A stretch of DNA of 64,000 nt from Fibrobacteria bacterium (GTDB lineage Bacteria > Fibrobacterota > Fibrobacteria > UBA11236), in assembly GCA_017881725.1 (NCBI GenBank), contig JADGQO010000030.1, positions 1 to 64,000 on the forward strand, in the 5' to 3' direction. Shown in pieces: positions 1-64,000 of the stretch (positions are counted from its first letter, which is position 1; every line of letters starts with the position of its first letter). The notes under the pieces were generated by a model. That model saw only the letters and a program-made list of their open reading frames with translations, had not been told where the DNA came from and ran no database searches. The translations under genes were made by a program, and so were the position numbers.

Positions 1-18
1 GAGGGGTTTGACTGCCAT
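1..18 (-). CDS. groES: GroES co-chaperonin, first six codons only (cut by window edge)
   Basis: Read on the minus strand, positions 18 to 1 give MAVKPL, the common GroES start, and the gene runs off the left edge. An AAGGAG ribosome site at 30-25 lies six bases upstream of this ATG. An in-frame ATG at 24 abuts the ribosome site and is too close to be used. GroES caps the GroEL chaperonin in the cytoplasm. Six residues alone would be weak, but the CIRCE operator and promoter directly upstream are the classic groESL control region, so the assignment is fairly safe. Confidence 0.85.
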
Positions 19-71
19 CTCCATCTCCTTGTTATGCGATGATGAGTATTTGCTTCATCGGATTGGTGGTT

Positions 72-98
72 TTAGCACTCAGCCAACCCGAGTGCTAA
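72..98. promoter_or_regulatory. CIRCE operator (HrcA binding site)
   Basis: TTAGCACTC at 72-80, nine bases, then GAGTGCTAA at 90-98: a perfect match to the CIRCE inverted repeat. It lies just downstream of the predicted groES promoter and about 54 bases before the groES ATG, so HrcA repressor would block transcription until heat shock. It could also affect the divergent ABC exporter gene, whose coding region starts about 165 bases away. Confidence 0.95.
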
Positions 99-110
99 AG
101 TTCGAGGCCA

Positions 111-139
111 AATATATCCGTATTTTTAACTGAAATCAA
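111..139 (-). promoter_or_regulatory. Sigma-70-type promoter for groES
   Basis: On the minus strand there is a -35 TTGATT (139-134) and a -10 TATATT (116-111) separated by 17 bases. Transcription would start near 104, right before the CIRCE element, which is the normal geometry for an HrcA-controlled operon. Confidence 0.75.
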
Positions 140-262
140 GTCCGCTGACCCTAGCATTATTGATTCCATGGAAATTCGTTTCAAAGTGAAACGGTAACCA
201 AGGAAATTTTTGAAAAAGGCAGATGAAAATTCTGAAGTTTTTTTGGACCTATTTTTGATGTG

Positions 263-2074
263 ATGCTACTGAAAGCTTTCCTTAAGGGGAGACGCGGATG
301 GGTGATTGCCCTGGGGATGAACGGTTTGGCCGTGGGCGCGATCGAAGGCGGTTTCGTCTGGTTGGCCAAACGCGCGATCAGCGGCGGATTCATTTGGATC
401 GCATGGATGGCATTGCTGGTAAGCGCTCGGACCGGCCTGCAAATCCTGGGCGCGCGCGCGGAGCTGCGCCTGGTAGCCTCATTTTTAGCTGAACGCAGGG
501 CCGACGTTTTGGGATGGGTGTCCGGTAGAATCGCTCCAGTGTATCGCGAGCCTTTGCGCGGGCGATTGCTCGCCTTGATGACGGATGGGATGGATTCCTT
601 GGGCCAAGGGGTAACCTCCGGGTTTCGTTGCCTTTCCAGCGCCGCCCAGGCCGCGGTTTTGTTTCCGCTGCTGTTTTCCTTTTCGTGGAAATTGGCCTTG
701 GGGGCCGCTATGCTGGGGGCTCCGGCGATTTTGGCCAGCCGGTATCGCGTGCGCGTCTTGTCCCTCGCGGGCTCACGCGTCGAGCGATCACGGGCGACGT
801 CCGCGTTGGAGACCGAGGAATTTGGAAACGCGTTGGAAGGCGAAATCGGCAACGGACGAATCGATACCGCCGGAGGGGGTTGGGAGCGATCCTTGCGACG
901 TCGCGCGGGACATGCCATCGCCTGGGAGGCGCATCAGGCGTTTTTCCCCCCGGCCTTGGAATGGTTTTTTTTCATGGCGCTGGCCCTGTTGGCCGCTCTG
1001 GCAGCGACTGTGGGTCGGGTCGGAGGCGCGGGCAACCTGATCCCGTTCGGAGCCTTGTTGCTCTTGCTCTATCGGCCCATCCGGGAATGGGCCCGGAATT
1101 ATCCCGCCTGGCTCAGGGCGCTGACGGCTTGGTCGTCCCAGGGTAACTTTGAAGCTACCCTGGGGGAATACCCGCTCCGGGCGGCTGCGCCTTGGCGCGG
1201 CGGGCAGGACGCCGACGTTGCGGCCGGAGCCCCGGTGATCATCGTTCAAGGTTTGGATTTCGGCTACACCCATGCGGCGATGGCTCAGCCTGATCGATGG
1301 ATATTCCGGAATTTATGTCTGGAATTGAAACCCGAAGCCGTGACCTGGATCCGCGGCCGGAACGGAGCGGGTAAATCCAGTTTGCTCAAATTGTTGGCCC
1401 AAATCGAAATCCCCCAAGCCGGATGTATCCTTTTGCCGGATTTTCTTAACGACAGGAAATTTCCATTCGCGTATTTACCGCAACGCGCAAATATCGGGGC
1501 GGATTTTTTAGTCTGGGCCGACAACTACCGAATGGAATGTCCGGACGATTGGGATGGGTTGGATAGCATATTGGGCTTGCGAAAAATTCTAGGGCGGATT
1601 CCGAAACTCTTCGCACATGGAGAACCCGGAATTTTATCCGGTACGGTTGCGGATACAAACTCGTCCGGCCACACCGGTTTCGGGGCAAGCCTTTCGGGCG
1701 GTGAGCGGCAAAGGCTGGCCTTGGCCCGGGTTTTTGGGTCACATGCGGGTTACCTGCTTTTGGATGAGCCGACCACTTGGCTGACAGCCTCCGACCGGGA
1801 ATCCTTGTTGGGCGATCTACTGGCTTTTTGGCGACGGTCGCCGGGACATTCCTCGCAAGTCGGAGCTGGTTCCCGGAGCGGGGCGCTAAGTGGGACGAGT
1901 GGCGAGGCGGCCGGGGCAGCACCTAGAATGGCACCCAGGGGCGCGGCGATTGTTTCTCACGAACCATTCCTGGCGGAGTACTGTTCGGAAAGCATCGAGT
2001 TACATCCGGTATCAACGCTAGCGCTTGAACTCGAACTGGAAGCGCAGCCAAAGGTGGTGCGTGACCTTGAGTGA
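263..2074 (+). CDS. ABC transporter, fused membrane and ATPase domains
   Basis: A half-transporter of about 603 residues with a hydrophobic N-terminal half and a C-terminal ATPase. Visible motifs are Walker A GRNGAGKSS (about residue 370), signature LSGGERQRL, Walker B GYLLLDEPT and an H-loop IVSHE, so it should hydrolyse ATP as an inner-membrane homodimer. The substrate cannot be told; company with waaA and a glycosyltransferase hints at an envelope molecule. A Gly/Ser-rich insert lies between Walker B and the H-loop. Start is uncertain: GTG at 260 or ATG at 263, neither with a clear ribosome site, while a better-placed ATG at 223 is out of frame by one base. Confidence 0.85.
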   Translation: MLLKAFLKGRRGWVIALGMNGLAVGAIEGGFVWLAKRAISGGFIWIAWMALLVSARTGLQILGARAELRLVASFLAERRADVLGWVSGRIAPVYREPLRGRLLALMTDGMDSLGQGVTSGFRCLSSAAQAAVLFPLLFSFSWKLALGAAMLGAPAILASRYRVRVLSLAGSRVERSRATSALETEEFGNALEGEIGNGRIDTAGGGWERSLRRRAGHAIAWEAHQAFFPPALEWFFFMALALLAALAATVGRVGGAGNLIPFGALLLLLYRPIREWARNYPAWLRALTAWSSQGNFEATLGEYPLRAAAPWRGGQDADVAAGAPVIIVQGLDFGYTHAAMAQPDRWIFRNLCLELKPEAVTWIRGRNGAGKSSLLKLLAQIEIPQAGCILLPDFLNDRKFPFAYLPQRANIGADFLVWADNYRMECPDDWDGLDSILGLRKILGRIPKLFAHGEPGILSGTVADTNSSGHTGFGASLSGGERQRLALARVFGSHAGYLLLDEPTTWLTASDRESLLGDLLAFWRRSPGHSSQVGAGSRSGALSGTSGEAAGAAPRMAPRGAAIVSHEPFLAEYCSESIELHPVSTLALELELEAQPKVVRDLE

Positions 2075-2759
2075 ACGGCGCAAGATTTTTCGGCAATTCG
2101 CCTGGCGAGGTTGGATTCAAGGGGCTTTAATGATAGCGCTTGTCGTCGCACGCGTTCGATCCGTTGCGCCTGTCCATCCCGAATGGTTGGCGTTGATTGC
2201 TTTTGGAGCGGGGTATCGAATTTGGGCGGGGGTGTATATTGGGCAGCACAGTAACGGCTCCGAATTATCCGGGGCGATGCTCGCCGTGAGAGGGCCTTAT
2301 GCCCTAAGCCGCCATCCTCTTTATCTCGCGAATCTGCTCGCCGGAACCGGTCTGATCCTGTTCGCAAATTGCTTGCCTCCGGCCTTCGCCGCGCTGCTGA
2401 TCCTGCTTTCCTTTTTCCATCATGATCGGTTGGCTCGGCAAGAGGAAAAGTTTTTGGAAAATCATTGGGGCGATGCCTACGGCGATTACCGGGCGCGGAC
2501 CCCTCGGTGGCTTGGATTTTGGAAAAAGGCGCATGGAAAAATAAAAAATGCGCACGAACAAAATCCGGTTACGGCCGCGAACTTGGGAGGTGAATTTATC
2601 TGGGCCGCCTCGAGCGAGGACGCGCGTGGTTCCGGTGGTCGTTTTCCCAACCGTGGTTTCCAGGGTTTGGAGGGTGCCTTGCGTCGACAGGGCGGGAATG
2701 TGCTGAAACTGGGTGTTACCGTGGCTTTGCTTTGGGCCTTGGCGGTGCCGCGAATTTGA
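2061..2759 (+). CDS. Isoprenylcysteine carboxyl methyltransferase-like membrane protein
   Basis: About 232 residues from the GTG at 2061, which overlaps the end of the ABC exporter gene. The central part reads GPYALSRHPLYLANLL and later EKFLENHWGDAYGDY, the ICMT/PEMT-type membrane methyltransferase signature with the RHP SAM-binding motif. Several hydrophobic segments flank it. Such proteins transfer a methyl group from SAM to lipidic or thiol substrates, but the acceptor here is unknown. Upstream in-frame TTG at 2025 is an alternative start. The C-terminal 70 residues look unlike the family and may be disordered. Confidence 0.7.
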   Translation: MTLSERRKIFRQFAWRGWIQGALMIALVVARVRSVAPVHPEWLALIAFGAGYRIWAGVYIGQHSNGSELSGAMLAVRGPYALSRHPLYLANLLAGTGLILFANCLPPAFAALLILLSFFHHDRLARQEEKFLENHWGDAYGDYRARTPRWLGFWKKAHGKIKNAHEQNPVTAANLGGEFIWAASSEDARGSGGRFPNRGFQGLEGALRRQGGNVLKLGVTVALLWALAVPRI

Positions 2760-2793
2760 TCTTGCTTGCCTATCGCGGCGCGTGTCCACGCCT

Positions 2794-4383
2794 ATGAATC
2801 CGGTGCACCGGAACTTTTCCGCTTGGGAACTGCGGTGTTACTCTGCGGCCATGGATTTCTGCGTCATACCGGCGCGTCTACTGGCGCGGGCTGACGAATT
2901 TCTCTTCAGGCGTATCGGCATGGGAATATTTCCACGTAACTGGCGTGTTACGGAAAGATTCGGATTGGGGCCGTCGGGTGAGTGGACCAAAAAGTCCGGA
3001 CCGAAAGCAAACGTACCCACCTTGTGGCTGCATGGCGCGTCCCTGGGGGAGGCCAAGGGCGTCTGGTATTTAGCCTCCAAATGGATCATTTCCGGGATGC
3101 TTTCGCCGGAGGAACCCATGGGCGACTCCCAACCCATGGGTGAAGCCCAAGCCGGTGCGTTCGACCGCCTGGGACATACGCGGATTCGCAGGGTCGTGGT
3201 CACGGCCAATACGGACGCGGGCCTCCAGTTTTTGGAAAAAGCCTGTGAAAATTTTCGTAAGGCGAGGAATGCTGGCGGCCACGCTGCGGGCCTGTTGGTA
3301 GCCGATGGGGAAATTCAGGCCGCGATGGCTCCGGTCGATCATGCCTCCGCGGTCATTCCGTTTTTAAAGGAACATTCCGTGGTGGCCTTGTGCCTGTACG
3401 AAGCGGAACTTTGGCCCGGTTGGCTCCGGACCTGCCGCGCGCGAGGCATACCCGCTTTTTTGGTTTCCGCTAAGCTGACCCGTAACGCTGCCGTTACCTA
3501 TGGACGGCATGCGCGGGCGGTTGGCGAAGTGCTGTCCTGCCTGGCCTCGATCCAGGCACAAACCCCGGCCGATGCTAAACGATTCCGGGACCTGGGCTCG
3601 GTAAAAGTTTCCATCGGCGCTGATTTTAAAATCGGTCATTATCTGCAAACGCGATTGAACGGCGAGTCGTCCGAAATTATCCAGCCAAATTCCGGCTTAC
3701 CCGCGCGGAACCTCTTAGGCCATCGGCAGCAGGCCCCGGCTCTCGGGCCGCCGGCGGCTCGGGAAAGATCGGCAATTGCATTCGCCACGAATCCACGGCC
3801 GCGCCTGGCTTTCATTTCCTTGCATCGGGCGGAACTGAAAATCCTGCTCCCCGCCCTTCCAAAATTATGCGTGCGATTCGATCTCATCGTATTTCCCCGA
3901 CACCTGCGGGAGGTTCTCGACTTTCGAAAATTGCTTTCCGGCCTGGGATTCGGTTTGCACAGCCAATCGCCCGAATCTGCGCATCTGCTGGTTGATTCCC
4001 TGGGCCGGGTGGGGGATTTTTTGCCCTTCTGCTCGGCGGCCTTCGTAGGGGGAAGCTTCGTACCCATCGGGGTGCATAACTTTTGGGAGCCATTGCTGGC
4101 CGGAGTGAAAACGTATTTCGGTCCCTATTACGACCAACAGGAATTCCTGGCTGAGCGCATGCTTGAACGCGGTGTCGCCGGGGTGATTCGGACCCCGAAG
4201 GATGCGGAAGAGATGGTTCCGGGCGACGAGGGCACAGCCTCGGCTTGCGAAGCTTTGGTCAACGACAGCCGAATCGGCTTGGAGGCGGCCTGGGTGGAAT
4301 TCCGGGAAACGATTTTTGCTACTTTCGAAGCAGGTCGCGGCGTGGCCGTCGAGCCTACCGGAAACGGGAGCAGTGCATCGTGA
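2794..4383 (+). CDS. waaA: 3-deoxy-D-manno-octulosonic acid (Kdo) transferase
   Basis: WaaA adds Kdo from CMP-Kdo to lipid A precursor at the inner membrane, linking lipid A to the LPS core. Family blocks are clear: LWLHGASLGEAKG, VTANTDAG, LYEAELWPGWL, FVGGSFVPIGVHNFWEPLLAG and FGPYYDQQEF. With about 529 residues from the ATG at 2794 it is roughly 100 longer than usual. The extra length lies in an N-terminal stretch, a linker with a repeated PMG-containing motif (near 3115-3140) and an insert near 3660-3780. Two perfect GTAAC-N6-GTTAC dyads lie inside (2936, 3482). Its TGA overlaps the ispH GTG, so the two are probably coupled. The N-terminus is uncertain. Confidence 0.85.
   Translation: MNPVHRNFSAWELRCYSAAMDFCVIPARLLARADEFLFRRIGMGIFPRNWRVTERFGLGPSGEWTKKSGPKANVPTLWLHGASLGEAKGVWYLASKWIISGMLSPEEPMGDSQPMGEAQAGAFDRLGHTRIRRVVVTANTDAGLQFLEKACENFRKARNAGGHAAGLLVADGEIQAAMAPVDHASAVIPFLKEHSVVALCLYEAELWPGWLRTCRARGIPAFLVSAKLTRNAAVTYGRHARAVGEVLSCLASIQAQTPADAKRFRDLGSVKVSIGADFKIGHYLQTRLNGESSEIIQPNSGLPARNLLGHRQQAPALGPPAARERSAIAFATNPRPRLAFISLHRAELKILLPALPKLCVRFDLIVFPRHLREVLDFRKLLSGLGFGLHSQSPESAHLLVDSLGRVGDFLPFCSAAFVGGSFVPIGVHNFWEPLLAGVKTYFGPYYDQQEFLAERMLERGVAGVIRTPKDAEEMVPGDEGTASACEALVNDSRIGLEAAWVEFRETIFATFEAGRGVAVEPTGNGSSAS
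2936..2951. repeat. GTAAC-N6-GTTAC dyad (waaA)
   Basis: GTAAC-TGGCGT-GTTAC; encodes RNWRVT. Confidence 0.9.
3482..3497. repeat. GTAAC-N6-GTTAC dyad (waaA)
   Basis: GTAAC-GCTGCC-GTTAC; second copy in the same gene. Confidence 0.9.
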
Positions 4384-5315
4384 AGATTTTTTTGGCATCG
4401 CCGAGAGGCTTCTGCGCGGGCGTGCAACGCGCCATCAGCATCGTGGAAAAAGCGATTGAAAAATTCGGGGCGCCCGTCTATGTCCGTCATGAAATCGTCC
4501 ACAACCAGGCGGTAGTGTCCCGTCTGCGTGAAAAGGGAGCCGTGTTTGTCGAAGATTTGGAAGAAGTGCCGCTCGACTCGGTCGCCATTTTCTCCGCGCA
4601 TGGGGTACCCACTGCGGTGTATACGCAAGCCGACAGCCGCAAGCTGGTGACCATCGACGCCACCTGTCCGTTGGTGAAGCGGGTGCATTCGTCGGTCAAG
4701 CGCCACGACAAGAATGAATTGCAAATCATCCTGATCGGACATCTCGGACACCCGGAGGTGGTGGGCACCATGGGCCAATTGGGCGAAGGCGAAATGATCC
4801 TGGTGGAAAAGCCCGAGGACGTTTGGAAGTTGGAAGGCGTGAACGAAAACGGTCTGGCTTACACGACGCAAACCACTTTGTCCATCGAGGAGACCAAAGA
4901 CATCATCGCGGCGCTGCGGCAGCGCTTCCCGAAAATCAAAGGACCGGAAAAGGGTGATCTCTGCTATGCGACCACCAACCGCCAGCAGGCGGTGACGGAA
5001 ATGGCCAAGCTCGTCGATATTCTCCTCGTGATCGGATCGGCCAACAGTTCCAATTCCAACCGGCTGCGCGAATTGGGGGCCCGGATGGGAAAGCCATCCT
5101 ACTTGATTGACGGTCCGGCCGATGTGCGCGAAGAATGGTTCCGGGGCGTGAACAATGTCGGCATCAGCTCCGGTGCCTCCGCGCCGGAAGACTTGGTACA
5201 GGACGTGGTAAAATGGATCCAGGGAAAATTCCCGGGAACCCTCGCCGAAGATTATGTGATTCTCGAGGAGAACGTTCATTTCTCCTTGCCGGAAATTCTC
5301 AACACCGCGGTTTGA
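4380..5315 (+). CDS. ispH: 4-hydroxy-3-methylbut-2-enyl diphosphate reductase (IspH/LytB)
   Basis: Last enzyme of the MEP isoprenoid pathway; a 4Fe-4S protein that reduces HMBPP to IPP and DMAPP. The 311-residue product begins VKIFLASPRGFCAGVQRAI, with the first cluster cysteine in GFCAGV, the next in DATCPLV and the third in a TNRQQAV...SANSSNSNRL context. HGVP and HEIVHN are also family signatures. The GTG at 4380 overlaps the waaA stop (GTGA), indicating translational coupling; length and N-terminus match the family, so the longer upstream reading is not needed. Confidence 0.95.
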   Translation: MKIFLASPRGFCAGVQRAISIVEKAIEKFGAPVYVRHEIVHNQAVVSRLREKGAVFVEDLEEVPLDSVAIFSAHGVPTAVYTQADSRKLVTIDATCPLVKRVHSSVKRHDKNELQIILIGHLGHPEVVGTMGQLGEGEMILVEKPEDVWKLEGVNENGLAYTTQTTLSIEETKDIIAALRQRFPKIKGPEKGDLCYATTNRQQAVTEMAKLVDILLVIGSANSSNSNRLRELGARMGKPSYLIDGPADVREEWFRGVNNVGISSGASAPEDLVQDVVKWIQGKFPGTLAEDYVILEENVHFSLPEILNTAV

Positions 5316-5332
5316 AACCGCAGTCCGGCCGT

Positions 5333-6454
5333 ATGTCCGCGCGCCTCGCGTCATCGCCCCGCAAAATATCCTTCTTCCTGACCGGGCACGGCTTCGGCCA
5401 TGGCGTGCGCAACTCCGCCTTGATCGACGCGCTTCCGGAGGACGTGGAAGTCGATATTTACACTTCGTTGCCGGAAGGTTTTTTCCGCGAGGAAATCGCC
5501 CGCTCGGTGCGCGTCATCCCTTGCGAAATCGATTGCGGCTGCCTGCAAAAAGACACCGTCGAGGTCGACGTCCCCGCCACCTTGGCGCGATACGCGGAAA
5601 TCGAAAGTGGCCGCGATCTTCTCATGGAAAAATATTCCACCGCGATTCGGGAATCGGGAACCGACCTCGTCATCGGCGACATTCCTCCCCTGGCTTTTCC
5701 CATCGCGCGGGAAGCCGGGGTAACCGCTTGGAGTCTTTGCAATTTTACCTGGGTGGATATTTATCGGCCTTATCTGGAGTCACATCCGCGTTACCGTCCC
5801 ATGTTGGAAAGGATGGAAAAGGATTATTCGTCCGCGCATCGGTCCTTGCGCATGTTCCCCTGCATGACCGGCCCGCATGGGACTGAAGACGTGGCCACCG
5901 AAGCAGTGGCCACCGAAACGGTGGGCATGGTTTGCCGTCCGGGACGTTCACGGCGCGAAGAGTTCGCCAGGCGATACGGATGGGATTCGGCCAAGCGTTG
6001 GTGTCTGATCTATGTCGGCAGTTTCGGTTTGGACGGCGTGGCTTGGGAGCGGCTATCCGACTATTCGGATTGGGAGTTTATCGGTCTGTACGATTTGCCC
6101 GGTGCGCCGAGCAATTATCACCATATTCGAAAGGATTTGGGTTTCCGGTACGCGGATTTAACCGCGTCCGTGGATTTGGTCCTGGGTAAACTCGGTTATG
6201 GGCTGGTCACCGAATGCCTCGCGCTCGGCAAGCCGGTTTTTTTCCTGGGACGCCGGGATTTCGCCGAATATAACCTGCTGAAGGAACTGGTTGAAACCCG
6301 GCTGTCCGGCGTAGAAATACCCCTGGATCGGTTCCTGGCCATGGATTTGGCGGTCCCGTTGCAACGGTTGAACTCTTCCAGTATTCAGGGTTTCCCCGCC
6401 TCGGGCGTCGGCGATATTCTTCAAAAATTAGGGTTTTCGACCCAATCTTCCTGA
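5333..6454 (+). CDS. Glycosyltransferase-like protein, similar to N-terminal domain of L-arabinokinase
   Basis: A 373-residue soluble protein from the ATG at 5333, 18 bases after ispH. The start [15 protein letters not shown] and the sequence [19 protein letters not shown] followed by CNFTWVDIY closely resemble the GT-B-like N-terminal half of L-arabinokinase-type proteins. A C-terminal segment with [19 protein letters not shown] fits a nucleotide-sugar binding Rossmann domain. There is no kinase domain, so it is probably a stand-alone sugar-binding or transferase protein; donor and acceptor are unknown. A 15-base tandem duplication near 5890-5919 encodes a repeated VATE. Confidence 0.7.
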
Positions 6455-6533
6455 ATCCGGCGTTGAGCCTGACATTTTCGCGGGTTCTTATTACTTTTTC
6501 CGCCTCAGTTTTAAGATTCAGACGAGGTTTTCC

Positions 6534-6764
6534 ATGAGCCGCATTTGTGAAGTGACCGGGAAGAAAAGCCAAAAGGGCAATCAAGTTTCCCATGCCATGA
6601 ATCATACCCGTAAATTTTTCCAGCCCAATCTGCATAAAAAGCGTTTTTGGGTGGCCGAGGAAAAACGTTGGGTCACGTTGAAAGTCAGTGGCGCGGGCCT
6701 CCGCTTCATCGCCAAGAACGGCATTCTGGCCGCTCTCAAGCGCGTCGACGAACTCCAGAAATAA
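6534..6764 (+). CDS. rpmB: Ribosomal protein bL28
   Basis: A 76-residue basic protein beginning [21 protein letters not shown] and containing NLHKKRFW and LRFIAKNGI, all diagnostic of bL28 of the large ribosomal subunit. The usual partner rpmG (bL33) does not follow; instead there is a terminator. The length is normal for the family. Confidence 0.95.
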
Positions 6765-6829
6765 TTTTTCGTGCGATGATTGGGTTCCACCGGACTCGAT
6801 CGCATTACGATTCATTGGCATTTAAGGAA

Positions 6830-6855
6830 GCGGCCGCCAGCGCGGTCGTTTTTTT
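6830..6855 (+). terminator. Intrinsic terminator after rpmB
   Basis: Stem CGGCCGC (6831-6837), loop CAGC and GCGGTCG (6842-6848, one G-T pair), followed by seven T residues (6849-6855). It lies 66 bases after the rpmB stop. Confidence 0.65.
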
Positions 6856-6969
6856 ATTCGTCGGAATTTTCCTGCGGCTGCCGAGTGCCTGGAACGATAC
6901 CCGTCACAAGCATCCCGGCAAAATCGAGACCGGTCATTAATCAAAGCTGAACCTTATCGAGGCCAGCCT

Positions 6970-9720
6970 TTACTGCGCCTCCGGGCCTTTCGCTTCCTGG
7001 AAACCCTGGACGGCCAGCTCCGGCCAAACGGAATGCGGCACGGCAAGGCGCGACGCTTTCTTGTAGAACTCCACCGCAACCAGCTGATTGCCGTCTTCCT
7101 CCGCGAACTTGGCCGACCATAAGGTGGCCAGATAATCCTGGGAGTTACGCGCCAATAGAAATGCCAAAATCGATCCTGCCATGTCCTTGGCGCCTTCAAT
7201 GCGATAAGCTCGGGCGCGGTTGATGTACACCTCATCGGATTCGGCTCCGAGATCGATTGCCGTCTGCAACGGAATGGCTGCGGCGGGCAAATCCGGAATC
7301 ATGGACAAGGCTATCCCCAAGTTTTCCCAGGCTTTGGGATCGGACGGATGGGCTTCGGCGAGACGGCGAAAATGCCGGGCCGCTTGCTTGTAATCGCGGT
7401 TGGTTTGGAGGGACTTCGCCAGGAAGAGGTTGGCTTCTGCATCGGTCGTATCCAACGCGTACACGGCGCGATACGCCCATTCGAGCGTCGGCCTATCCTC
7501 CAATTTGCGAGCCACTTCCAATTGCCCGCGAATCAATTCCCGCGACGAAGGGTTCCGCGCCACGGCTTGAGCATAGGCCGCAGAGGCTTCTTTCCAAAGA
7601 TGCTTGTCGGCATAGCTGGAGGCCAATACCGCGAAGGCTTCCGCCCTACCGGGCACGTTTTCAGGTGCGGACTTCAGGCCCATGGCCAGAGTCCGGATAC
7701 TGCGATCCGTTTTTCCCTCCTTCATCAGGCTCATGCCTAAGAATAGGGCCGCCACGGACCAATCTCTGTCGGTCGGAATCACGGCGCGCCCACGCAACAA
7801 ATCGTTGAATTCCGTATACGCCCAGGCCGAATCATGCAGGGACAAATGCGCCAAGCCTAGATATAAGCGTTCTTGCTCACCGGCCAGGCCCTTGCTTTGC
7901 ATGGCTTCGAGGGCCTCCCGCTCTTTGGCTGCGTCGCCGATTTGATGATACAACCGCGCCGTGGCGCGCAACGACTCCTTATCCCCCGTCTTCGCGTAGT
8001 GCGCCGAATATTGCACCGCCGCGTCAGCCAAGTCTTTTTTATCCTCCAGGCACAGGGCTCGCAGCTTTATTGCTTCCGGATAAGTCGGCGCCGCCAAAGC
8101 GAATTGCTCCAGGGCATGGAGGTAGTCCTTATGGCTTGCTAAAATCCGGCCCGACAGCAGCGAGGCTTCGGGATTGGGAACTTTTTGGACAATGGCGGTG
8201 AGCACCTCGCGGGCGCCATCCTCATCGCCAGCGGCAATTAGGATCTTGGCCGTAGCCAGCCCCGTGGCGGCATTCTCGGGAAATTTTTCCACGAGTTTAC
8301 GCGCATGGTTAGCGGCTTTGGCGAATTCGCGGCTCTTCAGGGTCAGTTGCAGCATGGCCTGCAACACTTCGCGATCGGCGGATGAATCGGCGAGTTTTTC
8401 ACCGAGGACGGCGGCGCCCGTTTGCGCGGCGGGGTCCGGACAGGAATACAAATCCAGGAAGGCTTCCCGGTTTCCTTTTAAGCCTGCTGCGTCGCGAGTC
8501 ATTTCCTGCAACCAGGTTTTGCAGGCGCCGGCTTTGTCCCCGCTCAACCGATATCCGCGCGCCACGAATTCAGCGAGGCGAGGCGTGATATAGTTCTGTT
8601 CGTATAGCGCCTTCATGGCTGCGAAATGCACTTTGATCAGACTGTCCCCTTCGATGGCCTCGGGAATGCGCGACAGGTAAGTCGGATTTTTGGGGTCCGT
8701 TTTCAGGGCCGCTTCCAGGTGCGGATAGGCGCCTGCGCGCGCTCCCTTGCGCAACAACAGCAAGGCGTATTTAAAATGCAGATTGGCCGAGGCCGGATCC
8801 TGTTCGAGGGCATGGTCCAAGATGGATTGGAGCAAGGAGTCCCCCGGCGTTCCCACCGATTCCAATTGCGTGAAGGCGCGGTCGCGCGACTCGCTGTCGG
8901 AGGGATCAAGGCGCCAGGCATCCGACCAGTCGATCGCAGCCTCTAATTTCCGATCCAGGATTTCGTGCTCAAGCGCCATCGCCTTGCGTAACGATTTTAC
9001 GCGCGGATTGGACTCGGTGGATTTTTTCAACCAGGACAATGCCTCCAGGTCCCGGGCTTGCGACGATAACATGACGATGATCCGGAAAACCATGGCCGTA
9101 TCCGTGATAAGCTCTTTTTCCCGAGGCAAATAAATGGCCAAGGCTTCGGAGTACCGATTCTGAATTTCCAACCGCTCGGCCAATTCCAGTTCCACCTTGG
9201 GTTGTTCCGGCTTAATCGCCAAGTAGCTTCGAAACAAACGCGGCGCGGAGGAATCTGCTTTGGCAACCGCTCGGGCGGCCCTGAGGTACCAGGAGGATGC
9301 CTCGTATTTGTCCCCGGTCTGCATCAAGGCTTCCGCCATCAGGCCCATGGTCAATGCACTGGGCTTAATTAATCTGCGAAAGCACGGCAAAGCCAAATGC
9401 ACGTCCCCTTGATCAAAGTGCAAGATGCCTTCCGCCTCGACCAATTGTTGATCCTTTTCCGTCCATTGCAAACGCTCTTGAATGCGTCCCAGGAGGCCGG
9501 TCGTGTCGATGCCGGCGTAATGGTGGGTGAGGACGGTTTGGATTTCACGGTTCAACGCTTCCGCTTCCGGCGGGGCGACTTGCGCCGCGACGTTGGAAGG
9601 AGCCATCCCGCTCGTTGACGCTCCCGCTTGCAAATGAGCGCCTAATAGGACTGCCAGGCATAGCGATGCCATCCGGCCTGCGTGTGCAAAATCGAGAGTT
9701 TTTTGATTGCGGTTCATCAT
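6970..9720 (-). CDS. Large secreted or periplasmic TPR-repeat protein
   Basis: About 916 residues with an N-terminal signal peptide (hydrophobic LCLAVLLGAHLQAGA) followed by degenerate tetratricopeptide repeats along nearly the whole length; good repeats read AWENLGIALSMIPDLPAAAIPLQTAIDLG and similar near the C-terminus. TPRs are protein-binding scaffolds; no enzymatic motif is visible. GGAGG at 9731-9727 abuts an ATG at 9726, so the ATG at 9720 (six-base spacing) is the better start. The gene converges on rpmB. Function unknown; an outer-membrane assembly or gliding/secretion scaffold is possible but only a guess. Confidence 0.8.
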   Translation of the reverse strand: MMNRNQKTLDFAHAGRMASLCLAVLLGAHLQAGASTSGMAPSNVAAQVAPPEAEALNREIQTVLTHHYAGIDTTGLLGRIQERLQWTEKDQQLVEAEGILHFDQGDVHLALPCFRRLIKPSALTMGLMAEALMQTGDKYEASSWYLRAARAVAKADSSAPRLFRSYLAIKPEQPKVELELAERLEIQNRYSEALAIYLPREKELITDTAMVFRIIVMLSSQARDLEALSWLKKSTESNPRVKSLRKAMALEHEILDRKLEAAIDWSDAWRLDPSDSESRDRAFTQLESVGTPGDSLLQSILDHALEQDPASANLHFKYALLLLRKGARAGAYPHLEAALKTDPKNPTYLSRIPEAIEGDSLIKVHFAAMKALYEQNYITPRLAEFVARGYRLSGDKAGACKTWLQEMTRDAAGLKGNREAFLDLYSCPDPAAQTGAAVLGEKLADSSADREVLQAMLQLTLKSREFAKAANHARKLVEKFPENAATGLATAKILIAAGDEDGAREVLTAIVQKVPNPEASLLSGRILASHKDYLHALEQFALAAPTYPEAIKLRALCLEDKKDLADAAVQYSAHYAKTGDKESLRATARLYHQIGDAAKEREALEAMQSKGLAGEQERLYLGLAHLSLHDSAWAYTEFNDLLRGRAVIPTDRDWSVAALFLGMSLMKEGKTDRSIRTLAMGLKSAPENVPGRAEAFAVLASSYADKHLWKEASAAYAQAVARNPSSRELIRGQLEVARKLEDRPTLEWAYRAVYALDTTDAEANLFLAKSLQTNRDYKQAARHFRRLAEAHPSDPKAWENLGIALSMIPDLPAAAIPLQTAIDLGAESDEVYINRARAYRIEGAKDMAGSILAFLLARNSQDYLATLWSAKFAEEDGNQLVAVEFYKKASRLAVPHSVWPELAVQGFQEAKGPEAQ

Positions 9721-9908
9721 TGTCATCCTCCAGAACCCTGCGCCTCCAATTGGAAGAGGAACCTGGGTCCGTTTATGCGGCGACTGCCCTAAAGCTAAAT
9801 AATGTTGATTTGGAACCGCTCCGCCCGATTGAATTGGCCGGTATGGAATTTCCCGACAATCGCAAATACCCGGATCGGGGGAGATCCGGTGGTTCCGGAA
9901 ACAATGGA

Positions 9909-10553
9909 TTATGAGAATTGCGCGAAATTGAGCGGTTGCCCGTGAATGCTTTCAAATGCCTTGAGGGCTTGATCCATGGCCAAATCCTTGTCCTGATAAC
10001 GCTTGCGCAAACAGACGCAAAGAACTTCCTTTAAAATCTGGCAGTCGTATGTGGCGCGATGCAATTCTCCCTTGCTCGGCGTCATCCCGGTTTGGTCTCC
10101 GAGCTTGCGGGCGATTTCCCCGAGCTTATGCGATGCGTATTCCGGCATGATTTTCCGGAGGAGTTTCAGGCTGTCGATGATGGGGTTTTGCGGCATCACC
10201 AATCCCTGCTTGCGAATGGCCTTGCCGAGGAACGAAGCGTCGAAGGACGCGTTGTGCGCGACCAGGACGGTGCTGAGTCCGCAGAAGCGGAGGAAAGCCG
10301 ACAGTACGGGCTTGAGCTCCGGGGCGTTTTCCACCATTTGATTTGTGATGTTGTTCACGCGTGTGGCATCCTCGGGAATCAATTTGCCGGGCTTTACCAG
10401 GCTTCCATACTGGCTGATTTCCCGCGTGACCAATTTGCCGTCTTTTTTTTCGAAGGTGAATTTTACTCCGGCGATTTCGATCAGTTCCTCGCGGTCGGGA
10501 TCGAGGCCGGTGGTTTCCACATCGAAAGCGACCATGGTGACGAAAGGAAGCAA
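9909..10553 (-). CDS. DnaQ-family 3'-5' exonuclease (DEDDh)
   Basis: A 214-residue single-domain exonuclease. The Exo I motif is FDVETTG (D and E), Exo II is HNASFDASFL and Exo III is HRATYDCQIL with the catalytic His and Asp, so all DEDDh metal ligands are present. The domain resembles the proofreading epsilon subunit of DNA polymerase III or the PolC exonuclease, but it could be another housekeeping 3'-5' exonuclease. The TTG at 10553 is preceded by AGGAG with five-base spacing and is preferred to the ATG at 10535. Confidence 0.85.
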   Translation of the reverse strand: MLPFVTMVAFDVETTGLDPDREELIEIAGVKFTFEKKDGKLVTREISQYGSLVKPGKLIPEDATRVNNITNQMVENAPELKPVLSAFLRFCGLSTVLVAHNASFDASFLGKAIRKQGLVMPQNPIIDSLKLLRKIMPEYASHKLGEIARKLGDQTGMTPSKGELHRATYDCQILKEVLCVCLRKRYQDKDLAMDQALKAFESIHGQPLNFAQFS

Positions 10554-10639
10554 GGCGACTCCTGGGACGGGTGAGGATTAACTGAAGCGTGGAATATAAA
10601 TAATCCGCGCGGCCCTGGGATGCGGGCCTTTCCGGGTGA

Positions 10640-11257
10640 TTATCGGCGATTATCGGCGTTTTTGTCGGCGAGTTCCAAGGTTTCCATCGCCAATTGGATC
10701 TCTTCCAGGGATTGGGGATGGAAGGCTGCGCCCAACCGCACGTCGATGCGGGAAAACGGCCAGGGCACGACGCTGCGATCCCAGGAACTCACGCGTGTGG
10801 CCGTTCGGGCCTGGACCCATACGGGGATGACCGGCAAGCGGGTGAATTGCGCCAACCACAAGGATCCGGCTTTGGGCAGCCGACGCGGCCCTCGGGGACC
10901 GTCCAAAGCCATGCCGGCCCAAATGGGAATCTTCGATGAGTGCGACAGTATTTTTTCGTTTTGCGTCCGACCGCATATAGCGCGCGCCAAACGCCGTAAA
11001 CCCGCCGCGCCGCCGTGCGAGGAGGAACCACGCTGGACGCGATAACCCAAGCTTGCGCAGGCCGTTGCCGCCAAGCCTCCGTCCTCGCTCGAGGAAATGA
11101 GGACATTGATCCCGCGATGGGAAAATGCCCGGATGCAAGCGGGCAGATGTTCGTGCCACAGCAGGAAAATTCCACCGTCGACCGGTTGGGGGCCTACCCA
11201 ATGGACGCGCAACGTGCGCAGCCAAATGCCGCCCAGGCGCGCCAGCAATTTTCGCAT
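10640..11257 (-). CDS. DUF374 lysophospholipid acyltransferase-like protein
   Basis: A 205-residue protein with the DUF374 pattern: LLWHEHLP near the N-terminus, SSSEDGGLAATACASLGYRVQRGSS in the middle and ALDGPRGPRRLPKAG toward the end. These correspond to the HX4D-like and substrate-binding motifs of membrane-associated acyltransferases of the PlsC/LpxL type. It probably acylates a lipid at the inner membrane; the acceptor (lipid A or another glycolipid) cannot be decided. It lies between two minus-strand genes and may share their transcript. Confidence 0.75.
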   Translation of the reverse strand: MRKLLARLGGIWLRTLRVHWVGPQPVDGGIFLLWHEHLPACIRAFSHRGINVLISSSEDGGLAATACASLGYRVQRGSSSHGGAAGLRRLARAICGRTQNEKILSHSSKIPIWAGMALDGPRGPRRLPKAGSLWLAQFTRLPVIPVWVQARTATRVSSWDRSVVPWPFSRIDVRLGAAFHPQSLEEIQLAMETLELADKNADNRR

Positions 11258-11272
11258 CAGAATTAAATAAGG

Positions 11273-11653
11273 CTAGGGCAATTCGGGGTCGGTTGGAAGG
11301 TCGGCGAGAAAGTCGGGGGACGGAGGGGCAAATTTCTCGGGCGGAAAAAACACTTTGACGGATTCGAAGCGGTAGGTTTCGGGACGCGCAGCCAAGCGGC
11401 GCAGGAAATTTTCGCGACGGAAATCCGTGCGATGATCTTCGCAGAACTTCGGGTACAAAACCTGGTTTGGAATCAGGGTCATGGGAAAGCTTTTCCGGCA
11501 GCCCGGCAACTGGCATTCGCATTGACGCTCGATGGCCTGACTGAAATTATGCAGGATGATCTGGTTGTTGCGCGTGACGCGATCGATGAGTCCGCTGGCG
11601 GGCTTTTTCATCTCCGCGAGAATGGCCTTTTCGACATTGCCTGCGTGGTCCAT
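11273..11653 (-). CDS. Small Cys-containing protein of unknown function
   Basis: A 126-residue soluble protein I do not recognise. It contains CECQLPGC and, 22 residues later, FCEDH, a spacing that could hold one metal ion. The C-terminal part is Pro-rich. It ends 15 bases before the acyltransferase gene begins and is probably co-transcribed with it. Codon use is like its neighbours and the frame is intact, so it is likely a real gene, but no function can be assigned. Confidence 0.55.
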   Translation of the reverse strand: MDHAGNVEKAILAEMKKPASGLIDRVTRNNQIILHNFSQAIERQCECQLPGCRKSFPMTLIPNQVLYPKFCEDHRTDFRRENFLRRLAARPETYRFESVKVFFPPEKFAPPSPDFLADLPTDPELP

Positions 11654-11884
11654 GTTCTTTAGTATGCTTTCCGCCCCGCGGTTTGTCCAGGGTATATGTT
11701 GCTATCGGTAATATACCTTTATGCCGGTAGCCGACTTCGTGTCAATGCGGCAATTCCGGCCCGATTAATCTTTTTATAAAACCATTTTCCGCTTGACGGG
11801 GTGGACGATATGCGGTATATGCCCGCCCCGGAAGCGTTGACGGGTGGGGCCGCCGGACCTGGCGGATTTTTTTCGGAACTCATT

Positions 11885-11910
11885 CCTAGGTAACATACAA
11901 GTTACCTAGG
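11885..11910. repeat. GTAAC-N6-GTTAC dyad, intergenic, with 10-base arms
   Basis: CCTAGGTAAC, six bases, GTTACCTAGG: the only perfect copy outside genes and one of the two with the longest arms. It lies in the 293-base gap between mutM and the small Cys-containing gene. No T run follows, so it is not an obvious terminator. Confidence 0.9.
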
Positions 11911-11946
11911 CGCCGATTCGATTCCCTCCGCGCGCCTGGATACGGT

Positions 11947-12840
11947 TCATCGTTTCGGGAGGGGTTGGCAACGGGGGCAGAAGACGGTGCCGCGTTGCGC
12001 GATCCCGGTTTTACGGAGGACTGCGCCGCATTTCCGGCAGGGCTGGCCGCCGCGTCCGTATACTTGCAGGCGTTCGAAATTGGATCCTTGCGTGCCGTCC
12101 GGTTTGCGGTAATCGGAAAAGGAGGTGCCGCTGTTTTTGATGCCCGCGCGGAGCACGTCCTTCACCGCTTGCAACAGCAAGGGCCGCTGGAGGGGCTTCA
12201 CGTCCTTCACTTTGCGGGCCGGATGGATGCCGCTGCGGAACAGGGCTTCGTCCGCATAGATGTTCCCGACTCCCGAAAGGAAGGATTGGTCCAGCAGCAA
12301 GGCTTTGATGGAGCGCGCGCTGCCGTCGGGATAATGCTTGGCCAGGAAGGGTTCAATGCGCAAGGTCAAAGGCTCTTCTCCCAAGATGCGCAGGCGCGGA
12401 TGCCGCATCCAATCACGACCTTCGATCAGAAAGAGTTTTCCGAAGGTACGCGGATCCCGGAACAGCACGCGAGAACCGTCTTCCCAGCGGACGATCAGAT
12501 GGGTGTGTTTGTCGATGGGATGGACGCCCAGGGCTTTTTGCATGCCGGTAACGGTGCGGTAGAAGCCCGGTTTTTCAGAAGCATCCGGAGGCGCATAGGT
12601 CAATTGCCCCGTCATCCCTAAGTGCACGACGAGGGACAGTCCGGGTAGCTCCAGGATGATGTACTTACCCCGGCGCACGATGCGTTCGAGCCGGAGGCCT
12701 TCCAACCGAGGGTTGAAATCCCCCGGGTCGGATCCCAGCAACAACCGAGGCAGCCGCAGGTCGGCGGATAAGATGCGCTTGCCCTCTATACCCGGGGCCA
12801 ACAGGCGGACTATGGTTTCGACTTCGGGAAGCTCCGGCAT
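11947..12840 (-). CDS. mutM: Formamidopyrimidine-DNA glycosylase
   Basis: Removes 8-oxoguanine and formamidopyrimidines from DNA and nicks the abasic site. The 297-residue product starts MPELPEVETI, with the catalytic Pro after the initiator Met and the essential Glu. The Lys of GRRGK-type (VRRGKYIILEL), the helix-two-turn-helix with QSFLSGVGNIYADEALF and the C-terminal zinc finger CRKC...CPRC are all present. Length is typical. It is divergent from metXW, with only 63 bases between the two starts. Confidence 0.97.
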   Translation of the reverse strand: MPELPEVETIVRLLAPGIEGKRILSADLRLPRLLLGSDPGDFNPRLEGLRLERIVRRGKYIILELPGLSLVVHLGMTGQLTYAPPDASEKPGFYRTVTGMQKALGVHPIDKHTHLIVRWEDGSRVLFRDPRTFGKLFLIEGRDWMRHPRLRILGEEPLTLRIEPFLAKHYPDGSARSIKALLLDQSFLSGVGNIYADEALFRSGIHPARKVKDVKPLQRPLLLQAVKDVLRAGIKNSGTSFSDYRKPDGTQGSNFERLQVYGRGGQPCRKCGAVLRKTGIAQRGTVFCPRCQPLPKR

Positions 12841-12903
12841 ATGGTATGGCTGGGGAATATATCTAAATTGCTGGGCTGTGAACCTGGTCGGAAAGGTCTA
12901 GTC

Positions 12904-14769
12904 ATGCGCCCGGAAGCGGATTCCCAGGGATCGAAATCGGCGGAGCCCGAATCGACTATACAAGTGACGACGCAATTCGTGCGCCTCGACCTACCGCCCG
13001 AAGGCTTCCGGCTCGTATCCGGAAAAACCCTGCCGCGCCTGGACGTGGCTTATGAAACCTACGGAACCCTGAACGCCGCGCGCGACAACGTCATCCTCAT
13101 TTGTTCCCCGCTGACCACGGACGCGCATGCCGCGGGCTATAACCCGGATTATGAGCGGCCCAAGGATCGCATCGGCTGGTGGGACGACATGATCGGCCCG
13201 GGCAAGGCCATGGATACAAATCGCTATTTCGTCGTGGCGTCCAACATGCTGGGTGGCTGCAAAGGCACCACGGGTCCGGCCTCCCTGAATCCGGAAACGG
13301 GCGAGCCATATGGGTCGGCCTTCCCGAAAATCACCGTCGAGGACATGGTGAACGTGCAAAGGCTTTTCCTGTTGCGCCTGGGCATTGACGTGGTGGAAGC
13401 GGTGATCGGCGGCAGCATGGGCGGCATGCAGGCCTTGCAGTGGAGCGTGGCCTATCCGGACAAGGTGAGAAAATGCATCGGCATCGCGACGGCCGCCTGC
13501 CTGTCGGCGCAGGCTTTAGGTTTCGAAATCATCGGCCGCAAGGTCATCGTCAACGATCCGAATTTTCACGGCGGGGATTTCTACCAGGATGGCGTGCTGC
13601 CGGATCGCGGCCTGGCTTATGCCCGCATGATCGGACACCTCACCTATTTGTCCGCCCTGTCCATGCACGAGAAATTCGGGCGTAATCGCAAGGAGAGTTG
13701 GGACGAAAGCCGTTTCGAGACGGGCTTCGAGGTGGAAAGCTATTTGGATCATCAGGGCGATCAATTCGTGCGGCGTTTCGACGCCAATTCTTATCTCCAT
13801 ATCACCTGGGCCATGGACCACTTTGATTTGCAGGCCCGCTACGGCTCCTTGGACGCTGCGTTCGAGAAGTCGCAGGCGGAATTCCTGCTGGTGGCTTTGT
13901 CTTCCGATTGGCACTTCTTTCCCGAGCAGATCCGCGAGTTGGGCCAGGTCCTGCTTAAAAAAAAGAAGGTCGTTTCCGTGGTCGAGCTGGAATCGCCGTA
14001 CGGCCACGATGCGTTTTTGTTGGAAGTCGCGAATCTTTCCCGGGTCATCCAGGGCTTTTTGGAAAAGCCGGCTTCCGGGCCGACGGAAGTGGATCCAACC
14101 GGGATAAGTCATCGGGCCCACGCGGTGAACGTTCAGCCACAGGCGGCGGGTTTTCGCGCTTCCCAGGATTTCGAGGTGTTGGCGGATTTGATCGAACCGG
14201 GCAGCCATATTCTCGACATCGGCTGCGGCGACGGCTCCTTGGTGGATGGCTTATGGCACAGCCAGGGCGTGACCGGAATCGGCATCGACATTGATTTGGA
14301 CAATGTCGTGAAGTGCCTACGGCGCAATGTGCCCGTGATCCAAAGCGACGCGGACAAGGGCTTGTCGCTGGTCGGGGGCGGCGCCTTCGATTATGCCGTA
14401 TTGAACCGGACCCTGCAAGAGGTGAAAAAGCCCCAATTGGTGCTCCGCGAAATGCTGCGCGTGGCGCGCAAAGGTATTGTTGCTTTCCCGAATTTCGCGT
14501 ATGCGGGAAACCGCCTGTCCCTCCTCGCCACGGGCATGATGCCCGTATCCGACGCGTTACCCTATAATTGGCACGATACTCCGAACATCCACCTGTTCAG
14601 CCTGGATGACTTCCGCGTTTTATGCGATCGGGAAGGCATAGTCATCGAAGAAATCAAATACCTGGGCGGCGCGTTGCTCGCGAAGGTTCTCTTGGCGTTG
14701 GGCCGGCCCAATCTGGGCGCGGAATTCGTGGTCGCGCGCCTGGCCCGGAGGCAGGACGCGGGAAAGTAG
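12904..14769 (+). CDS. metX-metW: Homoserine O-acetyltransferase fused to MetW
   Basis: A 621-residue two-domain protein. Residues ~20-380 are MetX, an alpha/beta-hydrolase that acetylates homoserine with acetyl-CoA in methionine synthesis: nucleophile Ser in GGSMGGM (~170), Asp in SSDWHFFP (~333) and His in YGHDAFL (~366). Residues ~405-615 are MetW, a methyltransferase-like domain with DIGCGDGSL (~438). In many proteobacteria metX and metW are adjacent genes needed together; here they are one chain. The start at 12904 is chosen because GGAAAGG lies upstream; the open frame continues back to 12841. Confidence 0.93.
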   Translation: MRPEADSQGSKSAEPESTIQVTTQFVRLDLPPEGFRLVSGKTLPRLDVAYETYGTLNAARDNVILICSPLTTDAHAAGYNPDYERPKDRIGWWDDMIGPGKAMDTNRYFVVASNMLGGCKGTTGPASLNPETGEPYGSAFPKITVEDMVNVQRLFLLRLGIDVVEAVIGGSMGGMQALQWSVAYPDKVRKCIGIATAACLSAQALGFEIIGRKVIVNDPNFHGGDFYQDGVLPDRGLAYARMIGHLTYLSALSMHEKFGRNRKESWDESRFETGFEVESYLDHQGDQFVRRFDANSYLHITWAMDHFDLQARYGSLDAAFEKSQAEFLLVALSSDWHFFPEQIRELGQVLLKKKKVVSVVELESPYGHDAFLLEVANLSRVIQGFLEKPASGPTEVDPTGISHRAHAVNVQPQAAGFRASQDFEVLADLIEPGSHILDIGCGDGSLVDGLWHSQGVTGIGIDIDLDNVVKCLRRNVPVIQSDADKGLSLVGGGAFDYAVLNRTLQEVKKPQLVLREMLRVARKGIVAFPNFAYAGNRLSLLATGMMPVSDALPYNWHDTPNIHLFSLDDFRVLCDREGIVIEEIKYLGGALLAKVLLALGRPNLGAEFVVARLARRQDAGK

Positions 14770-14789
14770 CCCGCTTCCCGTCGCATCGC

Positions 14790-15941
14790 ATGTCCCGTTT
14801 CTACCTCGATCATAACGCCACGACGCCGTTGCATCCGGAGGTAGCGGACGCCATGGCGGATTTGCTGGGGTCAGGTGGGGGAGGCGGAAACCCTTCCAGC
14901 ATCCATGCGGAGGGCCGCGCAGCGCGCAAAATGATCGAGGAGGCTCGGGAAAAAGTCGCCGCGTTATTGGCCGTAAGCCCGACCGAATTGGTATTCACTT
15001 CCGGAGGGACCGAAGCGGATAACCTCGCGTTGCTGGGCGCCGCAGCTTCCCGGCCATCCCGGGGACGGCATCTGGTGGCTTCAACCTCCGAGCACTCCGC
15101 CGTGCTCGAGCCTGTGCGCCGTTTGGAATCGCAGGGCTGGGAGGTAACTTGGGTGTCACCCAACCTGGACGGCATGGTCGCGCCGGATGCCGTTTTCGCG
15201 GCCCTGCGTCCCGATACTGCCCTGGCGACCGTCATGGCCGCCAACAACGAAGTGGGGACCTTGCAACCCGTGGAGGAAATCGGCACCCGTTTGCGGACGG
15301 AAGGCATCCTCTTCCATTGTGACGGGGTACAGGCCCTGGGGAAAATCCCCGCTTGCCATCCCCGCCGGTGGAACGCCGACTACGCGGCCTTTTCCGCCCA
15401 TAAAATCAATGGACCCAAAGGCATCGGCGTATTGTACGTTCGCAAGGGCGCGCCTATTGTCGCCCAAGCGGCCGGAGGCACGCAAGAGCGCGGCTTGCGC
15501 GGCGGCACGGAAAACGTGATCGGCATCCTCGGATTCGGCAAGGCCGCCGAAGTTTGGCTTAGGGATGGGGAAATGGAACGGGCCCGATTGACGGCCATGC
15601 GCGACGCCTTGTCGGACGCTTTGCGAGGGCGAATTCCCGACGCGATCATCAATGGCGAGCAGGCTCCGCGCGTTCCCAACACCTTGCATATCACTTTACC
15701 CGGTTGTCCGGCCGATTTGATGGTCATGGCTTTGGACATGCGCGGTCTCGCGGTTTCCGCCGGATCGGCCTGCGCCTCGGGATCGGTAAAGCATTCGCAC
15801 GTCATCCTGGCCATGGGTTTGGGCAAGGAGGCTGCCTCGGCGTCCTTGCGTATTTCCTTGGGTCAGGGCAATCGCCTCACGGACGTTCCGGAAATAGTCG
15901 AGGCCATCGCCTCGGTCGCCGCCGCCGTGCGCGCGAATTAA
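14790..15941 (+). CDS. Cysteine desulfurase (IscS/NifS family)
   Basis: A PLP enzyme that takes sulfur from cysteine for Fe-S clusters, tRNA thiolation and other uses. The 383-residue product starts MSRFYLDHNATTPLHPEV. It has the PLP lysine in SAHKINGPKGIG, the His of TSEHSAVLEP, and the catalytic Cys loop SAGSACASGSVKHSH. The loop length is of the class I (IscS/NifS) type. Start ATG is 20 bases after metXW, so it is probably in the same operon, which makes sense for sulfur metabolism. No iscU or scaffold gene follows. Confidence 0.92.
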   Translation: MSRFYLDHNATTPLHPEVADAMADLLGSGGGGGNPSSIHAEGRAARKMIEEAREKVAALLAVSPTELVFTSGGTEADNLALLGAAASRPSRGRHLVASTSEHSAVLEPVRRLESQGWEVTWVSPNLDGMVAPDAVFAALRPDTALATVMAANNEVGTLQPVEEIGTRLRTEGILFHCDGVQALGKIPACHPRRWNADYAAFSAHKINGPKGIGVLYVRKGAPIVAQAAGGTQERGLRGGTENVIGILGFGKAAEVWLRDGEMERARLTAMRDALSDALRGRIPDAIINGEQAPRVPNTLHITLPGCPADLMVMALDMRGLAVSAGSACASGSVKHSHVILAMGLGKEAASASLRISLGQGNRLTDVPEIVEAIASVAAAVRAN

Positions 15942-15999
15942 CAGGGTGTTGTGAAAAGACCCCTGAGGCCAAAGGGCGAGCGAGCGGGCCGCGAACTCG

Positions 16000-17592
16000 T
16001 CAAAAGCACGCCCAGCCCAGTTCGGCACCTGCCCTTAAGCCTCCCGAAAATTGGCTCCCAGAGGGCGTTCCGGAACTTCCTGAACCTGCGGTCGCGCTCC
16101 GGCCTCGCAACAATTGCACCCGAATGGGCAACGCCTGGGACAATTCCGTCCGCAACGTGACCGGTCCCCAACTGCGCGCCAGACGTAACTCCGGAGTTAC
16201 GATGTCCGCGGCCAATTCCGGAAAAGTCCGGTCGGATTCCTTTTCCTCATAGGCGATCAGAAAGGAAGTCGTCCTGCGGGTCAGGCGATACTCGGAACGT
16301 AAATCCAGGCGATGGTAGGCCAAGGCGATTTCCAAGCGCCAATTTTTTTGGAACCAGGCGGCCCAGGCTCCGGCGGACATGGATTGAACCTCCAGCATGC
16401 CGTCGAACAGCCAGGTCTCATCGTCGAAAAGCCCCAACAGGCTGCCCGCGTACGAATCGAGGACTCCGTTGCGATCCCAAAGATGTTTTCCATAGGCAAC
16501 GTCGGGACGATTGGCCCGCCACAGCGATTGCGCCGCGGCGAAATCGCCTCCGGCTTCCCACGCCTCGCGACCGGCCTGGGCGTCCAACCGGGCGGAATAG
16601 GCGGAATGGGTTCCGTCTTGATAGCTGAACAAATACAGGCCTTGAGGTTTTAAAGCGGTGCCGTGCAGGGCGTGATCGCCTTCCGAGGCGGATAAATCCA
16701 GGGTAACTTTACGGTTACCTGGGGCGCGTCCTCCAGAATACGTGACGCGCAATTCCTGCCGCCATGAGGAACCGCTGTCTCCCAGGGCGTATTCGGAACT
16801 TTGCAGGCGCGCGTAGTCCATTTTCCGGAGTTGTCCGGCCCACTCCGCGTCGATTCGCCCGCGTGAAAACCCCACCGCGAGGGATTGGGTGCGCGCGCGG
16901 GAAAGCATGGGCATGGACATTGCCTTATATTCCGTCAGTTGCAATTCGGCGGGAAAATCCGATCGGGACGTTTCCGTACTCCACATCCAGCGCAGCCCGC
17001 ATGGGAATGATCCGCGTAAACCCAGGTTGGCCGCGGAGTTTTCTCCGGTAACGGCGGTGCTACCCTGGACCACGCCGAAGGGGATCAGGTAGGGCGTCCA
17101 CACATAGGCGATGGACATGCGCCAGTCCCATTCCGACTTGTCTAAATCCAGAGACGCCGCGCTGTTGCCGATTTCCTCCTCAGTGCGGGATTTTATTACC
17201 TCGAACCGAAAATCGATGTTGGAGATAGGCGAAAGGCCGAATCGTAAGCCGCTTTGCGCCAAGTCCTGATCAAAATGGAATTCGCCTTGTTTATGGATTA
17301 AATCGTCACGCCCGGCGGAAACGACGGCGAAGCAGACGGGGAGGCCTGCGGGCTGGCCGGCGCTTCCGGAATCCCCGGAGGGGGAACCGGGAGAGGCCAT
17401 CGCCCCGGAGATGGCTTGCGGAGAAGTCAATGGAACAGGGGGGACCGGCAAGGTCGGGGACCAAATTTGTTCCCTGGGATTCCACCCAAACTCGGATTGG
17501 AAAATATCCGCCGACGGCGACGGTTGCGCGGCGATGAGGCCCGGCAAGCCCGCCAGGGTGGAAAGGGCAGAGGCCAACCACCTAAGGCTCAT
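16000..17592 (-). CDS. Predicted secreted outer-membrane protein of unknown function
   Basis: A 530-residue protein with a signal peptide (MSLRWLASALSTLAGLPGLIAAQ), a Pro/Ser/Gly-rich segment to about residue 85, then long alternating amphipathic strands ending in ELGWACF, a terminal aromatic as in beta-barrels. GAGGAG precedes the ATG. I recognise no family; a helix-hairpin-helix or sugar-binding function is not indicated. It carries two perfect GTAAC-N6-GTTAC dyads (16185, 16703) and a one-mismatch copy (17048). It is likely co-transcribed with nothing, since a terminator lies just upstream of its start. Confidence 0.6.
   Translation of the reverse strand: MSLRWLASALSTLAGLPGLIAAQPSPSADIFQSEFGWNPREQIWSPTLPVPPVPLTSPQAISGAMASPGSPSGDSGSAGQPAGLPVCFAVVSAGRDDLIHKQGEFHFDQDLAQSGLRFGLSPISNIDFRFEVIKSRTEEEIGNSAASLDLDKSEWDWRMSIAYVWTPYLIPFGVVQGSTAVTGENSAANLGLRGSFPCGLRWMWSTETSRSDFPAELQLTEYKAMSMPMLSRARTQSLAVGFSRGRIDAEWAGQLRKMDYARLQSSEYALGDSGSSWRQELRVTYSGGRAPGNRKVTLDLSASEGDHALHGTALKPQGLYLFSYQDGTHSAYSARLDAQAGREAWEAGGDFAAAQSLWRANRPDVAYGKHLWDRNGVLDSYAGSLLGLFDDETWLFDGMLEVQSMSAGAWAAWFQKNWRLEIALAYHRLDLRSEYRLTRRTTSFLIAYEEKESDRTFPELAADIVTPELRLARSWGPVTLRTELSQALPIRVQLLRGRSATAGSGSSGTPSGSQFSGGLRAGAELGWACF
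16185..16200. repeat. GTAAC-N6-GTTAC dyad (gene at 16000-17592)
   Basis: GTAAC-TCCGGA-GTTAC; the spacer is itself palindromic and the flanks extend the symmetry to CGTAAC/GTTACG. Confidence 0.9.
16703..16718. repeat. GTAAC-N6-GTTAC dyad (gene at 16000-17592)
   Basis: GTAAC-TTTACG-GTTAC, flanked by CCAGG and CCTGG so that the arms reach about nine bases. Confidence 0.9.
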
Positions 17593-17631
17593 AGGGATGG
17601 GTCTCCTCGCGAGTAATCACGGCGGTGAAAA

Positions 17632-17660
17632 TAAAAAAGGCCGCGCCTTGAGGTGCGGCC
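17632..17660 (-). terminator. Intrinsic terminator after the lipoprotein gene
   Basis: On the minus strand: GGCCGCACC, loop TCAA, GGCGCGGCC (one G-T pair), then TTTTTTA. It ends the 17685-19229 gene and insulates the next minus-strand gene. Confidence 0.8.
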
Positions 17661-17684
17661 GGAAAATGGTCCAGATATTCCGAC

Positions 17685-19229
17685 TCAGCGCCGGCCCAAC
17701 AGCGTCAATGCGAAGTGCGGGGACATTACGGACATTACGGATACTACGGACGTTCCGGAGCTTGCGGCCCGCTTGACCAACGGACCAGTTTCGGTCGATG
17801 ACCCCGAATCCATCCCCATTACCCGTTTGGCGGCGGTGGGTTTTTTTTCCATCGATTTTTGCAGCAAGCTCCACACGGCGTCTTCCGTGGCCCCGGGCAG
17901 GAAGCCTTGGAAGGTCGGATCCTGGAGGTGCAAAATGGAGCGGATCTCCGTGATGACTTCTGCAGGGGGAAGTCCCAGGGAGTCTGCGCGTTTGCCGATA
18001 TCGATCAAGTCCTTGATGTTCCCGGTAACCTTGCCGTTACGGTCGGTGAAATACAGGACCGGCTTGGCGTCGCTCCAATCGTTCGCGTTGTAGAATCCGT
18101 AGTACGGGAGCATTTTCTTGTAGTCCTGGACGCGGAAATAGGCAGAAAAGTCGATGCTTACCGTGGTATCCAGGCCGGGCACGGCCAATTGATAGGGGTG
18201 GTTCATGTATTTAATGCCGCTATCGATGACGGTGATGGCTTGGTCCAGTTCGGCGGACTCGATGCATTGGGTCATTTCCCTCGGCGCGCACAAGTGAAGA
18301 AGTTCGGCCGGATTGGATCGGACTTTCAGCGAGCCTACGGATTCCTTAAGGATTCCCAAGGCGGAATTAATCTCATCGTCCACGCCGGCCAGTTTTGTCT
18401 GCCAAGCGGGTTTCACGGCCAGGAACGGCGAACCGGGACCCAATAAGGTGGTCAATTGGTTGAAGGCCGCGCGTTGATCCGCCGTCAGCTGGGAAAAATC
18501 GTGGATGGTTCCGACGTCCTGCAGGGATTGCAAATAGTCGTAAGATCCGTTGGCGTCGAGGTCGTAATCATAGGCCAGCCAGAGGGTGAGCAATCCATGG
18601 ATCGCGTGCACGCCGGCGAGGAGAACGCCCGCTTCCGCGTGATCCAATTCCCGCGGCTTATCCTCGATGGTGAGGGTCATGGAAAACGCGGGGTCGTTAT
18701 AGGCTACTTGCAAATGGGTGATGGCATCCTCCAAAGCGGGGAGCAAGGTGTCGGCGATGGCGTCCTGGATGGCATGGAATTCCGGGAACTGCGCGGCGGC
18801 GGCGACTTTTTGGAGTACGGCCAGTCGCATGGCGGGAGCCGTATTGGTGACGCGCGTATCGAAAGGCGATTTGGCGTCCAGGGATTGGTTGATGACCGAG
18901 CTCAAGCGGTTGCTTTGCGCGGCCAGCATGACGCCGGTCAAGGCCATACCCAATTGGGCTTTTCCGTTGCCGGGATTCACCCGGACGGTGGCGGCGAATT
19001 CCTCACGGGAATTCCGCAGTTGGGTTAAATCTTCTTTTCCGTACTGATATTGGCTCAAGTTGCTCATTCGCGCCACGGCGCCGTTCAGATCGGACGCGGC
19101 CAGGGCTGCGGTGGAGTCGGAAGTTTTCTTTTCCTGCGTGGAAGGCCCCTCGTTGGACGTGTTGCACGCAGAGAGACAGGCCAATATGGCGGTCAATCCG
19201 GAGAATAGTTTCAGGGAATTCATGCGCAT
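17685..19229 (-). CDS. Lipoprotein of unknown function
   Basis: A 514-residue product whose signal peptide ends in LSAC, a lipobox, so it should be lipidated and anchored in the envelope. AGGAG with five-base spacing supports the ATG at 19229. The body is helical and rich in Leu, Asp and Ala, with no recognisable domain; the run SYDYLQSLQDVGTIHDFSQLTADQRAAF is typical of its texture. It is followed by a terminator and has a perfect GTAAC-N6-GTTAC dyad at 18025. It sits divergent to putA. Fibrobacterota-type surface lipoprotein is possible but unproven. Confidence 0.65.
   Translation of the reverse strand: MRMNSLKLFSGLTAILACLSACNTSNEGPSTQEKKTSDSTAALAASDLNGAVARMSNLSQYQYGKEDLTQLRNSREEFAATVRVNPGNGKAQLGMALTGVMLAAQSNRLSSVINQSLDAKSPFDTRVTNTAPAMRLAVLQKVAAAAQFPEFHAIQDAIADTLLPALEDAITHLQVAYNDPAFSMTLTIEDKPRELDHAEAGVLLAGVHAIHGLLTLWLAYDYDLDANGSYDYLQSLQDVGTIHDFSQLTADQRAAFNQLTTLLGPGSPFLAVKPAWQTKLAGVDDEINSALGILKESVGSLKVRSNPAELLHLCAPREMTQCIESAELDQAITVIDSGIKYMNHPYQLAVPGLDTTVSIDFSAYFRVQDYKKMLPYYGFYNANDWSDAKPVLYFTDRNGKVTGNIKDLIDIGKRADSLGLPPAEVITEIRSILHLQDPTFQGFLPGATEDAVWSLLQKSMEKKPTAAKRVMGMDSGSSTETGPLVKRAASSGTSVVSVMSVMSPHFALTLLGRR
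18025..18040. repeat. GTAAC-N6-GTTAC dyad (lipoprotein gene)
   Basis: GTAAC-CTTGCC-GTTAC. Confidence 0.9.
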
Positions 19230-19340
19230 AGACGCTCCTTTGCGAGGAAATTGTACTCTAATACCAGGGCAATGTTCGCATTGACGATATCCATTGGACG
19301 CATAAAGCCCCGATTTCCGCTACCCCACTTACGCTTCCCG

Positions 19341-19370
19341 CTGACAAAGCCGATATTTCTTTGGTATAAC
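19341..19370 (+). promoter_or_regulatory. Predicted promoter for putA
   Basis: CTGACA (19341-19346), an 18-base spacer and TATAAC (19365-19370). Transcription would begin about 20 bases before the putA ATG at 19397. Confidence 0.55.
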
Positions 19371-19396
19371 TGAGAAAACAGGGGAAAACGACGGTT

Positions 19397-22300
19397 ATGG
19401 ATAATCAAAGTAATTCCCAATCTACGGAATTCGAATCCGCTTCGCCCATGAATTCTGCGGTCTTGGCTTTGGGGTTGGACCTATGGAAGGAAATGCGTGG
19501 AGAAATCCCCGGCATTTTCAACAAGGATTTCTGGCAGGGAAAAATACTGGAATGGGCGATGAAGGATCCGTCCTTCCGCGTCGATTTGTTCCGCCTGGTG
19601 GATGTGCTTCCCGTGCTCAAGACCCGCAAACAGGTCTGGACGCACATGCGCGACTATTTGCTTCGCGATGGCCGGCCTTTGCCGACCGTTCTGGGAGCCG
19701 CTCTCAAGGCGGCTTCAGGCGGGCTCACCGGTGTCGTCGCGGTAGAGGTCATCAAACGCAACGTGGTCAAGATGGCCGAAAATTTCATCCTGGGCCATGA
19801 TGCCGCCGAAGCCGTCCCGATCCTCCGCAAATTGCACGGGCAGGGCATCGGATTTACAGCGGATTTGCTGGGTGAAGCGACCTTGACCGAGGGAGAGGCG
19901 GTAATTTACGCCAATCGTTACCGCGATCTCATCGAAACCCTGGCGGACGAGACCTCGCATTGGGCAAAGGACGAAGTGTTGGGATTCAATCATGCCGGGG
20001 CAATCCCATATGCCAACGTATCCATTAAACTCTCTGCGTTAGAAGGCCGCCTGGATCCGGTCAATTCCGCCGGTTGCGTCGCGCGGCTTAAGGAACGGGT
20101 GCTGCCCTTGTTCCTGTTGGCCAAACGCAAAAATGTTTTTCTCAACGTCGATCTCGAAAATTGGCAAATGCACGGGATCACCTACGATCTATTCGAGGAG
20201 TTGCTGGCGCACCCCGAGCTGCGCGCTTGGCCCCATCTCGGCATCGTGGTACAAGCCTACCTGCATTCGGCGCCCAGGGATTTGGATCGTTTGCTCGCCT
20301 TGGCCAAAGGGCGCGGGACTCCGCTCACGGTGCGCTTGGTCAAAGGCGCCTATTGGGATTACGAGGTGGCCATGTCCCGGCAATGGGGCTTGCCTTGTCC
20401 GGTGCTGACGCGCAAATCGGAAACTGACGCGCAGTATGAATCGTTGACGCGAGTCCTGCTTGCCAACCACGCGCACCTGGCTCCGGCCTTCGGCAGCCAC
20501 AATTTACGATCGTTGGTGCATGCATTGGTGGCAGCGGATGATTTGAAGGTTCCGCGCAACGCCTTCGAAGTGCAAATGCTTTACGGAATGGCCGAGCCGG
20601 AACGCAAGGTGCTTCGGAGCCGCGGCCATCGCGTGCGCGTCTATGCGCCCGTGGGAGCGCTTTTGCCGGGCATGGCCTATCTGGTGCGTCGCCTGTTGGA
20701 AAACACTTCCAATTCCGGGTTCCTGCGGCAAAGCCATCATGAAGGTGAGGATATGGCGGCATTGTTGGCGGAACCAAGCCAGAGGCGCGGAAACCCGGAT
20801 CCGCATCCTGAGGCAACGGGCGTTTCCGGAGACGCCCAGGTAACCGATATGTTACCTGGGGATTTATCCACGCCTTTCCGCAACTGCCCGCGGACGGATT
20901 TCGCCATCGGGGAAAACCGCGTGGCCTACGGGCGGGAGTTGGACGGTTGGAAATCCCGTTTTCCGATCTCCGTTCCCATTGTCTTGGATGGCCGAGAGAA
21001 AAGCGGGGAGAATCAATCGCGCAGCGGAGAAGATCAACCGCGAAACCGCTTGGCGACCGATTCCCCCAACGACTTGACCCAACGCGTTTCCATCCAGGAG
21101 CTGGCATCCGTGGAGCAAGCCGGCGAAGCGGTGGAAATCGCCTTCGGTGCATATCCGGATTGGCGCGACAAGTCCTTGCGGGATCGTGCCCTGCTTGCCG
21201 AAAAACTGGCCGACATCTTGACGGCAGACAGACTGAAGTTGGCCGCCCTGCAAACCCATGAGGCCGCGAAACCCTGGCTAGAAGCCGATCTCGACGTGGC
21301 CGAGGCGATTGATTTTTGTCGATATTATGCCCGCCAGGCGTTGACCGAGTTGTCGCCCCACGCGCAAGGATCGGTACCGGGAGAATTAAACACTTTGGCC
21401 TTCTGTGGCCGTGGCCCGGTCGTCGTGATCGCGCCTTGGAATTTCCCCCTGGCCATCCTTTGCGGCATGTCCGTGGCGGCGCTGACCGCGGGTAACACCG
21501 TCATTCTCAAGCCCGCCGAACAAAGCGCCGCGATGGCGTACCGATTGTTTGCAGCCATGATGAAAGCCGGTTACCCCTCGGGAGCGGTTCAATTCCTTCC
21601 CGGTCTCGGCGAAGTTGCGGGGGCGGCCTTGGTGGCCCACCCCAAGGTCGCGGGTATCGCATTCACGGGAAGCCTGGCCGTGGGACAAGCCATCCTGCGC
21701 GAGGCCTCGGTCTTACGACCGGGACAGCCGGCGCTCAAGCGCGTGGTTTGCGAAATGGGCGGCAAGAACGCGATCATAGTTGACGACGACGCCGATGCCG
21801 ACGAAGCGGTAACCGGCGTGTTACGCAGTGCTTTCGGTTTCGCGGGCCAAAAATGTTCGGCCTGTTCGCGTGTCATCGTGGTGGGCGACATTTATCCGGC
21901 TTTCACCGCGCGTCTGGCCGAGGCCGCCAAGACCTGGACACTCGCATCGGCCGTGGATCCGGGCTGCGATATCCCTCCCGTCATCGACGCAGATTCGCGC
22001 GCGCGCCTGGAAAAGCGCATCGACGCCCCCGCACCCGGCGCCAAGCTCATCTTTCGCGGCCAAACTCCCGCAGGCGGTCATTTCGTCGCGCCGGCGATTT
22101 TCGAAGTCTCGGGCGCCGCGCATCCCTTGATGCAGGAAGAATTATTCGGACCCGTGTTGGCCGTCATGCGCACCTCGGATTTCGACGAGGCCCTGGCCAT
22201 CGCCGCGGCGACGCCCTTCGCGTTGACCGGAGCGGTTTACACACGGAGTCCCAGCCATATCGAACAGGCGCGCCGGGAATTCCGCGTGGGTAACCTGTAT

Positions 22301-22474
22301 ATCAACCGCGGTTCCACCGGTGCTCTGGTCGAAAGGCAGCCCTTCGGCGGGTTTGGCCACAGCGGTTTGGGAACCAAAGCGGGCGGCCCCGGCTATTTGC
22401 TGAATTTCGTGGATCCGTATTGTGTCACGGAAAACTCCATGCGCCATGGATTCACTCCGGAAATCCAAACTTAA
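19397..22474 (+). CDS. putA: Bifunctional proline dehydrogenase / delta-1-pyrroline-5-carboxylate dehydrogenase
   Basis: Oxidises proline to glutamate in two steps. The 1025-residue chain has an FAD-binding PRODH barrel (about 120-460; NVDLENWQMHGIT, RLVKGAYWDYEVA) and an NAD-dependent aldehyde dehydrogenase (about 565-1010) with CEMGGKNA and the catalytic Cys in FAGQKCSACSR. No DNA-binding N-terminal domain is present, so it is not a PutA autorepressor. Between the domains, residues about 465-560 are a variable linker with a repeated GENQ/GEDQ motif and a perfect GTAAC-N6-GTTAC dyad with 10-base arms (20835-20860). A second dyad lies at 21809. Confidence 0.95.
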   Translation: MDNQSNSQSTEFESASPMNSAVLALGLDLWKEMRGEIPGIFNKDFWQGKILEWAMKDPSFRVDLFRLVDVLPVLKTRKQVWTHMRDYLLRDGRPLPTVLGAALKAASGGLTGVVAVEVIKRNVVKMAENFILGHDAAEAVPILRKLHGQGIGFTADLLGEATLTEGEAVIYANRYRDLIETLADETSHWAKDEVLGFNHAGAIPYANVSIKLSALEGRLDPVNSAGCVARLKERVLPLFLLAKRKNVFLNVDLENWQMHGITYDLFEELLAHPELRAWPHLGIVVQAYLHSAPRDLDRLLALAKGRGTPLTVRLVKGAYWDYEVAMSRQWGLPCPVLTRKSETDAQYESLTRVLLANHAHLAPAFGSHNLRSLVHALVAADDLKVPRNAFEVQMLYGMAEPERKVLRSRGHRVRVYAPVGALLPGMAYLVRRLLENTSNSGFLRQSHHEGEDMAALLAEPSQRRGNPDPHPEATGVSGDAQVTDMLPGDLSTPFRNCPRTDFAIGENRVAYGRELDGWKSRFPISVPIVLDGREKSGENQSRSGEDQPRNRLATDSPNDLTQRVSIQELASVEQAGEAVEIAFGAYPDWRDKSLRDRALLAEKLADILTADRLKLAALQTHEAAKPWLEADLDVAEAIDFCRYYARQALTELSPHAQGSVPGELNTLAFCGRGPVVVIAPWNFPLAILCGMSVAALTAGNTVILKPAEQSAAMAYRLFAAMMKAGYPSGAVQFLPGLGEVAGAALVAHPKVAGIAFTGSLAVGQAILREASVLRPGQPALKRVVCEMGGKNAIIVDDDADADEAVTGVLRSAFGFAGQKCSACSRVIVVGDIYPAFTARLAEAAKTWTLASAVDPGCDIPPVIDADSRARLEKRIDAPAPGAKLIFRGQTPAGGHFVAPAIFEVSGAAHPLMQEELFGPVLAVMRTSDFDEALAIAAATPFALTGAVYTRSPSHIEQARREFRVGNLYINRGSTGALVERQPFGGFGHSGLGTKAGGPGYLLNFVDPYCVTENSMRHGFTPEIQT
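20835..20860. repeat. GTAAC-N6-GTTAC dyad with 10-base arms (putA linker)
   Basis: CCCAGGTAAC-CGATAT-GTTACCTGGG, in the region coding for the linker between the two enzyme domains. Confidence 0.95.
21809..21824. repeat. GTAAC-N6-GTTAC dyad (putA)
   Basis: GTAAC-CGGCGT-GTTAC, in the dehydrogenase domain. Confidence 0.9.
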
Positions 22475-22551
22475 CGCCTACGCTCCTCCCAATTTCTTGG
22501 TGACTCATCACCGGACGTTACCGAGAGCGTTCCCGTGGCGTCTAAAGCACC

Positions 22552-22914
22552 ATGCAGGACGCATTTTTGAATTTGGGTTTCGGTTTAGCCTGTGCCAGCG
22601 TGGCAATCCTTTTGTTGCTCACGCTTTGGCTGTACCGATCCAGGAAGTCGATGGCCAACCCCGGGTCCTTTCACCGCGAATTGGATCCCCTTTTTGCCGA
22701 TACCAAACGCGCCTTGCGCGTCTTGTCGATGTCGGCCCGACAAGGTGGCGTGGCTTTAATGCATGAAAACCAGGAGGAAGTCGGGCGCCTTTTAATTGAA
22801 ATCCAAAGCCGTTTGCGAATGTTGGATGAAGGCGTGCGCAGAAAATATGAGCCAAAGGCCCTGGGAATCCTGACCCAGGCGGCCAAAGCCGGCATTACCC
22901 TCCCGCCTCCATAA
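22552..22914 (+). CDS. Small single-pass membrane protein of unknown function
   Basis: A 120-residue protein with one N-terminal transmembrane helix (LGFGLACASVAILLLLTLWLY) followed by a short basic stretch and a helical cytoplasmic tail. No motif is recognised. It lies between putA and bioB with 43 bases before the bioB start, so it could be in either transcript. The frame is intact and codon use is like the neighbours, but the evidence for function is nil. Confidence 0.5.
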   Translation: MQDAFLNLGFGLACASVAILLLLTLWLYRSRKSMANPGSFHRELDPLFADTKRALRVLSMSARQGGVALMHENQEEVGRLLIEIQSRLRMLDEGVRRKYEPKALGILTQAAKAGITLPPP

Positions 22915-22966
22915 AGAGAAACCGGTTATTTCCTATATTGGGGTCTTTTCCGGAGGCATGCCCAAA

Positions 22967-24046
22967 ATGGATCAAACCCTGTCCGCGAACCCGACCCACC
23001 GTGCTTTGGAACTGGCGGAAAAAAGTCTGTCTGGAGAAGAATTAAGCCGTGCCGACGCGGCGGATATCCTGGCTTGGCCGGACGAACATATTCTCACTTT
23101 GATGCAAGCCGCGTTCAAGGTGCGCCACCATTATTTCGGCAAGCGCGTGCGCTTGAATTACCTAGTCAATATCCAAAGCGGTATTTGCGCCGAGGATTGC
23201 GGTTATTGCTCGCAGTCCAGCGTCTCCGACGTGCCCGTCGAGAAATACAAGTTGATGACGCCGGAGGAAGTTGAAAACGCCGCTGAAAAGGCCGTGGCCA
23301 ACAAGGCAGCGCGTCTTTGCATGGTCGCTTCCATGCGCGGGCCCTCCGACAAGGACGTGGGCGCGGTGGCCGAGGCCGTGCGCCGCGTGAAGGACAGGTT
23401 CCCGGAATTGGAATTGTGCGCTTGCCTGGGCATGCTTAAGGACGGGCAAGCCGCAACATTGAACGAGGCGGGCGTGGATGCATACAACCATAATTTGAAT
23501 ACAAGCGAACGCCATTACGGCGAAGTTTGCTCCACCCACGGTTTTTCCGATCGTCTCGACACCGTGCGTAAGGTGCGCGAAGCCGGTTTATCTTCATGCA
23601 GCGGAGCGCTGTTCGGCATGGGGGAGACGCGCGAGGACATCGTTGACGTAGCCTTCCGGTTACGGGAGCTTGGCGTTGATTCCATTCCCGTTAACTTTCT
23701 TATTCCCTTCAAGGGCACGCCCCTGGGCGACAAGGAGGAGTTGACTCCCGTTTATTGCCTCAAAATCCTGGCCCTCTTCCGCCTGGCCAATCCAGCCGCG
23801 GAATTGCGCATCGCCGGCGGCCGCGAATTGCATTTGCGCAGCCTCCAACCGCTGGGTCTGTATGCGGCCAATTCCATTTTCGTGGGCGACTACCTGACCA
23901 GCGAGGGCCAACCCGGGCTCCAGGATCGCGAAATGATCCGCGACATGGGTTTCGAAATCGTCGGCGATGATCAATCCGAGCCCGCCTCGGTTCCTTTGGC
24001 CGATCGCGTCAGCTTATCCACGCGTGAGGTCCGCGCGGCCAAATAG
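22967..24046 (+). CDS. bioB: Biotin synthase
   Basis: A radical-SAM enzyme that inserts sulfur into dethiobiotin. The 359-residue product has the CxxxCxxC cluster motif in SGICAEDCGYCSQSS, and later family blocks AACLGML-like CACLGMLKDGQA, YNHNLNTSERHY and the YAANSIFVGDYLTSEGQP end. GGAGG at 22952-22956 abuts an ATG at 22958, so the in-frame ATG at 22967 (ten-base spacing) is preferred. No other biotin gene is nearby. Start 22958 cannot be excluded; it would add three residues. Confidence 0.95.
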   Translation: MDQTLSANPTHRALELAEKSLSGEELSRADAADILAWPDEHILTLMQAAFKVRHHYFGKRVRLNYLVNIQSGICAEDCGYCSQSSVSDVPVEKYKLMTPEEVENAAEKAVANKAARLCMVASMRGPSDKDVGAVAEAVRRVKDRFPELELCACLGMLKDGQAATLNEAGVDAYNHNLNTSERHYGEVCSTHGFSDRLDTVRKVREAGLSSCSGALFGMGETREDIVDVAFRLRELGVDSIPVNFLIPFKGTPLGDKEELTPVYCLKILALFRLANPAAELRIAGGRELHLRSLQPLGLYAANSIFVGDYLTSEGQPGLQDREMIRDMGFEIVGDDQSEPASVPLADRVSLSTREVRAAK

Positions 24047-24078
24047 GAATTATTTCCCCGGGTGCGAATACGAATACC

Positions 24079-24744
24079 ATGATTGTCTTAGTCGATTATA
24101 AAGCCGGCAACCTCACTTCGGTGCAGTTGGCTCTGGCCGAAATCGGGCGGGAGTCGGTGATTTCCGATCGGGCGGACGTGATCGCCAAAGCCGAACGATT
24201 GATTTTCCCGGGAGTCGGCGCGGCAGGATCCGCGATGGAAGAACTGCACAAGTTGAAACTTGCTCCCGTCCTCAGGGAATATATCGCCACGGGAAAACCC
24301 TTTCTGGGCATTTGCGTCGGCTGCCAAATCATCATGGACTGGAGCCTGGAAGACGGGAAGACCCAATGTCTGGGACTCTTGCCCGGCGGCACCAATATTT
24401 TCCAGCCCAGCCTGGACGCCAAAGTCCCGCATATGGGTTGGAACCAAGTCCATTTCCAGGCGGCCCATCCGCTGTTCACGGGAATTCCCAGCGGCAGCGA
24501 GTTCTATTACGTGCACAGTTATTATCCAACCCCCGCGCGTCCGGAAGACGTGCTCGCGGAAACGGAATATGCCGGAACGGATTTTGCCGCCATCATCGGC
24601 CGGGGCAATGTTGCGGCCTGCCAATTCCACGTCGAGAAAAGCGGCCGCATGGGCCTGCAATTGCTGAGGAATTTTTGTGGCTGGGACGGACGTTTCGATA
24701 GGGATCAAAGGGCGACGGATTCCACCCGGAAGGCGCGATGCTGA
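24079..24744 (+). CDS. hisH: Imidazole glycerol phosphate synthase, glutaminase subunit
   Basis: HisH releases ammonia from glutamine and channels it to HisF, in histidine synthesis. The 221-residue product starts [19 protein letters not shown] and has the catalytic Cys in LGICVGCQ (LGICLGMQ is usual), and His and Glu in FHVEKSG, where the family normally has FHPEKSG. The substitutions leave the triad intact. It overlaps hisF by seven bases. The usual his genes are absent here, so this pair may serve a dedicated pathway or may just be separated from the operon. Confidence 0.92.
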
Positions 24745-25514
24745 CCAAACGCGTCATCGTCTGCCTGGACGTGCGTAACGGCAAGGTTACCAAGGGCGTC
24801 AAGTTCAAGGAGAACGTGGATCTGGGCGATCCCGTGGAAATGGGCCGCCGTTATTATGAAGATGGCGTGGACGAATTGGTGTTTTACGACATCATGGCCT
24901 CCGCCGAGAAACGCCCCATCGATATCGAAATGGTCAAAGCCGTGGCCCGCAAGGTGTTCATTCCCTTCTCCGTGGGCGGCGGCATCCGCAACCTGGAAGA
25001 CATGCGGGCAGTTTTGCTGGCCGGAGCGGAAAAAGTCAGCCTCAATTCCCTGGCCGTGCAGCACCCGGAAATCATCGGCCACGGGGCGCGTGCGTTCGGC
25101 AAGCAATGCATCGTCTTGGGCATGGACGTCAAAAAAACCGGACTACCGGGATTGCCTTCCGGCTACGAAGTGTTCGTGCAGGGCGGTCGCAAGGCAATGG
25201 GCATAGACGCCGTGGAATGGGCCCGCAAGGCGGCCTCCCTCGGTGTGGGCGAAATCTGCCTCAACTCTATCGACGCGGACGGCACCAAGGACGGATACGA
25301 ATTGCATTTGACGCGCCTCATCGCCGAGGCCGTGGACATCCCCGTCATCGCTTCCGGCGGAGCCGGAAAACCGTCCCACCTGGTCGATGTGTTCCAAAAG
25401 GCCAAGGCCGACGCCGGCCTCATCGCCTCCATGGTGCATTACGGAACCTACTCCATTTCGGCCATCAAGGCCGAGATCTCCGCCGCAGGCCTTCCCGTGC
25501 GCGTCGCGACGTAA
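24738..25514 (+). CDS. hisF: Imidazole glycerol phosphate synthase, cyclase subunit
   Basis: A 258-residue TIM barrel that makes IGP and AICAR from PRFAR and ammonia. It starts [21 protein letters not shown] with the first catalytic Asp, and has the second in GMDVKKTG; phosphate-binding loops [11 protein letters not shown] and [10 protein letters not shown] are present. The sequence [16 protein letters not shown] differs from the common FLDITAS type. The RNGKVT part is encoded by a perfect GTAAC-N6-GTTAC dyad (24775). It overlaps hisH and forms the normal heterodimer. Confidence 0.93.
24775..24790. repeat. GTAAC-N6-GTTAC dyad (hisF)
   Basis: GTAAC-GGCAAG-GTTAC. Confidence 0.9.
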
Positions 25515-25606
25515 GACGCGCGCGCTGCAGCGTAAGTCGTGCGGGCCGGCACATAATATTCCACGACATTCGCTTAGCTTTGTTCCGACGTCGGGAATGA
25601 ACTTGA

Positions 25607-25622
25607 CGTTGTATATACAACG
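25607..25622. promoter_or_regulatory. 16-base palindrome, likely autoregulatory operator of the toxin-antitoxin pair
   Basis: CGTTGTATATACAACG is a perfect palindrome nine bases before the toxin ATG. It overlaps a TTGACG (25603-25608) that has a TATAAT 18 bases downstream (25627-25632), so a bound repressor would cover the promoter. The TATAAT overlaps the ATG, however, so the promoter or the start codon placement needs care. Confidence 0.7.
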
Positions 25623-25630
25623 TATGTATA

Positions 25631-25873
25631 ATGGAAGGAAAGCAGTTCGCTTGGAACCTGGGCAAGAATACCAAGCTGAAGACGGAGCGGGGTGTCTCCT
25701 TCGAAGAGGTTTATGAACTGGTGCAGCGGGATGCGTTTCGGCGCGTCCGAAACAAAAGCGCTTATCATCGCGGGCAAAAGATGTTTATCGTCCGCATCCG
25801 GGGGCGGAAGTATGCCGTTCCTTATGTCGAATATGCGACACACATTTTTTTAAAAACCATTTATGAGGTCTGA
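25631..25873 (+). CDS. BrnT-like toxin
   Basis: An 80-residue basic protein. The opening AWNLGKNTKLKTERGVSFEEV matches the KN..LK.ERG-SFE-V start of the BrnT/DUF4258-type RNase toxins, and the end IRGRKYAVPYVEYATHIFLKT matches the conserved VPFV.....IFLKT strand. It is followed three bases later by a CopG-like antitoxin gene, the normal order for such pairs. A palindrome lies before the gene. Toxicity is inferred from family, not shown. Confidence 0.75.
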   Translation: MEGKQFAWNLGKNTKLKTERGVSFEEVYELVQRDAFRRVRNKSAYHRGQKMFIVRIRGRKYAVPYVEYATHIFLKTIYEV

Positions 25874-25875
25874 AA

Positions 25876-26124
25876 ATGAGGGCAACTAAAGAAGAAAAAG
25901 CGATTAGAGAAGCTTTCCGCAAGGGCGAAATCGAATACCTCCCCAAGTCTGAGGATAAAAAATACGGCGAGTGGGCCAGGGCGCAAGCCAAGAACTCGCT
26001 GATCAGTCTGCGCATCAACGCCGGCGATTTGATGGCGTTGAAAGCCATCGCGTCCAAGAAAGGGAAAAAATACCAGACCTATATCGGAGAAATCCTGCAT
26101 CGGGAAGCCATGAAATTGGCTTGA
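25876..26124 (+). CDS. CopG/BrnA-like antitoxin
   Basis: An 82-residue protein with a ribbon-helix-helix type C-terminus: SLISLRINAGDLMALKAIASKKGKKYQTYIGEILH matches the family form I-R---DL--LK-IA---G--YQT-I--ILH. It should bind the toxin and repress the operon at the upstream palindrome. The N-terminus is charged. The gene directly follows the toxin gene with two bases between them, so both are translated from one transcript. Confidence 0.75.
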   Translation: MRATKEEKAIREAFRKGEIEYLPKSEDKKYGEWARAQAKNSLISLRINAGDLMALKAIASKKGKKYQTYIGEILHREAMKLA

Positions 26125-26387
26125 GCTTGCCGCCGGACAGCACCGGCGCGACCCAGCGAATCCACCGGTGACCGCCGTGCGATCGCGTCGAATGGCGGCC
26201 CCGCAGACCAGCGGCCGCACCGAACGCCTACAGGCCCGCAGCCTGCGGCCCCGAATCCCCCGGTGTGTTGCCGCGCCGCCCATCCTACATGTTATTACAA
26301 TCTCCTTGTCCGCCGCGCGACCCAGCCATTATGTTCCTTCCCTCGCGCCTTTTTTCTACTTTTTCCGCTGCATCCAAGGAGAGCCTC

Positions 26388-27483
26388 GTGGACGAAATCA
26401 ATGAGTTGAAGGCGCGCGTCAAACGCCTATGGGGGTATCTTTGACCTCGTCCGCAAGGAAGAAGAAATAGCGCTGCTCGAGCGCAACGCCTCCGAGCCCG
26501 GCTTTTGGTCCGATACGGCCAAGGCCCAGAAAATCCAGAAGCAAATCAAGACCCTGCAATGGTGGGTCGATCAATGGAAGTCCCTCGACACGCAGGCGCA
26601 GGAGCTGGAAATGCTGGCGCAGATGGCCGAGGAAGACGGCGATGAAGCCTCGTTGCTGGAGGCGCGCGCTGCCGTCTTCGGGTTGGCCGCGAAAATCGGC
26701 GAGCTGGAATTGAAGAAGATGCTGGGCGGTGAGGACGACGATAAGCCCGCCATCATGACCATCCATCCCGGCGCGGGTGGCACGGAGTCGCAGGACTGGG
26801 CGCGCATGTTGTTGCGCATGTACGTGAGTTGGTTCCAGAAGCGCGGATTGAAATTCGAAATCCTCGACGAGCAACCGGGCGAAGAAGCCGGCATCAAAAG
26901 CGTCACCATCGAAGTCACCAGCGAATATGCCTTCGGGTATTTGCGGGCCGAGATTGGCGTGCATCGGTTGGTGCGCATTTCGCCCTTCGACTCCAATGCG
27001 CGGCGGCATACGTCCTTCGCGGCCGTGTACGTGTACCCGGAAATCGAGGACGTGGAATTCGAACTCAACGAGACGGACATTAAGGTGGACACCTTCCGCG
27101 CCGGCGGCGCGGGCGGTCAGCATATCAACAAGACGGATTCGGCCGTGCGCATGACCCACATGCCCACGGGCATCGTGGTGGCTTGCCAAAGCGAGCGCAG
27201 CCAGCATAAGAACCGCGCCAGCGCCATGAAACTGTTGCGCGCCCGCGTGTACCAAAAGCATAAAGATGATGAAGAGGCCAAGCGCGAATCCAAGCTGGCG
27301 TCCAAGCTTAAAATCGAATGGGGCAGCCAAATCCGCTCCTACGTGTTGCAGCCTTATCAGATGGTGAAGGACGCGCGCACGGATTTCGAAACTTCCGACG
27401 CGGAAGGCGTGTTGAACGGGAACTTGGACGGATTCATCAATGCTTACTTGCTGGCCGCCGATGCGGAAAGAAAGCAAGTTTAA
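26388..27483 (+). CDS. prfB: Peptide chain release factor 2, with programmed +1 frameshift
   Basis: RF2 ends translation at UGA and UAA. The first open frame is GTG at 26388 through CTT TGA at 26439-26444, encoding VDEINELKARVKRLWGYL; +1 slippage at CTT gives DLVRKEEEIALL and the rest. This is the classic prfB autoregulation, where scarce RF2 favours frameshift. The GGQ motif is in GAGGQHINKTDSAVR. Upstream of the slip site is TGGGGG rather than the usual AGGGGG. AAGGAGAG precedes the GTG. The total is about 364 residues, normal for RF2. Confidence 0.95.
26430..26445 (+). promoter_or_regulatory. prfB programmed +1 frameshift site
   Basis: TGG GGG TAT CTT TGA C: the CTT-TGA slip site and a G-rich Shine-Dalgarno-like stretch at the expected position. 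The Shine-Dalgarno-like run has one base less similarity than the usual AGGGGG because the A is T. Confidence 0.95.
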
Positions 27484-27509
27484 CCAATATTCTAGATTAC
27501 GGAACCATT

Positions 27510-29036
27510 ATGGAAATGAACGATCAGGTCGAAGCCCGGCTGGAAAAACTCCGCAAGCTGCGCGAGATGGGCATTAATCCCTACCCGTACGGTTTCGCGC
27601 CCACGCATGACAGCGCCGGCCTTATCGCCGAAAAGGAAAAACTCTTGCCGCCGGTCGGAGCGGATGGCGTCGTCGCGCCGGGAGTGGTCGGACCCGAAGT
27701 GGCTTTCGCCGGCCGTATCGTGCGGTACAATCTGAAAGGCAAATTGGCCTTCGTCCATTTGAAGGACGATACGGGACGCATGCAAATCATGTTCGGCCGC
27801 GACGCCGTGGGCGAGCCTTCCTTCGAGTTAGTGAAAATCCTGGACATCGGCGATTGGATCGGCGCGAAGGGCACTATGTTCGTGACCCGCGCGGGCGAAT
27901 ACACCGTGCATGCCAAGACCGTGGAGTTGTTGTCCAAGGCTGTGCGGCCGCTGCCGATTCCGAAGGAAAAAATCGAGGACGGCAAGAAGGTGATCTTCGA
28001 CGAGTTCAAGGACGTGGAGACGCGGTATCGCCAACGTTACGTGGACCTGACCCTGAACGACGCCGTGCGCGAGACTTTCAAGAAGCGGTCGCGCATCATC
28101 CAGGCCGTGCGCCAGTATTTGCTGGATCAGAATTACCTGGAAGTCGAGACGCCCATTTTGCAGGCGATTTACGGCGGTGCCAGCGCTCGCCCTTTCACCA
28201 CGCACCACAATGCCTTGGACATCCCGCTCTATCTGCGCGTCAGCAACGAACTCTACCTTAAGCGCTGCATTACCGGCGGCCTGCCTCGCGTATTCGAGTT
28301 CGACAAGGACTTCCGCAACGAAGGCATTGATCGCACGCATAATCCGGAATTCACCTTGCTGGAATTCTACCAGGCTTATGCGGACTACAATAACATGATG
28401 ACCCATTTCGAGAACATCTACGCCGCCGCGTGCACGGCCGCCAACGGTTCGCCGAAGTTCATCTATCAGGAAAAGGAATTCGATTTGACGCCGCCCTGGC
28501 CGCGGATGACGGTCAAGCAGGCGCTGCAAAAATTCGCGGGCCTGAATGTGGACGCCCTGAACGATGCGGAGTTGCAGGCCGCCTTGGACAAGGATCATGT
28601 CGAGCTGAAAGGCAAATTCCTGCGCGGGCTGGCCATCAAAGCCCTGTTCGAACATCATTGCGAACCCAATCTATCCGGACCAGTTTTCATCATCGACCAT
28701 CCCAAGGAAAGCACGCCTCTGTGTAAGGCGCATCGCACGGATCCGGACTTGGTGGAGCAGTTCGAGCCCTACATCAACGGCTGGGAAGTGGGCAACGCCT
28801 ACTCGGAGCTGAACGATCCGCTGGTGCAACGCAAACTCCTGGAAGATCAGGTCGAGCGCGGGCGCGGCGGCGAGGACGAAACGCATCCCTTGGACGAGGA
28901 TTTCCTGCGCGCCCTGGAATACGGCATGCCGCCCACCGGCGGCGTGGGCATCGGCATCGACCGCATGGTGATGCTCCTGACCGACAGCGCTACGATCAAA
29001 GACGTGCTGCTTTTTCCGCTGATGAAGCCGGAGTGA
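27510..29036 (+). CDS. lysS: Lysyl-tRNA synthetase, class II
   Basis: Charges tRNA-Lys. The 508-residue product has the N-terminal OB-fold tRNA-binding domain and class II motifs: FEFDKDFRNEGIDRTHNPEF (motif 2) and GGVGIGIDRMVMLLTD (motif 3), then the typical DVLLFPLMKPE end. The open frame continues back to 27318 inside prfB, but the ATG at 27510 (MEMNDQ) fits the family. It begins 27 bases after prfB, the usual prfB-lysS neighbourhood, so the two are probably co-transcribed. Confidence 0.97.
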   Translation: MEMNDQVEARLEKLRKLREMGINPYPYGFAPTHDSAGLIAEKEKLLPPVGADGVVAPGVVGPEVAFAGRIVRYNLKGKLAFVHLKDDTGRMQIMFGRDAVGEPSFELVKILDIGDWIGAKGTMFVTRAGEYTVHAKTVELLSKAVRPLPIPKEKIEDGKKVIFDEFKDVETRYRQRYVDLTLNDAVRETFKKRSRIIQAVRQYLLDQNYLEVETPILQAIYGGASARPFTTHHNALDIPLYLRVSNELYLKRCITGGLPRVFEFDKDFRNEGIDRTHNPEFTLLEFYQAYADYNNMMTHFENIYAAACTAANGSPKFIYQEKEFDLTPPWPRMTVKQALQKFAGLNVDALNDAELQAALDKDHVELKGKFLRGLAIKALFEHHCEPNLSGPVFIIDHPKESTPLCKAHRTDPDLVEQFEPYINGWEVGNAYSELNDPLVQRKLLEDQVERGRGGEDETHPLDEDFLRALEYGMPPTGGVGIGIDRMVMLLTDSATIKDVLLFPLMKPE

Positions 29037-29041
29037 ACGGA

Positions 29042-29215
29042 AGCAGAAGAGAAGAGAGATTGAAAAATGAAAGATGCAAATTGAAAATTGAAAATTGTAA
29101 GAATGCCGTGTCAGTGCTGGGCGCGCGCGCCAGCGAGGCATCGGTATTTTCCTCCTCTTCCATTTTTTCTTTCCTTTTTACTTTTAACCTTTCCCCTTTG
29201 AATTTTGACCTTCCA
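29042..29215. repeat. AT-rich heptad intergenic element, copy 1
   Basis: Purine-rich A/G tracts with AAATTGA heptads (29079-29098) on the left, a short GC-rich centre, and pyrimidine tracts on the right, so the two sides can pair imperfectly. It contains AAAATTCAAAG on the minus strand at 29196-29206. Lies between lysS and lolC/E; related elements at 30486-30690 and 63626-63740. Confidence 0.6.
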
Positions 29216-29229
29216 AAGGTCCCGACCCC

Positions 29230-30480
29230 TTGAAGTATTTTGAGTGGTTCATCGCCCGGAAATATTTTTGGGCGCAACGCCGCACCTTGTCCACGGGGTT
29301 GATCGCCATGTTCTCCGCAGCCGGCGTCACGGTGGGCACCTGGCTGCTCATCTTCGTGCTGTCCGCCATCAACGGCTTCGAGCACGAAGTCAAAAAGCAA
29401 TTGATCGGCAAGGACGCGCATATCGAGGTGACCAAATACCAGTATGCGCCCGTCACGGCCTACGACACCTTGCTGGCGGCCGTCCAACGCTTTCCGCATG
29501 TCACGTCGGTTTCGCCTTTCATCATGTCCAAGACCATCATTTCCAAGGGCAAGAACCAGGACGGCATTGTCGTGTACGGCGTGGACAGCGCCAGCAGCCG
29601 CCAGGTCATCGGCTTGTCGCATACCATTTCCCACGGCGAGTACCGCTTCCATGGGCTGAAGGATTCGGTCAGCGGCAAGGTCTATCCCGGCATCATCCTC
29701 GGTTATGCGCTGGCATCGCGCCTGGGCGCTTCGGTCGGGGACAAGGTCTTTCTCGCCGATTTCACTGGGGCGGGGGAGCTCGGTGCGGCCGGTTTCGCGC
29801 CCAAGATTTCGGTTTTCCTGGTGTCCGCGACGTTCGAGTCCGGCATGTATCAGTTCGACGAATCGCTGGCCTACATCTCCCTGGAGCAGGCACAGAAACT
29901 GTTCGGCCTGGAGAACGGCGTGACCGGCTTGCAATTACGCGTGGACGATCCTTACCGGAGCGGGCCGGTCTCCCGTAACCTGGAGGATACCCTGGGCTTC
30001 CCGTTCCGCGCGCTCGACTGGCAGGCCAAGAACTATACGCTCATCAAATGGATGTCCTATGAGAAGGTCCTGGTGGCCCTGGCCTTGGGTATCATCATCA
30101 TCATCGCGGCGTTCAACATCATTTCCTCCCTGGTCATGGCCGTCAATGATAAGGTCCGGGAAATCGGAATTCTCCGCGCCATGGGTGCGACGAAGAAATC
30201 GATCTTGCGCATTTTCATCCTGGAGGGCATGCTCATCGGCGTGGTGGGATCCGGGGCGGGTTTAGGACTCGGGCTTTTTTCCTACTGGCTGCAAAGCCGC
30301 TTCGGCCTCATCCAATTGCCCGGCGACGTGTATTTTGTGACCGTGCTGCCCGTGGAACTGCATCTTTCCGACGTCGTCCTGGTACTGGCCGTGACCAATG
30401 TGCTGTGCGGCATCGCGACTATATTGCCGGCGCTCAAGGCCGCGCGCCATGACCCCGTGGAGGCCATTCGGCATGAATGA
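29230..30480 (+). CDS. Lipoprotein-releasing system permease (LolC/LolE family)
   Basis: With LolD it extracts outer-membrane lipoproteins from the inner membrane. The 416-residue product begins KYFEWFIARKYFWAQRRT, then LIAMFSAAGVTVGTWLLIFVLSAINGFE, the LolC/E N-terminus, has a large periplasmic loop, and ends with FtsX-type transmembrane helices containing KVREIGILRAMGATKKSI. Only one such gene is present, as in groups that use a single LolC/E-type subunit. The TTG start is chosen because the N-terminus matches the family; a downstream ATG at 29309 would truncate it. Confidence 0.9.
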   Translation: MKYFEWFIARKYFWAQRRTLSTGLIAMFSAAGVTVGTWLLIFVLSAINGFEHEVKKQLIGKDAHIEVTKYQYAPVTAYDTLLAAVQRFPHVTSVSPFIMSKTIISKGKNQDGIVVYGVDSASSRQVIGLSHTISHGEYRFHGLKDSVSGKVYPGIILGYALASRLGASVGDKVFLADFTGAGELGAAGFAPKISVFLVSATFESGMYQFDESLAYISLEQAQKLFGLENGVTGLQLRVDDPYRSGPVSRNLEDTLGFPFRALDWQAKNYTLIKWMSYEKVLVALALGIIIIIAAFNIISSLVMAVNDKVREIGILRAMGATKKSILRIFILEGMLIGVVGSGAGLGLGLFSYWLQSRFGLIQLPGDVYFVTVLPVELHLSDVVLVLAVTNVLCGIATILPALKAARHDPVEAIRHE

Positions 30481-30485
30481 GTCGA

Positions 30486-30690
30486 CAGGAAAATTCAAAG
30501 TGAAGAAGCTAAAGGTTAAAATTCAAAGATGGGGAACCAATGCCTGCAATCAAGGCTGCGGTGCGCCCAAAACCAGTGACCATCGATTCGCGGGAAGTTT
30601 CCAGCACCCATCGGACTCCCGCGTTTCCGCATTCCACCTTTCGCCTTTGACTTCTGCTTTCTTGCTTCTGACTTTTCTCTCCACCATAGG
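30486..30690. repeat. AT-rich heptad intergenic element, copy 2
   Basis: Left side has two AAAATTCAAAG copies (30490-30500, 30518-30528) within a purine-rich tract; right side is pyrimidine-rich (30640-30690), with a GC-rich centre. Same construction as copies 1 and 3. Lies between lolC/E and lolD. Confidence 0.6.
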
Positions 30691-30695
30691 CCTCC

Positions 30696-31433
30696 ATGTC
30701 TAACCTCTCCTCCTCTCTTTCTCCGGCCCCAACGCCGCTCGTATCCGTCGAAGGCATTCAGAAGGTCTTCATCGAGACCGGCACGCGCATCGAATTGTTC
30801 CGCGATTTGGACTTCGCGGTGGCGGCGGGGGATTTCGTGGCCATCAAAGGCGCTTCGGGAGTGGGGAAGAGCACCTTTTTGCATATCCTGGGTTTGCTCG
30901 ATCGGCCCACGGCCGGGCGCGTTTTGTTCAAAGGCCGCGACACCAGCGTCCTTTCCGATAAAAGCGTGAGCGGCATTCGCGGCGGAGAAATCGGCTTCGT
31001 GTTCCAATTCCATCATTTGCTTCCGGATCTCACCGTTAAGGAAAACGTGCTCATGCCTTGCCGCATTGCGGGACGGCTGCGCCGCGCCGATGAGGAACGG
31101 GCCTTGGAGTTGATCCGGATGGTCGGACTGGATCATCGCCTCAAGCATTTGCCCAACGAATTATCCGGCGGCGAACGGCAGCGCGTGGCCTTGGCCCGTG
31201 CCCTGATCAATGAACCCGGCATCCTGCTTTGCGACGAGCCTTCCGGAAACCTGGACGTGAAGAACGCGGAAGTCCTGCATCATCAATTACAGGATTTGAA
31301 CAAGCGCCTGAACGTCTCCATCCTGGTGGTCACCCACGACTTGAACCTGGCGGCTCAGGCCCGCAAGGTTTACGTGATGGAGAACGGCGGGTTGCGCCTG
31401 GAGCGCGAATCCACCATCGACCGGCATGGCTGA
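30696..31433 (+). CDS. lolD: Lipoprotein-releasing system ATP-binding protein
   Basis: A 245-residue ABC ATPase. Walker A is GASGVGKST, Q-loop FQFHHLLPDLTV, signature LSGGERQRVALARAL, Walker B ILLCDEPSGNLD and H-loop VTHD. The HHLLPDLTVKENV sequence is the LolD/FtsE-type Q-loop. It would power the LolC/E permease upstream. The gene overlaps mcsA by eight bases, so lolD and mcsAB form one unit. The N-terminus has an unusual Ser/Pro-rich extension of about 15 residues. Confidence 0.93.
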   Translation: MSNLSSSLSPAPTPLVSVEGIQKVFIETGTRIELFRDLDFAVAAGDFVAIKGASGVGKSTFLHILGLLDRPTAGRVLFKGRDTSVLSDKSVSGIRGGEIGFVFQFHHLLPDLTVKENVLMPCRIAGRLRRADEERALELIRMVGLDHRLKHLPNELSGGERQRVALARALINEPGILLCDEPSGNLDVKNAEVLHHQLQDLNKRLNVSILVVTHDLNLAAQARKVYVMENGGLRLERESTIDRHG

Positions 31434-31749
31434 ATTCCCCCTCTGCACGCATTGCGGTTTCACTTTGGCGGAGTATCGCACCCGCGGCCTGCTGGGCTGT
31501 CCGCATTGTTACGCGAGTTTCGGCGAGGCGTTGCAGGCGGATTTGCTCTGGTTACACGGAGCGGCGGCCTTCGCGGACATTTCCCGCGCGGTCACGTCCC
31601 AAATGGAAGGGATGAGTCCGCTCGGATCCGTTTCTGAAGCGGAAACCGTCGCGGCTTGGAAATTGGCTTTGCATGACGCCGTGCGCACCGAAAGTTATGC
31701 CGAAGCGGCGCGCCTGCAAAAACTGATAGAAGGGGCCGGGCGGACTTGA
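31426..31749 (+). CDS. McsA-like zinc and UVR-motif protein, short form
   Basis: In Bacillus, McsA activates the protein-arginine kinase McsB. Here the 107-residue protein has one zinc site only, CTHC...GLLGCPHC (residues 7-28), where the usual protein has a second CXXC pair before it. A C-terminal UVR-type helix, AWKLALHDAVRTESYAEAARLQKLIEG, is present. So it equals the C-terminal half of McsA. It overlaps lolD and mcsB, and the gene order mcsA-mcsB-clpC is conserved with Gram-positives, but ctsR is missing. Confidence 0.8.
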   Translation: MAEFPLCTHCGFTLAEYRTRGLLGCPHCYASFGEALQADLLWLHGAAAFADISRAVTSQMEGMSPLGSVSEAETVAAWKLALHDAVRTESYAEAARLQKLIEGAGRT

Positions 31750-32825
31750 ACTGGGCCGATGTCGCCAATTCACCCGTTCCCTGGGTCAGTAACTTACCGG
31801 TTACCCGTAGATCGCCGGAAAATCCCGGCGTCGTCTATACCCGGATGATCGCTTATCGTAACCTATCCGGTCGCCCCTTCGTGGCCTCCGCGCCTCCTAA
31901 CGCTTGCGAGGCGACGGCGGCACTCTTACTGCCCCTGCTGCCTGCGGGACCGGGATCCCGTCGCGCCCGTTTGGTCGATTGCCCGCCCTCGGTATTGCGC
32001 ATGTTACGGGAGCGGGGTCTCATCCCGGCCAACCCGGTCGTTTTCCCCGGTAAAGGCGGCGGCAAATGGATTCTATTGCGTCCCGGCTTATGGCATTGGG
32101 ACCTCGTGAATGAAGTGGAGCATTTAACTTCATCGCGTGTCTTTCCCGGAATGCCGGCGGAAGCGGAATTAACCAAAGCATATATTCCCCCTATGGCAGG
32201 CGAAAGCGCCGCAGCCTGGGCGTGGCACCGGGACTTCGGTTTCCTGAACTCGCATCCTTCCCGGATCGGTCCAGGACTGGAGCTGGAAGCCTTGGTGCAT
32301 TTGCCCGCCTTGGTGCGGGGCAACTGCTTACCGCAAGCCTGGAATTCCATGTTCGCGATGGGTCTCACCTGCCGACCGCATTCCCATTGGGGAGAACCGC
32401 TCCCGCGGGCGGACCTGTTCCATGTCCAAACCCGAGGCGGGCTCGGCGGTTCTCCGGAGGATTTGTACGGAAAGTTTTTCCGAAGCATCACGGACTTACT
32501 CGCGTGGGAGGCGGATCAGCGTCGGCGCATGTCGGAAAAACATCACAAAGGGCTTGCAGAAAGAATCCAACAATCGCATCAAGCCTTGCTCTCCGCCTCG
32601 AACCTGGCCTATCCGCGCCTCCTGGAATTGGGCTCGTGGTTGCGATTAGGAGCTTATTTGGGAACCTTACCGGCCCAAACCGAACCTTTGCTGGAAGAAC
32701 TGCGCGTGATCGCCGCGCCTGGTCACCTGGGGGTAAGCTCCGGTAGCGAATTGGACAAAGAAGATGAGGACATCTTGCGGGCGAATGTCGTAAGATTAAG
32801 CTTGGAAAGACAGCGCGCAGCCTAG
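31746..32825 (+). CDS. McsB-like protein (arginine kinase fold), probably kinase-dead
   Basis: A 359-residue homologue of protein arginine kinase McsB, recognisable by VNEVEHL (122-127), FLNSHPSRIGPG and LVHLPALV (166-190), GLGGSPEDLY and APGHLG. But key residues differ from the B. subtilis protein as I recall it: SSRIRLARN becomes YTRMIAYRN, NEEDHIR becomes NEVEHLT, CPTNVGTGLRAS becomes HPSRIGPGLELE, and the RPNERD allosteric phosphoarginine site becomes DKEDED. Thus the Cys and several nucleotide-phosphate-binding arginines are gone. It may act as a pseudokinase adaptor of ClpC. TTG start overlaps the mcsA stop; a dyad lies at 31789. Confidence 0.85.
   Translation: MNWADVANSPVPWVSNLPVTRRSPENPGVVYTRMIAYRNLSGRPFVASAPPNACEATAALLLPLLPAGPGSRRARLVDCPPSVLRMLRERGLIPANPVVFPGKGGGKWILLRPGLWHWDLVNEVEHLTSSRVFPGMPAEAELTKAYIPPMAGESAAAWAWHRDFGFLNSHPSRIGPGLELEALVHLPALVRGNCLPQAWNSMFAMGLTCRPHSHWGEPLPRADLFHVQTRGGLGGSPEDLYGKFFRSITDLLAWEADQRRRMSEKHHKGLAERIQQSHQALLSASNLAYPRLLELGSWLRLGAYLGTLPAQTEPLLEELRVIAAPGHLGVSSGSELDKEDEDILRANVVRLSLERQRAA
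31789..31804. repeat. GTAAC-N6-GTTAC dyad (mcsB-like)
   Basis: GTAAC-TTACCG-GTTAC, near the 5' end of the gene. Confidence 0.9.
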
Positions 32826-32944
32826 CTCGGTTAGATACCGATCGGTTACTTGCGCATCGTCAAGTAGATTGGGATTTTGAGTCGGAGCGAAGTATCTTAT
32901 ACCCAAGCTATCATTGGGCCGCAACGCCGGCTGAGAGGTGAAAA

Positions 32945-35530
32945 ATGAACGGCATGTTTACGGATAGAGTGAAGAAGGTCATGCAACTCGCGCGCGAGGA
33001 ATCGGTGCGTCTCGGCAATGACTACGTGGGCACCGAACACCTTCTGCTCGGACTGATCCGCGAGGGCGACGGCGTCGCGGTGGCGGTGCTGAAAAACCTG
33101 GGCATCGACCTGGATGATTTGGCGCGCAACATCGAGAAATCCATTTCCTCTTCCGGCGGAATGATGACCATCGGTCAGATGATCCCGTTCACGCCCCGGG
33201 CCAAGAAGGTTTTGGAAATCGCCGCGCAGGAAGCGCGCTCCATGAGCCACAAATATATCGGCACCGAGCATCTGCTCCTGGCCCTCATGAAGGACCATGA
33301 ATCCGCAGCGGCCAACGCCCTGGCCAGCATCGGGGTGGAATACGAACGCGTGAAGGAAGAAATCGAACGCGTGCTCCGCGGCGGCGACGCGCAACAAACC
33401 GGTGACTTCGCCGCTTCGCGCAAGAAGAGCAAGACCCCGTTCTTGGATCATTTCGGGCGGGACCTCACGGAGCTGGCCCGCCAGGGCCAATTGGATCCCA
33501 TCATCGGCCGCGGGCCGGAAATCGAACGCGTGATCCAAATCCTGTCGCGCCGCAAGAAGAACAATCCCGTGCTCATCGGAGAACCGGGCGTGGGCAAGAC
33601 CGCCATCGTGGAAGGGCTCGCGCAGAAAATCATCGAGCGCAACATTCCCGAAATTTTGGAGAGCAAGCGCGTCGTCACCTTGGACATGGGATCCATCGTG
33701 GCCGGCACCAAGTATCGCGGCCAGTTCGAGGAACGGCTCAAGAGCCTGATGACCGAATTGCAGAAGAACGAGAACGTCATCATCTTCATCGACGAATTGC
33801 ACACCATCGTCGGCGCCGGCGGTTCGGAAGGTTCCTTGGACGCGTCCAACATTTTCAAGCCCGCCCTGTCGCGCGGCGAGTTCCAATGCATCGGCGCCAC
33901 CACCTTGGACGAGTACCGCAAGTACATCGAGAAGGACGGCGCGCTGGAACGCCGTTTCCAGACCATCGTCGTGGATCCGCCTTCCCTGGCGGACACGCTG
34001 CAAATCATCAAGGGCCTGCGCCCCAAATACGAAGCGCATCACAAGGTCAATTATACCGAAGAAGCCCTGGAAGCGGCCGTGCGCCTTTCCGACCGCTACC
34101 TGTCGGACCGGTTCATGCCGGACAAGGCCATCGACATCATCGACGAGGCCGGCGCGCGCGTGCGCCTGGCCAGCCTTTCCATCCCCCCCGAACTGCGCAA
34201 CAAGGAGTTGGAGTTGGAAGGCGTGGTGAAGGAAAAGGAAGCTTCCGTCGAAAACCAGGATTATGAGACGGCCGCCAGCCTGCGCGATACGCAGGAAAAT
34301 CTGAAAGCCGAGCTGGAAGAAATGCGCAAGAAGTGGCGCGAGCAGAAACGCGAAGAGCGCCTGGTGGTGAACGAGGAGTCCATCCAAGAAGTGGTCGCCA
34401 AGATGACGGGCATTCCGCTCGCCAAGATGGCCAGCACCGAATCCAACCGCCTGTTGGCGATGGAAAAGGAATTGACGCAACGCGTGGTTGGTCAGGAACG
34501 CGCCATCGAAGTCATTTCCAAAGCCATCCGCCGCTCGCGTTCGGGCGTGCATTCGACCAAGCGGCCCATGGGCTCGTTCATGTTTCTGGGCCCCACGGGC
34601 GTGGGCAAGACGGAGTTGGTCAAGGCCTTGGCGTCCTTCCTGTTCGAATCGGAAGAAGCCCTCATCCGCATCGACATGTCGGAATACATGGAAAAGTTCG
34701 CGGTATCCCGCCTGGTCGGCGCGCCTCCCGGGTATGTCGGTTACGAAGAAGGCGGCCAATTGACGGAGAAGATCCGCAAGAAGCCCTATGCCGTGATCCT
34801 GCTGGACGAAATCGAAAAGGCGCATCCGGACGTATTCAACATCCTGTTGCAAATCCTCGATGACGGCCAATTGACAGACAGCTACGGCCGCAAGGTGAAC
34901 TTCAAGAACACCATCATCATCATGACGTCAAACCTGGGCGCCAAGGACATCAAGAAGGGCGTGGGCCTCGGCTTTGGCAAGGACGACTTGAACAGCGAGT
35001 ACGACCGCATGGAAAAAATGGTGCGCGAGGAAGTGAAGCGCACCTTCAATCCTGAATTCATCAACCGCCTGGACGACCTGGTCGTGTTCCGCCCGTTGGA
35101 ACGCAAGGACATGGGCAGCATCGTGGACATTCTCATCAACGAGTTGGAAAGTCGCCTGGGTCCCCGCGACATCAAGGTGCAAATCTCGGACACTGTACGC
35201 GATCTGATCGTCGAGAAAGGGTTCGATCCGCAATTGGGCGCCCGCCCGCTGCGTCGCGCCATTCAGAAGCTGATCGAGGATCCGCTGGCGGAAGAAATCC
35301 TGCGCGGCAAGGTGACGGAAAACTCCGTGCTCAAGGTGGCGCGCAAGGGCGACGAGATCACCTTTACGTCCTCGATTTCCGCAGCGGGAACCGCCAAAGC
35401 CACCAAGGCTGCCGAAGCTGCGGCCAAAGCCGCCGAAGCCGCCGAAACAAAGACCGGCGAGGGCGCGGGTAAATCCGGCGATGCGGGCAAGAAGGGCGAG
35501 AAGGAATCCATCGAGATTAAAGAAGGATAA
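32945..35530 (+). CDS. clpC: ClpC-type AAA+ unfoldase
   Basis: A hexameric Hsp100 ATPase that unfolds proteins for the ClpP peptidase. The 861-residue chain has two N-terminal Clp repeats (residues 1-150), AAA-1 with GEPGVGKTA (about 212), a middle region with a UVR-type motif ENQDYETAASLRDTQENLKAE, and AAA-2 with GPTGVGKTE (about 548). These are ClpC rather than ClpB features. The last 50 residues form an Ala/Lys/Glu-rich low-complexity tail. GAGAGG precedes the ATG. A weak -10-like TTATAC at 32897 suggests a separate promoter; no CIRCE or CtsR box is seen. Confidence 0.95.
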   Translation: MNGMFTDRVKKVMQLAREESVRLGNDYVGTEHLLLGLIREGDGVAVAVLKNLGIDLDDLARNIEKSISSSGGMMTIGQMIPFTPRAKKVLEIAAQEARSMSHKYIGTEHLLLALMKDHESAAANALASIGVEYERVKEEIERVLRGGDAQQTGDFAASRKKSKTPFLDHFGRDLTELARQGQLDPIIGRGPEIERVIQILSRRKKNNPVLIGEPGVGKTAIVEGLAQKIIERNIPEILESKRVVTLDMGSIVAGTKYRGQFEERLKSLMTELQKNENVIIFIDELHTIVGAGGSEGSLDASNIFKPALSRGEFQCIGATTLDEYRKYIEKDGALERRFQTIVVDPPSLADTLQIIKGLRPKYEAHHKVNYTEEALEAAVRLSDRYLSDRFMPDKAIDIIDEAGARVRLASLSIPPELRNKELELEGVVKEKEASVENQDYETAASLRDTQENLKAELEEMRKKWREQKREERLVVNEESIQEVVAKMTGIPLAKMASTESNRLLAMEKELTQRVVGQERAIEVISKAIRRSRSGVHSTKRPMGSFMFLGPTGVGKTELVKALASFLFESEEALIRIDMSEYMEKFAVSRLVGAPPGYVGYEEGGQLTEKIRKKPYAVILLDEIEKAHPDVFNILLQILDDGQLTDSYGRKVNFKNTIIIMTSNLGAKDIKKGVGLGFGKDDLNSEYDRMEKMVREEVKRTFNPEFINRLDDLVVFRPLERKDMGSIVDILINELESRLGPRDIKVQISDTVRDLIVEKGFDPQLGARPLRRAIQKLIEDPLAEEILRGKVTENSVLKVARKGDEITFTSSISAAGTAKATKAAEAAAKAAEAAETKTGEGAGKSGDAGKKGEKESIEIKEG

Positions 35531-35738
35531 TCCGGTCCCGCGTGACGCGGGACGCTCCGCCGAAATCTTCGATGCCGTAAGCGACGCAGGTTGCTTGTGG
35601 CTTCGAAACCTTCCAGCACCATGCCACCGGGTGCTTAACACGCGCCACGGTCGGTACCGTTCTTTCCCACCCGCCGTTCACGACTCAAGCCAAAGGGCTT
35701 TTTCTATATTATTCCGGTTTCCAACCAGGACGGCTTTT

Positions 35739-38132
35739 TTGACAATTCGCAAGTCCCTTCTCGCCTTTGCTTTGCTATTCCTTGGCGCGGCCCGATATAC
35801 TTTGGCGCAGACCCAACCCGGCTTTCGCAGCCCGGTCAAGGAAGTCAAAATCGCCCAAATCCTGGTCGAAGGCAATAAGACGGTGGATAAGTCCATGGTC
35901 TTGAACACCATCCAAATTCAAAAAGGGGATGAGTTACTGCCGCCGGTACTGCGCCAACGTGTGCAGGGCTCGGTTTCGGCGCTGAATAAATTGGGTCTTT
36001 TCTCCGACGTCAAGGTGGACATCGACTATCCAGACTCCTTGGACGGCGCCGTGTTGACCTTCGTGGTCGTGGAACAACCGACCCTGGCCCGCGCGGATTT
36101 CAAAGGCAACGACAAGATCAAAAAGGACGCGATCAAGGAAGTGGTCGATTTGTTGGACGGACAGGTTTATTCCGTCTCCGCGGTCGAACGAAATCGTCAG
36201 AAAATTCTCGATTTATACCATAACAAGGGTTATTTGCTGGCCAAAGTCGAGGTCGTGGACGGCGTCGAAGCGGAGACCGCCCGGAAAACTGTGACCTTTC
36301 AAATCACGGAAAACCGTAAAGTATTGGTCCGCTACGTCACCTTCGCCGGAAACGACAATGTCGTGGACAAGCAATTGCGCAAGCATTTCCCCATTAAGGA
36401 AGATCGCTGGTGGCGCGACGGTGAATTCAAGGAAGACGAGTTCCGGCTGGGCCAGGATTCGATCGTGGATTATTACCGTGAATTGGGTTTCCTGGACGCG
36501 TCGGTCAAGGGCGATAAAATCAATTACACCGACGATAAGCGATACCTCGACGTGCGCCTGAACGTCAAAGAAGGCCGCAAGTACCGCTTCGGGAAAGCCA
36601 CCTTCATCCATAATAACATCATGGACGACGCCGCTCTCAAGGCGCAAGTCCTTTTGGACTCGGGCGAAATTTTCAACATGAAGAAATTCGAGGCCATGAA
36701 ATTCCAGGTCCAATCGTTGTACCGTGAAGAGGGATACCTTTTCATGGACATGCAGGATCAATTCAACTACCGCGATTCCATCGTGGACGTGATCTTCACC
36801 ATCAAGGAAAACAGCATCGCGCACATCCAACTTGTGGACATTCGCGGCAATACCAAAACCAAGGACAAGGTGATTCGCCGGGAAATCAAATTGTTTCCGG
36901 GCGACATTTTCCGCCAGTCGCTCGTCATGCGCGCCCAGCGCGACATCATGCAATTGGCTTTTTTCGACAACGTCGAGCCCAATATCGAGCAGGTCAAGGA
37001 CGGGGATCCGAGCGACATCAACTTGGTCATGAAAGTCACGGAAAAACAGGCGGGAACGGGAACCGTCTCGGCGGGTTTGGCCTACAGCCAGCGCGATCAA
37101 TTCGTCGGCACCATCGGCTTGCAAATTCCCAACCTCCTGGGTAATGGGCAACGCGGGGACCTCAGCGTGGAATGGGGGCCGAATAAAAAACTGGGATCGA
37201 TCGGATTCACCGAGCCCTGGTTCATGGATACCCCGACCTTAGTGGGCGGCAGTGTTTTCTATAGCTTCCAGAAAGCCTTGCAGGCCAACCAACAGGATTA
37301 TACGCGATACGGGTTCCGGGCCAACTTGGGCCGTAGACTCACCTGGCCGGACGACTATTTCTCCCTGAGCGGAAGCTATAACCTGACGGAGAACGACAAC
37401 GGCTTCGCGACCAATCCCAATTCGTTAATCATACCGTCCGGTTTGGAATCGTCCGTGCATGTTTCGCTTACCCGCGACGACAAGAACCTGCCGTTCTTCC
37501 CGTCGGAAGGATCGTTGTACCGCCTGACCTACAGCCGCGTGGGCGGCCAGCTCGGCGGCGACTTCGATTATCACCAAGTCGACACCAAGGTCGATTGGTG
37601 GTTCCCGACCGTCGGCAAATTGGTCCTGGGCCTGCAAACGGACTTCGGCATACTCCTGGGCGGCAATATCCAGACCTACGATCTTTTCCAAATGGGCGGC
37701 GTACTGGGTTATCAAGGCAAGATGCGCGGATACGATCCGGGCAGCATGGGATCCTCCCGGGTGGGACGGTCCTATTTTTCCTACGTCACCGAGCTGACCT
37801 ATCCGGTGGTGGAGAACACCTTTTACTTGCTGGGCTTTTTCGACGTCGGCAACGTGTTCGGCAATATTCCCAAATATGATCCGGTTCAACCCGGATACTA
37901 CAACCCGGTCAGCAACAAATCCGTTCCCGATCCATGGGAGGAAATCGATTTTTCGAACATGAAGCGCGACATGGGTTTTGGGTTCCGTTTGGTCATCCCG
38001 TTGGTGGCTCCGTTCGGAATGGGTTTTGATTTTGGTTGGCCGTTGGACGACAAAGAAAATTATGATGGAACGCGCAGCCCGGTGGTTTCGCGTACTCCAG
38101 TCGTCAATTTCGTCATTGAGCAAGGTTTCTAA
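35739..38132 (+). CDS. bamA: Outer-membrane protein assembly factor BamA
   Basis: Folds beta-barrel proteins into the outer membrane. A 797-residue product starting at a TTG with AGGA upstream: signal peptide (LLAFALLFLGAARYTLA), five POTRA domains (about 30-430, first KIAQILVEGNKTVDK), then a 16-stranded barrel with the L6 loop GGxxxxxG-like region and terminal NFVIEQGF ending in Phe. The open frame begins far upstream within the clpC end, but only this TTG gives a signal peptide. It is the first gene of the bamA-skp-lpx block. Confidence 0.95.
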   Translation: MTIRKSLLAFALLFLGAARYTLAQTQPGFRSPVKEVKIAQILVEGNKTVDKSMVLNTIQIQKGDELLPPVLRQRVQGSVSALNKLGLFSDVKVDIDYPDSLDGAVLTFVVVEQPTLARADFKGNDKIKKDAIKEVVDLLDGQVYSVSAVERNRQKILDLYHNKGYLLAKVEVVDGVEAETARKTVTFQITENRKVLVRYVTFAGNDNVVDKQLRKHFPIKEDRWWRDGEFKEDEFRLGQDSIVDYYRELGFLDASVKGDKINYTDDKRYLDVRLNVKEGRKYRFGKATFIHNNIMDDAALKAQVLLDSGEIFNMKKFEAMKFQVQSLYREEGYLFMDMQDQFNYRDSIVDVIFTIKENSIAHIQLVDIRGNTKTKDKVIRREIKLFPGDIFRQSLVMRAQRDIMQLAFFDNVEPNIEQVKDGDPSDINLVMKVTEKQAGTGTVSAGLAYSQRDQFVGTIGLQIPNLLGNGQRGDLSVEWGPNKKLGSIGFTEPWFMDTPTLVGGSVFYSFQKALQANQQDYTRYGFRANLGRRLTWPDDYFSLSGSYNLTENDNGFATNPNSLIIPSGLESSVHVSLTRDDKNLPFFPSEGSLYRLTYSRVGGQLGGDFDYHQVDTKVDWWFPTVGKLVLGLQTDFGILLGGNIQTYDLFQMGGVLGYQGKMRGYDPGSMGSSRVGRSYFSYVTELTYPVVENTFYLLGFFDVGNVFGNIPKYDPVQPGYYNPVSNKSVPDPWEEIDFSNMKRDMGFGFRLVIPLVAPFGMGFDFGWPLDDKENYDGTRSPVVSRTPVVNFVIEQGF

Positions 38133-38141
38133 GGAGGAATC

Positions 38142-38657
38142 ATGAAACGCCTGATTATCGGTATGGCACTGGCTTTGGCCGGATTGTCCCAAGCTACGGA
38201 TTTGAAAATCGCCCACGTCGATACGAAAATAATTTTCGACAAGTACGCGGATACGAAGAAGGCCCAAAAGCAATATGACTCCCAGGTCCAGAAATGGGAA
38301 CAAGACGCGGCCAACAAGCAAAAAGACCTGATGGAGATGAAGGACAAGTTGGATAAGCAGTCCTTGATGCTCAGCGAGGAAAAAAAGAAGGAAATGGAAG
38401 CCGATTTTCTGAAAAAGAAAAGCGAGTACGAGCAATTCGTCCAAAAGGTATACGGCAAGGACGGCGAGCTTTTTCAGAAGAACGAGGAATTTTCCGGACC
38501 GATCATCGCCAAGATTAAGAAAACCATCCAAGACGTCGCCAATCAGGAAGGTTATGATCTGGTCATTGACCGTGCCGCCGGTGCGGTGGTGTTTTGGAAA
38601 AAGGACAATGACTTGACGCAAAAGGTGATCGAGGTTCTGAACAAAGAGGCCAAGTAG
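38142..38657 (+). CDS. skp: Skp/OmpH periplasmic chaperone
   Basis: A 171-residue protein with a signal peptide (MKRLIIGMALALAGLSQA) and a long, highly charged coiled coil (about residues 40-110) flanked by short strands, the jellyfish-like Skp/OmpH fold. It holds unfolded outer-membrane proteins and delivers them to BamA. AAGGAGGA with six-base spacing precedes the ATG, and it starts nine bases after bamA, as in many diderms. Confidence 0.92.
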   Translation: MKRLIIGMALALAGLSQATDLKIAHVDTKIIFDKYADTKKAQKQYDSQVQKWEQDAANKQKDLMEMKDKLDKQSLMLSEEKKKEMEADFLKKKSEYEQFVQKVYGKDGELFQKNEEFSGPIIAKIKKTIQDVANQEGYDLVIDRAAGAVVFWKKDNDLTQKVIEVLNKEAK

Positions 38658-38659
38658 GC

Positions 38660-39754
38660 TTGCGCCTCCGGGCAGCGCTTCCAGTAGCGGACGTATTGGC
38701 CTTGCTCCGTCCCATGGCGGTGGCGGCCCAGGCTGCGTCGATGGCCCGTCCTCCCGAAGTCACTCTCGCCTCCTTAGTCGTATCGGCTTTCGGAGGCGGA
38801 TCATCCTCCTCTGCGACCGCTTCTGCCGCTTCTTCCCTTGCCCAATCGGCGGGAGGCGATGGTTCGGCGATAAATTTTAAGCTTACCGATTTTACTTCCG
38901 CTGATCGTTCCACTCCGGAATCCCTGACCTTTCTCGGCGCGCGCGTGCCTTCCGCCATTCGCAAAAATTTACAGGCGGCTTTCATCATCGCGGAGCCGGC
39001 GGTAAAATGCCCGGAGGGAATACCCAATCTGCGGGTTACATCCGTGCATGCCGCCATGTCCATGTTGCTGAAGGTTTTCGCGGATCGATGCGAACCTCTC
39101 CGTCCGGATTGGAAGCCCTGTGGATTGGAAAACCGCATCGCGGCCACGGCCGTGGTGGAAGGCGTATTGGAAGGCAACGTCACCGTCGGCCATGGCGCCT
39201 TTATCGGACCCGGCGCGTACATCGGTTCGGGCTCGGTGATTGAACCGCGCGCGGTCATTCAGGGGGGCGTTATTGTCGGCCGGAATTGTTTGGTGCAAAG
39301 CGGCGTGGTTTTGGGTTGCGCCGGATTTGGTTTCGTTTCCGGTCCCAATGGCATGGAAGCAATGCCGCATCCGGCCGGCGTGGTCATCGGCGATGAATGC
39401 TGGATAGGCGCCAATTCGGTGGTTGCTGCGGGCGTACTTCATCCCACGGAATTAGGCCGTGGCTGCAAACTCGACAGCCATGTGCAAATAGCCCACAATG
39501 TCCGCATGGGGTCCGATTGCCTGTTGGCCTCGCAGTCCGGCATTGCCGGGTCCACACGGGTCGGCGACCGCTTGCGCATGGGCGGCGCGGCTTCGATTGA
39601 CGGGCGCTTGCATCTGGGCGATGACGTGACGGTAGCGGCCTGTTCGGGCGTCACCAAGGATTTCCCGGACGGCGTTACGGTGGCCGGCTTCCCGGCCCGG
39701 CTTATCGGAGAATGGCGGCGTCAAATGGTGGGCGAAAGAAAACCTCCCGCTTAA
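38660..39754 (+). CDS. lpxD: UDP-3-O-acylglucosamine N-acyltransferase (LpxD)
   Basis: Adds the second acyl chain in lipid A synthesis. The 364-residue product has a variable N-terminal uridine-binding domain, here with a Gly/Ser/Ala-rich insert (about 48-70), and a C-terminal left-handed beta-helix of hexapeptides with GCAGFGFV, catalytic His in SHVQIAHNVRMG and the typical PARLIGEW end. The TTG start two bases after skp is used because it gives the expected length; an ATG at 38714 is possible. A part of the operon bamA-skp-lpxD-lpxC-fabZ-lpxA. Confidence 0.9.
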   Translation: MRLRAALPVADVLALLRPMAVAAQAASMARPPEVTLASLVVSAFGGGSSSSATASAASSLAQSAGGDGSAINFKLTDFTSADRSTPESLTFLGARVPSAIRKNLQAAFIIAEPAVKCPEGIPNLRVTSVHAAMSMLLKVFADRCEPLRPDWKPCGLENRIAATAVVEGVLEGNVTVGHGAFIGPGAYIGSGSVIEPRAVIQGGVIVGRNCLVQSGVVLGCAGFGFVSGPNGMEAMPHPAGVVIGDECWIGANSVVAAGVLHPTELGRGCKLDSHVQIAHNVRMGSDCLLASQSGIAGSTRVGDRLRMGGAASIDGRLHLGDDVTVAACSGVTKDFPDGVTVAGFPARLIGEWRRQMVGERKPPA

Positions 39755-39805
39755 CGCTTAAGGGCCCTAAGCGAATACCTTAAAATCCTACCTTTTCCAA
39801 AGTCG

Positions 39806-40720
39806 ATGGGTACCGTAAAAAAGGAAATTCTATCCGGCCGCGGTCTCCATAGCGGTATCGCGGGATCGGTGGAATTGCGGTTGTCGGACAATTCCAGTTC
39901 GTTCCAAGCCTCCCCAGCCGCAAGTCACGGCAAAGCGCCTTGCCATCCGCTCTTTCATTTCGAAGCTGGCCGCACCCTTTCGCCTGCGGATTTGGGGTTG
40001 ATGCGCAGACGCGCCCAACGCGGGACGGTGTTGGGGGAGGGCGTTTCGGAGTGGCGCACGCCCGAGCATTTCTTGGCCACCATGCTTTTTGCTTCCAGTC
40101 TTCCCTGCGATGTTTTTTGTCATGGTGTGGAGCTGCCGGGTTTGGATGGGAGCGCCTTGCCCTTTCGGGAAGCGATTGCGCGTTTGGATCCGAAAATTGC
40201 GCGCCAACCGGCCTGGAGCGAATATCATTCAGGGTTGGAGTGGGAGCATGAATGGGAGTATGGTTTCATCCGCGTCCGACCCGCGCCGAGATTCGAAGTC
40301 CTCTATCGCGTCGAGCGGCACGGCTTGCGGCAGGCGTTCCATCTCCGGGACGCGGATACGGCATGGCGGGAAATTTTACCCGCGCGCACCTGGGTCTTCC
40401 ACGAGGAATGGAAGGCGGCGAAATCGCAAGGCTTGATGTCCGGCGCGGGAATCGAATCGGGTCTGTTGCTGGCGGAATCGAAAGAACTTCATCCCAAAAT
40501 ATTACTCGATAATCCGGAACTGCCCGGCGGCAAATACCCGCTTCTCAATCAGCCGGATTGGCGCATGCCCGAGGAGGCGGCCAAGCATAAAATCCTCGAC
40601 TTGCTGGGAGATTTGGCTTTGCTGGGATTGGCTTTACCCAGTTTGGAGATCGAGATCCTCAATGGCGGCCACGCCGAACACCATTTGCTTTTGGACCGCT
40701 TGAACCCGGCTAGGGCTTAG
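39806..40720 (+). CDS. lpxC: UDP-3-O-acyl-GlcNAc deacetylase (LpxC)
   Basis: Zinc enzyme for the first committed step of lipid A synthesis. The 304-residue product starts KKEILSGRGLHSG. Zinc ligands are seen as EHFLATML (His), and KHKILDLLGDLALLG (His and Asp). The general-acid His is in NGGHAEHHLLLD, and DGSALPF is the family loop. In Bacteroidota lpxC and fabZ are often one fused gene; here they are separate but adjacent. The 60-base gap to fabZ suggests coupling through one transcript. Confidence 0.92.
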   Translation: MGTVKKEILSGRGLHSGIAGSVELRLSDNSSSFQASPAASHGKAPCHPLFHFEAGRTLSPADLGLMRRRAQRGTVLGEGVSEWRTPEHFLATMLFASSLPCDVFCHGVELPGLDGSALPFREAIARLDPKIARQPAWSEYHSGLEWEHEWEYGFIRVRPAPRFEVLYRVERHGLRQAFHLRDADTAWREILPARTWVFHEEWKAAKSQGLMSGAGIESGLLLAESKELHPKILLDNPELPGGKYPLLNQPDWRMPEEAAKHKILDLLGDLALLGLALPSLEIEILNGGHAEHHLLLDRLNPARA

Positions 40721-40780
40721 GTACTAGAGGCCAGGGAGATACTAGATTTACCCCTTAACGTTAGAACGGAGTCCTCGCGC

Positions 40781-41254
40781 ATGGGCGAAATCAATCCCTA
40801 TCTTACCTCGGACAATCCCAAATTCATCTTGGATTTCGCGGGGATACTCAAGATCCTGCCGCACCGCTACCCGTTCCTTTTTGTGGATGGAATCACGGCT
40901 TTTGAAAAGGGAAAGTTGATAGTAGGACAAAAAAATGTCTCCTTCAACGAGCCGTTTTTCGCGGGTCATTTTCCGCAGGAACCCGTCATGCCGGGAGTAT
41001 TGCAGATCGAGGCGCTGGCCCAGGTCAGTTGCCTATTGATTTACCTCTCTTTTCCCGAAGAGACCATGGGGAAGCGTCCAGCCTTTGCTGGCGTGGAAGA
41101 AGCCCGATTCCGTAAACCGGTTCGTCCGGGGCACATTCTCACTTTACGCGGCGACTTGGATAAATTCCGACGCGGTTTCGCCATCGTGAAGACACGCGCC
41201 GAAATCGACGGGGAATTGGTCGCCGAGGCCATCATCAAGGCTTCGCTGGTCTAA
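40781..41254 (+). CDS. fabZ: 3-hydroxyacyl-ACP dehydratase FabZ
   Basis: Dehydrates 3-hydroxyacyl-ACP in fatty acid synthesis. The 157-residue hot-dog-fold protein has ILPHRYPFLFVD and the catalytic His and Glu in AGHFPQEPVMPGVLQIEALAQ. Its place between lpxC and lpxA is the usual one, since FabZ and LpxA compete for 3-hydroxyacyl-ACP. The first residues before the helix at KFILDFAGILKIL are longer than usual by about 15. Confidence 0.95.
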   Translation: MGEINPYLTSDNPKFILDFAGILKILPHRYPFLFVDGITAFEKGKLIVGQKNVSFNEPFFAGHFPQEPVMPGVLQIEALAQVSCLLIYLSFPEETMGKRPAFAGVEEARFRKPVRPGHILTLRGDLDKFRRGFAIVKTRAEIDGELVAEAIIKASLV

Positions 41255-41269
41255 GGGTCCGGCGCGTCC

Positions 41270-42079
41270 ATGGCTATCCATCCCACCGCCATCATTGATC
41301 CAAGCCTGGAAATCCCCCCCGACCTGGAAGTCGGGCCTTACGCCGTCATTGACAAAGGCGTGAGCTTGGCATCCGGCGTTTCCATCGGCCCCTTTTGCCA
41401 TGTGTATGCGGGAACCCGCTTGGAATCGAAAGTGCGGTTGGACGACGGTGTCGTGGTGGGCAACACGCCGCAGGATTTGAAATATCGAGGCGAGCCTAGC
41501 GAGGCGTGGGTGGGAGCCGGGACGGTTTTGCGTGAGTATGTGACTGTAAACCGCGGGACTGCGGCTTCCGGATTGACGCGCATCGGTACCGACTGCCTGA
41601 TCATGGCTTACTCCCATGTGGCCCATGATTGCAAAATCGGCGACGGCGTCATCATCGCCAACGGCGTGCAAATGGGCGGGCATGTCCGCATCGGCGACAA
41701 AGCGGTGATTTCCGGGATGACGGGCATCCATCAGTTCACAAGCATTGGCGCCGGAGCCTTCATCGGCGGGGGCTTGCGCGTGGATAAGGATGTTCTGCCC
41801 TACACTAAAGCCCTGGGAGAACCGTTGCGTTACGGCGGTTTGAATGAGATGGGGTTGGCGCGCGCCGGTTGGCCGATTGGGGCCGGAGCGTGGTTGCGAT
41901 CCTTATATCGAGGACGCGATCGCGAACGTACTTTGGCGGGCGCATCCGACCTTGCGGGCTGGGAAAAACGGATTGCCGATGGCGAGTTGGAAGGTTTAGG
42001 CGGACTTGCGCGTGAGTTGCGGGATTTCCTGGCGACCCGGCGGCGCGGTCTTTTGCTCCGCGAGCCGATGCCGGAATAA
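41270..42079 (+). CDS. lpxA: UDP-GlcNAc O-acyltransferase (LpxA)
   Basis: First acylation in lipid A synthesis. A 269-residue left-handed beta-helix protein with hexapeptide repeats, starting IHPTAIIDPSLEIPPDLEVGP, catalytic His in MAYSHVAHDC, and GNTPQDLKY and VNRGT as LpxA-specific loops. The C-terminal helical domain follows. It starts 15 bases after fabZ and ends the operon at a terminator. Confidence 0.95.
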   Translation: MAIHPTAIIDPSLEIPPDLEVGPYAVIDKGVSLASGVSIGPFCHVYAGTRLESKVRLDDGVVVGNTPQDLKYRGEPSEAWVGAGTVLREYVTVNRGTAASGLTRIGTDCLIMAYSHVAHDCKIGDGVIIANGVQMGGHVRIGDKAVISGMTGIHQFTSIGAGAFIGGGLRVDKDVLPYTKALGEPLRYGGLNEMGLARAGWPIGAGAWLRSLYRGRDRERTLAGASDLAGWEKRIADGELEGLGGLARELRDFLATRRRGLLLREPMPE

Positions 42080-42101
42080 AGAATACCGGATTAAAACGTG
42101 T

Positions 42102-42127
42102 GGGCCGATACCCTTACCGGCCCTTTT
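42102..42127 (+). terminator. Intrinsic terminator after lpxA
   Basis: GGGCCG (42102-42107), a ten-base loop, CGGCCC (42118-42123) and TTTT. It lies 23 bases after the lpxA stop and closes the bamA-lpxA operon. Confidence 0.75.
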
Positions 42128-42168
42128 AGGCTGCCGGACTAGGCGGCCCGCGGATCGGGGCGACCCGG

Positions 42169-42185
42169 CGGACCGGAGCGGTCCG
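42169..42185. repeat. GC-rich hairpin CGGACCG-GAG-CGGTCCG
   Basis: Perfect seven-base stem with a three-base loop, between the lpxA terminator and the end of the minus-strand gene at 42187. It may help terminate that gene, although no T run follows. Similar CCGGAC/GTCCGG hairpins occur at 47097, 49602 and (as CCGGAG/CTCCGG) 59591. Confidence 0.6.
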
Positions 42186-42186
42186 A

Positions 42187-42624
42187 CTAGGACGTGGCCG
42201 GAACCGGGTGGAGATTCAGCTCCGACTCGATCAAGGGCATCAATTGGTCCTTCAGTTTTTCAAAACAAAATACCTGTTGGAACATGGATGTACTGCGATG
42301 GGCTTCGGCTTTTTGCCGGATCCAATCTGCGACGCAATTTTGGCGCTTGGTATCGTCATCGACTGGTGCGGTGATTTCCTTGCGGATGGTTGAACTTTGC
42401 TTGGCCATGTACTGGGCCATGTCGAAAGGCATATTATGCTGAATGATGAAAATCTTGATCAACATGTCCAGAGGGCGTGGGCCTTCCATCTGCTGGAAAT
42501 CATGGATGAAGGTCAGTAATTTTTGGCGGTTAGTCCGAATGAAAGGCAGCAACGAAGCTTTCAAATCGTTCAAATCGCCGCAATCGTAGGCCTTCTCAAG
42601 TTCACGTACGATTTCGGATCCCAT
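42187..42624 (-). CDS. Small helical protein of unknown function
   Basis: A 145-residue soluble, mostly alpha-helical protein with no recognised domain. It is rich in Lys, Gln and Met. GGGAGG with nine-base spacing supports the ATG. A TATAAT lies upstream, so it likely has its own promoter. It ends next to a GC-rich hairpin and faces the bamA-lpxA operon tail to tail. Because the translation signals are good I think it is a real gene, but its role is unknown. Confidence 0.55.
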   Translation of the reverse strand: MGSEIVRELEKAYDCGDLNDLKASLLPFIRTNRQKLLTFIHDFQQMEGPRPLDMLIKIFIIQHNMPFDMAQYMAKQSSTIRKEITAPVDDDTKRQNCVADWIRQKAEAHRSTSMFQQVFCFEKLKDQLMPLIESELNLHPVPATS

Positions 42625-42675
42625 TAGAGAATCCTCCCGAAATACTGTTGAAAAAAAAGGTAGTACGCTAAGATC

Positions 42676-42704
42676 ATTATACCAAGTAACACGAAATTAA
42701 CCGC
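42676..42704 (-). promoter_or_regulatory. Predicted promoter for the 42187-42624 gene
   Basis: On the minus strand a perfect TATAAT (42681-42676) with GCGGTT 17 bases upstream (42704-42699). The -35 is weak, so an activator may be needed. Confidence 0.5.
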
Positions 42705-42864
42705 TGAAATTAGGTAACCGGGGCCGGCGATTCTGTAGGGTTTTTCCGTTTATTTCCGGTATTTCATGGGAGCAGCACAACTATGAACTGTTTATGGTTA
42801 AAAAATAGTCAAACCCGCCTCGGCGGTTTCGGGGCCTCTTGGCATAACCAAGCTGGATTTAATT

Positions 42865-42880
42865 TGTGATATGCGTCACG
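42865..42880. promoter_or_regulatory. CRP/FNR-family-like dyad
   Basis: TGTGA-TATGCG-TCACG is one base off TGTGA-N6-TCACA, the CRP consensus. It lies about 185 bases upstream of the TATAAT of the minus-strand gene and well outside the usual activator range, so its role is unclear. Confidence 0.45.
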
Positions 42881-42965
42881 ATTTTATAAAATATATTTTT
42901 GTTTCGCTTAATTCATCGCCGCCAGTCGTCGCAACTCCATTCACCCTGAGCCATGGGGCATGGGC

Positions 42966-43002
42966 AAAAAAAATCCGGTTGCAAGTTTCCCCGCAACCGG
43001 AT
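42966..43002 (-). terminator. Intrinsic terminator after ppdK
   Basis: On the minus strand ATCCGGTTGC, a ten-base loop, GCAACCGGAT, then eight T residues: a perfect ten-base stem, the strongest terminator in the window. Confidence 0.95.
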
Positions 43003-43073
43003 GTGAATGGATCAAAACGAGAGTTTCTCAGACCGGCGAAAAATATCCGTCGGTCGTAAAAAACGCCTTCGGA

Positions 43074-46016
<2,943 letters not shown>

Positions 46017-46217
46017 ATGGACTCCTTTTGCTTGAACTCAGCGTGGATGACTGGTGCTTTTGATGTCTTTCAAATCAATCGTCAGTAACGATTTTGAGGT
46101 CCACCAATGTAGTAGCCGCAGGGAAAAAGCTCAAGACCGGACGGGGTCGGAAGGCCCTGTTTGCAAGGGTGGGAAGCGGTTCCGCCGAAAGGTTTTGGAG
46201 GGGTCGGGGGAGAGGGA

Positions 46218-47021
46218 TTAACCTTCATCCAGGCGCATGATGCCCGAGTCCATTGGGCCGCGCCGATTGAAGCGGACGGTAGGATCCCCGTCGATGGACA
46301 GGTTGTACAGGCTGCGTTCCAACTCCCGGGCGACTCCAAACAGGGCTTCGGTTTCCAGGGCACGGTGGGTTTGCAGTTTTTCCAGCAACGACCTGAAAAA
46401 TTCGGCCAATTCCTGGGTCATGCCCGATGCGCTGGGGGATAGGGCGTGGATTTTCACTCGTTCCGTTAAACCGGCGAAATCGGTGTAAAACTTTTGGCTG
46501 CGTTGGGCTTTCGGCGTCGCCATGTACGATTGCAGGGAGCCGCGATGGAACTCCGGATGCACGCTTCGGTCGCGCAAGCAGGCCTCGTACCGCAAAATCT
46601 TCGGAAACAGGAAGCCTTCCTCCTCGTCGATATAGCCTTGAAACTCGTGTACGAATTCGTTGAAATCCCTGTGTATGCCCTTCAACTCCAAGGCTTCGGC
46701 GCTGTCGGCCAGGGTATGAATGTCGAGGAGGTGCCGGATATCGGCGATTTCGTGGACGAAAAAGTTGCGATGCTCGTGGGTGAGATAATCCACCAGCATG
46801 TACAAAGGCATGGCGGTCCAATCCGTGTCAGGTGCGGGAACGCTGGTGTAGGAAACTTCCTCCAGGAAATCCTGCATGCCCTCGCGATGGAACACGTCGG
46901 CGATGGGGCGATCGAGCGCGTCCCAGAACCTGACGCGGCGCTTGTCCAAAAGACCAATCGCCAAGGGCCGAAATTTAATCAGCGAGCGGACCTGGGTTTG
47001 ATTCGAGAACATATTGTTCAT
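46218..47021 (-). CDS. Hemerythrin-like (HHE-type) protein
   Basis: A 267-residue protein with a His- and Glu-rich helical core: DYLTHEHRNFFVHEIADIRHLLDIH, then FNEFVHEFQGYIDEEEGFLFPKI. The spacing H..H...H and H..EE...FP resembles the di-iron hemerythrin/HHE domain of the RIC (ScdA/YtfE) family, which repairs Fe-S clusters after nitric oxide or oxygen damage. The Cys-Cys motif of the RIC N-terminus is absent, so it may be a simple HHE sensor or oxygen carrier. It lies upstream of ppdK with about 200 bases between. Confidence 0.65.
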   Translation of the reverse strand: MNNMFSNQTQVRSLIKFRPLAIGLLDKRRVRFWDALDRPIADVFHREGMQDFLEEVSYTSVPAPDTDWTAMPLYMLVDYLTHEHRNFFVHEIADIRHLLDIHTLADSAEALELKGIHRDFNEFVHEFQGYIDEEEGFLFPKILRYEACLRDRSVHPEFHRGSLQSYMATPKAQRSQKFYTDFAGLTERVKIHALSPSASGMTQELAEFFRSLLEKLQTHRALETEALFGVARELERSLYNLSIDGDPTVRFNRRGPMDSGIMRLDEG

Positions 47022-47096
47022 GGCAGTCCTTTCATGGGCTGTCGCGAGTCTCCACTTTACCGAGGATTACATCGCTCCTTCCCGGTCATTTTCGGA

Positions 47097-47111
47097 CCGG
47101 ACCCCGTCCGG
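47097..47111. repeat. GC-rich hairpin CCGGAC-CCC-GTCCGG
   Basis: Six-base stem with a three-base loop in the gap between the hemerythrin-like gene and pdxB. Same core as the hairpins at 42169 and 49602. Confidence 0.5.
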
Positions 47112-47313
47112 CCGGATCCCGGGGATAGCGATGTAATGTCCAACCTCTAAAGTACTGGCTTGGAATCGAAATCTCTACCTCAAAGTTTTTTGAATCCATT
47201 GCGGCGGGAACAAGGACCCGTGCGGCGAATTGGGAAAACACCATCGGTGTTGGGCAATTCATCGTCCTTTGGGAAAATGATTTGTGAATTTGGAGGGGAA
47301 ATCAAAATTGTGG

Positions 47314-48498
47314 TTAGGAGCTTGAACCTTCTACACGAAACCCCAGCTCCACTAATTGGGAGTGGAGGTCCCGTTTTTCCGAGGGAATTCCGGTTACTCG
47401 ATACTGGGGAAATTCGTCTCGGACCGGATAGTCGCGACGAAGTCGATCAAATGCGGCTCCAGGTTGGACTTCCCGCAACGCGAGGCGTAATCGGCGATCA
47501 TCTGCCATGATGTCGTATGCGCGGAAAATGCTGGCACGCACGAATTGTAAGTCGCCCTCGGGTGAATTCGTGGGAACATAGCGGATCTCCGCTTCGGCAG
47601 GAGGGGAATAGGCTGGAAACCAGGCGTCGGTTTTTCCAAAATGGGCGCGGAACGCGGCGGCAATTTGGGTCGTGCCACCCAATTTACCCTGTAAGGAATA
47701 CCCGGCGATATGCGGCGTGACGATATCCGCGGCGGCGCAGACGATGGAGTTGATGTTCGGCTCACCGTCGAATACGTCGAGAATCAAATGGCGGACCAGC
47801 CCGGATGCTTTGGCTTTCAAGAGGGCGCCTTCGTCCATGACCTCGCCGCGGCATGAGTTCATAAGGACGATGCGTTTTCCCAATCGGGAGAAAAAATCCT
47901 CGCCGGCCAGTCGGTAGGTGGGGTGAGGGCCATTGCGAATGAGGGGGATGTGCAAAGTGATGATGTCCGATTCCGCCAGGACTTGTTCCAGACTATGGAA
48001 CTCCGTCGCCTTCATCTCGCCGGCCTGGCCAACCTGGAGTTGGATTTCTTCCAGCGGCGGATCGTTGCGCAGGACGCGCAGCCCCAGGGCCAAGGCTTTG
48101 CGCTCGACTTGTTTCCCGACATGGCCATAGCCGATGATGCCCATGGTTTTCCCGCGCGTGGAAAACCCGTGCTTGGATTCGAGATGAGCCAGCGAGGCGG
48201 TAACGTATTCGCCTACGGAATTGGAGTTGCACCCGGGCGCGGCGCTGAAACCGATTCGTTTGGATCGCAAGTAATCCATGTCGACATGATCGGTGCCGAT
48301 GGTGGCCGTGCCGACGAAGCTCACGGGCGTACCGTCCAGCAAACCCGCGTTGATTTTGGTGATGGAGCGGATGATGAGCGCGTCCGCGCCGAGGATGTCT
48401 TTTTTTTGCAGGGAACGACCCGCGAAAACCGTTACCTCGCCGTGAGCGGCGAAGGCTTCCCGGCCTTGAGGAATATTTTCATCCACCCATATGCGCAT
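47314..48498 (-). CDS. pdxB: Erythronate-4-phosphate dehydrogenase
   Basis: Second step of the DXP-dependent pyridoxal-phosphate pathway. The 394-residue product has the 2-hydroxyacid dehydrogenase fold with the NAD-binding GIIGYGHVGKQVERKALALG, catalytic Arg in MNSCRGEVMDEGAL, Glu in DVFDGEP and His in TPHIAGYSLQGKLGGT. The C-terminal dimerisation domain is present, distinguishing PdxB from other family members. The ATG at 48498 (MRIWVDEN) is preferred over the TTG at 48507. It is divergent to cysE. Confidence 0.93.
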   Translation of the reverse strand: MRIWVDENIPQGREAFAAHGEVTVFAGRSLQKKDILGADALIIRSITKINAGLLDGTPVSFVGTATIGTDHVDMDYLRSKRIGFSAAPGCNSNSVGEYVTASLAHLESKHGFSTRGKTMGIIGYGHVGKQVERKALALGLRVLRNDPPLEEIQLQVGQAGEMKATEFHSLEQVLAESDIITLHIPLIRNGPHPTYRLAGEDFFSRLGKRIVLMNSCRGEVMDEGALLKAKASGLVRHLILDVFDGEPNINSIVCAAADIVTPHIAGYSLQGKLGGTTQIAAAFRAHFGKTDAWFPAYSPPAEAEIRYVPTNSPEGDLQFVRASIFRAYDIMADDRRLRLALREVQPGAAFDRLRRDYPVRDEFPQYRVTGIPSEKRDLHSQLVELGFRVEGSSS

Positions 48499-48531
48499 GG
48501 TTCCCAAAATAGCATTTGCGTGGCCCCGCCT

Positions 48532-48604
48532 GGTTTCCGGGACCTCGGCCTTCCGGACCCCCGGGCTTCAGGGTCGCCGGTTTCCGGGAACGCCGGCCTT
48601 CGGG
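48532..48604. repeat. Imperfect direct repeat in the pdxB-cysE divergent gap
   Basis: GGTTTCCGGGACCTCGGCC (48532-48550, continuing to 48556) is repeated as GGTTTCCGGGAACGCCGGCC (48579-48598, continuing to 48604) with a few changes, 47 bases apart. It occupies the divergent promoter region, so it may hold operator sites or be a local duplication. Confidence 0.55.
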
Positions 48605-48650
48605 GTTGGACCCAGCGAGTATATTTCGAACAGCAACAAGGGAAAGACAG

Positions 48651-49577
48651 ATGGGAACACAAGGCGGCGGACATTCGGATTGGGACGTATTGGCGGAGAA
48701 ACTGGCAGGCGCCATCAAGAGCGATCATTGGGCCAATATTTGGGAGGTCTGCCAGCTCCCCAGCCGCGACGCCGTGGCCGCCACCCTGGATAAGCTGCTC
48801 TCCGTCCTTTTCCCGGGCGTTTTCGGAAGCCATGCGGTGCGCGAAGCCGATTTGTCGGCGTTCCTCAGAAAAAGCCTGGCCGAGGTATCCATTACCGTGG
48901 CCGAACAAATTTCCATGGCCCTGGATTACCGCTCTTCGTTGGAAAGCCCCCTGGTCCAGGGCGACGTCCGCTGCGGCGAAAACCTGGCCCGGGGACGCCA
49001 GGTAACGGCTATGTTACTGGAGGCCCTGCCGGCCATACGGCAAGCCTTGGGCGAGGATTTGTTGGCGGCGTATGAAGGGGATCCGGCCGCCGGTACCGTG
49101 GTGGAAGTTTTGATGAGCTACCCATTCGTCGAGGCCATCGCGACGCACCGCCTGGCCCATGAAATCTATCTGGCGAAAGTCCCTCTGCTCCCGCGGATGA
49201 TCAGTGAAATCGCGCATTCGCGGACGGGCGTGGACATCCATCCCGGAGCGGTGATCGGACCGGGATTTTTCATCGACCATGGCACGGGCGTGGTGATCGG
49301 CGAAACGACGGTGATTGGACGGGGCGTAAAATTGTACCAGGGCGTCACGCTTGGCGCGCGAAGCTTCCGCAAGGACGAGGAAGGCCACCCCATCAAGGGC
49401 ATCAAGCGCCATCCGAACATCGAGGATAACGTCACCATTTACGCGGGCGCTACCGTATTGGGCGGCGAAACCACCATCGGCCGCGGAAGCGTCATCGGCG
49501 GCAATTGCTGGATTACTTCCTCGGTCCCGCCGGAAACCGTAGTCATGTCGGAACGGGCCAGCCAAAAGCATAAATAG
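48651..49577 (+). CDS. cysE: Serine O-acetyltransferase
   Basis: Makes O-acetylserine from serine and acetyl-CoA for cysteine synthesis. The 308-residue product has an N-terminal helical domain and a C-terminal left-handed beta-helix with the family blocks ATHRLAHEIYLAKVPLLPRMI, VDIHPGAVIGPGFFIDHGTGVVIGET and YQGVTLGA. The catalytic His is in GFFIDHGTG. The start ATG at 48651 follows AGGGAAAG. It carries a GTAAC-N6-GTTAC dyad at 49002. The N-terminal extension makes it longer than the 170-residue EpsC type. Confidence 0.93.
   Translation: MGTQGGGHSDWDVLAEKLAGAIKSDHWANIWEVCQLPSRDAVAATLDKLLSVLFPGVFGSHAVREADLSAFLRKSLAEVSITVAEQISMALDYRSSLESPLVQGDVRCGENLARGRQVTAMLLEALPAIRQALGEDLLAAYEGDPAAGTVVEVLMSYPFVEAIATHRLAHEIYLAKVPLLPRMISEIAHSRTGVDIHPGAVIGPGFFIDHGTGVVIGETTVIGRGVKLYQGVTLGARSFRKDEEGHPIKGIKRHPNIEDNVTIYAGATVLGGETTIGRGSVIGGNCWITSSVPPETVVMSERASQKHK
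49002..49017. repeat. GTAAC-N6-GTTAC dyad (cysE)
   Basis: GTAAC-GGCTAT-GTTAC, flanked by CCAG and TGG. Confidence 0.9.
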
Positions 49578-49601
49578 CCCACCGCGCGGATGCCGATCCG
49601 G

Positions 49602-49621
49602 CCGGACCGCGGCCGGTCCGG
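49602..49621. repeat. GC-rich hairpin CCGGACC-GCGGCC-GGTCCGG after cysE
   Basis: Seven-base perfect stem with a six-base loop, 24 bases after the cysE stop, without a following T run. It may be a processing or terminator-like structure; a TATAAT (49631-49636) follows directly and may be the -10 of the next gene. Confidence 0.55.
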
Positions 49622-49643
49622 GAATAAGGGTATAATTCCGGGA

Positions 49644-50888
49644 ATGAGCGCGCAGTCCCGCATCGGCCTGGTCGGGCCGGATTATACCCAACCTTGCGGC
49701 ATCGCCGACTATACCGGCCGGTTGGCGTCGGCGCTGCGGCCACGGTGCGATTTAGTCTTCACGCCGTTCCGCGAAGCGATGGGCGGCCGCCTGGATGGGT
49801 GCCAAGCAATCCTGGTCCAATATGAACGCAGCCTCGTGCCGCATCGGAACTTCCTGGAACGGATTTCCGCCCGGTATCCGGAAAAGGTCTTCGTGGCCCC
49901 GCACGAGGTGTACGCGGAAGATCCCTTCGCCTTTCCTTACGCGTCGCTGCGTTCGGCCTTCCCTCCGCTCTTGTGGGGGAAACGTCTGCGTTACCGTTGG
50001 GCCCATCGCGGGTACGCGCGCGAACAAGCCTTGCAAAAACAGGGATATCATGCTTTCCGCGTGATCCCACTTTCCGGCCCGAACGAGCAATTGCTTCGGA
50101 ACGTTTGCGGCGACCGCGTGTTGCCCGTAGTGCCTCTCGCGTATTTCACACCGCCGACCTCATCCGTCTCCGGACCGTCCCGTTCCGAACTTTTCCCAAA
50201 GGGCTGCCGGACCGTATTTGGAATCTTCGGGTTTGTGAATCCGGCCCAGGATTACGGCCTGGCGCTGGAGATGATCGCCCGCATGCGCGGGGAGGCCGGG
50301 CTGCTCGTACTGGGCGGTGAACGCAATATCCGCTCTGTCCGCCGGGACGCGCGCGAGCCAAGGGTCGCGTCGGATTCCGGCCGGGAGGTGGCGCGGCTTG
50401 AGGCCCAGGCCCGGGCTTTGGGGATCCAACGTAGCGTACGTGTTACAGGGTATGTGGCCGAGCCGGAGTTGTCCCATTATTTCAAAGTCTGCGACGCCTT
50501 TTTGGCGCCCATGCGGTTCAAGAGCAACAGCAGCTCGCTGGTGAATCTCCTGCACGCGGGCAAACCGATCCTGGCCACCGATCTTCCCTTGACTCGCTGG
50601 TTGCGCGATCAGGGATGCCCGTTGCGCCTATTCGCTGACGCAAAGTCCTTGGAAATCCTCGCCCGTGGGGTTTCCGATCGAACCTTGCCGGATGGGGAAT
50701 GCCGTTATTCTTGGACCTTCTCAGCCGTGGCGGATGCCTACCTGGCATCGATGGCCTCCGCGACCTCCGCGCCCGCCCCCGCAGCCTCTGCGACCGCAGC
50801 CTCTGCGACCGAACCTCTCGCCGGATCTTCCCGCCCAGAGCCCCTCTGGCCAGACCCCCTGGCCAGGCCTCTGAAAATCAATAGTTGA
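49644..50888 (+). CDS. Glycosyltransferase (GT-B fold, group 1-like)
   Basis: A 414-residue protein whose N-terminus reads IGLVGPDYTQPCGIADYTGRLASAL, the typical start of GT-B transferases, and whose C-terminal domain has YVAEPELSHYFKVCDAFLAPMRFKSNSSSLVNLLHAGKPILATDLP, like the donor-binding part. It probably adds a sugar to LPS or another envelope glycan; donor unknown. The ATG at 49644 is only seven bases after a TATAAT, so the start or promoter may be different. The last 45 residues are Ala/Ser/Pro-rich with a 15-base tandem duplication (50781-50810). Confidence 0.75.
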   Translation: MSAQSRIGLVGPDYTQPCGIADYTGRLASALRPRCDLVFTPFREAMGGRLDGCQAILVQYERSLVPHRNFLERISARYPEKVFVAPHEVYAEDPFAFPYASLRSAFPPLLWGKRLRYRWAHRGYAREQALQKQGYHAFRVIPLSGPNEQLLRNVCGDRVLPVVPLAYFTPPTSSVSGPSRSELFPKGCRTVFGIFGFVNPAQDYGLALEMIARMRGEAGLLVLGGERNIRSVRRDAREPRVASDSGREVARLEAQARALGIQRSVRVTGYVAEPELSHYFKVCDAFLAPMRFKSNSSSLVNLLHAGKPILATDLPLTRWLRDQGCPLRLFADAKSLEILARGVSDRTLPDGECRYSWTFSAVADAYLASMASATSAPAPAASATAASATEPLAGSSRPEPLWPDPLARPLKINS

Positions 50889-52539
50889 ACGAAAGCCGCA
50901 AGGAAATGTTGTGCGTGGATGGAAACCGGTTTTTAGTCTGGACCTTGGTTTCCTGTACCTGATAGATGTAACCGATTTCCAGGTTGCGGCTTAGGAAGAA
51001 CCGAAAGTCCGCAGTGAGATCGTCCAAACGGATGCGGCTGGGATTGGCGTTGGGGGCGAATATTTCCGTGCGTAGATCCAAGGTCATTTGGCTGCCGAGG
51101 CGGAACGTCGCGTTCAAGGTGTTTTCAATTCCGATTTCATAACTGGACTGCACCGGGACGTAGAGCGCGAGGGAGTCGTTGCTCCTGACATAGCTGTGAT
51201 TGGCCAAGGTTTGACGGCCGGCTAAACCGACTTGGGTCGAGGCCTCCAGATAATACCGCGACAGGAATTCCACGTTAACGCCCGCGCCTTCACCGAGATT
51301 CAGCGGGTCCAGGACGGGACCCACCTCGAAGCTGTTACTGCCCGTATGTTTCACGGTGTCCAGGCCGCCACCGGACAATTCATGAAGCGCGTAAATCGTA
51401 TCCTGGCTGGCGAAGCTCGGGAAAATATGCGAATCCAGGGTGCCGCGCACGTAGGGTCCTAGCCAAGCGTTCAAGCGGCGGACCCAGTTGGTGCGGAACT
51501 GGGCGATATCCGAGGTGACCGAAAACGGTTTGCCGCGTTCCTTGCCGAAATTGTCCTGGAGGAAGATCTCGCTCGATCCCAGATATTGGGCATTGTCGAA
51601 CAGCAGTCGCAGGCGCACGTCGCTGTTGACCTGCATGGCCTCGTGGCGGACGCCGTCATCCTTGGTTTCGCGCGTCAGGTTGACATTGCCGCCGATGCGC
51701 GCGCCGAAGCTCCAATTGCTGCCGACCTTCACGCGCGCGTTCAAGGTCTTGATTCCGCCGGCCACTACGTCGCCGGCCACGACCTTGTCGAAAATCAGCT
51801 CTACCGGAGTCAGTTCGCCCGCGTTGATTTGTACGGTGATGTAATTGCGCAGCGATGTAAAACCCTCGCCCGGCTTGCTGATGCGGTACAGTCCGGGCGG
51901 CAAAACCCACATCTTGATGTCTTGCAGCCGCTCCTCATTCAGGCCGTGACCCTTGCCGTAATTGATCCACCGTTCCATGCGGATCACTTCGTATTGGCCT
52001 TCGAAATATTTTCCGTCCGGCGTCAACGTCTCTACCAAAAGCCCGCCCCAATCGACGGGAACCACGGTCGTGTGGCCTTCCTCGATGCTGATTTCGTAAG
52101 GCATGCGCTGGCCCGATGTGCCCGATCCCAAACGCACCGAGTAAGCGCCGGAGTCCAATAAAATCCGTTCGCCGGTTTGTCCGGTCCTGACTTCCCTGCC
52201 CCGCCTGTCGAAAACGGTGACTTCGGGTTCCCGGCGCGGCTCGGTGAAGGTCGGTACGAAAACCGCGCCCTTGCCCAAGGGAATCAAGGTGCGTTCGCGC
52301 GTCAATTGTTCATCGACGGCCGGTGAAAGCCAGCTCGTGGGCTTCGCCTTGGCGGGCTCGGATGCTTTTGTTGGAGCGGGCGCGAGAGGTTCCGCCAAAC
52401 CGGAAACATCCTCGCCGGGCAATTCCCCGATTTGCACGCCTAGGGCAGGTAAACCGGCACCCAGCACGATGAGCAGCGTGGCCGCGGCCCTCCATCGGAG
52501 CACGTGATCCGGACGAATAAATCGGCGCGCCGTTGCCAT
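50878..52539 (-). CDS. Predicted outer-membrane barrel protein in the MCE operon
   Basis: A 553-residue product with an N-terminal hydrophobic segment (ATLLIVLGAGLPALG), a beta-rich, PEGA-like region (about 100-250: VTVFDRRGREVRTGQTG and later NYITVQINAGELTPVEL), and then a long run of amphipathic strands ending in ISLRLSFNY with a terminal aromatic. It overlaps the lipoprotein gene upstream by one base (TAATG), so it is coupled to the MCE/ABC genes. I do not recognise a family. As an outer-membrane partner of the MCE system it would be a candidate lipid conduit. Its C-terminus overlaps the tail of the plus-strand glycosyltransferase. Confidence 0.65.
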   Translation of the reverse strand: MATARRFIRPDHVLRWRAAATLLIVLGAGLPALGVQIGELPGEDVSGLAEPLAPAPTKASEPAKAKPTSWLSPAVDEQLTRERTLIPLGKGAVFVPTFTEPRREPEVTVFDRRGREVRTGQTGERILLDSGAYSVRLGSGTSGQRMPYEISIEEGHTTVVPVDWGGLLVETLTPDGKYFEGQYEVIRMERWINYGKGHGLNEERLQDIKMWVLPPGLYRISKPGEGFTSLRNYITVQINAGELTPVELIFDKVVAGDVVAGGIKTLNARVKVGSNWSFGARIGGNVNLTRETKDDGVRHEAMQVNSDVRLRLLFDNAQYLGSSEIFLQDNFGKERGKPFSVTSDIAQFRTNWVRRLNAWLGPYVRGTLDSHIFPSFASQDTIYALHELSGGGLDTVKHTGSNSFEVGPVLDPLNLGEGAGVNVEFLSRYYLEASTQVGLAGRQTLANHSYVRSNDSLALYVPVQSSYEIGIENTLNATFRLGSQMTLDLRTEIFAPNANPSRIRLDDLTADFRFFLSRNLEIGYIYQVQETKVQTKNRFPSTHNISLRLSFNY

Positions 52540-53252
52540 TAGGGTTTGACCTTGTGGCTGTTGGCGTCAGTCAACGCGGTATCCTTGCTCGTGCCGGCTT
52601 TGTCCTTGGCTTCGTCGAGGACCACCTCCAATTCTTTCGTCATCCGATCATTCATGGTCTCGAGAAGAAAAGACAATTCGCGGACCACGTAGACCGGTTC
52701 CTGCTGGGCCACGGTTTTGCGCAGGTCGAACATTTTTTTCCACACGATTTGGTTCGATTTCGCGTCTTCCAATTGGTATTCGATGGCCAAATGGGCGTAC
52801 CACGAATCCTTGTTGTCATACTCCTCGATGGCTTGGATGTCGGCGCCGAGGTAAAAATCCGGGATATAACTTTCCACCGTGCGCGTCACGTTTTCGAAGA
52901 GCCTGGCGGCCTTCAAATGCTTCACGGCCAAATCGCCGATCATGCGATCCGGGTCCACGGCCCAAAGATGGTAACCATAGAACTCCATCTGGTTCGCTGA
53001 CTGGCGGTACACGATTTGGGACCGTCGATATGCTTCGGCGATGTTGCAATCGCGCACCCGCAGCGTAAACGGGTAGGGCCCCTTTTCCAGCCGTTCCTTG
53101 GTCGGTGTGGGAACATAGTCGAGGACGTAATATTTGGATTCGGTCGGCTTTCCGAAAAAACAGGCGTTCAATCCCAGGCAGGCCAGGCAGGCCATGAAGG
53201 CCGCCCCGGCCACGGCCGCCCCGGCCGCGGTGACGGCGCGCGATGTTTTCAT
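52539..53252 (-). CDS. PqiC-like ABC-transport auxiliary lipoprotein
   Basis: A 237-residue lipoprotein. The signal peptide ends LGLNAC (lipobox), and the body has KYYVLDYVP near the N-terminus, then RRSQIVYRQSANQMEFYGYHLWAVDPDRMIGDLAVKHLKAARLFENV, the ABC_trans_aux (DUF330) pattern of PqiC. In E. coli PqiC is the outer-membrane partner of the PqiAB MCE system. It overlaps the MCE gene by four bases, so it belongs to this transport operon. Confidence 0.85.
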   Translation of the reverse strand: MKTSRAVTAAGAAVAGAAFMACLACLGLNACFFGKPTESKYYVLDYVPTPTKERLEKGPYPFTLRVRDCNIAEAYRRSQIVYRQSANQMEFYGYHLWAVDPDRMIGDLAVKHLKAARLFENVTRTVESYIPDFYLGADIQAIEEYDNKDSWYAHLAIEYQLEDAKSNQIVWKKMFDLRKTVAQQEPVYVVRELSFLLETMNDRMTKELEVVLDEAKDKAGTSKDTALTDANSHKVKP

Positions 53253-54133
53253 TTCCGACGCTCCTGCTTATCCTCGCCGCGCAACAGCACGGAGGGGTTC
53301 TCCTTCACTTGGCGGCTGAACGTGTTCATGTTTTTCATGGTTTCCTTCAGGTTGCTCATGGATTGCGCCAAATCTTCCTGGATGCGCGAAACGGTCAGGT
53401 CCACCTTTTGCGCCACACCGCTTATGCCTTCCGCGGCTTTCCGGTATTCATGCACGGTCTGATCGATTTCAGCGTCGTGAACCTTGGTTTTCAAATCCTT
53501 CGCGGCCCCTTCCAGTTGGGTGAGGATCCCGTCCATGCGCTGGCCCGGCCGCACGCGCCCGATGTCCTTCGCAAGGGAGTCCAACGCCACGCTCAAATCG
53601 GCTGAACTTTTGATCAACCGATCGATTTGCGCCCGGTTCTCAGTTTCCGTGATCGCGACGACGTTTCCCAACAACCGATCCACTTTTCCGGCAATGGAAT
53701 CCGCCCGCATCCCGACCTTCCCCCACAAGGATAATTCCGAGCGAACCTCGCCGCCGCGCGGTACGTTGGGCGAAGAGTAGCTTCCGCCGGTGATTTCCAG
53801 GTACTTCAATCCGGTGATGCCGTAGGTTCCCATGCTGGCCACCATATCGGTTTTCATGGCCGTGCCTTCGAGAACTTCAAAGTGGACGATGGATTTGGTG
53901 ATGTCCGTGGAATCGGTGGAGATGGTAGTGATGTTGCCGATTTCAACGCCGTTCTCCTTGACCGGTGTACCCGGTTCCAACCCGCTGACCGTTTCGGAAA
54001 GCCTTGTGAAATAAGGCGATTTATGCACCAGGAGCCGTTTTCCGACCAAAGCGAAAACCACGGCGACCAAAATCCCGGCCGCCATGAGAAGGAATGCGCC
54101 CAACCGGGCTTTTTCGGCTTTATTCACGTCCAT
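53249..54133 (-). CDS. mlaD: MCE-domain periplasmic lipid-transport protein (MlaD-like)
   Basis: A 294-residue protein anchored by an N-terminal helix (LGAFLLMAAGILVAVVFALV). The MCE domain follows (about 40-120: FTRLSETVSGLEPGTPVKENGVEIGNI), then a long helix-rich C-terminal part with coiled-coil character (about 150-280). MCE proteins form hexameric rings that carry lipid between inner-membrane ABC transporter and outer membrane. The longer open frame upstream overlaps mlaF and is not used; the ATG at 54133 (MDVNKAEKARLG) is. The helical C-terminus suggests a needle or extended form rather than the short MlaD. Confidence 0.88.
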   Translation of the reverse strand: MDVNKAEKARLGAFLLMAAGILVAVVFALVGKRLLVHKSPYFTRLSETVSGLEPGTPVKENGVEIGNITTISTDSTDITKSIVHFEVLEGTAMKTDMVASMGTYGITGLKYLEITGGSYSSPNVPRGGEVRSELSLWGKVGMRADSIAGKVDRLLGNVVAITETENRAQIDRLIKSSADLSVALDSLAKDIGRVRPGQRMDGILTQLEGAAKDLKTKVHDAEIDQTVHEYRKAAEGISGVAQKVDLTVSRIQEDLAQSMSNLKETMKNMNTFSRQVKENPSVLLRGEDKQERRK

Positions 54134-54152
54134 GGGCAATCCAGACTTCGCA

Positions 54153-54947
54153 TCATATTTCCTCCAAATGGAACGGCACGGGATCACCGGATAGGTCGGC
54201 CGTTCCGGATTTCCGAGCCAAGAAAGCTTTGACCTCTTCGGGCCCGGATTTTTGGGCCTCGTCCCAAGTCCCATCGTACAATACCTTGCCTTGGGACAGG
54301 AACGTCAATCGATCCGCGATGGCGCGGATGGAGTCCAATTCGTGGGTTACCACCACCATGGTGATGCCCAAGGAATCACGTAGTCCCAACAGCAAATCGT
54401 CCAACTCCCTCGATGTCACCGGATCCAATCCAGCCGATGGCTCATCACAGAACAACAGTTCCGGATCGGTCACGATGGCCCGGGCCAAGCCCGCCCGCTT
54501 GCGCATGCCTCCCGACAATTCATTGGGCAGCTTGTCGTACGATCCATCCAATTTCACCTGCGTCAATTTCATGCGCACCAACGCTTCCACCACGTCGGCC
54601 GGCAAGCCCGGCTGATGCAATCGCAACGGCAAGGCCACGTTTTCCCCCACGGTCAAGGCCGACAGCAGCGCGCCTCCCTGGAACAGCACGCCCATCCGCT
54701 GGAGCAACGCCAAGGGCGGATTCCCCGCCGACCAATCCACTTCGGTGTCCAGCATGGAAATACTTCCAGCCAACGGCCGCTCCAAACCGATGATGTTTTT
54801 CAACAAGGTGGATTTGCCGCACCCCGAAGCGCCCAAGACCACGCGGATCTCGCCGGCGGCCACGCTCAGGTTCACGTCCTCCAGCACCACGCGCCCGCCG
54901 TAGCCCGCGCGCAGTCCCGTCACGCGCAACTTGGTATCGTCGCTCAA
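54153..54947 (-). CDS. mlaF: Mla-type ABC transporter ATP-binding protein
   Basis: Powers lipid transport with the MlaE permease. About 264 residues, with Walker A GASGCGKSTLLKNIIG, Q-loop FQGGALLSALTV, signature LSGGMRKRAGLARAI, Walker B LLFCDEPSAGLDPV and H-loop VTHE. The FQGGALLSALTVGENVALPL and SGGMRKRAGLARAI blocks are specific to the MlaF/Ttg2A type. The TTG at 54947 is a tentative start; no ATG fits the family N-terminus. It sits between the permease and MCE genes. Confidence 0.9.
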   Translation of the reverse strand: MSDDTKLRVTGLRAGYGGRVVLEDVNLSVAAGEIRVVLGASGCGKSTLLKNIIGLERPLAGSISMLDTEVDWSAGNPPLALLQRMGVLFQGGALLSALTVGENVALPLRLHQPGLPADVVEALVRMKLTQVKLDGSYDKLPNELSGGMRKRAGLARAIVTDPELLFCDEPSAGLDPVTSRELDDLLLGLRDSLGITMVVVTHELDSIRAIADRLTFLSQGKVLYDGTWDEAQKSGPEEVKAFLARKSGTADLSGDPVPFHLEEI

Positions 54948-55006
54948 ATCGCCGCCCCGAATTGAAAATTTATGCGCATTGCCTTCCGCTGGATTCCCGG
55001 TATCGA

Positions 55007-56107
55007 TTAATAATAAAAGATGAAGGAAAAAACCGCGTCCGCCAAGATGATGGAAAAAATGCAAGTCACCACGCAAGATGTGGTCGCCTTGCCGACCGCA
55101 TCGGCGCCGCCCCGAACGTTCAGGCCTTTTTGGATGGATACCAAAGCGATGATCCACGCGAAGGTGAGTGATTTAATCAGCGCCTGGCCGATGAAATTGA
55201 TGGTAACGGCCCCTTTCAATTCGTTGAGGTACGACGCCGGGGAAAGGCGGAAAAAAAACACGCCCACCACGAGGCCCGCGGCGATTCCACCCACGGCGGA
55301 ACATACGGTAAGCAAGGGCAAGGTGAGGCTCATGGCCCAGAAGCGCGGAAGCACCAGGAAGTGGATGGGGTTGGCCGCCATGGCATGCAGGGCGCCGACT
55401 TCCTCCTGCACGACCATGGTGCTGATCTCGGCGGTCACGGCGCTGCCGGATCGTCCCGCCAGGATTACGGCCGTCATCACCGGTCCGATTTCCGTGACCA
55501 TGGAAATGCCGATGCCGCTGGCGAGGAAAACCGTCGCGCCGAATTTTTCCAACTGGATGCCGGATTGCAGGGCCAAGGTAAAACCGATCAAGGTCGACAA
55601 CAGCAACACGATGGGAAGCGCGTTGGAACCCAGCCGGACCATCTGAATCACCGTATCTTCGCGGAGCAAGGTTTTCTTTTTGAACATCCCGAAGGACGAC
55701 CAGTACAGGGATTCGGAAAGCAGCACGAACAGGTCGCGCACCTCCCGTCCTAAAGCGTGGGCGGCCTCGCCGACCCGGTACGCCAGTTTCTCGTTCCTTT
55801 CGTTCCCCATCTCGTCGCGGCCGCCGCTGACGCCGGGTTTCCGAGGGAGAGTGGCCTTGGCTAATTCGCTTTTCAAGCGTGCATCGATTCCGACCAGGAC
55901 CAGTCGCTTTCCCGCACTTTCCATTTGCGCGTGCAAGCCCGCGAGCCAAGCCAAGGAAAGGCTGTCCAGTCTTCGCAGGCGCGCGCAGTCCAGACGCAGA
56001 TCTCCTCCGGCCGAGGCCGCAAGGATTCCGGCATGTTCCCGGGACATCCAGTCCGCGGTGATGGCTTCGGGGAGGGCGATGTTGCGGGCCGTCACGTGGG
56101 ATCCCAA
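55007..56107 (-). CDS. mlaE: MlaE-type permease with N-terminal STAS domain (MlaB-E fusion)
   Basis: A 366-residue protein. Residues about 1-95 look like a STAS domain: LRLDCARLRRLDSLSLAWLAGLHAQMESAGKRLVLVGI, which is what MlaB is in E. coli. The rest is MlaE, with the family helix VRLGSNALPIVLLLSTLIGFTLALQS, then GISMVTEIGPVMTAVILAGRSGSAVTAEISTMVVQEEVGAL. Fusion removes the need for a separate MlaB. The start TTG at 56107 is uncertain; GTG 56095 is possible. It heads the minus-strand operon. Confidence 0.9.
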   Translation of the reverse strand: MGSHVTARNIALPEAITADWMSREHAGILAASAGGDLRLDCARLRRLDSLSLAWLAGLHAQMESAGKRLVLVGIDARLKSELAKATLPRKPGVSGGRDEMGNERNEKLAYRVGEAAHALGREVRDLFVLLSESLYWSSFGMFKKKTLLREDTVIQMVRLGSNALPIVLLLSTLIGFTLALQSGIQLEKFGATVFLASGIGISMVTEIGPVMTAVILAGRSGSAVTAEISTMVVQEEVGALHAMAANPIHFLVLPRFWAMSLTLPLLTVCSAVGGIAAGLVVGVFFFRLSPASYLNELKGAVTINFIGQALIKSLTFAWIIALVSIQKGLNVRGGADAVGKATTSCVVTCIFSIILADAVFSFIFYY

Positions 56108-56167
56108 TTCGTTTCCGATGATCGGCCAGAGGCGGATAAATTGTAGATTCCTGGTACCTGCGGGATT

Positions 56168-56203
56168 GAATTCCGAGGTGGAATTGAATTCCGAGGCGGA
56201 ATT
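56168..56203. repeat. 18-base tandem repeat in the mlaE-tolC divergent promoter gap
   Basis: GAATTCCGAGGTGGAATT (56168-56185) is followed directly by a copy with one change (T to C). Each unit contains GAATTCC and GGAATT, a short inverted repeat. It could be a paired operator shared by the two divergent operons. Confidence 0.8.
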
Positions 56204-56319
56204 TGCAAGCGGGCTTCGAAACGAATCGAGCCCGGCTCACGGGAAAAGGCTTTGCCGAGAAAAATCATCGACACTTTCCGATATTTTATTCAAAATACTG
56301 ACTGGACTTTTACTGCAAA

Positions 56320-57918
56320 ATGAAATATAGGCTTTTCACCGCACTTCCATCCTTGGCGGCGATGGTAATCACCATGGTTTTCAATTCCGTCGCGGAAACC
56401 ACCGCGCGGCCCGCCGTTGTCGCATCCAAGCCCTCCGATTCATCCTCCGTGGCCGCGAAAATTCCGACGGCCACCCAATCGATTCCGGATTCGACCCAGT
56501 CCCCATCCCCATCCGCAGCGAGCAAGGATTCCCTGCGCATCGAAAGCCTCTCCTTCGACTGTTCCGAGTTGGAAAGGCGCGCCCAGGCAACGCACCCGCA
56601 GCTACTTGAAAAACGCTTGAACATCGAGAAGTCGGAGCAACAAATGCACGACTTGGAGATGTCGGCCATCCTGCCGAGGTTCACGATTGAAACGGGCATC
56701 GGTCCCGCACCCGGCTTACGCAGCGTGTTGGATACATCGAGCCTCCATTTCATGCTGGGCGACACGAATCACCCGGTCCAGCAATACCAGAAGGATTACG
56801 ATTTCGGCACCTGGGGCCCCTTTTTCGGCGTCGAAGCCACCGTGGCGCAACCCCTGAATTTTTCGCGCTACCGAGCGGGCCACCGGGCAGCCGAGGCGCA
56901 AATCAAGGTTTCCGAGGCGGAGTTCCAGAAGGAGCGCATGGACGTTTCCGAGGATGCCCAGAAGCTTTATTACAGCCGCGTTTACGCGGGCATGATGCGC
57001 GGCATCCTGAACGACGCGAGCCATGATCTGGATCGCGCCCAAAAGAAAATGGAAGACATGCTGGACGAAGGGGACGCCTCCATCAAGCAAACCGATTTGC
57101 TCGAGTTGAAAGCCAATCGTTACGCCCTGGAAAAAGCCAAGAGCGAAGCGAATCTCGGCGTCGTGCGTTCGGAACTCGGATTGCGATTCCTGATTCAGGC
57201 GATGGACTCCCAACCCCTGGCGCCCAAAGACTCGGTCTTGTTCATGCGCGGGGAAAAACTTCCTTCCCTGGATTCCCTGAAGCTGCTCACCTTGTTGAAC
57301 CACCCGGATCTCAAACGCTTGGCCAACGGCCTGGCGGCCCGGCGGGAAATGCTGCGGGTGGCGAAAGGGGAAATCGGACCGGATATTTTCCTGTTCGCGG
57401 ACTTCAAGTACACAAAAGCCTGGTCTTCGGATCGCCAGTCCGGGGGGTCGAATCCTTTCGCGACGGATCCCCTGAATGACTTGACGGCCGTGGGCGGCTT
57501 GGGCATGCGCCTCAACCTGAATTTCTGGGAGCGCTATGAACACGTGCGCAAGGCGCGCATCGAATTGAACCAATTGGAACGCACCGAGGTTTACGCGGCG
57601 CGTGGATTGTTGCTTAAGTTGCAAGACGAATACGCCCAAATGTTGGCCTGTCGCAGTAACGTAACGGAAAGCCAAAAATCCCTGCGGGCCGCCGAGGCCT
57701 GGCTGAAAGGCGCGGCTATGAAATACGATTTGGATCCCTCGCTGGCCAAGGATATGTTATCTCCGTATCGCACCGTCCTCAGCGCGAAGAAGGATTATTT
57801 CGAAGCGGTTATGAATTACAACCTCGCCGTGAGCAAGGTGATTAAGGCCGTCGGATGGACTCTGTCAGACTATATTCATACCTTGGATACCAAGGCGGTT
57901 GTTCCGCCTGGCGGTTGA
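56320..57918 (+). CDS. TolC-family outer-membrane efflux protein
   Basis: A 532-residue protein with a signal peptide and a Ser/Pro-rich spacer (about 28-75), then TolC-type helical repeats: ERRAQATHPQLLEKRLNIEKSEQQMHDLEMSAILPRF and VAQPLNFSRYRAGHRAAEAQIKVSEAEFQKERMDVSEDAQKLYY, followed by a second copy. It would form an outer-membrane channel. It begins a plus-strand operon with mlaC that is divergent to the mlaE operon; a link to the MCE transporter is likely but unproven. Confidence 0.85.
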   Translation: MKYRLFTALPSLAAMVITMVFNSVAETTARPAVVASKPSDSSSVAAKIPTATQSIPDSTQSPSPSAASKDSLRIESLSFDCSELERRAQATHPQLLEKRLNIEKSEQQMHDLEMSAILPRFTIETGIGPAPGLRSVLDTSSLHFMLGDTNHPVQQYQKDYDFGTWGPFFGVEATVAQPLNFSRYRAGHRAAEAQIKVSEAEFQKERMDVSEDAQKLYYSRVYAGMMRGILNDASHDLDRAQKKMEDMLDEGDASIKQTDLLELKANRYALEKAKSEANLGVVRSELGLRFLIQAMDSQPLAPKDSVLFMRGEKLPSLDSLKLLTLLNHPDLKRLANGLAARREMLRVAKGEIGPDIFLFADFKYTKAWSSDRQSGGSNPFATDPLNDLTAVGGLGMRLNLNFWERYEHVRKARIELNQLERTEVYAARGLLLKLQDEYAQMLACRSNVTESQKSLRAAEAWLKGAAMKYDLDPSLAKDMLSPYRTVLSAKKDYFEAVMNYNLAVSKVIKAVGWTLSDYIHTLDTKAVVPPGG

Positions 57919-58029
57919 ATCGCTGAAGTGCTGAAGCACTGAAAAGCGAGCCTGGCCGTCGTTATTGACAGCGAGGCCGCATGTTCGCAAGGGCGCGAGA
58001 AGCACGGGAAGCACGGGAAGGATTGGACG

Positions 58030-58821
58030 ATGACTCATTCTGGAATGCGTAGGTTTTTAACGGGCACGGCTTTCATGTTTTTGGCTGCGGCGGGATATGC
58101 ACTGGCGGCGGGGCCTGGTGACCCCGTTACCGTGATCAAAAAGAAAGACGCGGAATTGCAGAAGCTTCTGCATGAAAAGAATCCTTCCGGCCAGCCCGAC
58201 GCCAAGAAGACCGAGAAAATCAAGGTGCTGATCAACGGCATCTTCGATTTCGAGGAACTGGGCAAGCGTGCCTTGGGCCCCGACACTTGGAAGGCGACGC
58301 CTCCGGATCAGCAAACACGGTTCGTCAAGGCCTTCAAGGGCATGGTGGAAGCGGCTTCGGTGAAGAAATTGGAAGCGTACGAATCTGATTCATCGTTGTA
58401 CGATCCTCCGGAAGCCTCCGAGGAAAAGGCCAGCGTCACCACGCATATGTGGAACAAGGGCCAGGAATCCATCGTAACCTACAAGTTACTGGTTAAGGAC
58501 GGGTCCTGGAAGGCGTGGGATTTGATCATCGATGATTTGAGCACGGCCCATAATTACGGCGAACAGTTCCATAAAATCCTCCAGACTTCGGACATGAATG
58601 CCTTGATCGCCAAGCTGGAAAAGAAAGGCGGCGAGGTTTCCGATTCCAAGTCGGCCGGTGCAGCCAAAGGGAAATCGGATAAGAGTGCATCCGGTAGCAA
58701 ATCCACCGATTCCAAAAAAACCTCAGCCAAAGCTGCGGGCAAGCCGGCCAAGGCCGCCGTCGCGGCGCCCGGAGCAGCGTCCGCTGCGGCTCCCGCTGCG
58801 GTCCCTGCCGCCAACCCTTAA
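58030..58821 (+). CDS. mlaC: MlaC-like periplasmic lipid-binding protein
   Basis: A 263-residue protein with a signal peptide ending ALAAG, the MlaC/Ttg2D domain (about 30-200: KVLINGIFDFEELGKRALGPDTW, QQTRFVKAFKGMVEAAS, WKAWDLIIDDLSTAHNY), and a C-terminal low-complexity tail rich in Lys, Ser and Ala (about 204-263). MlaC shuttles phospholipid between MlaD and the outer membrane. It is not in the mlaEFD operon but in the divergent one with the TolC-like gene. A GTAAC-N6-GTTAC dyad is at 58474. Confidence 0.88.
   Translation: MTHSGMRRFLTGTAFMFLAAAGYALAAGPGDPVTVIKKKDAELQKLLHEKNPSGQPDAKKTEKIKVLINGIFDFEELGKRALGPDTWKATPPDQQTRFVKAFKGMVEAASVKKLEAYESDSSLYDPPEASEEKASVTTHMWNKGQESIVTYKLLVKDGSWKAWDLIIDDLSTAHNYGEQFHKILQTSDMNALIAKLEKKGGEVSDSKSAGAAKGKSDKSASGSKSTDSKKTSAKAAGKPAKAAVAAPGAASAAAPAAVPAANP
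58474..58489. repeat. GTAAC-N6-GTTAC dyad (mlaC)
   Basis: GTAAC-CTACAA-GTTAC. Confidence 0.9.
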
Positions 58822-58830
58822 GGTCGACGC

Positions 58831-59562
58831 ATGATCTGGGTCTGGATTGCCATCGCCATCCCGGCCCTCTTCGTCCTTACCCTGGCATCCATCCGCTTTC
58901 ACTTGGAGGCGGAATACCTTTCTCCCCTGCACGTTTCCTCCACCGCGAAGATTTCATTTTTCGGGCTGTCCTGGAAAAAGGAAATTCATTTTCAAAAACC
59001 TGCCGAATCCGACACGAGTTCGACCACGGATGACTCTACGGAAAGAGTCACGGAAAATCCGGCTGGAGTATTTCTTAGCGCGGCGTCGTCAGAATCCGGA
59101 TTCGTCGTCATCCCGGAAAGTTGGACGCGCAAGGTGACGGCCGCCCGAAGGCGTTTCCGTCCGGCATTCAAAAAGTTTTTGCTGGATCCCGTAGCTTGGA
59201 AAATCATTTCCGGATACCTTTTCGCCGCCGGTTGGCGCCTGCTTCGGACTCTCAATTTGCGGCTCCGCTATTTATCCATCGGGTTGGAGGACGTTTTGTC
59301 GATGGGAAAACTGGCGGCCGTGATATCCGTCCTCCGGGGAATATTTCCGGCCTTAGCCTGTCCCATAGAATATCGTTTCTGCCAAAGTACGGCCTCGGCG
59401 CGTGTCCAGTGCACGGCCGGATTTTCCGCGCTCAAACTCTGTTCCACCCTATTCATGCTACTTTTCACCTTTCCCTGGTTTCGGCTGGCCGCGCGTTTCC
59501 GGGCCGGATGGCGTAATCCGGAACTCAACGGCTGGCAGCGGCGTATCGCCTCCGCTCTGTAA
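58831..59562 (+). CDS. Membrane protein of unknown function, DUF2953-like
   Basis: A 243-residue protein with an N-terminal transmembrane helix (WIAIAIPALFVLTLA), a beta-rich periplasmic or cytoplasmic part, then a second hydrophobic region (LKLCSTLFMLLFTFPWF) near the C-terminus. The layout resembles DUF2953-type envelope proteins but the match is loose. It follows mlaC by nine bases, so it belongs to the same transcript. Its task in lipid transport, if any, is unknown. Confidence 0.45.
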   Translation: MIWVWIAIAIPALFVLTLASIRFHLEAEYLSPLHVSSTAKISFFGLSWKKEIHFQKPAESDTSSTTDDSTERVTENPAGVFLSAASSESGFVVIPESWTRKVTAARRRFRPAFKKFLLDPVAWKIISGYLFAAGWRLLRTLNLRLRYLSIGLEDVLSMGKLAAVISVLRGIFPALACPIEYRFCQSTASARVQCTAGFSALKLCSTLFMLLFTFPWFRLAARFRAGWRNPELNGWQRRIASAL

Positions 59563-59590
59563 TCCGCCCAGACCCAGCCGGACGATCCGG

Positions 59591-59618
59591 CCGGAGTCTT
59601 CCGGCCGGAAGACTCCGG
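59591..59618. repeat. Perfect 28-base palindrome
   Basis: CCGGAGTCTTCCGG followed at once by its own complement, CCGGAAGACTCCGG. It has no spacer. It lies in the gap between the DUF2953-like gene and the 59676 gene; no T run follows. It is either a strong hairpin, a cruciform, or a binding site of a dimeric protein. Confidence 0.95.
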
Positions 59619-59675
59619 GCGGAGGATTCCCGCCGGAGGATTACTACTTTAACCCCGTCGGGAAAGGAAAGGCCA

Positions 59676-60260
59676 ATGAGCTTTCTGGAAAAAGAAGACG
59701 AAGGCAAACAATCCAGTTTCTGGGATTGGGTCGTAGGCATCGGTTTGGTCGTGGTCATCGGCGGTTTCACCGTTTATTACCAGTACCAGAAGCGCTCGTC
59801 CAAAACCCGCTTCGATCTGGCCGACGCGACCTATAAATCCGGACATTTCAAGGACGCGGCCAAAATTTACGAGGAATTGAAGTCAGCCCAATACCTGACC
59901 ACGCACGACGACAGTACCATCTACGTGCGCATGGATTCCATTGAGACCGCGCAGGAATTACAAGCCGCCCTGGTGGCGCAATTGAAGGCCAAAGCCGCTG
60001 CCGGCGACTTGAACGGCATCCTACCCGCATTGCAGGGATTGCGTTTCGCCGAATTGCTTTCGGATGGGGATAAAGCCTGGATCGATTCGGTGAAGGCCCA
60101 TCCTCCCGCACCGCCGGACACGACCAAATCGCCCGCTCCAGCGAATCCGGCATCGACACCCGCCGGAAAAGCCACCAAAACTTCCGCGCCTGCGGCCAAA
60201 CCTTCGGAAAAATCTTCCGTCGGCAAACCGTCCGCCGCGAAGTCCAAGCCGGCGCAATAA
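59676..60260 (+). CDS. Single-pass membrane protein with a Pro/Ala-rich tail
   Basis: A 194-residue protein with one N-terminal transmembrane helix (WVVGIGLVVVIGGFTVYYQY), a short TPR-like helical pair (TRFDLADATYKSGHFKDAAKIYEEL), and a Pro/Ala/Lys-rich tail from about residue 140. AAGGAAAGG precedes the ATG. It faces tsaE tail to tail. No function is known; the layout resembles membrane-anchored TPR proteins of secretion complexes. Confidence 0.55.
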   Translation: MSFLEKEDEGKQSSFWDWVVGIGLVVVIGGFTVYYQYQKRSSKTRFDLADATYKSGHFKDAAKIYEELKSAQYLTTHDDSTIYVRMDSIETAQELQAALVAQLKAKAAAGDLNGILPALQGLRFAELLSDGDKAWIDSVKAHPPAPPDTTKSPAPANPASTPAGKATKTSAPAAKPSEKSSVGKPSAAKSKPAQ

Positions 60261-60277
60261 ATATCACGCCACGCGCG

Positions 60278-60724
60278 TCATTCCCCTGAAGTAACGTGAA
60301 TGTTACGTAGGTTCCCTTCGCCGACGCGGATGGTCACGCGGTAGCCAATTGCCATCCCTGCCGGCAGGCGATCCGGCCATTCCACCAGGCAAATTGCGGA
60401 TCCGTCGAAATAATGATCCAACCCGATTTCCTCCCAATCGACCGGGTGGCCGCGTTCGGCGGCGGTGGAATCCAACCGGTACAAATCCATGTGATAAACC
60501 ATGACGGGTCCGGGATATTCATGGATGATGGCGTAAGTGGGAGAATGCACGGGACCGGCGCACCCCAAACCTTCCACGATGCCGCGGCATAAGGCCGTCT
60601 TGCCCGCCCCGAGCGGGCCATTCAAGGCAACGATGTCGCCCGGCCGCAACCGGGACGCGAAAGTCCGCGCCCAGGCTACGGTCTCGGCCTCGGAGCGCGA
60701 GACGAATTCCTCGCTGGAATCCAC
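60278..60724 (-). CDS. tsaE: tRNA threonylcarbamoyladenosine biosynthesis ATPase
   Basis: A 148-residue P-loop ATPase that drives the TsaBD complex making t6A37 in tRNA. It has Walker A GPLGAGKTAL, HSPTYAIIHEYPG, YHMDLYRL and ICLVEWPDRLP, all typical. It ends with a GTAAC-N6-GTTAC dyad (60291). It follows the PorX-like gene with only four bases between; a porX-tsaE pairing is something I recall from Bacteroidota. Confidence 0.95.
   Translation of the reverse strand: MDSSEEFVSRSEAETVAWARTFASRLRPGDIVALNGPLGAGKTALCRGIVEGLGCAGPVHSPTYAIIHEYPGPVMVYHMDLYRLDSTAAERGHPVDWEEIGLDHYFDGSAICLVEWPDRLPAGMAIGYRVTIRVGEGNLRNIHVTSGE
60291..60306. repeat. GTAAC-N6-GTTAC dyad (tsaE 3' end)
   Basis: GTAAC-GTGAAT-GTTAC. 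Confidence 0.9.
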
Positions 60725-60728
60725 GGGG

Positions 60729-62285
60729 CTATTTCGGCGTCAGGGTCACCAGGGGAACCAGGAGTTCTTCGATGGACAGGCCCCCGCCCACCATCTGGCC
60801 CTTGAACTGGGTCACGAAATACTGGAACTTGTTGGGGTAGACGAAATAATACTTGTCCTTCGCGATGGCATAGGCGATTTCGCCCACCTCGCCCGGCAGG
60901 CCGTACTGCACCGGCGTCTCGACAAACAAAGCATGGCGTTCATCACAAGAAATATTCTGCCCGATTTTGACGCGCGGGTTGGGGGTTTTTTCCTCCTGGC
61001 AAAAGACTTCGGCGGGCGAGTCGACCAGCACGGTTCCATGATCGCTGGTCAGGATGACGGTGCGCTTCCGCTCTGCGAAACTTTTCAGGATTTCGAAGAG
61101 TTTCGAAGACTTGAACCAAGTCTTGGCCAACTCCCGGAAGCCTTTTTCGTCTGGCACGATTTCGCGCAAAAGCGAGCTTTCCCGGCGCAGTAAATTCAGA
61201 ATGTCGAAAAACTCCACCACGATGGTGACCAGGCTTTCCGAATCGTAGCGATCCAAATCCTCGGCCAGTTTCAAGCTGTCTTCCGGTTGCCGCAAATGGA
61301 CGATGGCGGGCTCTTCCAAATCGATGCCGTTGATGCGCAGGTTATGCTTCAGGAGTTCGCGCTCATACGGAGCCTTGTCCTCCTCGTCCTGCATTTTTTT
61401 CCAGAGCTGCGGCTGCTTGAGGCTCACTTCGCGCGGGCTTTGGCCGGAGAATAATCCCACCCGGCAATTGGTTTTTTCGCTGGGCAACAAGGCCCAGGAA
61501 ATCGCATTTTCGACCTTGAAGACCGTTTCCAACAAGGGTTGCAAAGCCAGCCATTGGTCAACGCGGAAGCCGGCCATGACCAACAAACAAGCCTTCTCGC
61601 CGCGTTTCAAGACGGGAATCACCTTGCGCTTCAGCGCCTGGGTGCAAAGATTGGCGTTGCCGCCTTTCTTGCCGAACCAGGACACGTAGTTCTCCTCCAC
61701 GTAGGTGATGAACTTGCGCGTGACTTCCTTTTTCTGGCCCAAGTGGGTCTCTTCCAGGCCTTGATCGGAAATGGCGGCCAGGTCGTTGTCCCATTTGCAT
61801 AATTGGAAATAAATCTTCTCCCATTTGGTCGGGAGCAAGTTTGTCATCAGGCTGCTTTTGTTTTCCGACAGTTCGCGCACGTAGGCCGACGTAACATGGT
61901 TGTTACGGATGGCGCGCGAGTGCAGGATGCTTTTGCACACGGAAAGAATCTGCGAAGGGTTCACGGGCTTGATCAAATAGCCGTTGATGTTGCGCCCCAG
62001 GGCCGCTTCCATCAGACGCTCTTCCTCGCTCTTGGTCACCATCACCACGGGAATGTTGGCGTCGTACTCCTTGATTTCCTCCAAGGTGGACAAGCCGTCC
62101 TTGCCGGCCATCTGCTCGTCCAAAAGCACCAGGTCATAGTCTTTGCTCTTGACCATCGCCACGGCGTCGTCGCCGTTGGTGGCTTTTTCCACCTCGTAGC
62201 CATGGGCTTCCATGAACATGATATGGGAGCGGAGAAACTCGATTTCATCGTCGACCCAAAGGAGCCTTTTGCCGTTACTCGTCAT
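60729..62285 (-). CDS. porX: PorX-like response regulator with PglZ domain
   Basis: A 518-residue protein: receiver domain (1-120) with phospho-acceptor Asp56 in VLLDEQM, then GRNINGYLIKPVNPSQIL, which is diagnostic of PorX, a helical linker, and an AlkP-fold PglZ domain with SDHG (414-417), RVKIGQNI and YFVYPNKFQYFVTQFKGQMVGGGLSIEELLVPL. In Bacteroidota PorX controls type IX secretion. Catalytic residues as I recall them are altered: VMAGFR (236-241) where an Asp is usual, and LPSEKTNCR (267-275) in place of PTATQYAR. It overlaps the kinase gene (ATGA). A dyad lies at 61891. Confidence 0.9.
   Translation of the reverse strand: MTSNGKRLLWVDDEIEFLRSHIMFMEAHGYEVEKATNGDDAVAMVKSKDYDLVLLDEQMAGKDGLSTLEEIKEYDANIPVVMVTKSEEERLMEAALGRNINGYLIKPVNPSQILSVCKSILHSRAIRNNHVTSAYVRELSENKSSLMTNLLPTKWEKIYFQLCKWDNDLAAISDQGLEETHLGQKKEVTRKFITYVEENYVSWFGKKGGNANLCTQALKRKVIPVLKRGEKACLLVMAGFRVDQWLALQPLLETVFKVENAISWALLPSEKTNCRVGLFSGQSPREVSLKQPQLWKKMQDEEDKAPYERELLKHNLRINGIDLEEPAIVHLRQPEDSLKLAEDLDRYDSESLVTIVVEFFDILNLLRRESSLLREIVPDEKGFRELAKTWFKSSKLFEILKSFAERKRTVILTSDHGTVLVDSPAEVFCQEEKTPNPRVKIGQNISCDERHALFVETPVQYGLPGEVGEIAYAIAKDKYYFVYPNKFQYFVTQFKGQMVGGGLSIEELLVPLVTLTPK
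61891..61906. repeat. GTAAC-N6-GTTAC dyad (PorX-like)
   Basis: GTAAC-ATGGTT-GTTAC, in the region linking the receiver domain to the PglZ part. Confidence 0.9.
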
Positions 62286-63613
62286 GTTTTTTTCCTGGTA
62301 TTCCTCTCCGGAGCCAAAGGCAGCATAATTTCGAACTGGGTGCCCACGTCACGCTGGCTTTTTTCAACATAGATTTTTCCGCTGTGGTATTCATTAACAA
62401 TCCGGCGGCAAAGCGAAAGTCCCAGTCCCCATCCCCGTTTTTTGGTGGTGAAACCGGGATTGAAAATATGCTTGATGTGTTCGCGTGGAATGCCCTTGCC
62501 GTTATCGGCGATGGAAATGTGCACGGAATCCTCTTCGTGCACGAAGCGCGTGGAAATCCGGATGAACCCCGCGTCCACCTCGATGGAATCCACGGCGTTG
62601 CGGATCAGGTTTTCGATCACCCAGCCCATCAATTCCCGGTTGATCCAGATTTCCGGCAAATCCTCCAAATGCAGGATGATTTCGATTTTCTTTCCCAGAT
62701 GCGGCAGACGCGACTGGAAATAATGCGCGGTGAATTCGATGATTTCGTTGAGGTTTTGCTTCTTCAGCTCCGGGATCGATCCGATTTGCGAAAACCGGGT
62801 CGCCACGCGGTTGAGCCGGGAAATATCGCCTTCCATCTCGCCCAATAAACGCAGGTTCTTTTCCGAATCCGGAAGGCTTTCCAATTTCATGCGCAGGAAA
62901 TCGATCCAACCCAACAGCGAGGAAATCGGCGTCCCCAATTGATGCGCCGTTTCCTTGGCGAGACCTACCCACAACAGGCTTTGTTCATTGGATCGGATGA
63001 TTTGGAATCCGAAATAACCCATGAAGCAGAACAGGAAAATGATGAACAGTTCCACGATGGGCATCCAGGCCAGGATATGCACCAGCGGAAACTCGCCGTA
63101 ATGCAGGAAGCCGAAAGTATGGCCTTCCGCTTCCAGCTCCAAGGCCTGGTTTTTTTTATCCATCTCCTTCACTTGCCGAAGCAGAAACTCCTGTTCCGTC
63201 TTGGCCAGGAAGGTGAAGGGCACTTGCTGGATCAACCCTTTTCCCTTGCTCCAGAAACGGTAGCTGATATTGTTCCAGTTGATGGGCACGTTCTGGTTGT
63301 CCGTGATGATCATGGGCACCTGGGACTTGCGCACGATCTCGTTGAAAATCACGTTGATTTCCTCGCGGTTCAATTGCTCCGCGATGGCGACGGCGTATAG
63401 GCGCGCTTCCTTGTCGTTGATTTCCAAGGCTTGGGAACGCAGACTGCTGATGAACACCTGGTTGAGGATGGTGAAGCAGGCCAACAAGGCCAAGGCGCTG
63501 GTGAACAGGATGTATTTGATGTTCGCCAACGAGAGCGAAGTCAGCCAACTGCGCAGCTTGCGCATGGGAGGCAACTGGAAGACTCGGGTGGGGAAGGAGC
63601 GATCGGAAGGCAT
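62282..63613 (-). CDS. porY: PorY-like sensor histidine kinase
   Basis: A 443-residue kinase with a first transmembrane helix (YILFTSALALLACFTILNQVF), a periplasmic sensor region (about 70-180), a second helix (VELFIIFLFCFMGYFGFQII), then an H-box KETAHQLGTPISSLLGW, N-box ENLIRNAVDSIE, G boxes ADNGKGIP and KRGWGLGLSL. The ETAHQLGTPISSL H-box is of the PorY type. It overlaps the PorX-like gene and is probably its partner. ATG 63613 is chosen; a TTG at 63634 is the longest. Confidence 0.88.
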   Translation of the reverse strand: MPSDRSFPTRVFQLPPMRKLRSWLTSLSLANIKYILFTSALALLACFTILNQVFISSLRSQALEINDKEARLYAVAIAEQLNREEINVIFNEIVRKSQVPMIITDNQNVPINWNNISYRFWSKGKGLIQQVPFTFLAKTEQEFLLRQVKEMDKKNQALELEAEGHTFGFLHYGEFPLVHILAWMPIVELFIIFLFCFMGYFGFQIIRSNEQSLLWVGLAKETAHQLGTPISSLLGWIDFLRMKLESLPDSEKNLRLLGEMEGDISRLNRVATRFSQIGSIPELKKQNLNEIIEFTAHYFQSRLPHLGKKIEIILHLEDLPEIWINRELMGWVIENLIRNAVDSIEVDAGFIRISTRFVHEEDSVHISIADNGKGIPREHIKHIFNPGFTTKKRGWGLGLSLCRRIVNEYHSGKIYVEKSQRDVGTQFEIMLPLAPERNTRKKT

Positions 63614-63625
63614 GGGACTAACCGG

Positions 63626-63740
63626 AAAATTCAAAGGGAAGAAGTAAAAGGTAAAAAGTCAAAATTGAAGATCTCCCTGGATGGGTTGTCGACCGCGGCA
63701 ACTTTTAACTTTTAGCCATTAGCCATTAGCTTCTTAATTC
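63626..63740. repeat. AT-rich heptad intergenic element, copy 3
   Basis: AAAATTCAAAG at 63626-63636 within a purine-rich stretch (63625-63670), a GC-rich centre (63676-63698), then a pyrimidine-rich side with a TTAGCCA repeated in tandem (63713-63726). Same design as copies at 29042 and 30486. Lies between the PorY-like kinase gene and serS. Confidence 0.55.
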
Positions 63741-64000
63741 TCACTTCTTCTTTGCTTTGATTTCAGTCAATCCGCCCATGTATGGACGCAGCACTTCCGG
63801 AATGCGTAAGCCGCCGTCCGCGGTCTGATGCGTTTCCAAAAGCGCGACCAACACGCGCGGCGTGGCCAATCCCGATCCGTTCAAGGTATGCAAGTACTGG
63901 GTCTTGCCGTCCAACTTGGTGCGGATATTCGCGCGGCGGGCCTGGAAGTCCTCGAAGTTGGAAACCGAGCTCACTTCCAACCATCGTTCTTCAGCCGGCG
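63741..64000 (-). CDS. serS: Seryl-tRNA synthetase, C-terminal end only (cut by window edge)
   Basis: The last 86 residues of SerS. Reading in from the right edge gives [58 protein letters not shown] and ends [15 protein letters not shown], matching the motif 3 region and C-terminus of class II SerS. The start lies outside the window. It precedes the PorY-like gene on the same strand with about 127 bases between. Confidence 0.97.

Follow-up and report, generated by a model that had tools for sequence, protein, structure and literature searches.

The window analysed here, a stretch of 64,000 nucleotides from a Fibrobacterota MAG, carries on its minus strand four genes which, in the order of transcription, are: the 3' end of serS (63741-63998), assigned by TIGR00414 and synteny, a gene that runs past the window and is the upstream member of a conserved order; a PorY-like membrane sensor histidine kinase (62282-63634) of 450 amino acids from a TTG start, or 443 from an inner ATG at 63613; porX (60729-62285), whose product of 518 amino acids combines a receiver, a three-helix bundle and a PglZ/alkaline-phosphatase-like domain with a degenerate active site, as judged by NF052313, Foldseek and a table of the ligands; and tsaE (60278-60724), with a GTG start and 105 bits to TIGR00150 (cut-off 60.1), located 3' of porX in most relatives. 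Exactly four bases are shared by the kinase gene and porX, as an earlier sequence-only reading of this DNA had claimed, and a gap of four bases separates the porX stop from the GTG of tsaE.

The regulator was identified as PorX by the NCBIfam equivalog NF052313 (502.7 bits, cut-off 300), and its best PDB matches, by sequence and by fold, were the PorX crystals of Flavobacterium johnsoniae and Porphyromonas gingivalis. Its AlphaFold2 model (mean pLDDT 90.8, confident almost throughout) has the predicted fold of receiver, three-helix bundle and PglZ domain, and the top Foldseek matches (7pvk, 7pv7, 8tef, 8p6f; TM 0.74-0.82) extend over the full length. The domain order, the full-length fold and the receiver residues are shared with these two PorX proteins (PDB 8ted, 8p6f, 7pv7, 7pvk), at 32-34% identity in structural alignment. 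The residues of a phosphorylatable receiver, recognised in full by the earlier reading, are all present in the sequence: D12, D13, D56, T84, Y103 and K106. The BREX PglZ protein, reported to be an active metal-dependent nuclease (PMC12205998), has the same alkaline-phosphatase-like domain (Foldseek match 9zn5; BREX_PglZ_3 at 69 bits, below the cut-off of 250), but is a defence protein without a receiver domain of the PorX kind.

The active site of F. johnsoniae PorX (PorX_Fj) binds two zinc ions through D237, the nucleophile T271, D360, H364, D414, H415 and H499 (PMC10951265, PMC11320123). Alignment to the F. johnsoniae and P. gingivalis proteins, ungapped through each motif and numbered as in PorX_Fj, gave AKDLDHG in the window PorX against DTDHDHH at these seven zinc/catalytic positions, so that the two-zinc site is incomplete. 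Four residues are replaced: zinc ligand D237 by A238 (61572..61574), the nucleophile and ligand T271 by K271 (61473..61475), zinc ligand H364 by L365 (61191..61193) and zinc ligand H499 by G500 (60786..60788; QHGG became VGGG). Three are kept: D361, equivalent to D360 (61203..61205), and D415-H416, equivalent to D414 and H415 (61038..61043), all six of these stretches being codons on the minus strand. With the sites numbered as in PMC11320123, one of three ligands is therefore left at Zn1 (D360/H364/H499) and two of four at Zn2 (D237/T271/D414/H415). The sequence-only reading had correctly noticed the absence of the Asp in VMAGFR and of the catalytic Thr in LPSEKTNCR, where the alignment places A and K, and the intact SDHG; it had missed H364 and H499, making two changes out of four, and was mistaken in describing the C-terminal blocks as intact. 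Metal ligands at shifted positions were rejected, since the motifs align without gaps and no substitute residues were seen. Nor are the changes an assembly or sequencing error, because five other genomes of the same genus agree, with A, K, D, (Q/N), D, H and G at the seven positions. A second, intact PorX was likewise rejected, a single full-length match being found in the genome. In PorX_Fj, T271V alone or D360A/H364A abolishes phosphodiesterase activity (PMC11320123), and the loss of the phosphodiesterase site suspected from the sequence is upheld by the four replacements. By descent and architecture the window protein is a PorX, but its sequence does not predict an active phosphodiesterase; D361, D415 and H416 remain, so that it might still bind some metal.

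The loss is not confined to the lineage of the window, as had been proposed, and extends through the phylum. Outside Fibrobacterota, every one of the 78 PorX proteins sampled keeps all seven residues; 35 of these come from Bacteroidota and the others from groups that include Ignavibacteriota, Poribacteria, Calditrichota, Cloacimonadota, Zixiibacteriota and Latescibacterota. Inside the phylum only four of 47 keep them (G031, G032, G036, G037), the other 43 being degenerate; 48 Fibrobacterota genomes had a PorX match, 47 of which yield a full-length or nearly full-length protein. The outside proteins were fetched by peptide patterns beyond the active site and ranked by their similarity to the PorX of the window, a procedure that is not expected to enrich for intact sites. 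The replacements of the nucleophile vary by clade (K, S, A, P, D, R and others). When the ligand columns were left out of the tree, the intact forms, of families f9 and f11, fell inside Fibrobacterota, and the best tree needs four losses if a lost site cannot be regained. A single loss is disfavoured by this tree, by two unlike residue patterns (D237 kept and D414/H415 lost in f8/f10/f12; D237 lost and D414/H415 mostly kept in f1 and f7) and by family f11, which holds both the intact genus g36 and the degenerate genus g37; the AU test does not formally reject it (p 0.066).

The kinase matches HATPase_c and, weakly, HisKA in Pfam, and its H, N, G1 and G2 motifs are intact (AKETAHQLGTP, NLIRNAVDSI, DNGKGI, GWGLGL). 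A profile of the adjacent kinases found one full-length orthologue per genome in all eight PorX genomes searched outside the phylum (Bacteroidota, Chloroherpetonaceae, Rhodothermales, Calditrichia), with E-values of 1e-90 to 1e-134 and matches extending through the sensor region; the second kinase, where listed, fell more than 200 bits behind and matched in its C-terminal half only. The window kinase is taken as the PorY orthologue, PorY being identified by the uniqueness of the full-length match and not by a named record, and this orthology, with NF052313, sustains the reading of the two genes as a PorX/PorY pair. The window porX adjoins its kinase gene, unlike that of F. johnsoniae and P. 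gingivalis, located at a separate locus, and unlike Bacteroidota in general: the kinase was beside porX in none of those eight outside genomes and in none of the 32 Bacteroidota loci whose upstream sequence was long enough, which agrees with the usual separation that the sequence-only reading gave for Bacteroidota and with the distance between porX and porY in P. gingivalis (PMC10951265, PMC11320123). The order serS-kinase-porX-tsaE is, however, common to most Fibrobacterota, two Zixiibacteriota and an Ignavibacterium, and the shorter kinase-porX arrangement is found in Latescibacterota, Poribacteria and a Gemmatimonadota, so the pairing is not a novelty of this lineage. In these five other phyla (Zixiibacteriota, Latescibacterota, Poribacteria, Gemmatimonadota, Ignavibacterium) the PorX beside the kinase has all seven residues, so the adjacency may be ancestral; the suggestion that it bears on the loss of activity was rejected on the same ground.

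In the PglZ half, columns at least 97% conserved outside Fibrobacterota were compared across the 43 degenerate proteins: retention is 0.35 for the ligand columns and 0.73 for the remainder, and random sets of seven columns are kept as poorly with a permutation p of 0.007; the receiver columns are kept at 0.92. N276, N305, K329 and N357 are also nearly all lost in degenerate PorX. In the PorX_Fj cleft a sulfate is held by K329, N357 and R275 (PMC11320123); of the phosphate-cleft residues of the crystallised proteins most are replaced in the window PorX, R275 being retained. The scaffold residues stay: P268, G281, R383, G416, R437, P463, G500, E506 and P510. Within the genus of the window, dN/dS is 0.00-0.07 for the receiver and 0.04-0.11 for the PglZ half. 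PorX of this genus looks like a maintained pseudoenzyme, because most of the cleft is gone, scaffold and receiver persist, and dN/dS does not exceed about 0.1 in either the receiver or the PglZ half.

We consider it highly probable, from these sequence comparisons, that the locus encodes a true PorY-PorX two-component system and that its response regulator has been maintained as a pseudoenzyme. PorY would phosphorylate the intact PorX receiver; the PglZ half, without the nucleophile and three other ligands, would hold no two catalytic zinc ions and cleave no phosphodiester. Since this half would no longer be catalytic, the output would have to pass through a phosphorylation-driven conformational change or dimerisation and through protein contacts, and the regulated process is probably the expression of T9SS genes or secretion. 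Loss of the Zn1 site need not be neutral, to go by P. gingivalis, in which the catalytic mutant T272V secretes about half as much as the wild type and the double mutant of the Zn1 site 13-20% (PMC11320123).

Among the T9SS markers that the sequence-only reading proposed to search for, SprA/Sov and PorV are present in the window genome, together with 49 hits for the type A sorting domain, and its PorX thus occurs together with a T9SS. A working pseudoenzyme relay that regulates a process other than type IX secretion in Fibrobacterota is nonetheless conceivable, although we hold it to be rather doubtful. PorX contacts the motor protein GldL through its phosphorylated receiver (PMC10951265), the GldL/GldM motor being the PorX contact in F. 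johnsoniae, and the GldL and GldM models found no Fibrobacterota above their cut-offs (0/27 and 0/21 respectively) and were positive in three of three Bacteroidota controls; the known motor contact of PorX is therefore either lacking in Fibrobacterota or has diverged beyond the reach of the model. SprA moreover persists without PorX: SprA/Sov is present in 162 of 168 Fibrobacterota genomes, PorX in 48. Against a target outside type IX secretion stand the SprA, PorV and type A sorting domains of the window genome itself, and the other non-Bacteroidota PorX genomes tested, in which GldL/GldM were equally unrecognised although SprA is present. Whether the Fibrobacterota PorX, as a pseudoenzyme without either zinc site, relays PorY signals to type IX secretion purely by phosphorylation-driven contacts, the phosphodiesterase being dispensable in nature, we judge to be an even question.

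A PglZ half with changed chemistry, using another metal or a new nucleophile (e.g. Lys271 or the neighbouring Thr) and acting as an enzyme on another substrate, appears unlikely. It would accord with the retention of D361, D415 and H416, with the fact that all six sequences of the genus carry K271 and the neighbouring Thr (this Thr stands in a column where PorX mostly carries Q or P) and with the purifying selection on the PglZ domain; but the replacements of the nucleophile differ between clades, there is no new shared catalytic set, and K329, N357, N305 and N276 went as well. The least probable explanation, that PorX is simply decaying without function, would fit its absence from 120 of the 168 genomes of the phylum and the relaxed receivers of genera g2, g21, g19 and g24, but conflicts with the genus of the window, whose six genomes all have an uninterrupted reading frame, a full set of receiver residues, an intact kinase and low dN/dS in each domain.

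The probable pseudoenzyme of the window genus belongs to a phylum in which the module has been eroded to different degrees. No PorY lies beside porX in genera g2, g21, g19, g24 and g28, and a search of nine of these genomes found no full-length PorY at another locus. The median conservation of the receiver is 0.86 without an adjacent kinase and 1.00 with it, and in g2 the second acidic receiver residue is P, T or G. Receiver decay tends to go with PorY loss, but with only three to four independent events, nearly all pointing the same way, the association stays at the level of a suggestion and does not reach significance on the tree (sign test p 0.25). PorX is missing from all of families f3 and f4, and a search for PorY in five PorX-less genomes (G102, G145, G041, G166, G167) gave no full-length match. 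The erosion may have been stepwise: the catalytic site would have gone first, then, in some lineages, the kinase with a relaxation of the receiver, and then the whole porX-porY module, the SprA/Sov translocon staying.

In f3, f4 (probably Fibrobacteraceae) and f13/f14 SprA is found without PorX, which departs from the published view of PorX as a companion of every T9SS. Within genus g18, one genome (G003, locus L144) has serS-kinase-porX-tsaE, and in another (G002, locus L191) the serS and tsaE frames abut, the kinase and porX being cleanly absent.

The role of the phosphodiesterase activity of PorX in the T9SS is unsettled, and the Fibrobacterota constitute a natural experiment on it: the question is directly testable, since the phylum has dropped the catalytic site while keeping the rest under strong selection, as in the window genus, and has elsewhere lost PorX but kept SprA. 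No earlier report of a PorX pseudoenzyme in Fibrobacterota was found in the searchable literature, which consisted of papers outside subscription journals.

Other genes of the window include an open frame on the plus strand (12841-14769) in which MetX (residues 52-411) is followed by MetW (442-608), i.e. a MetX-MetW fusion; three long open frames of 514-553 amino acids (16000-17592, 17685-19229 and 50878-52539, minus strand), for which Pfam and NCBIfam gave no match at the thresholds applied; and genes for a MlaD-like protein and an ABC-auxiliary lipoprotein (52539-54274, minus strand) with a separate MlaC-like gene (58030-58821, plus strand), apparently parts of a lipid transport system.
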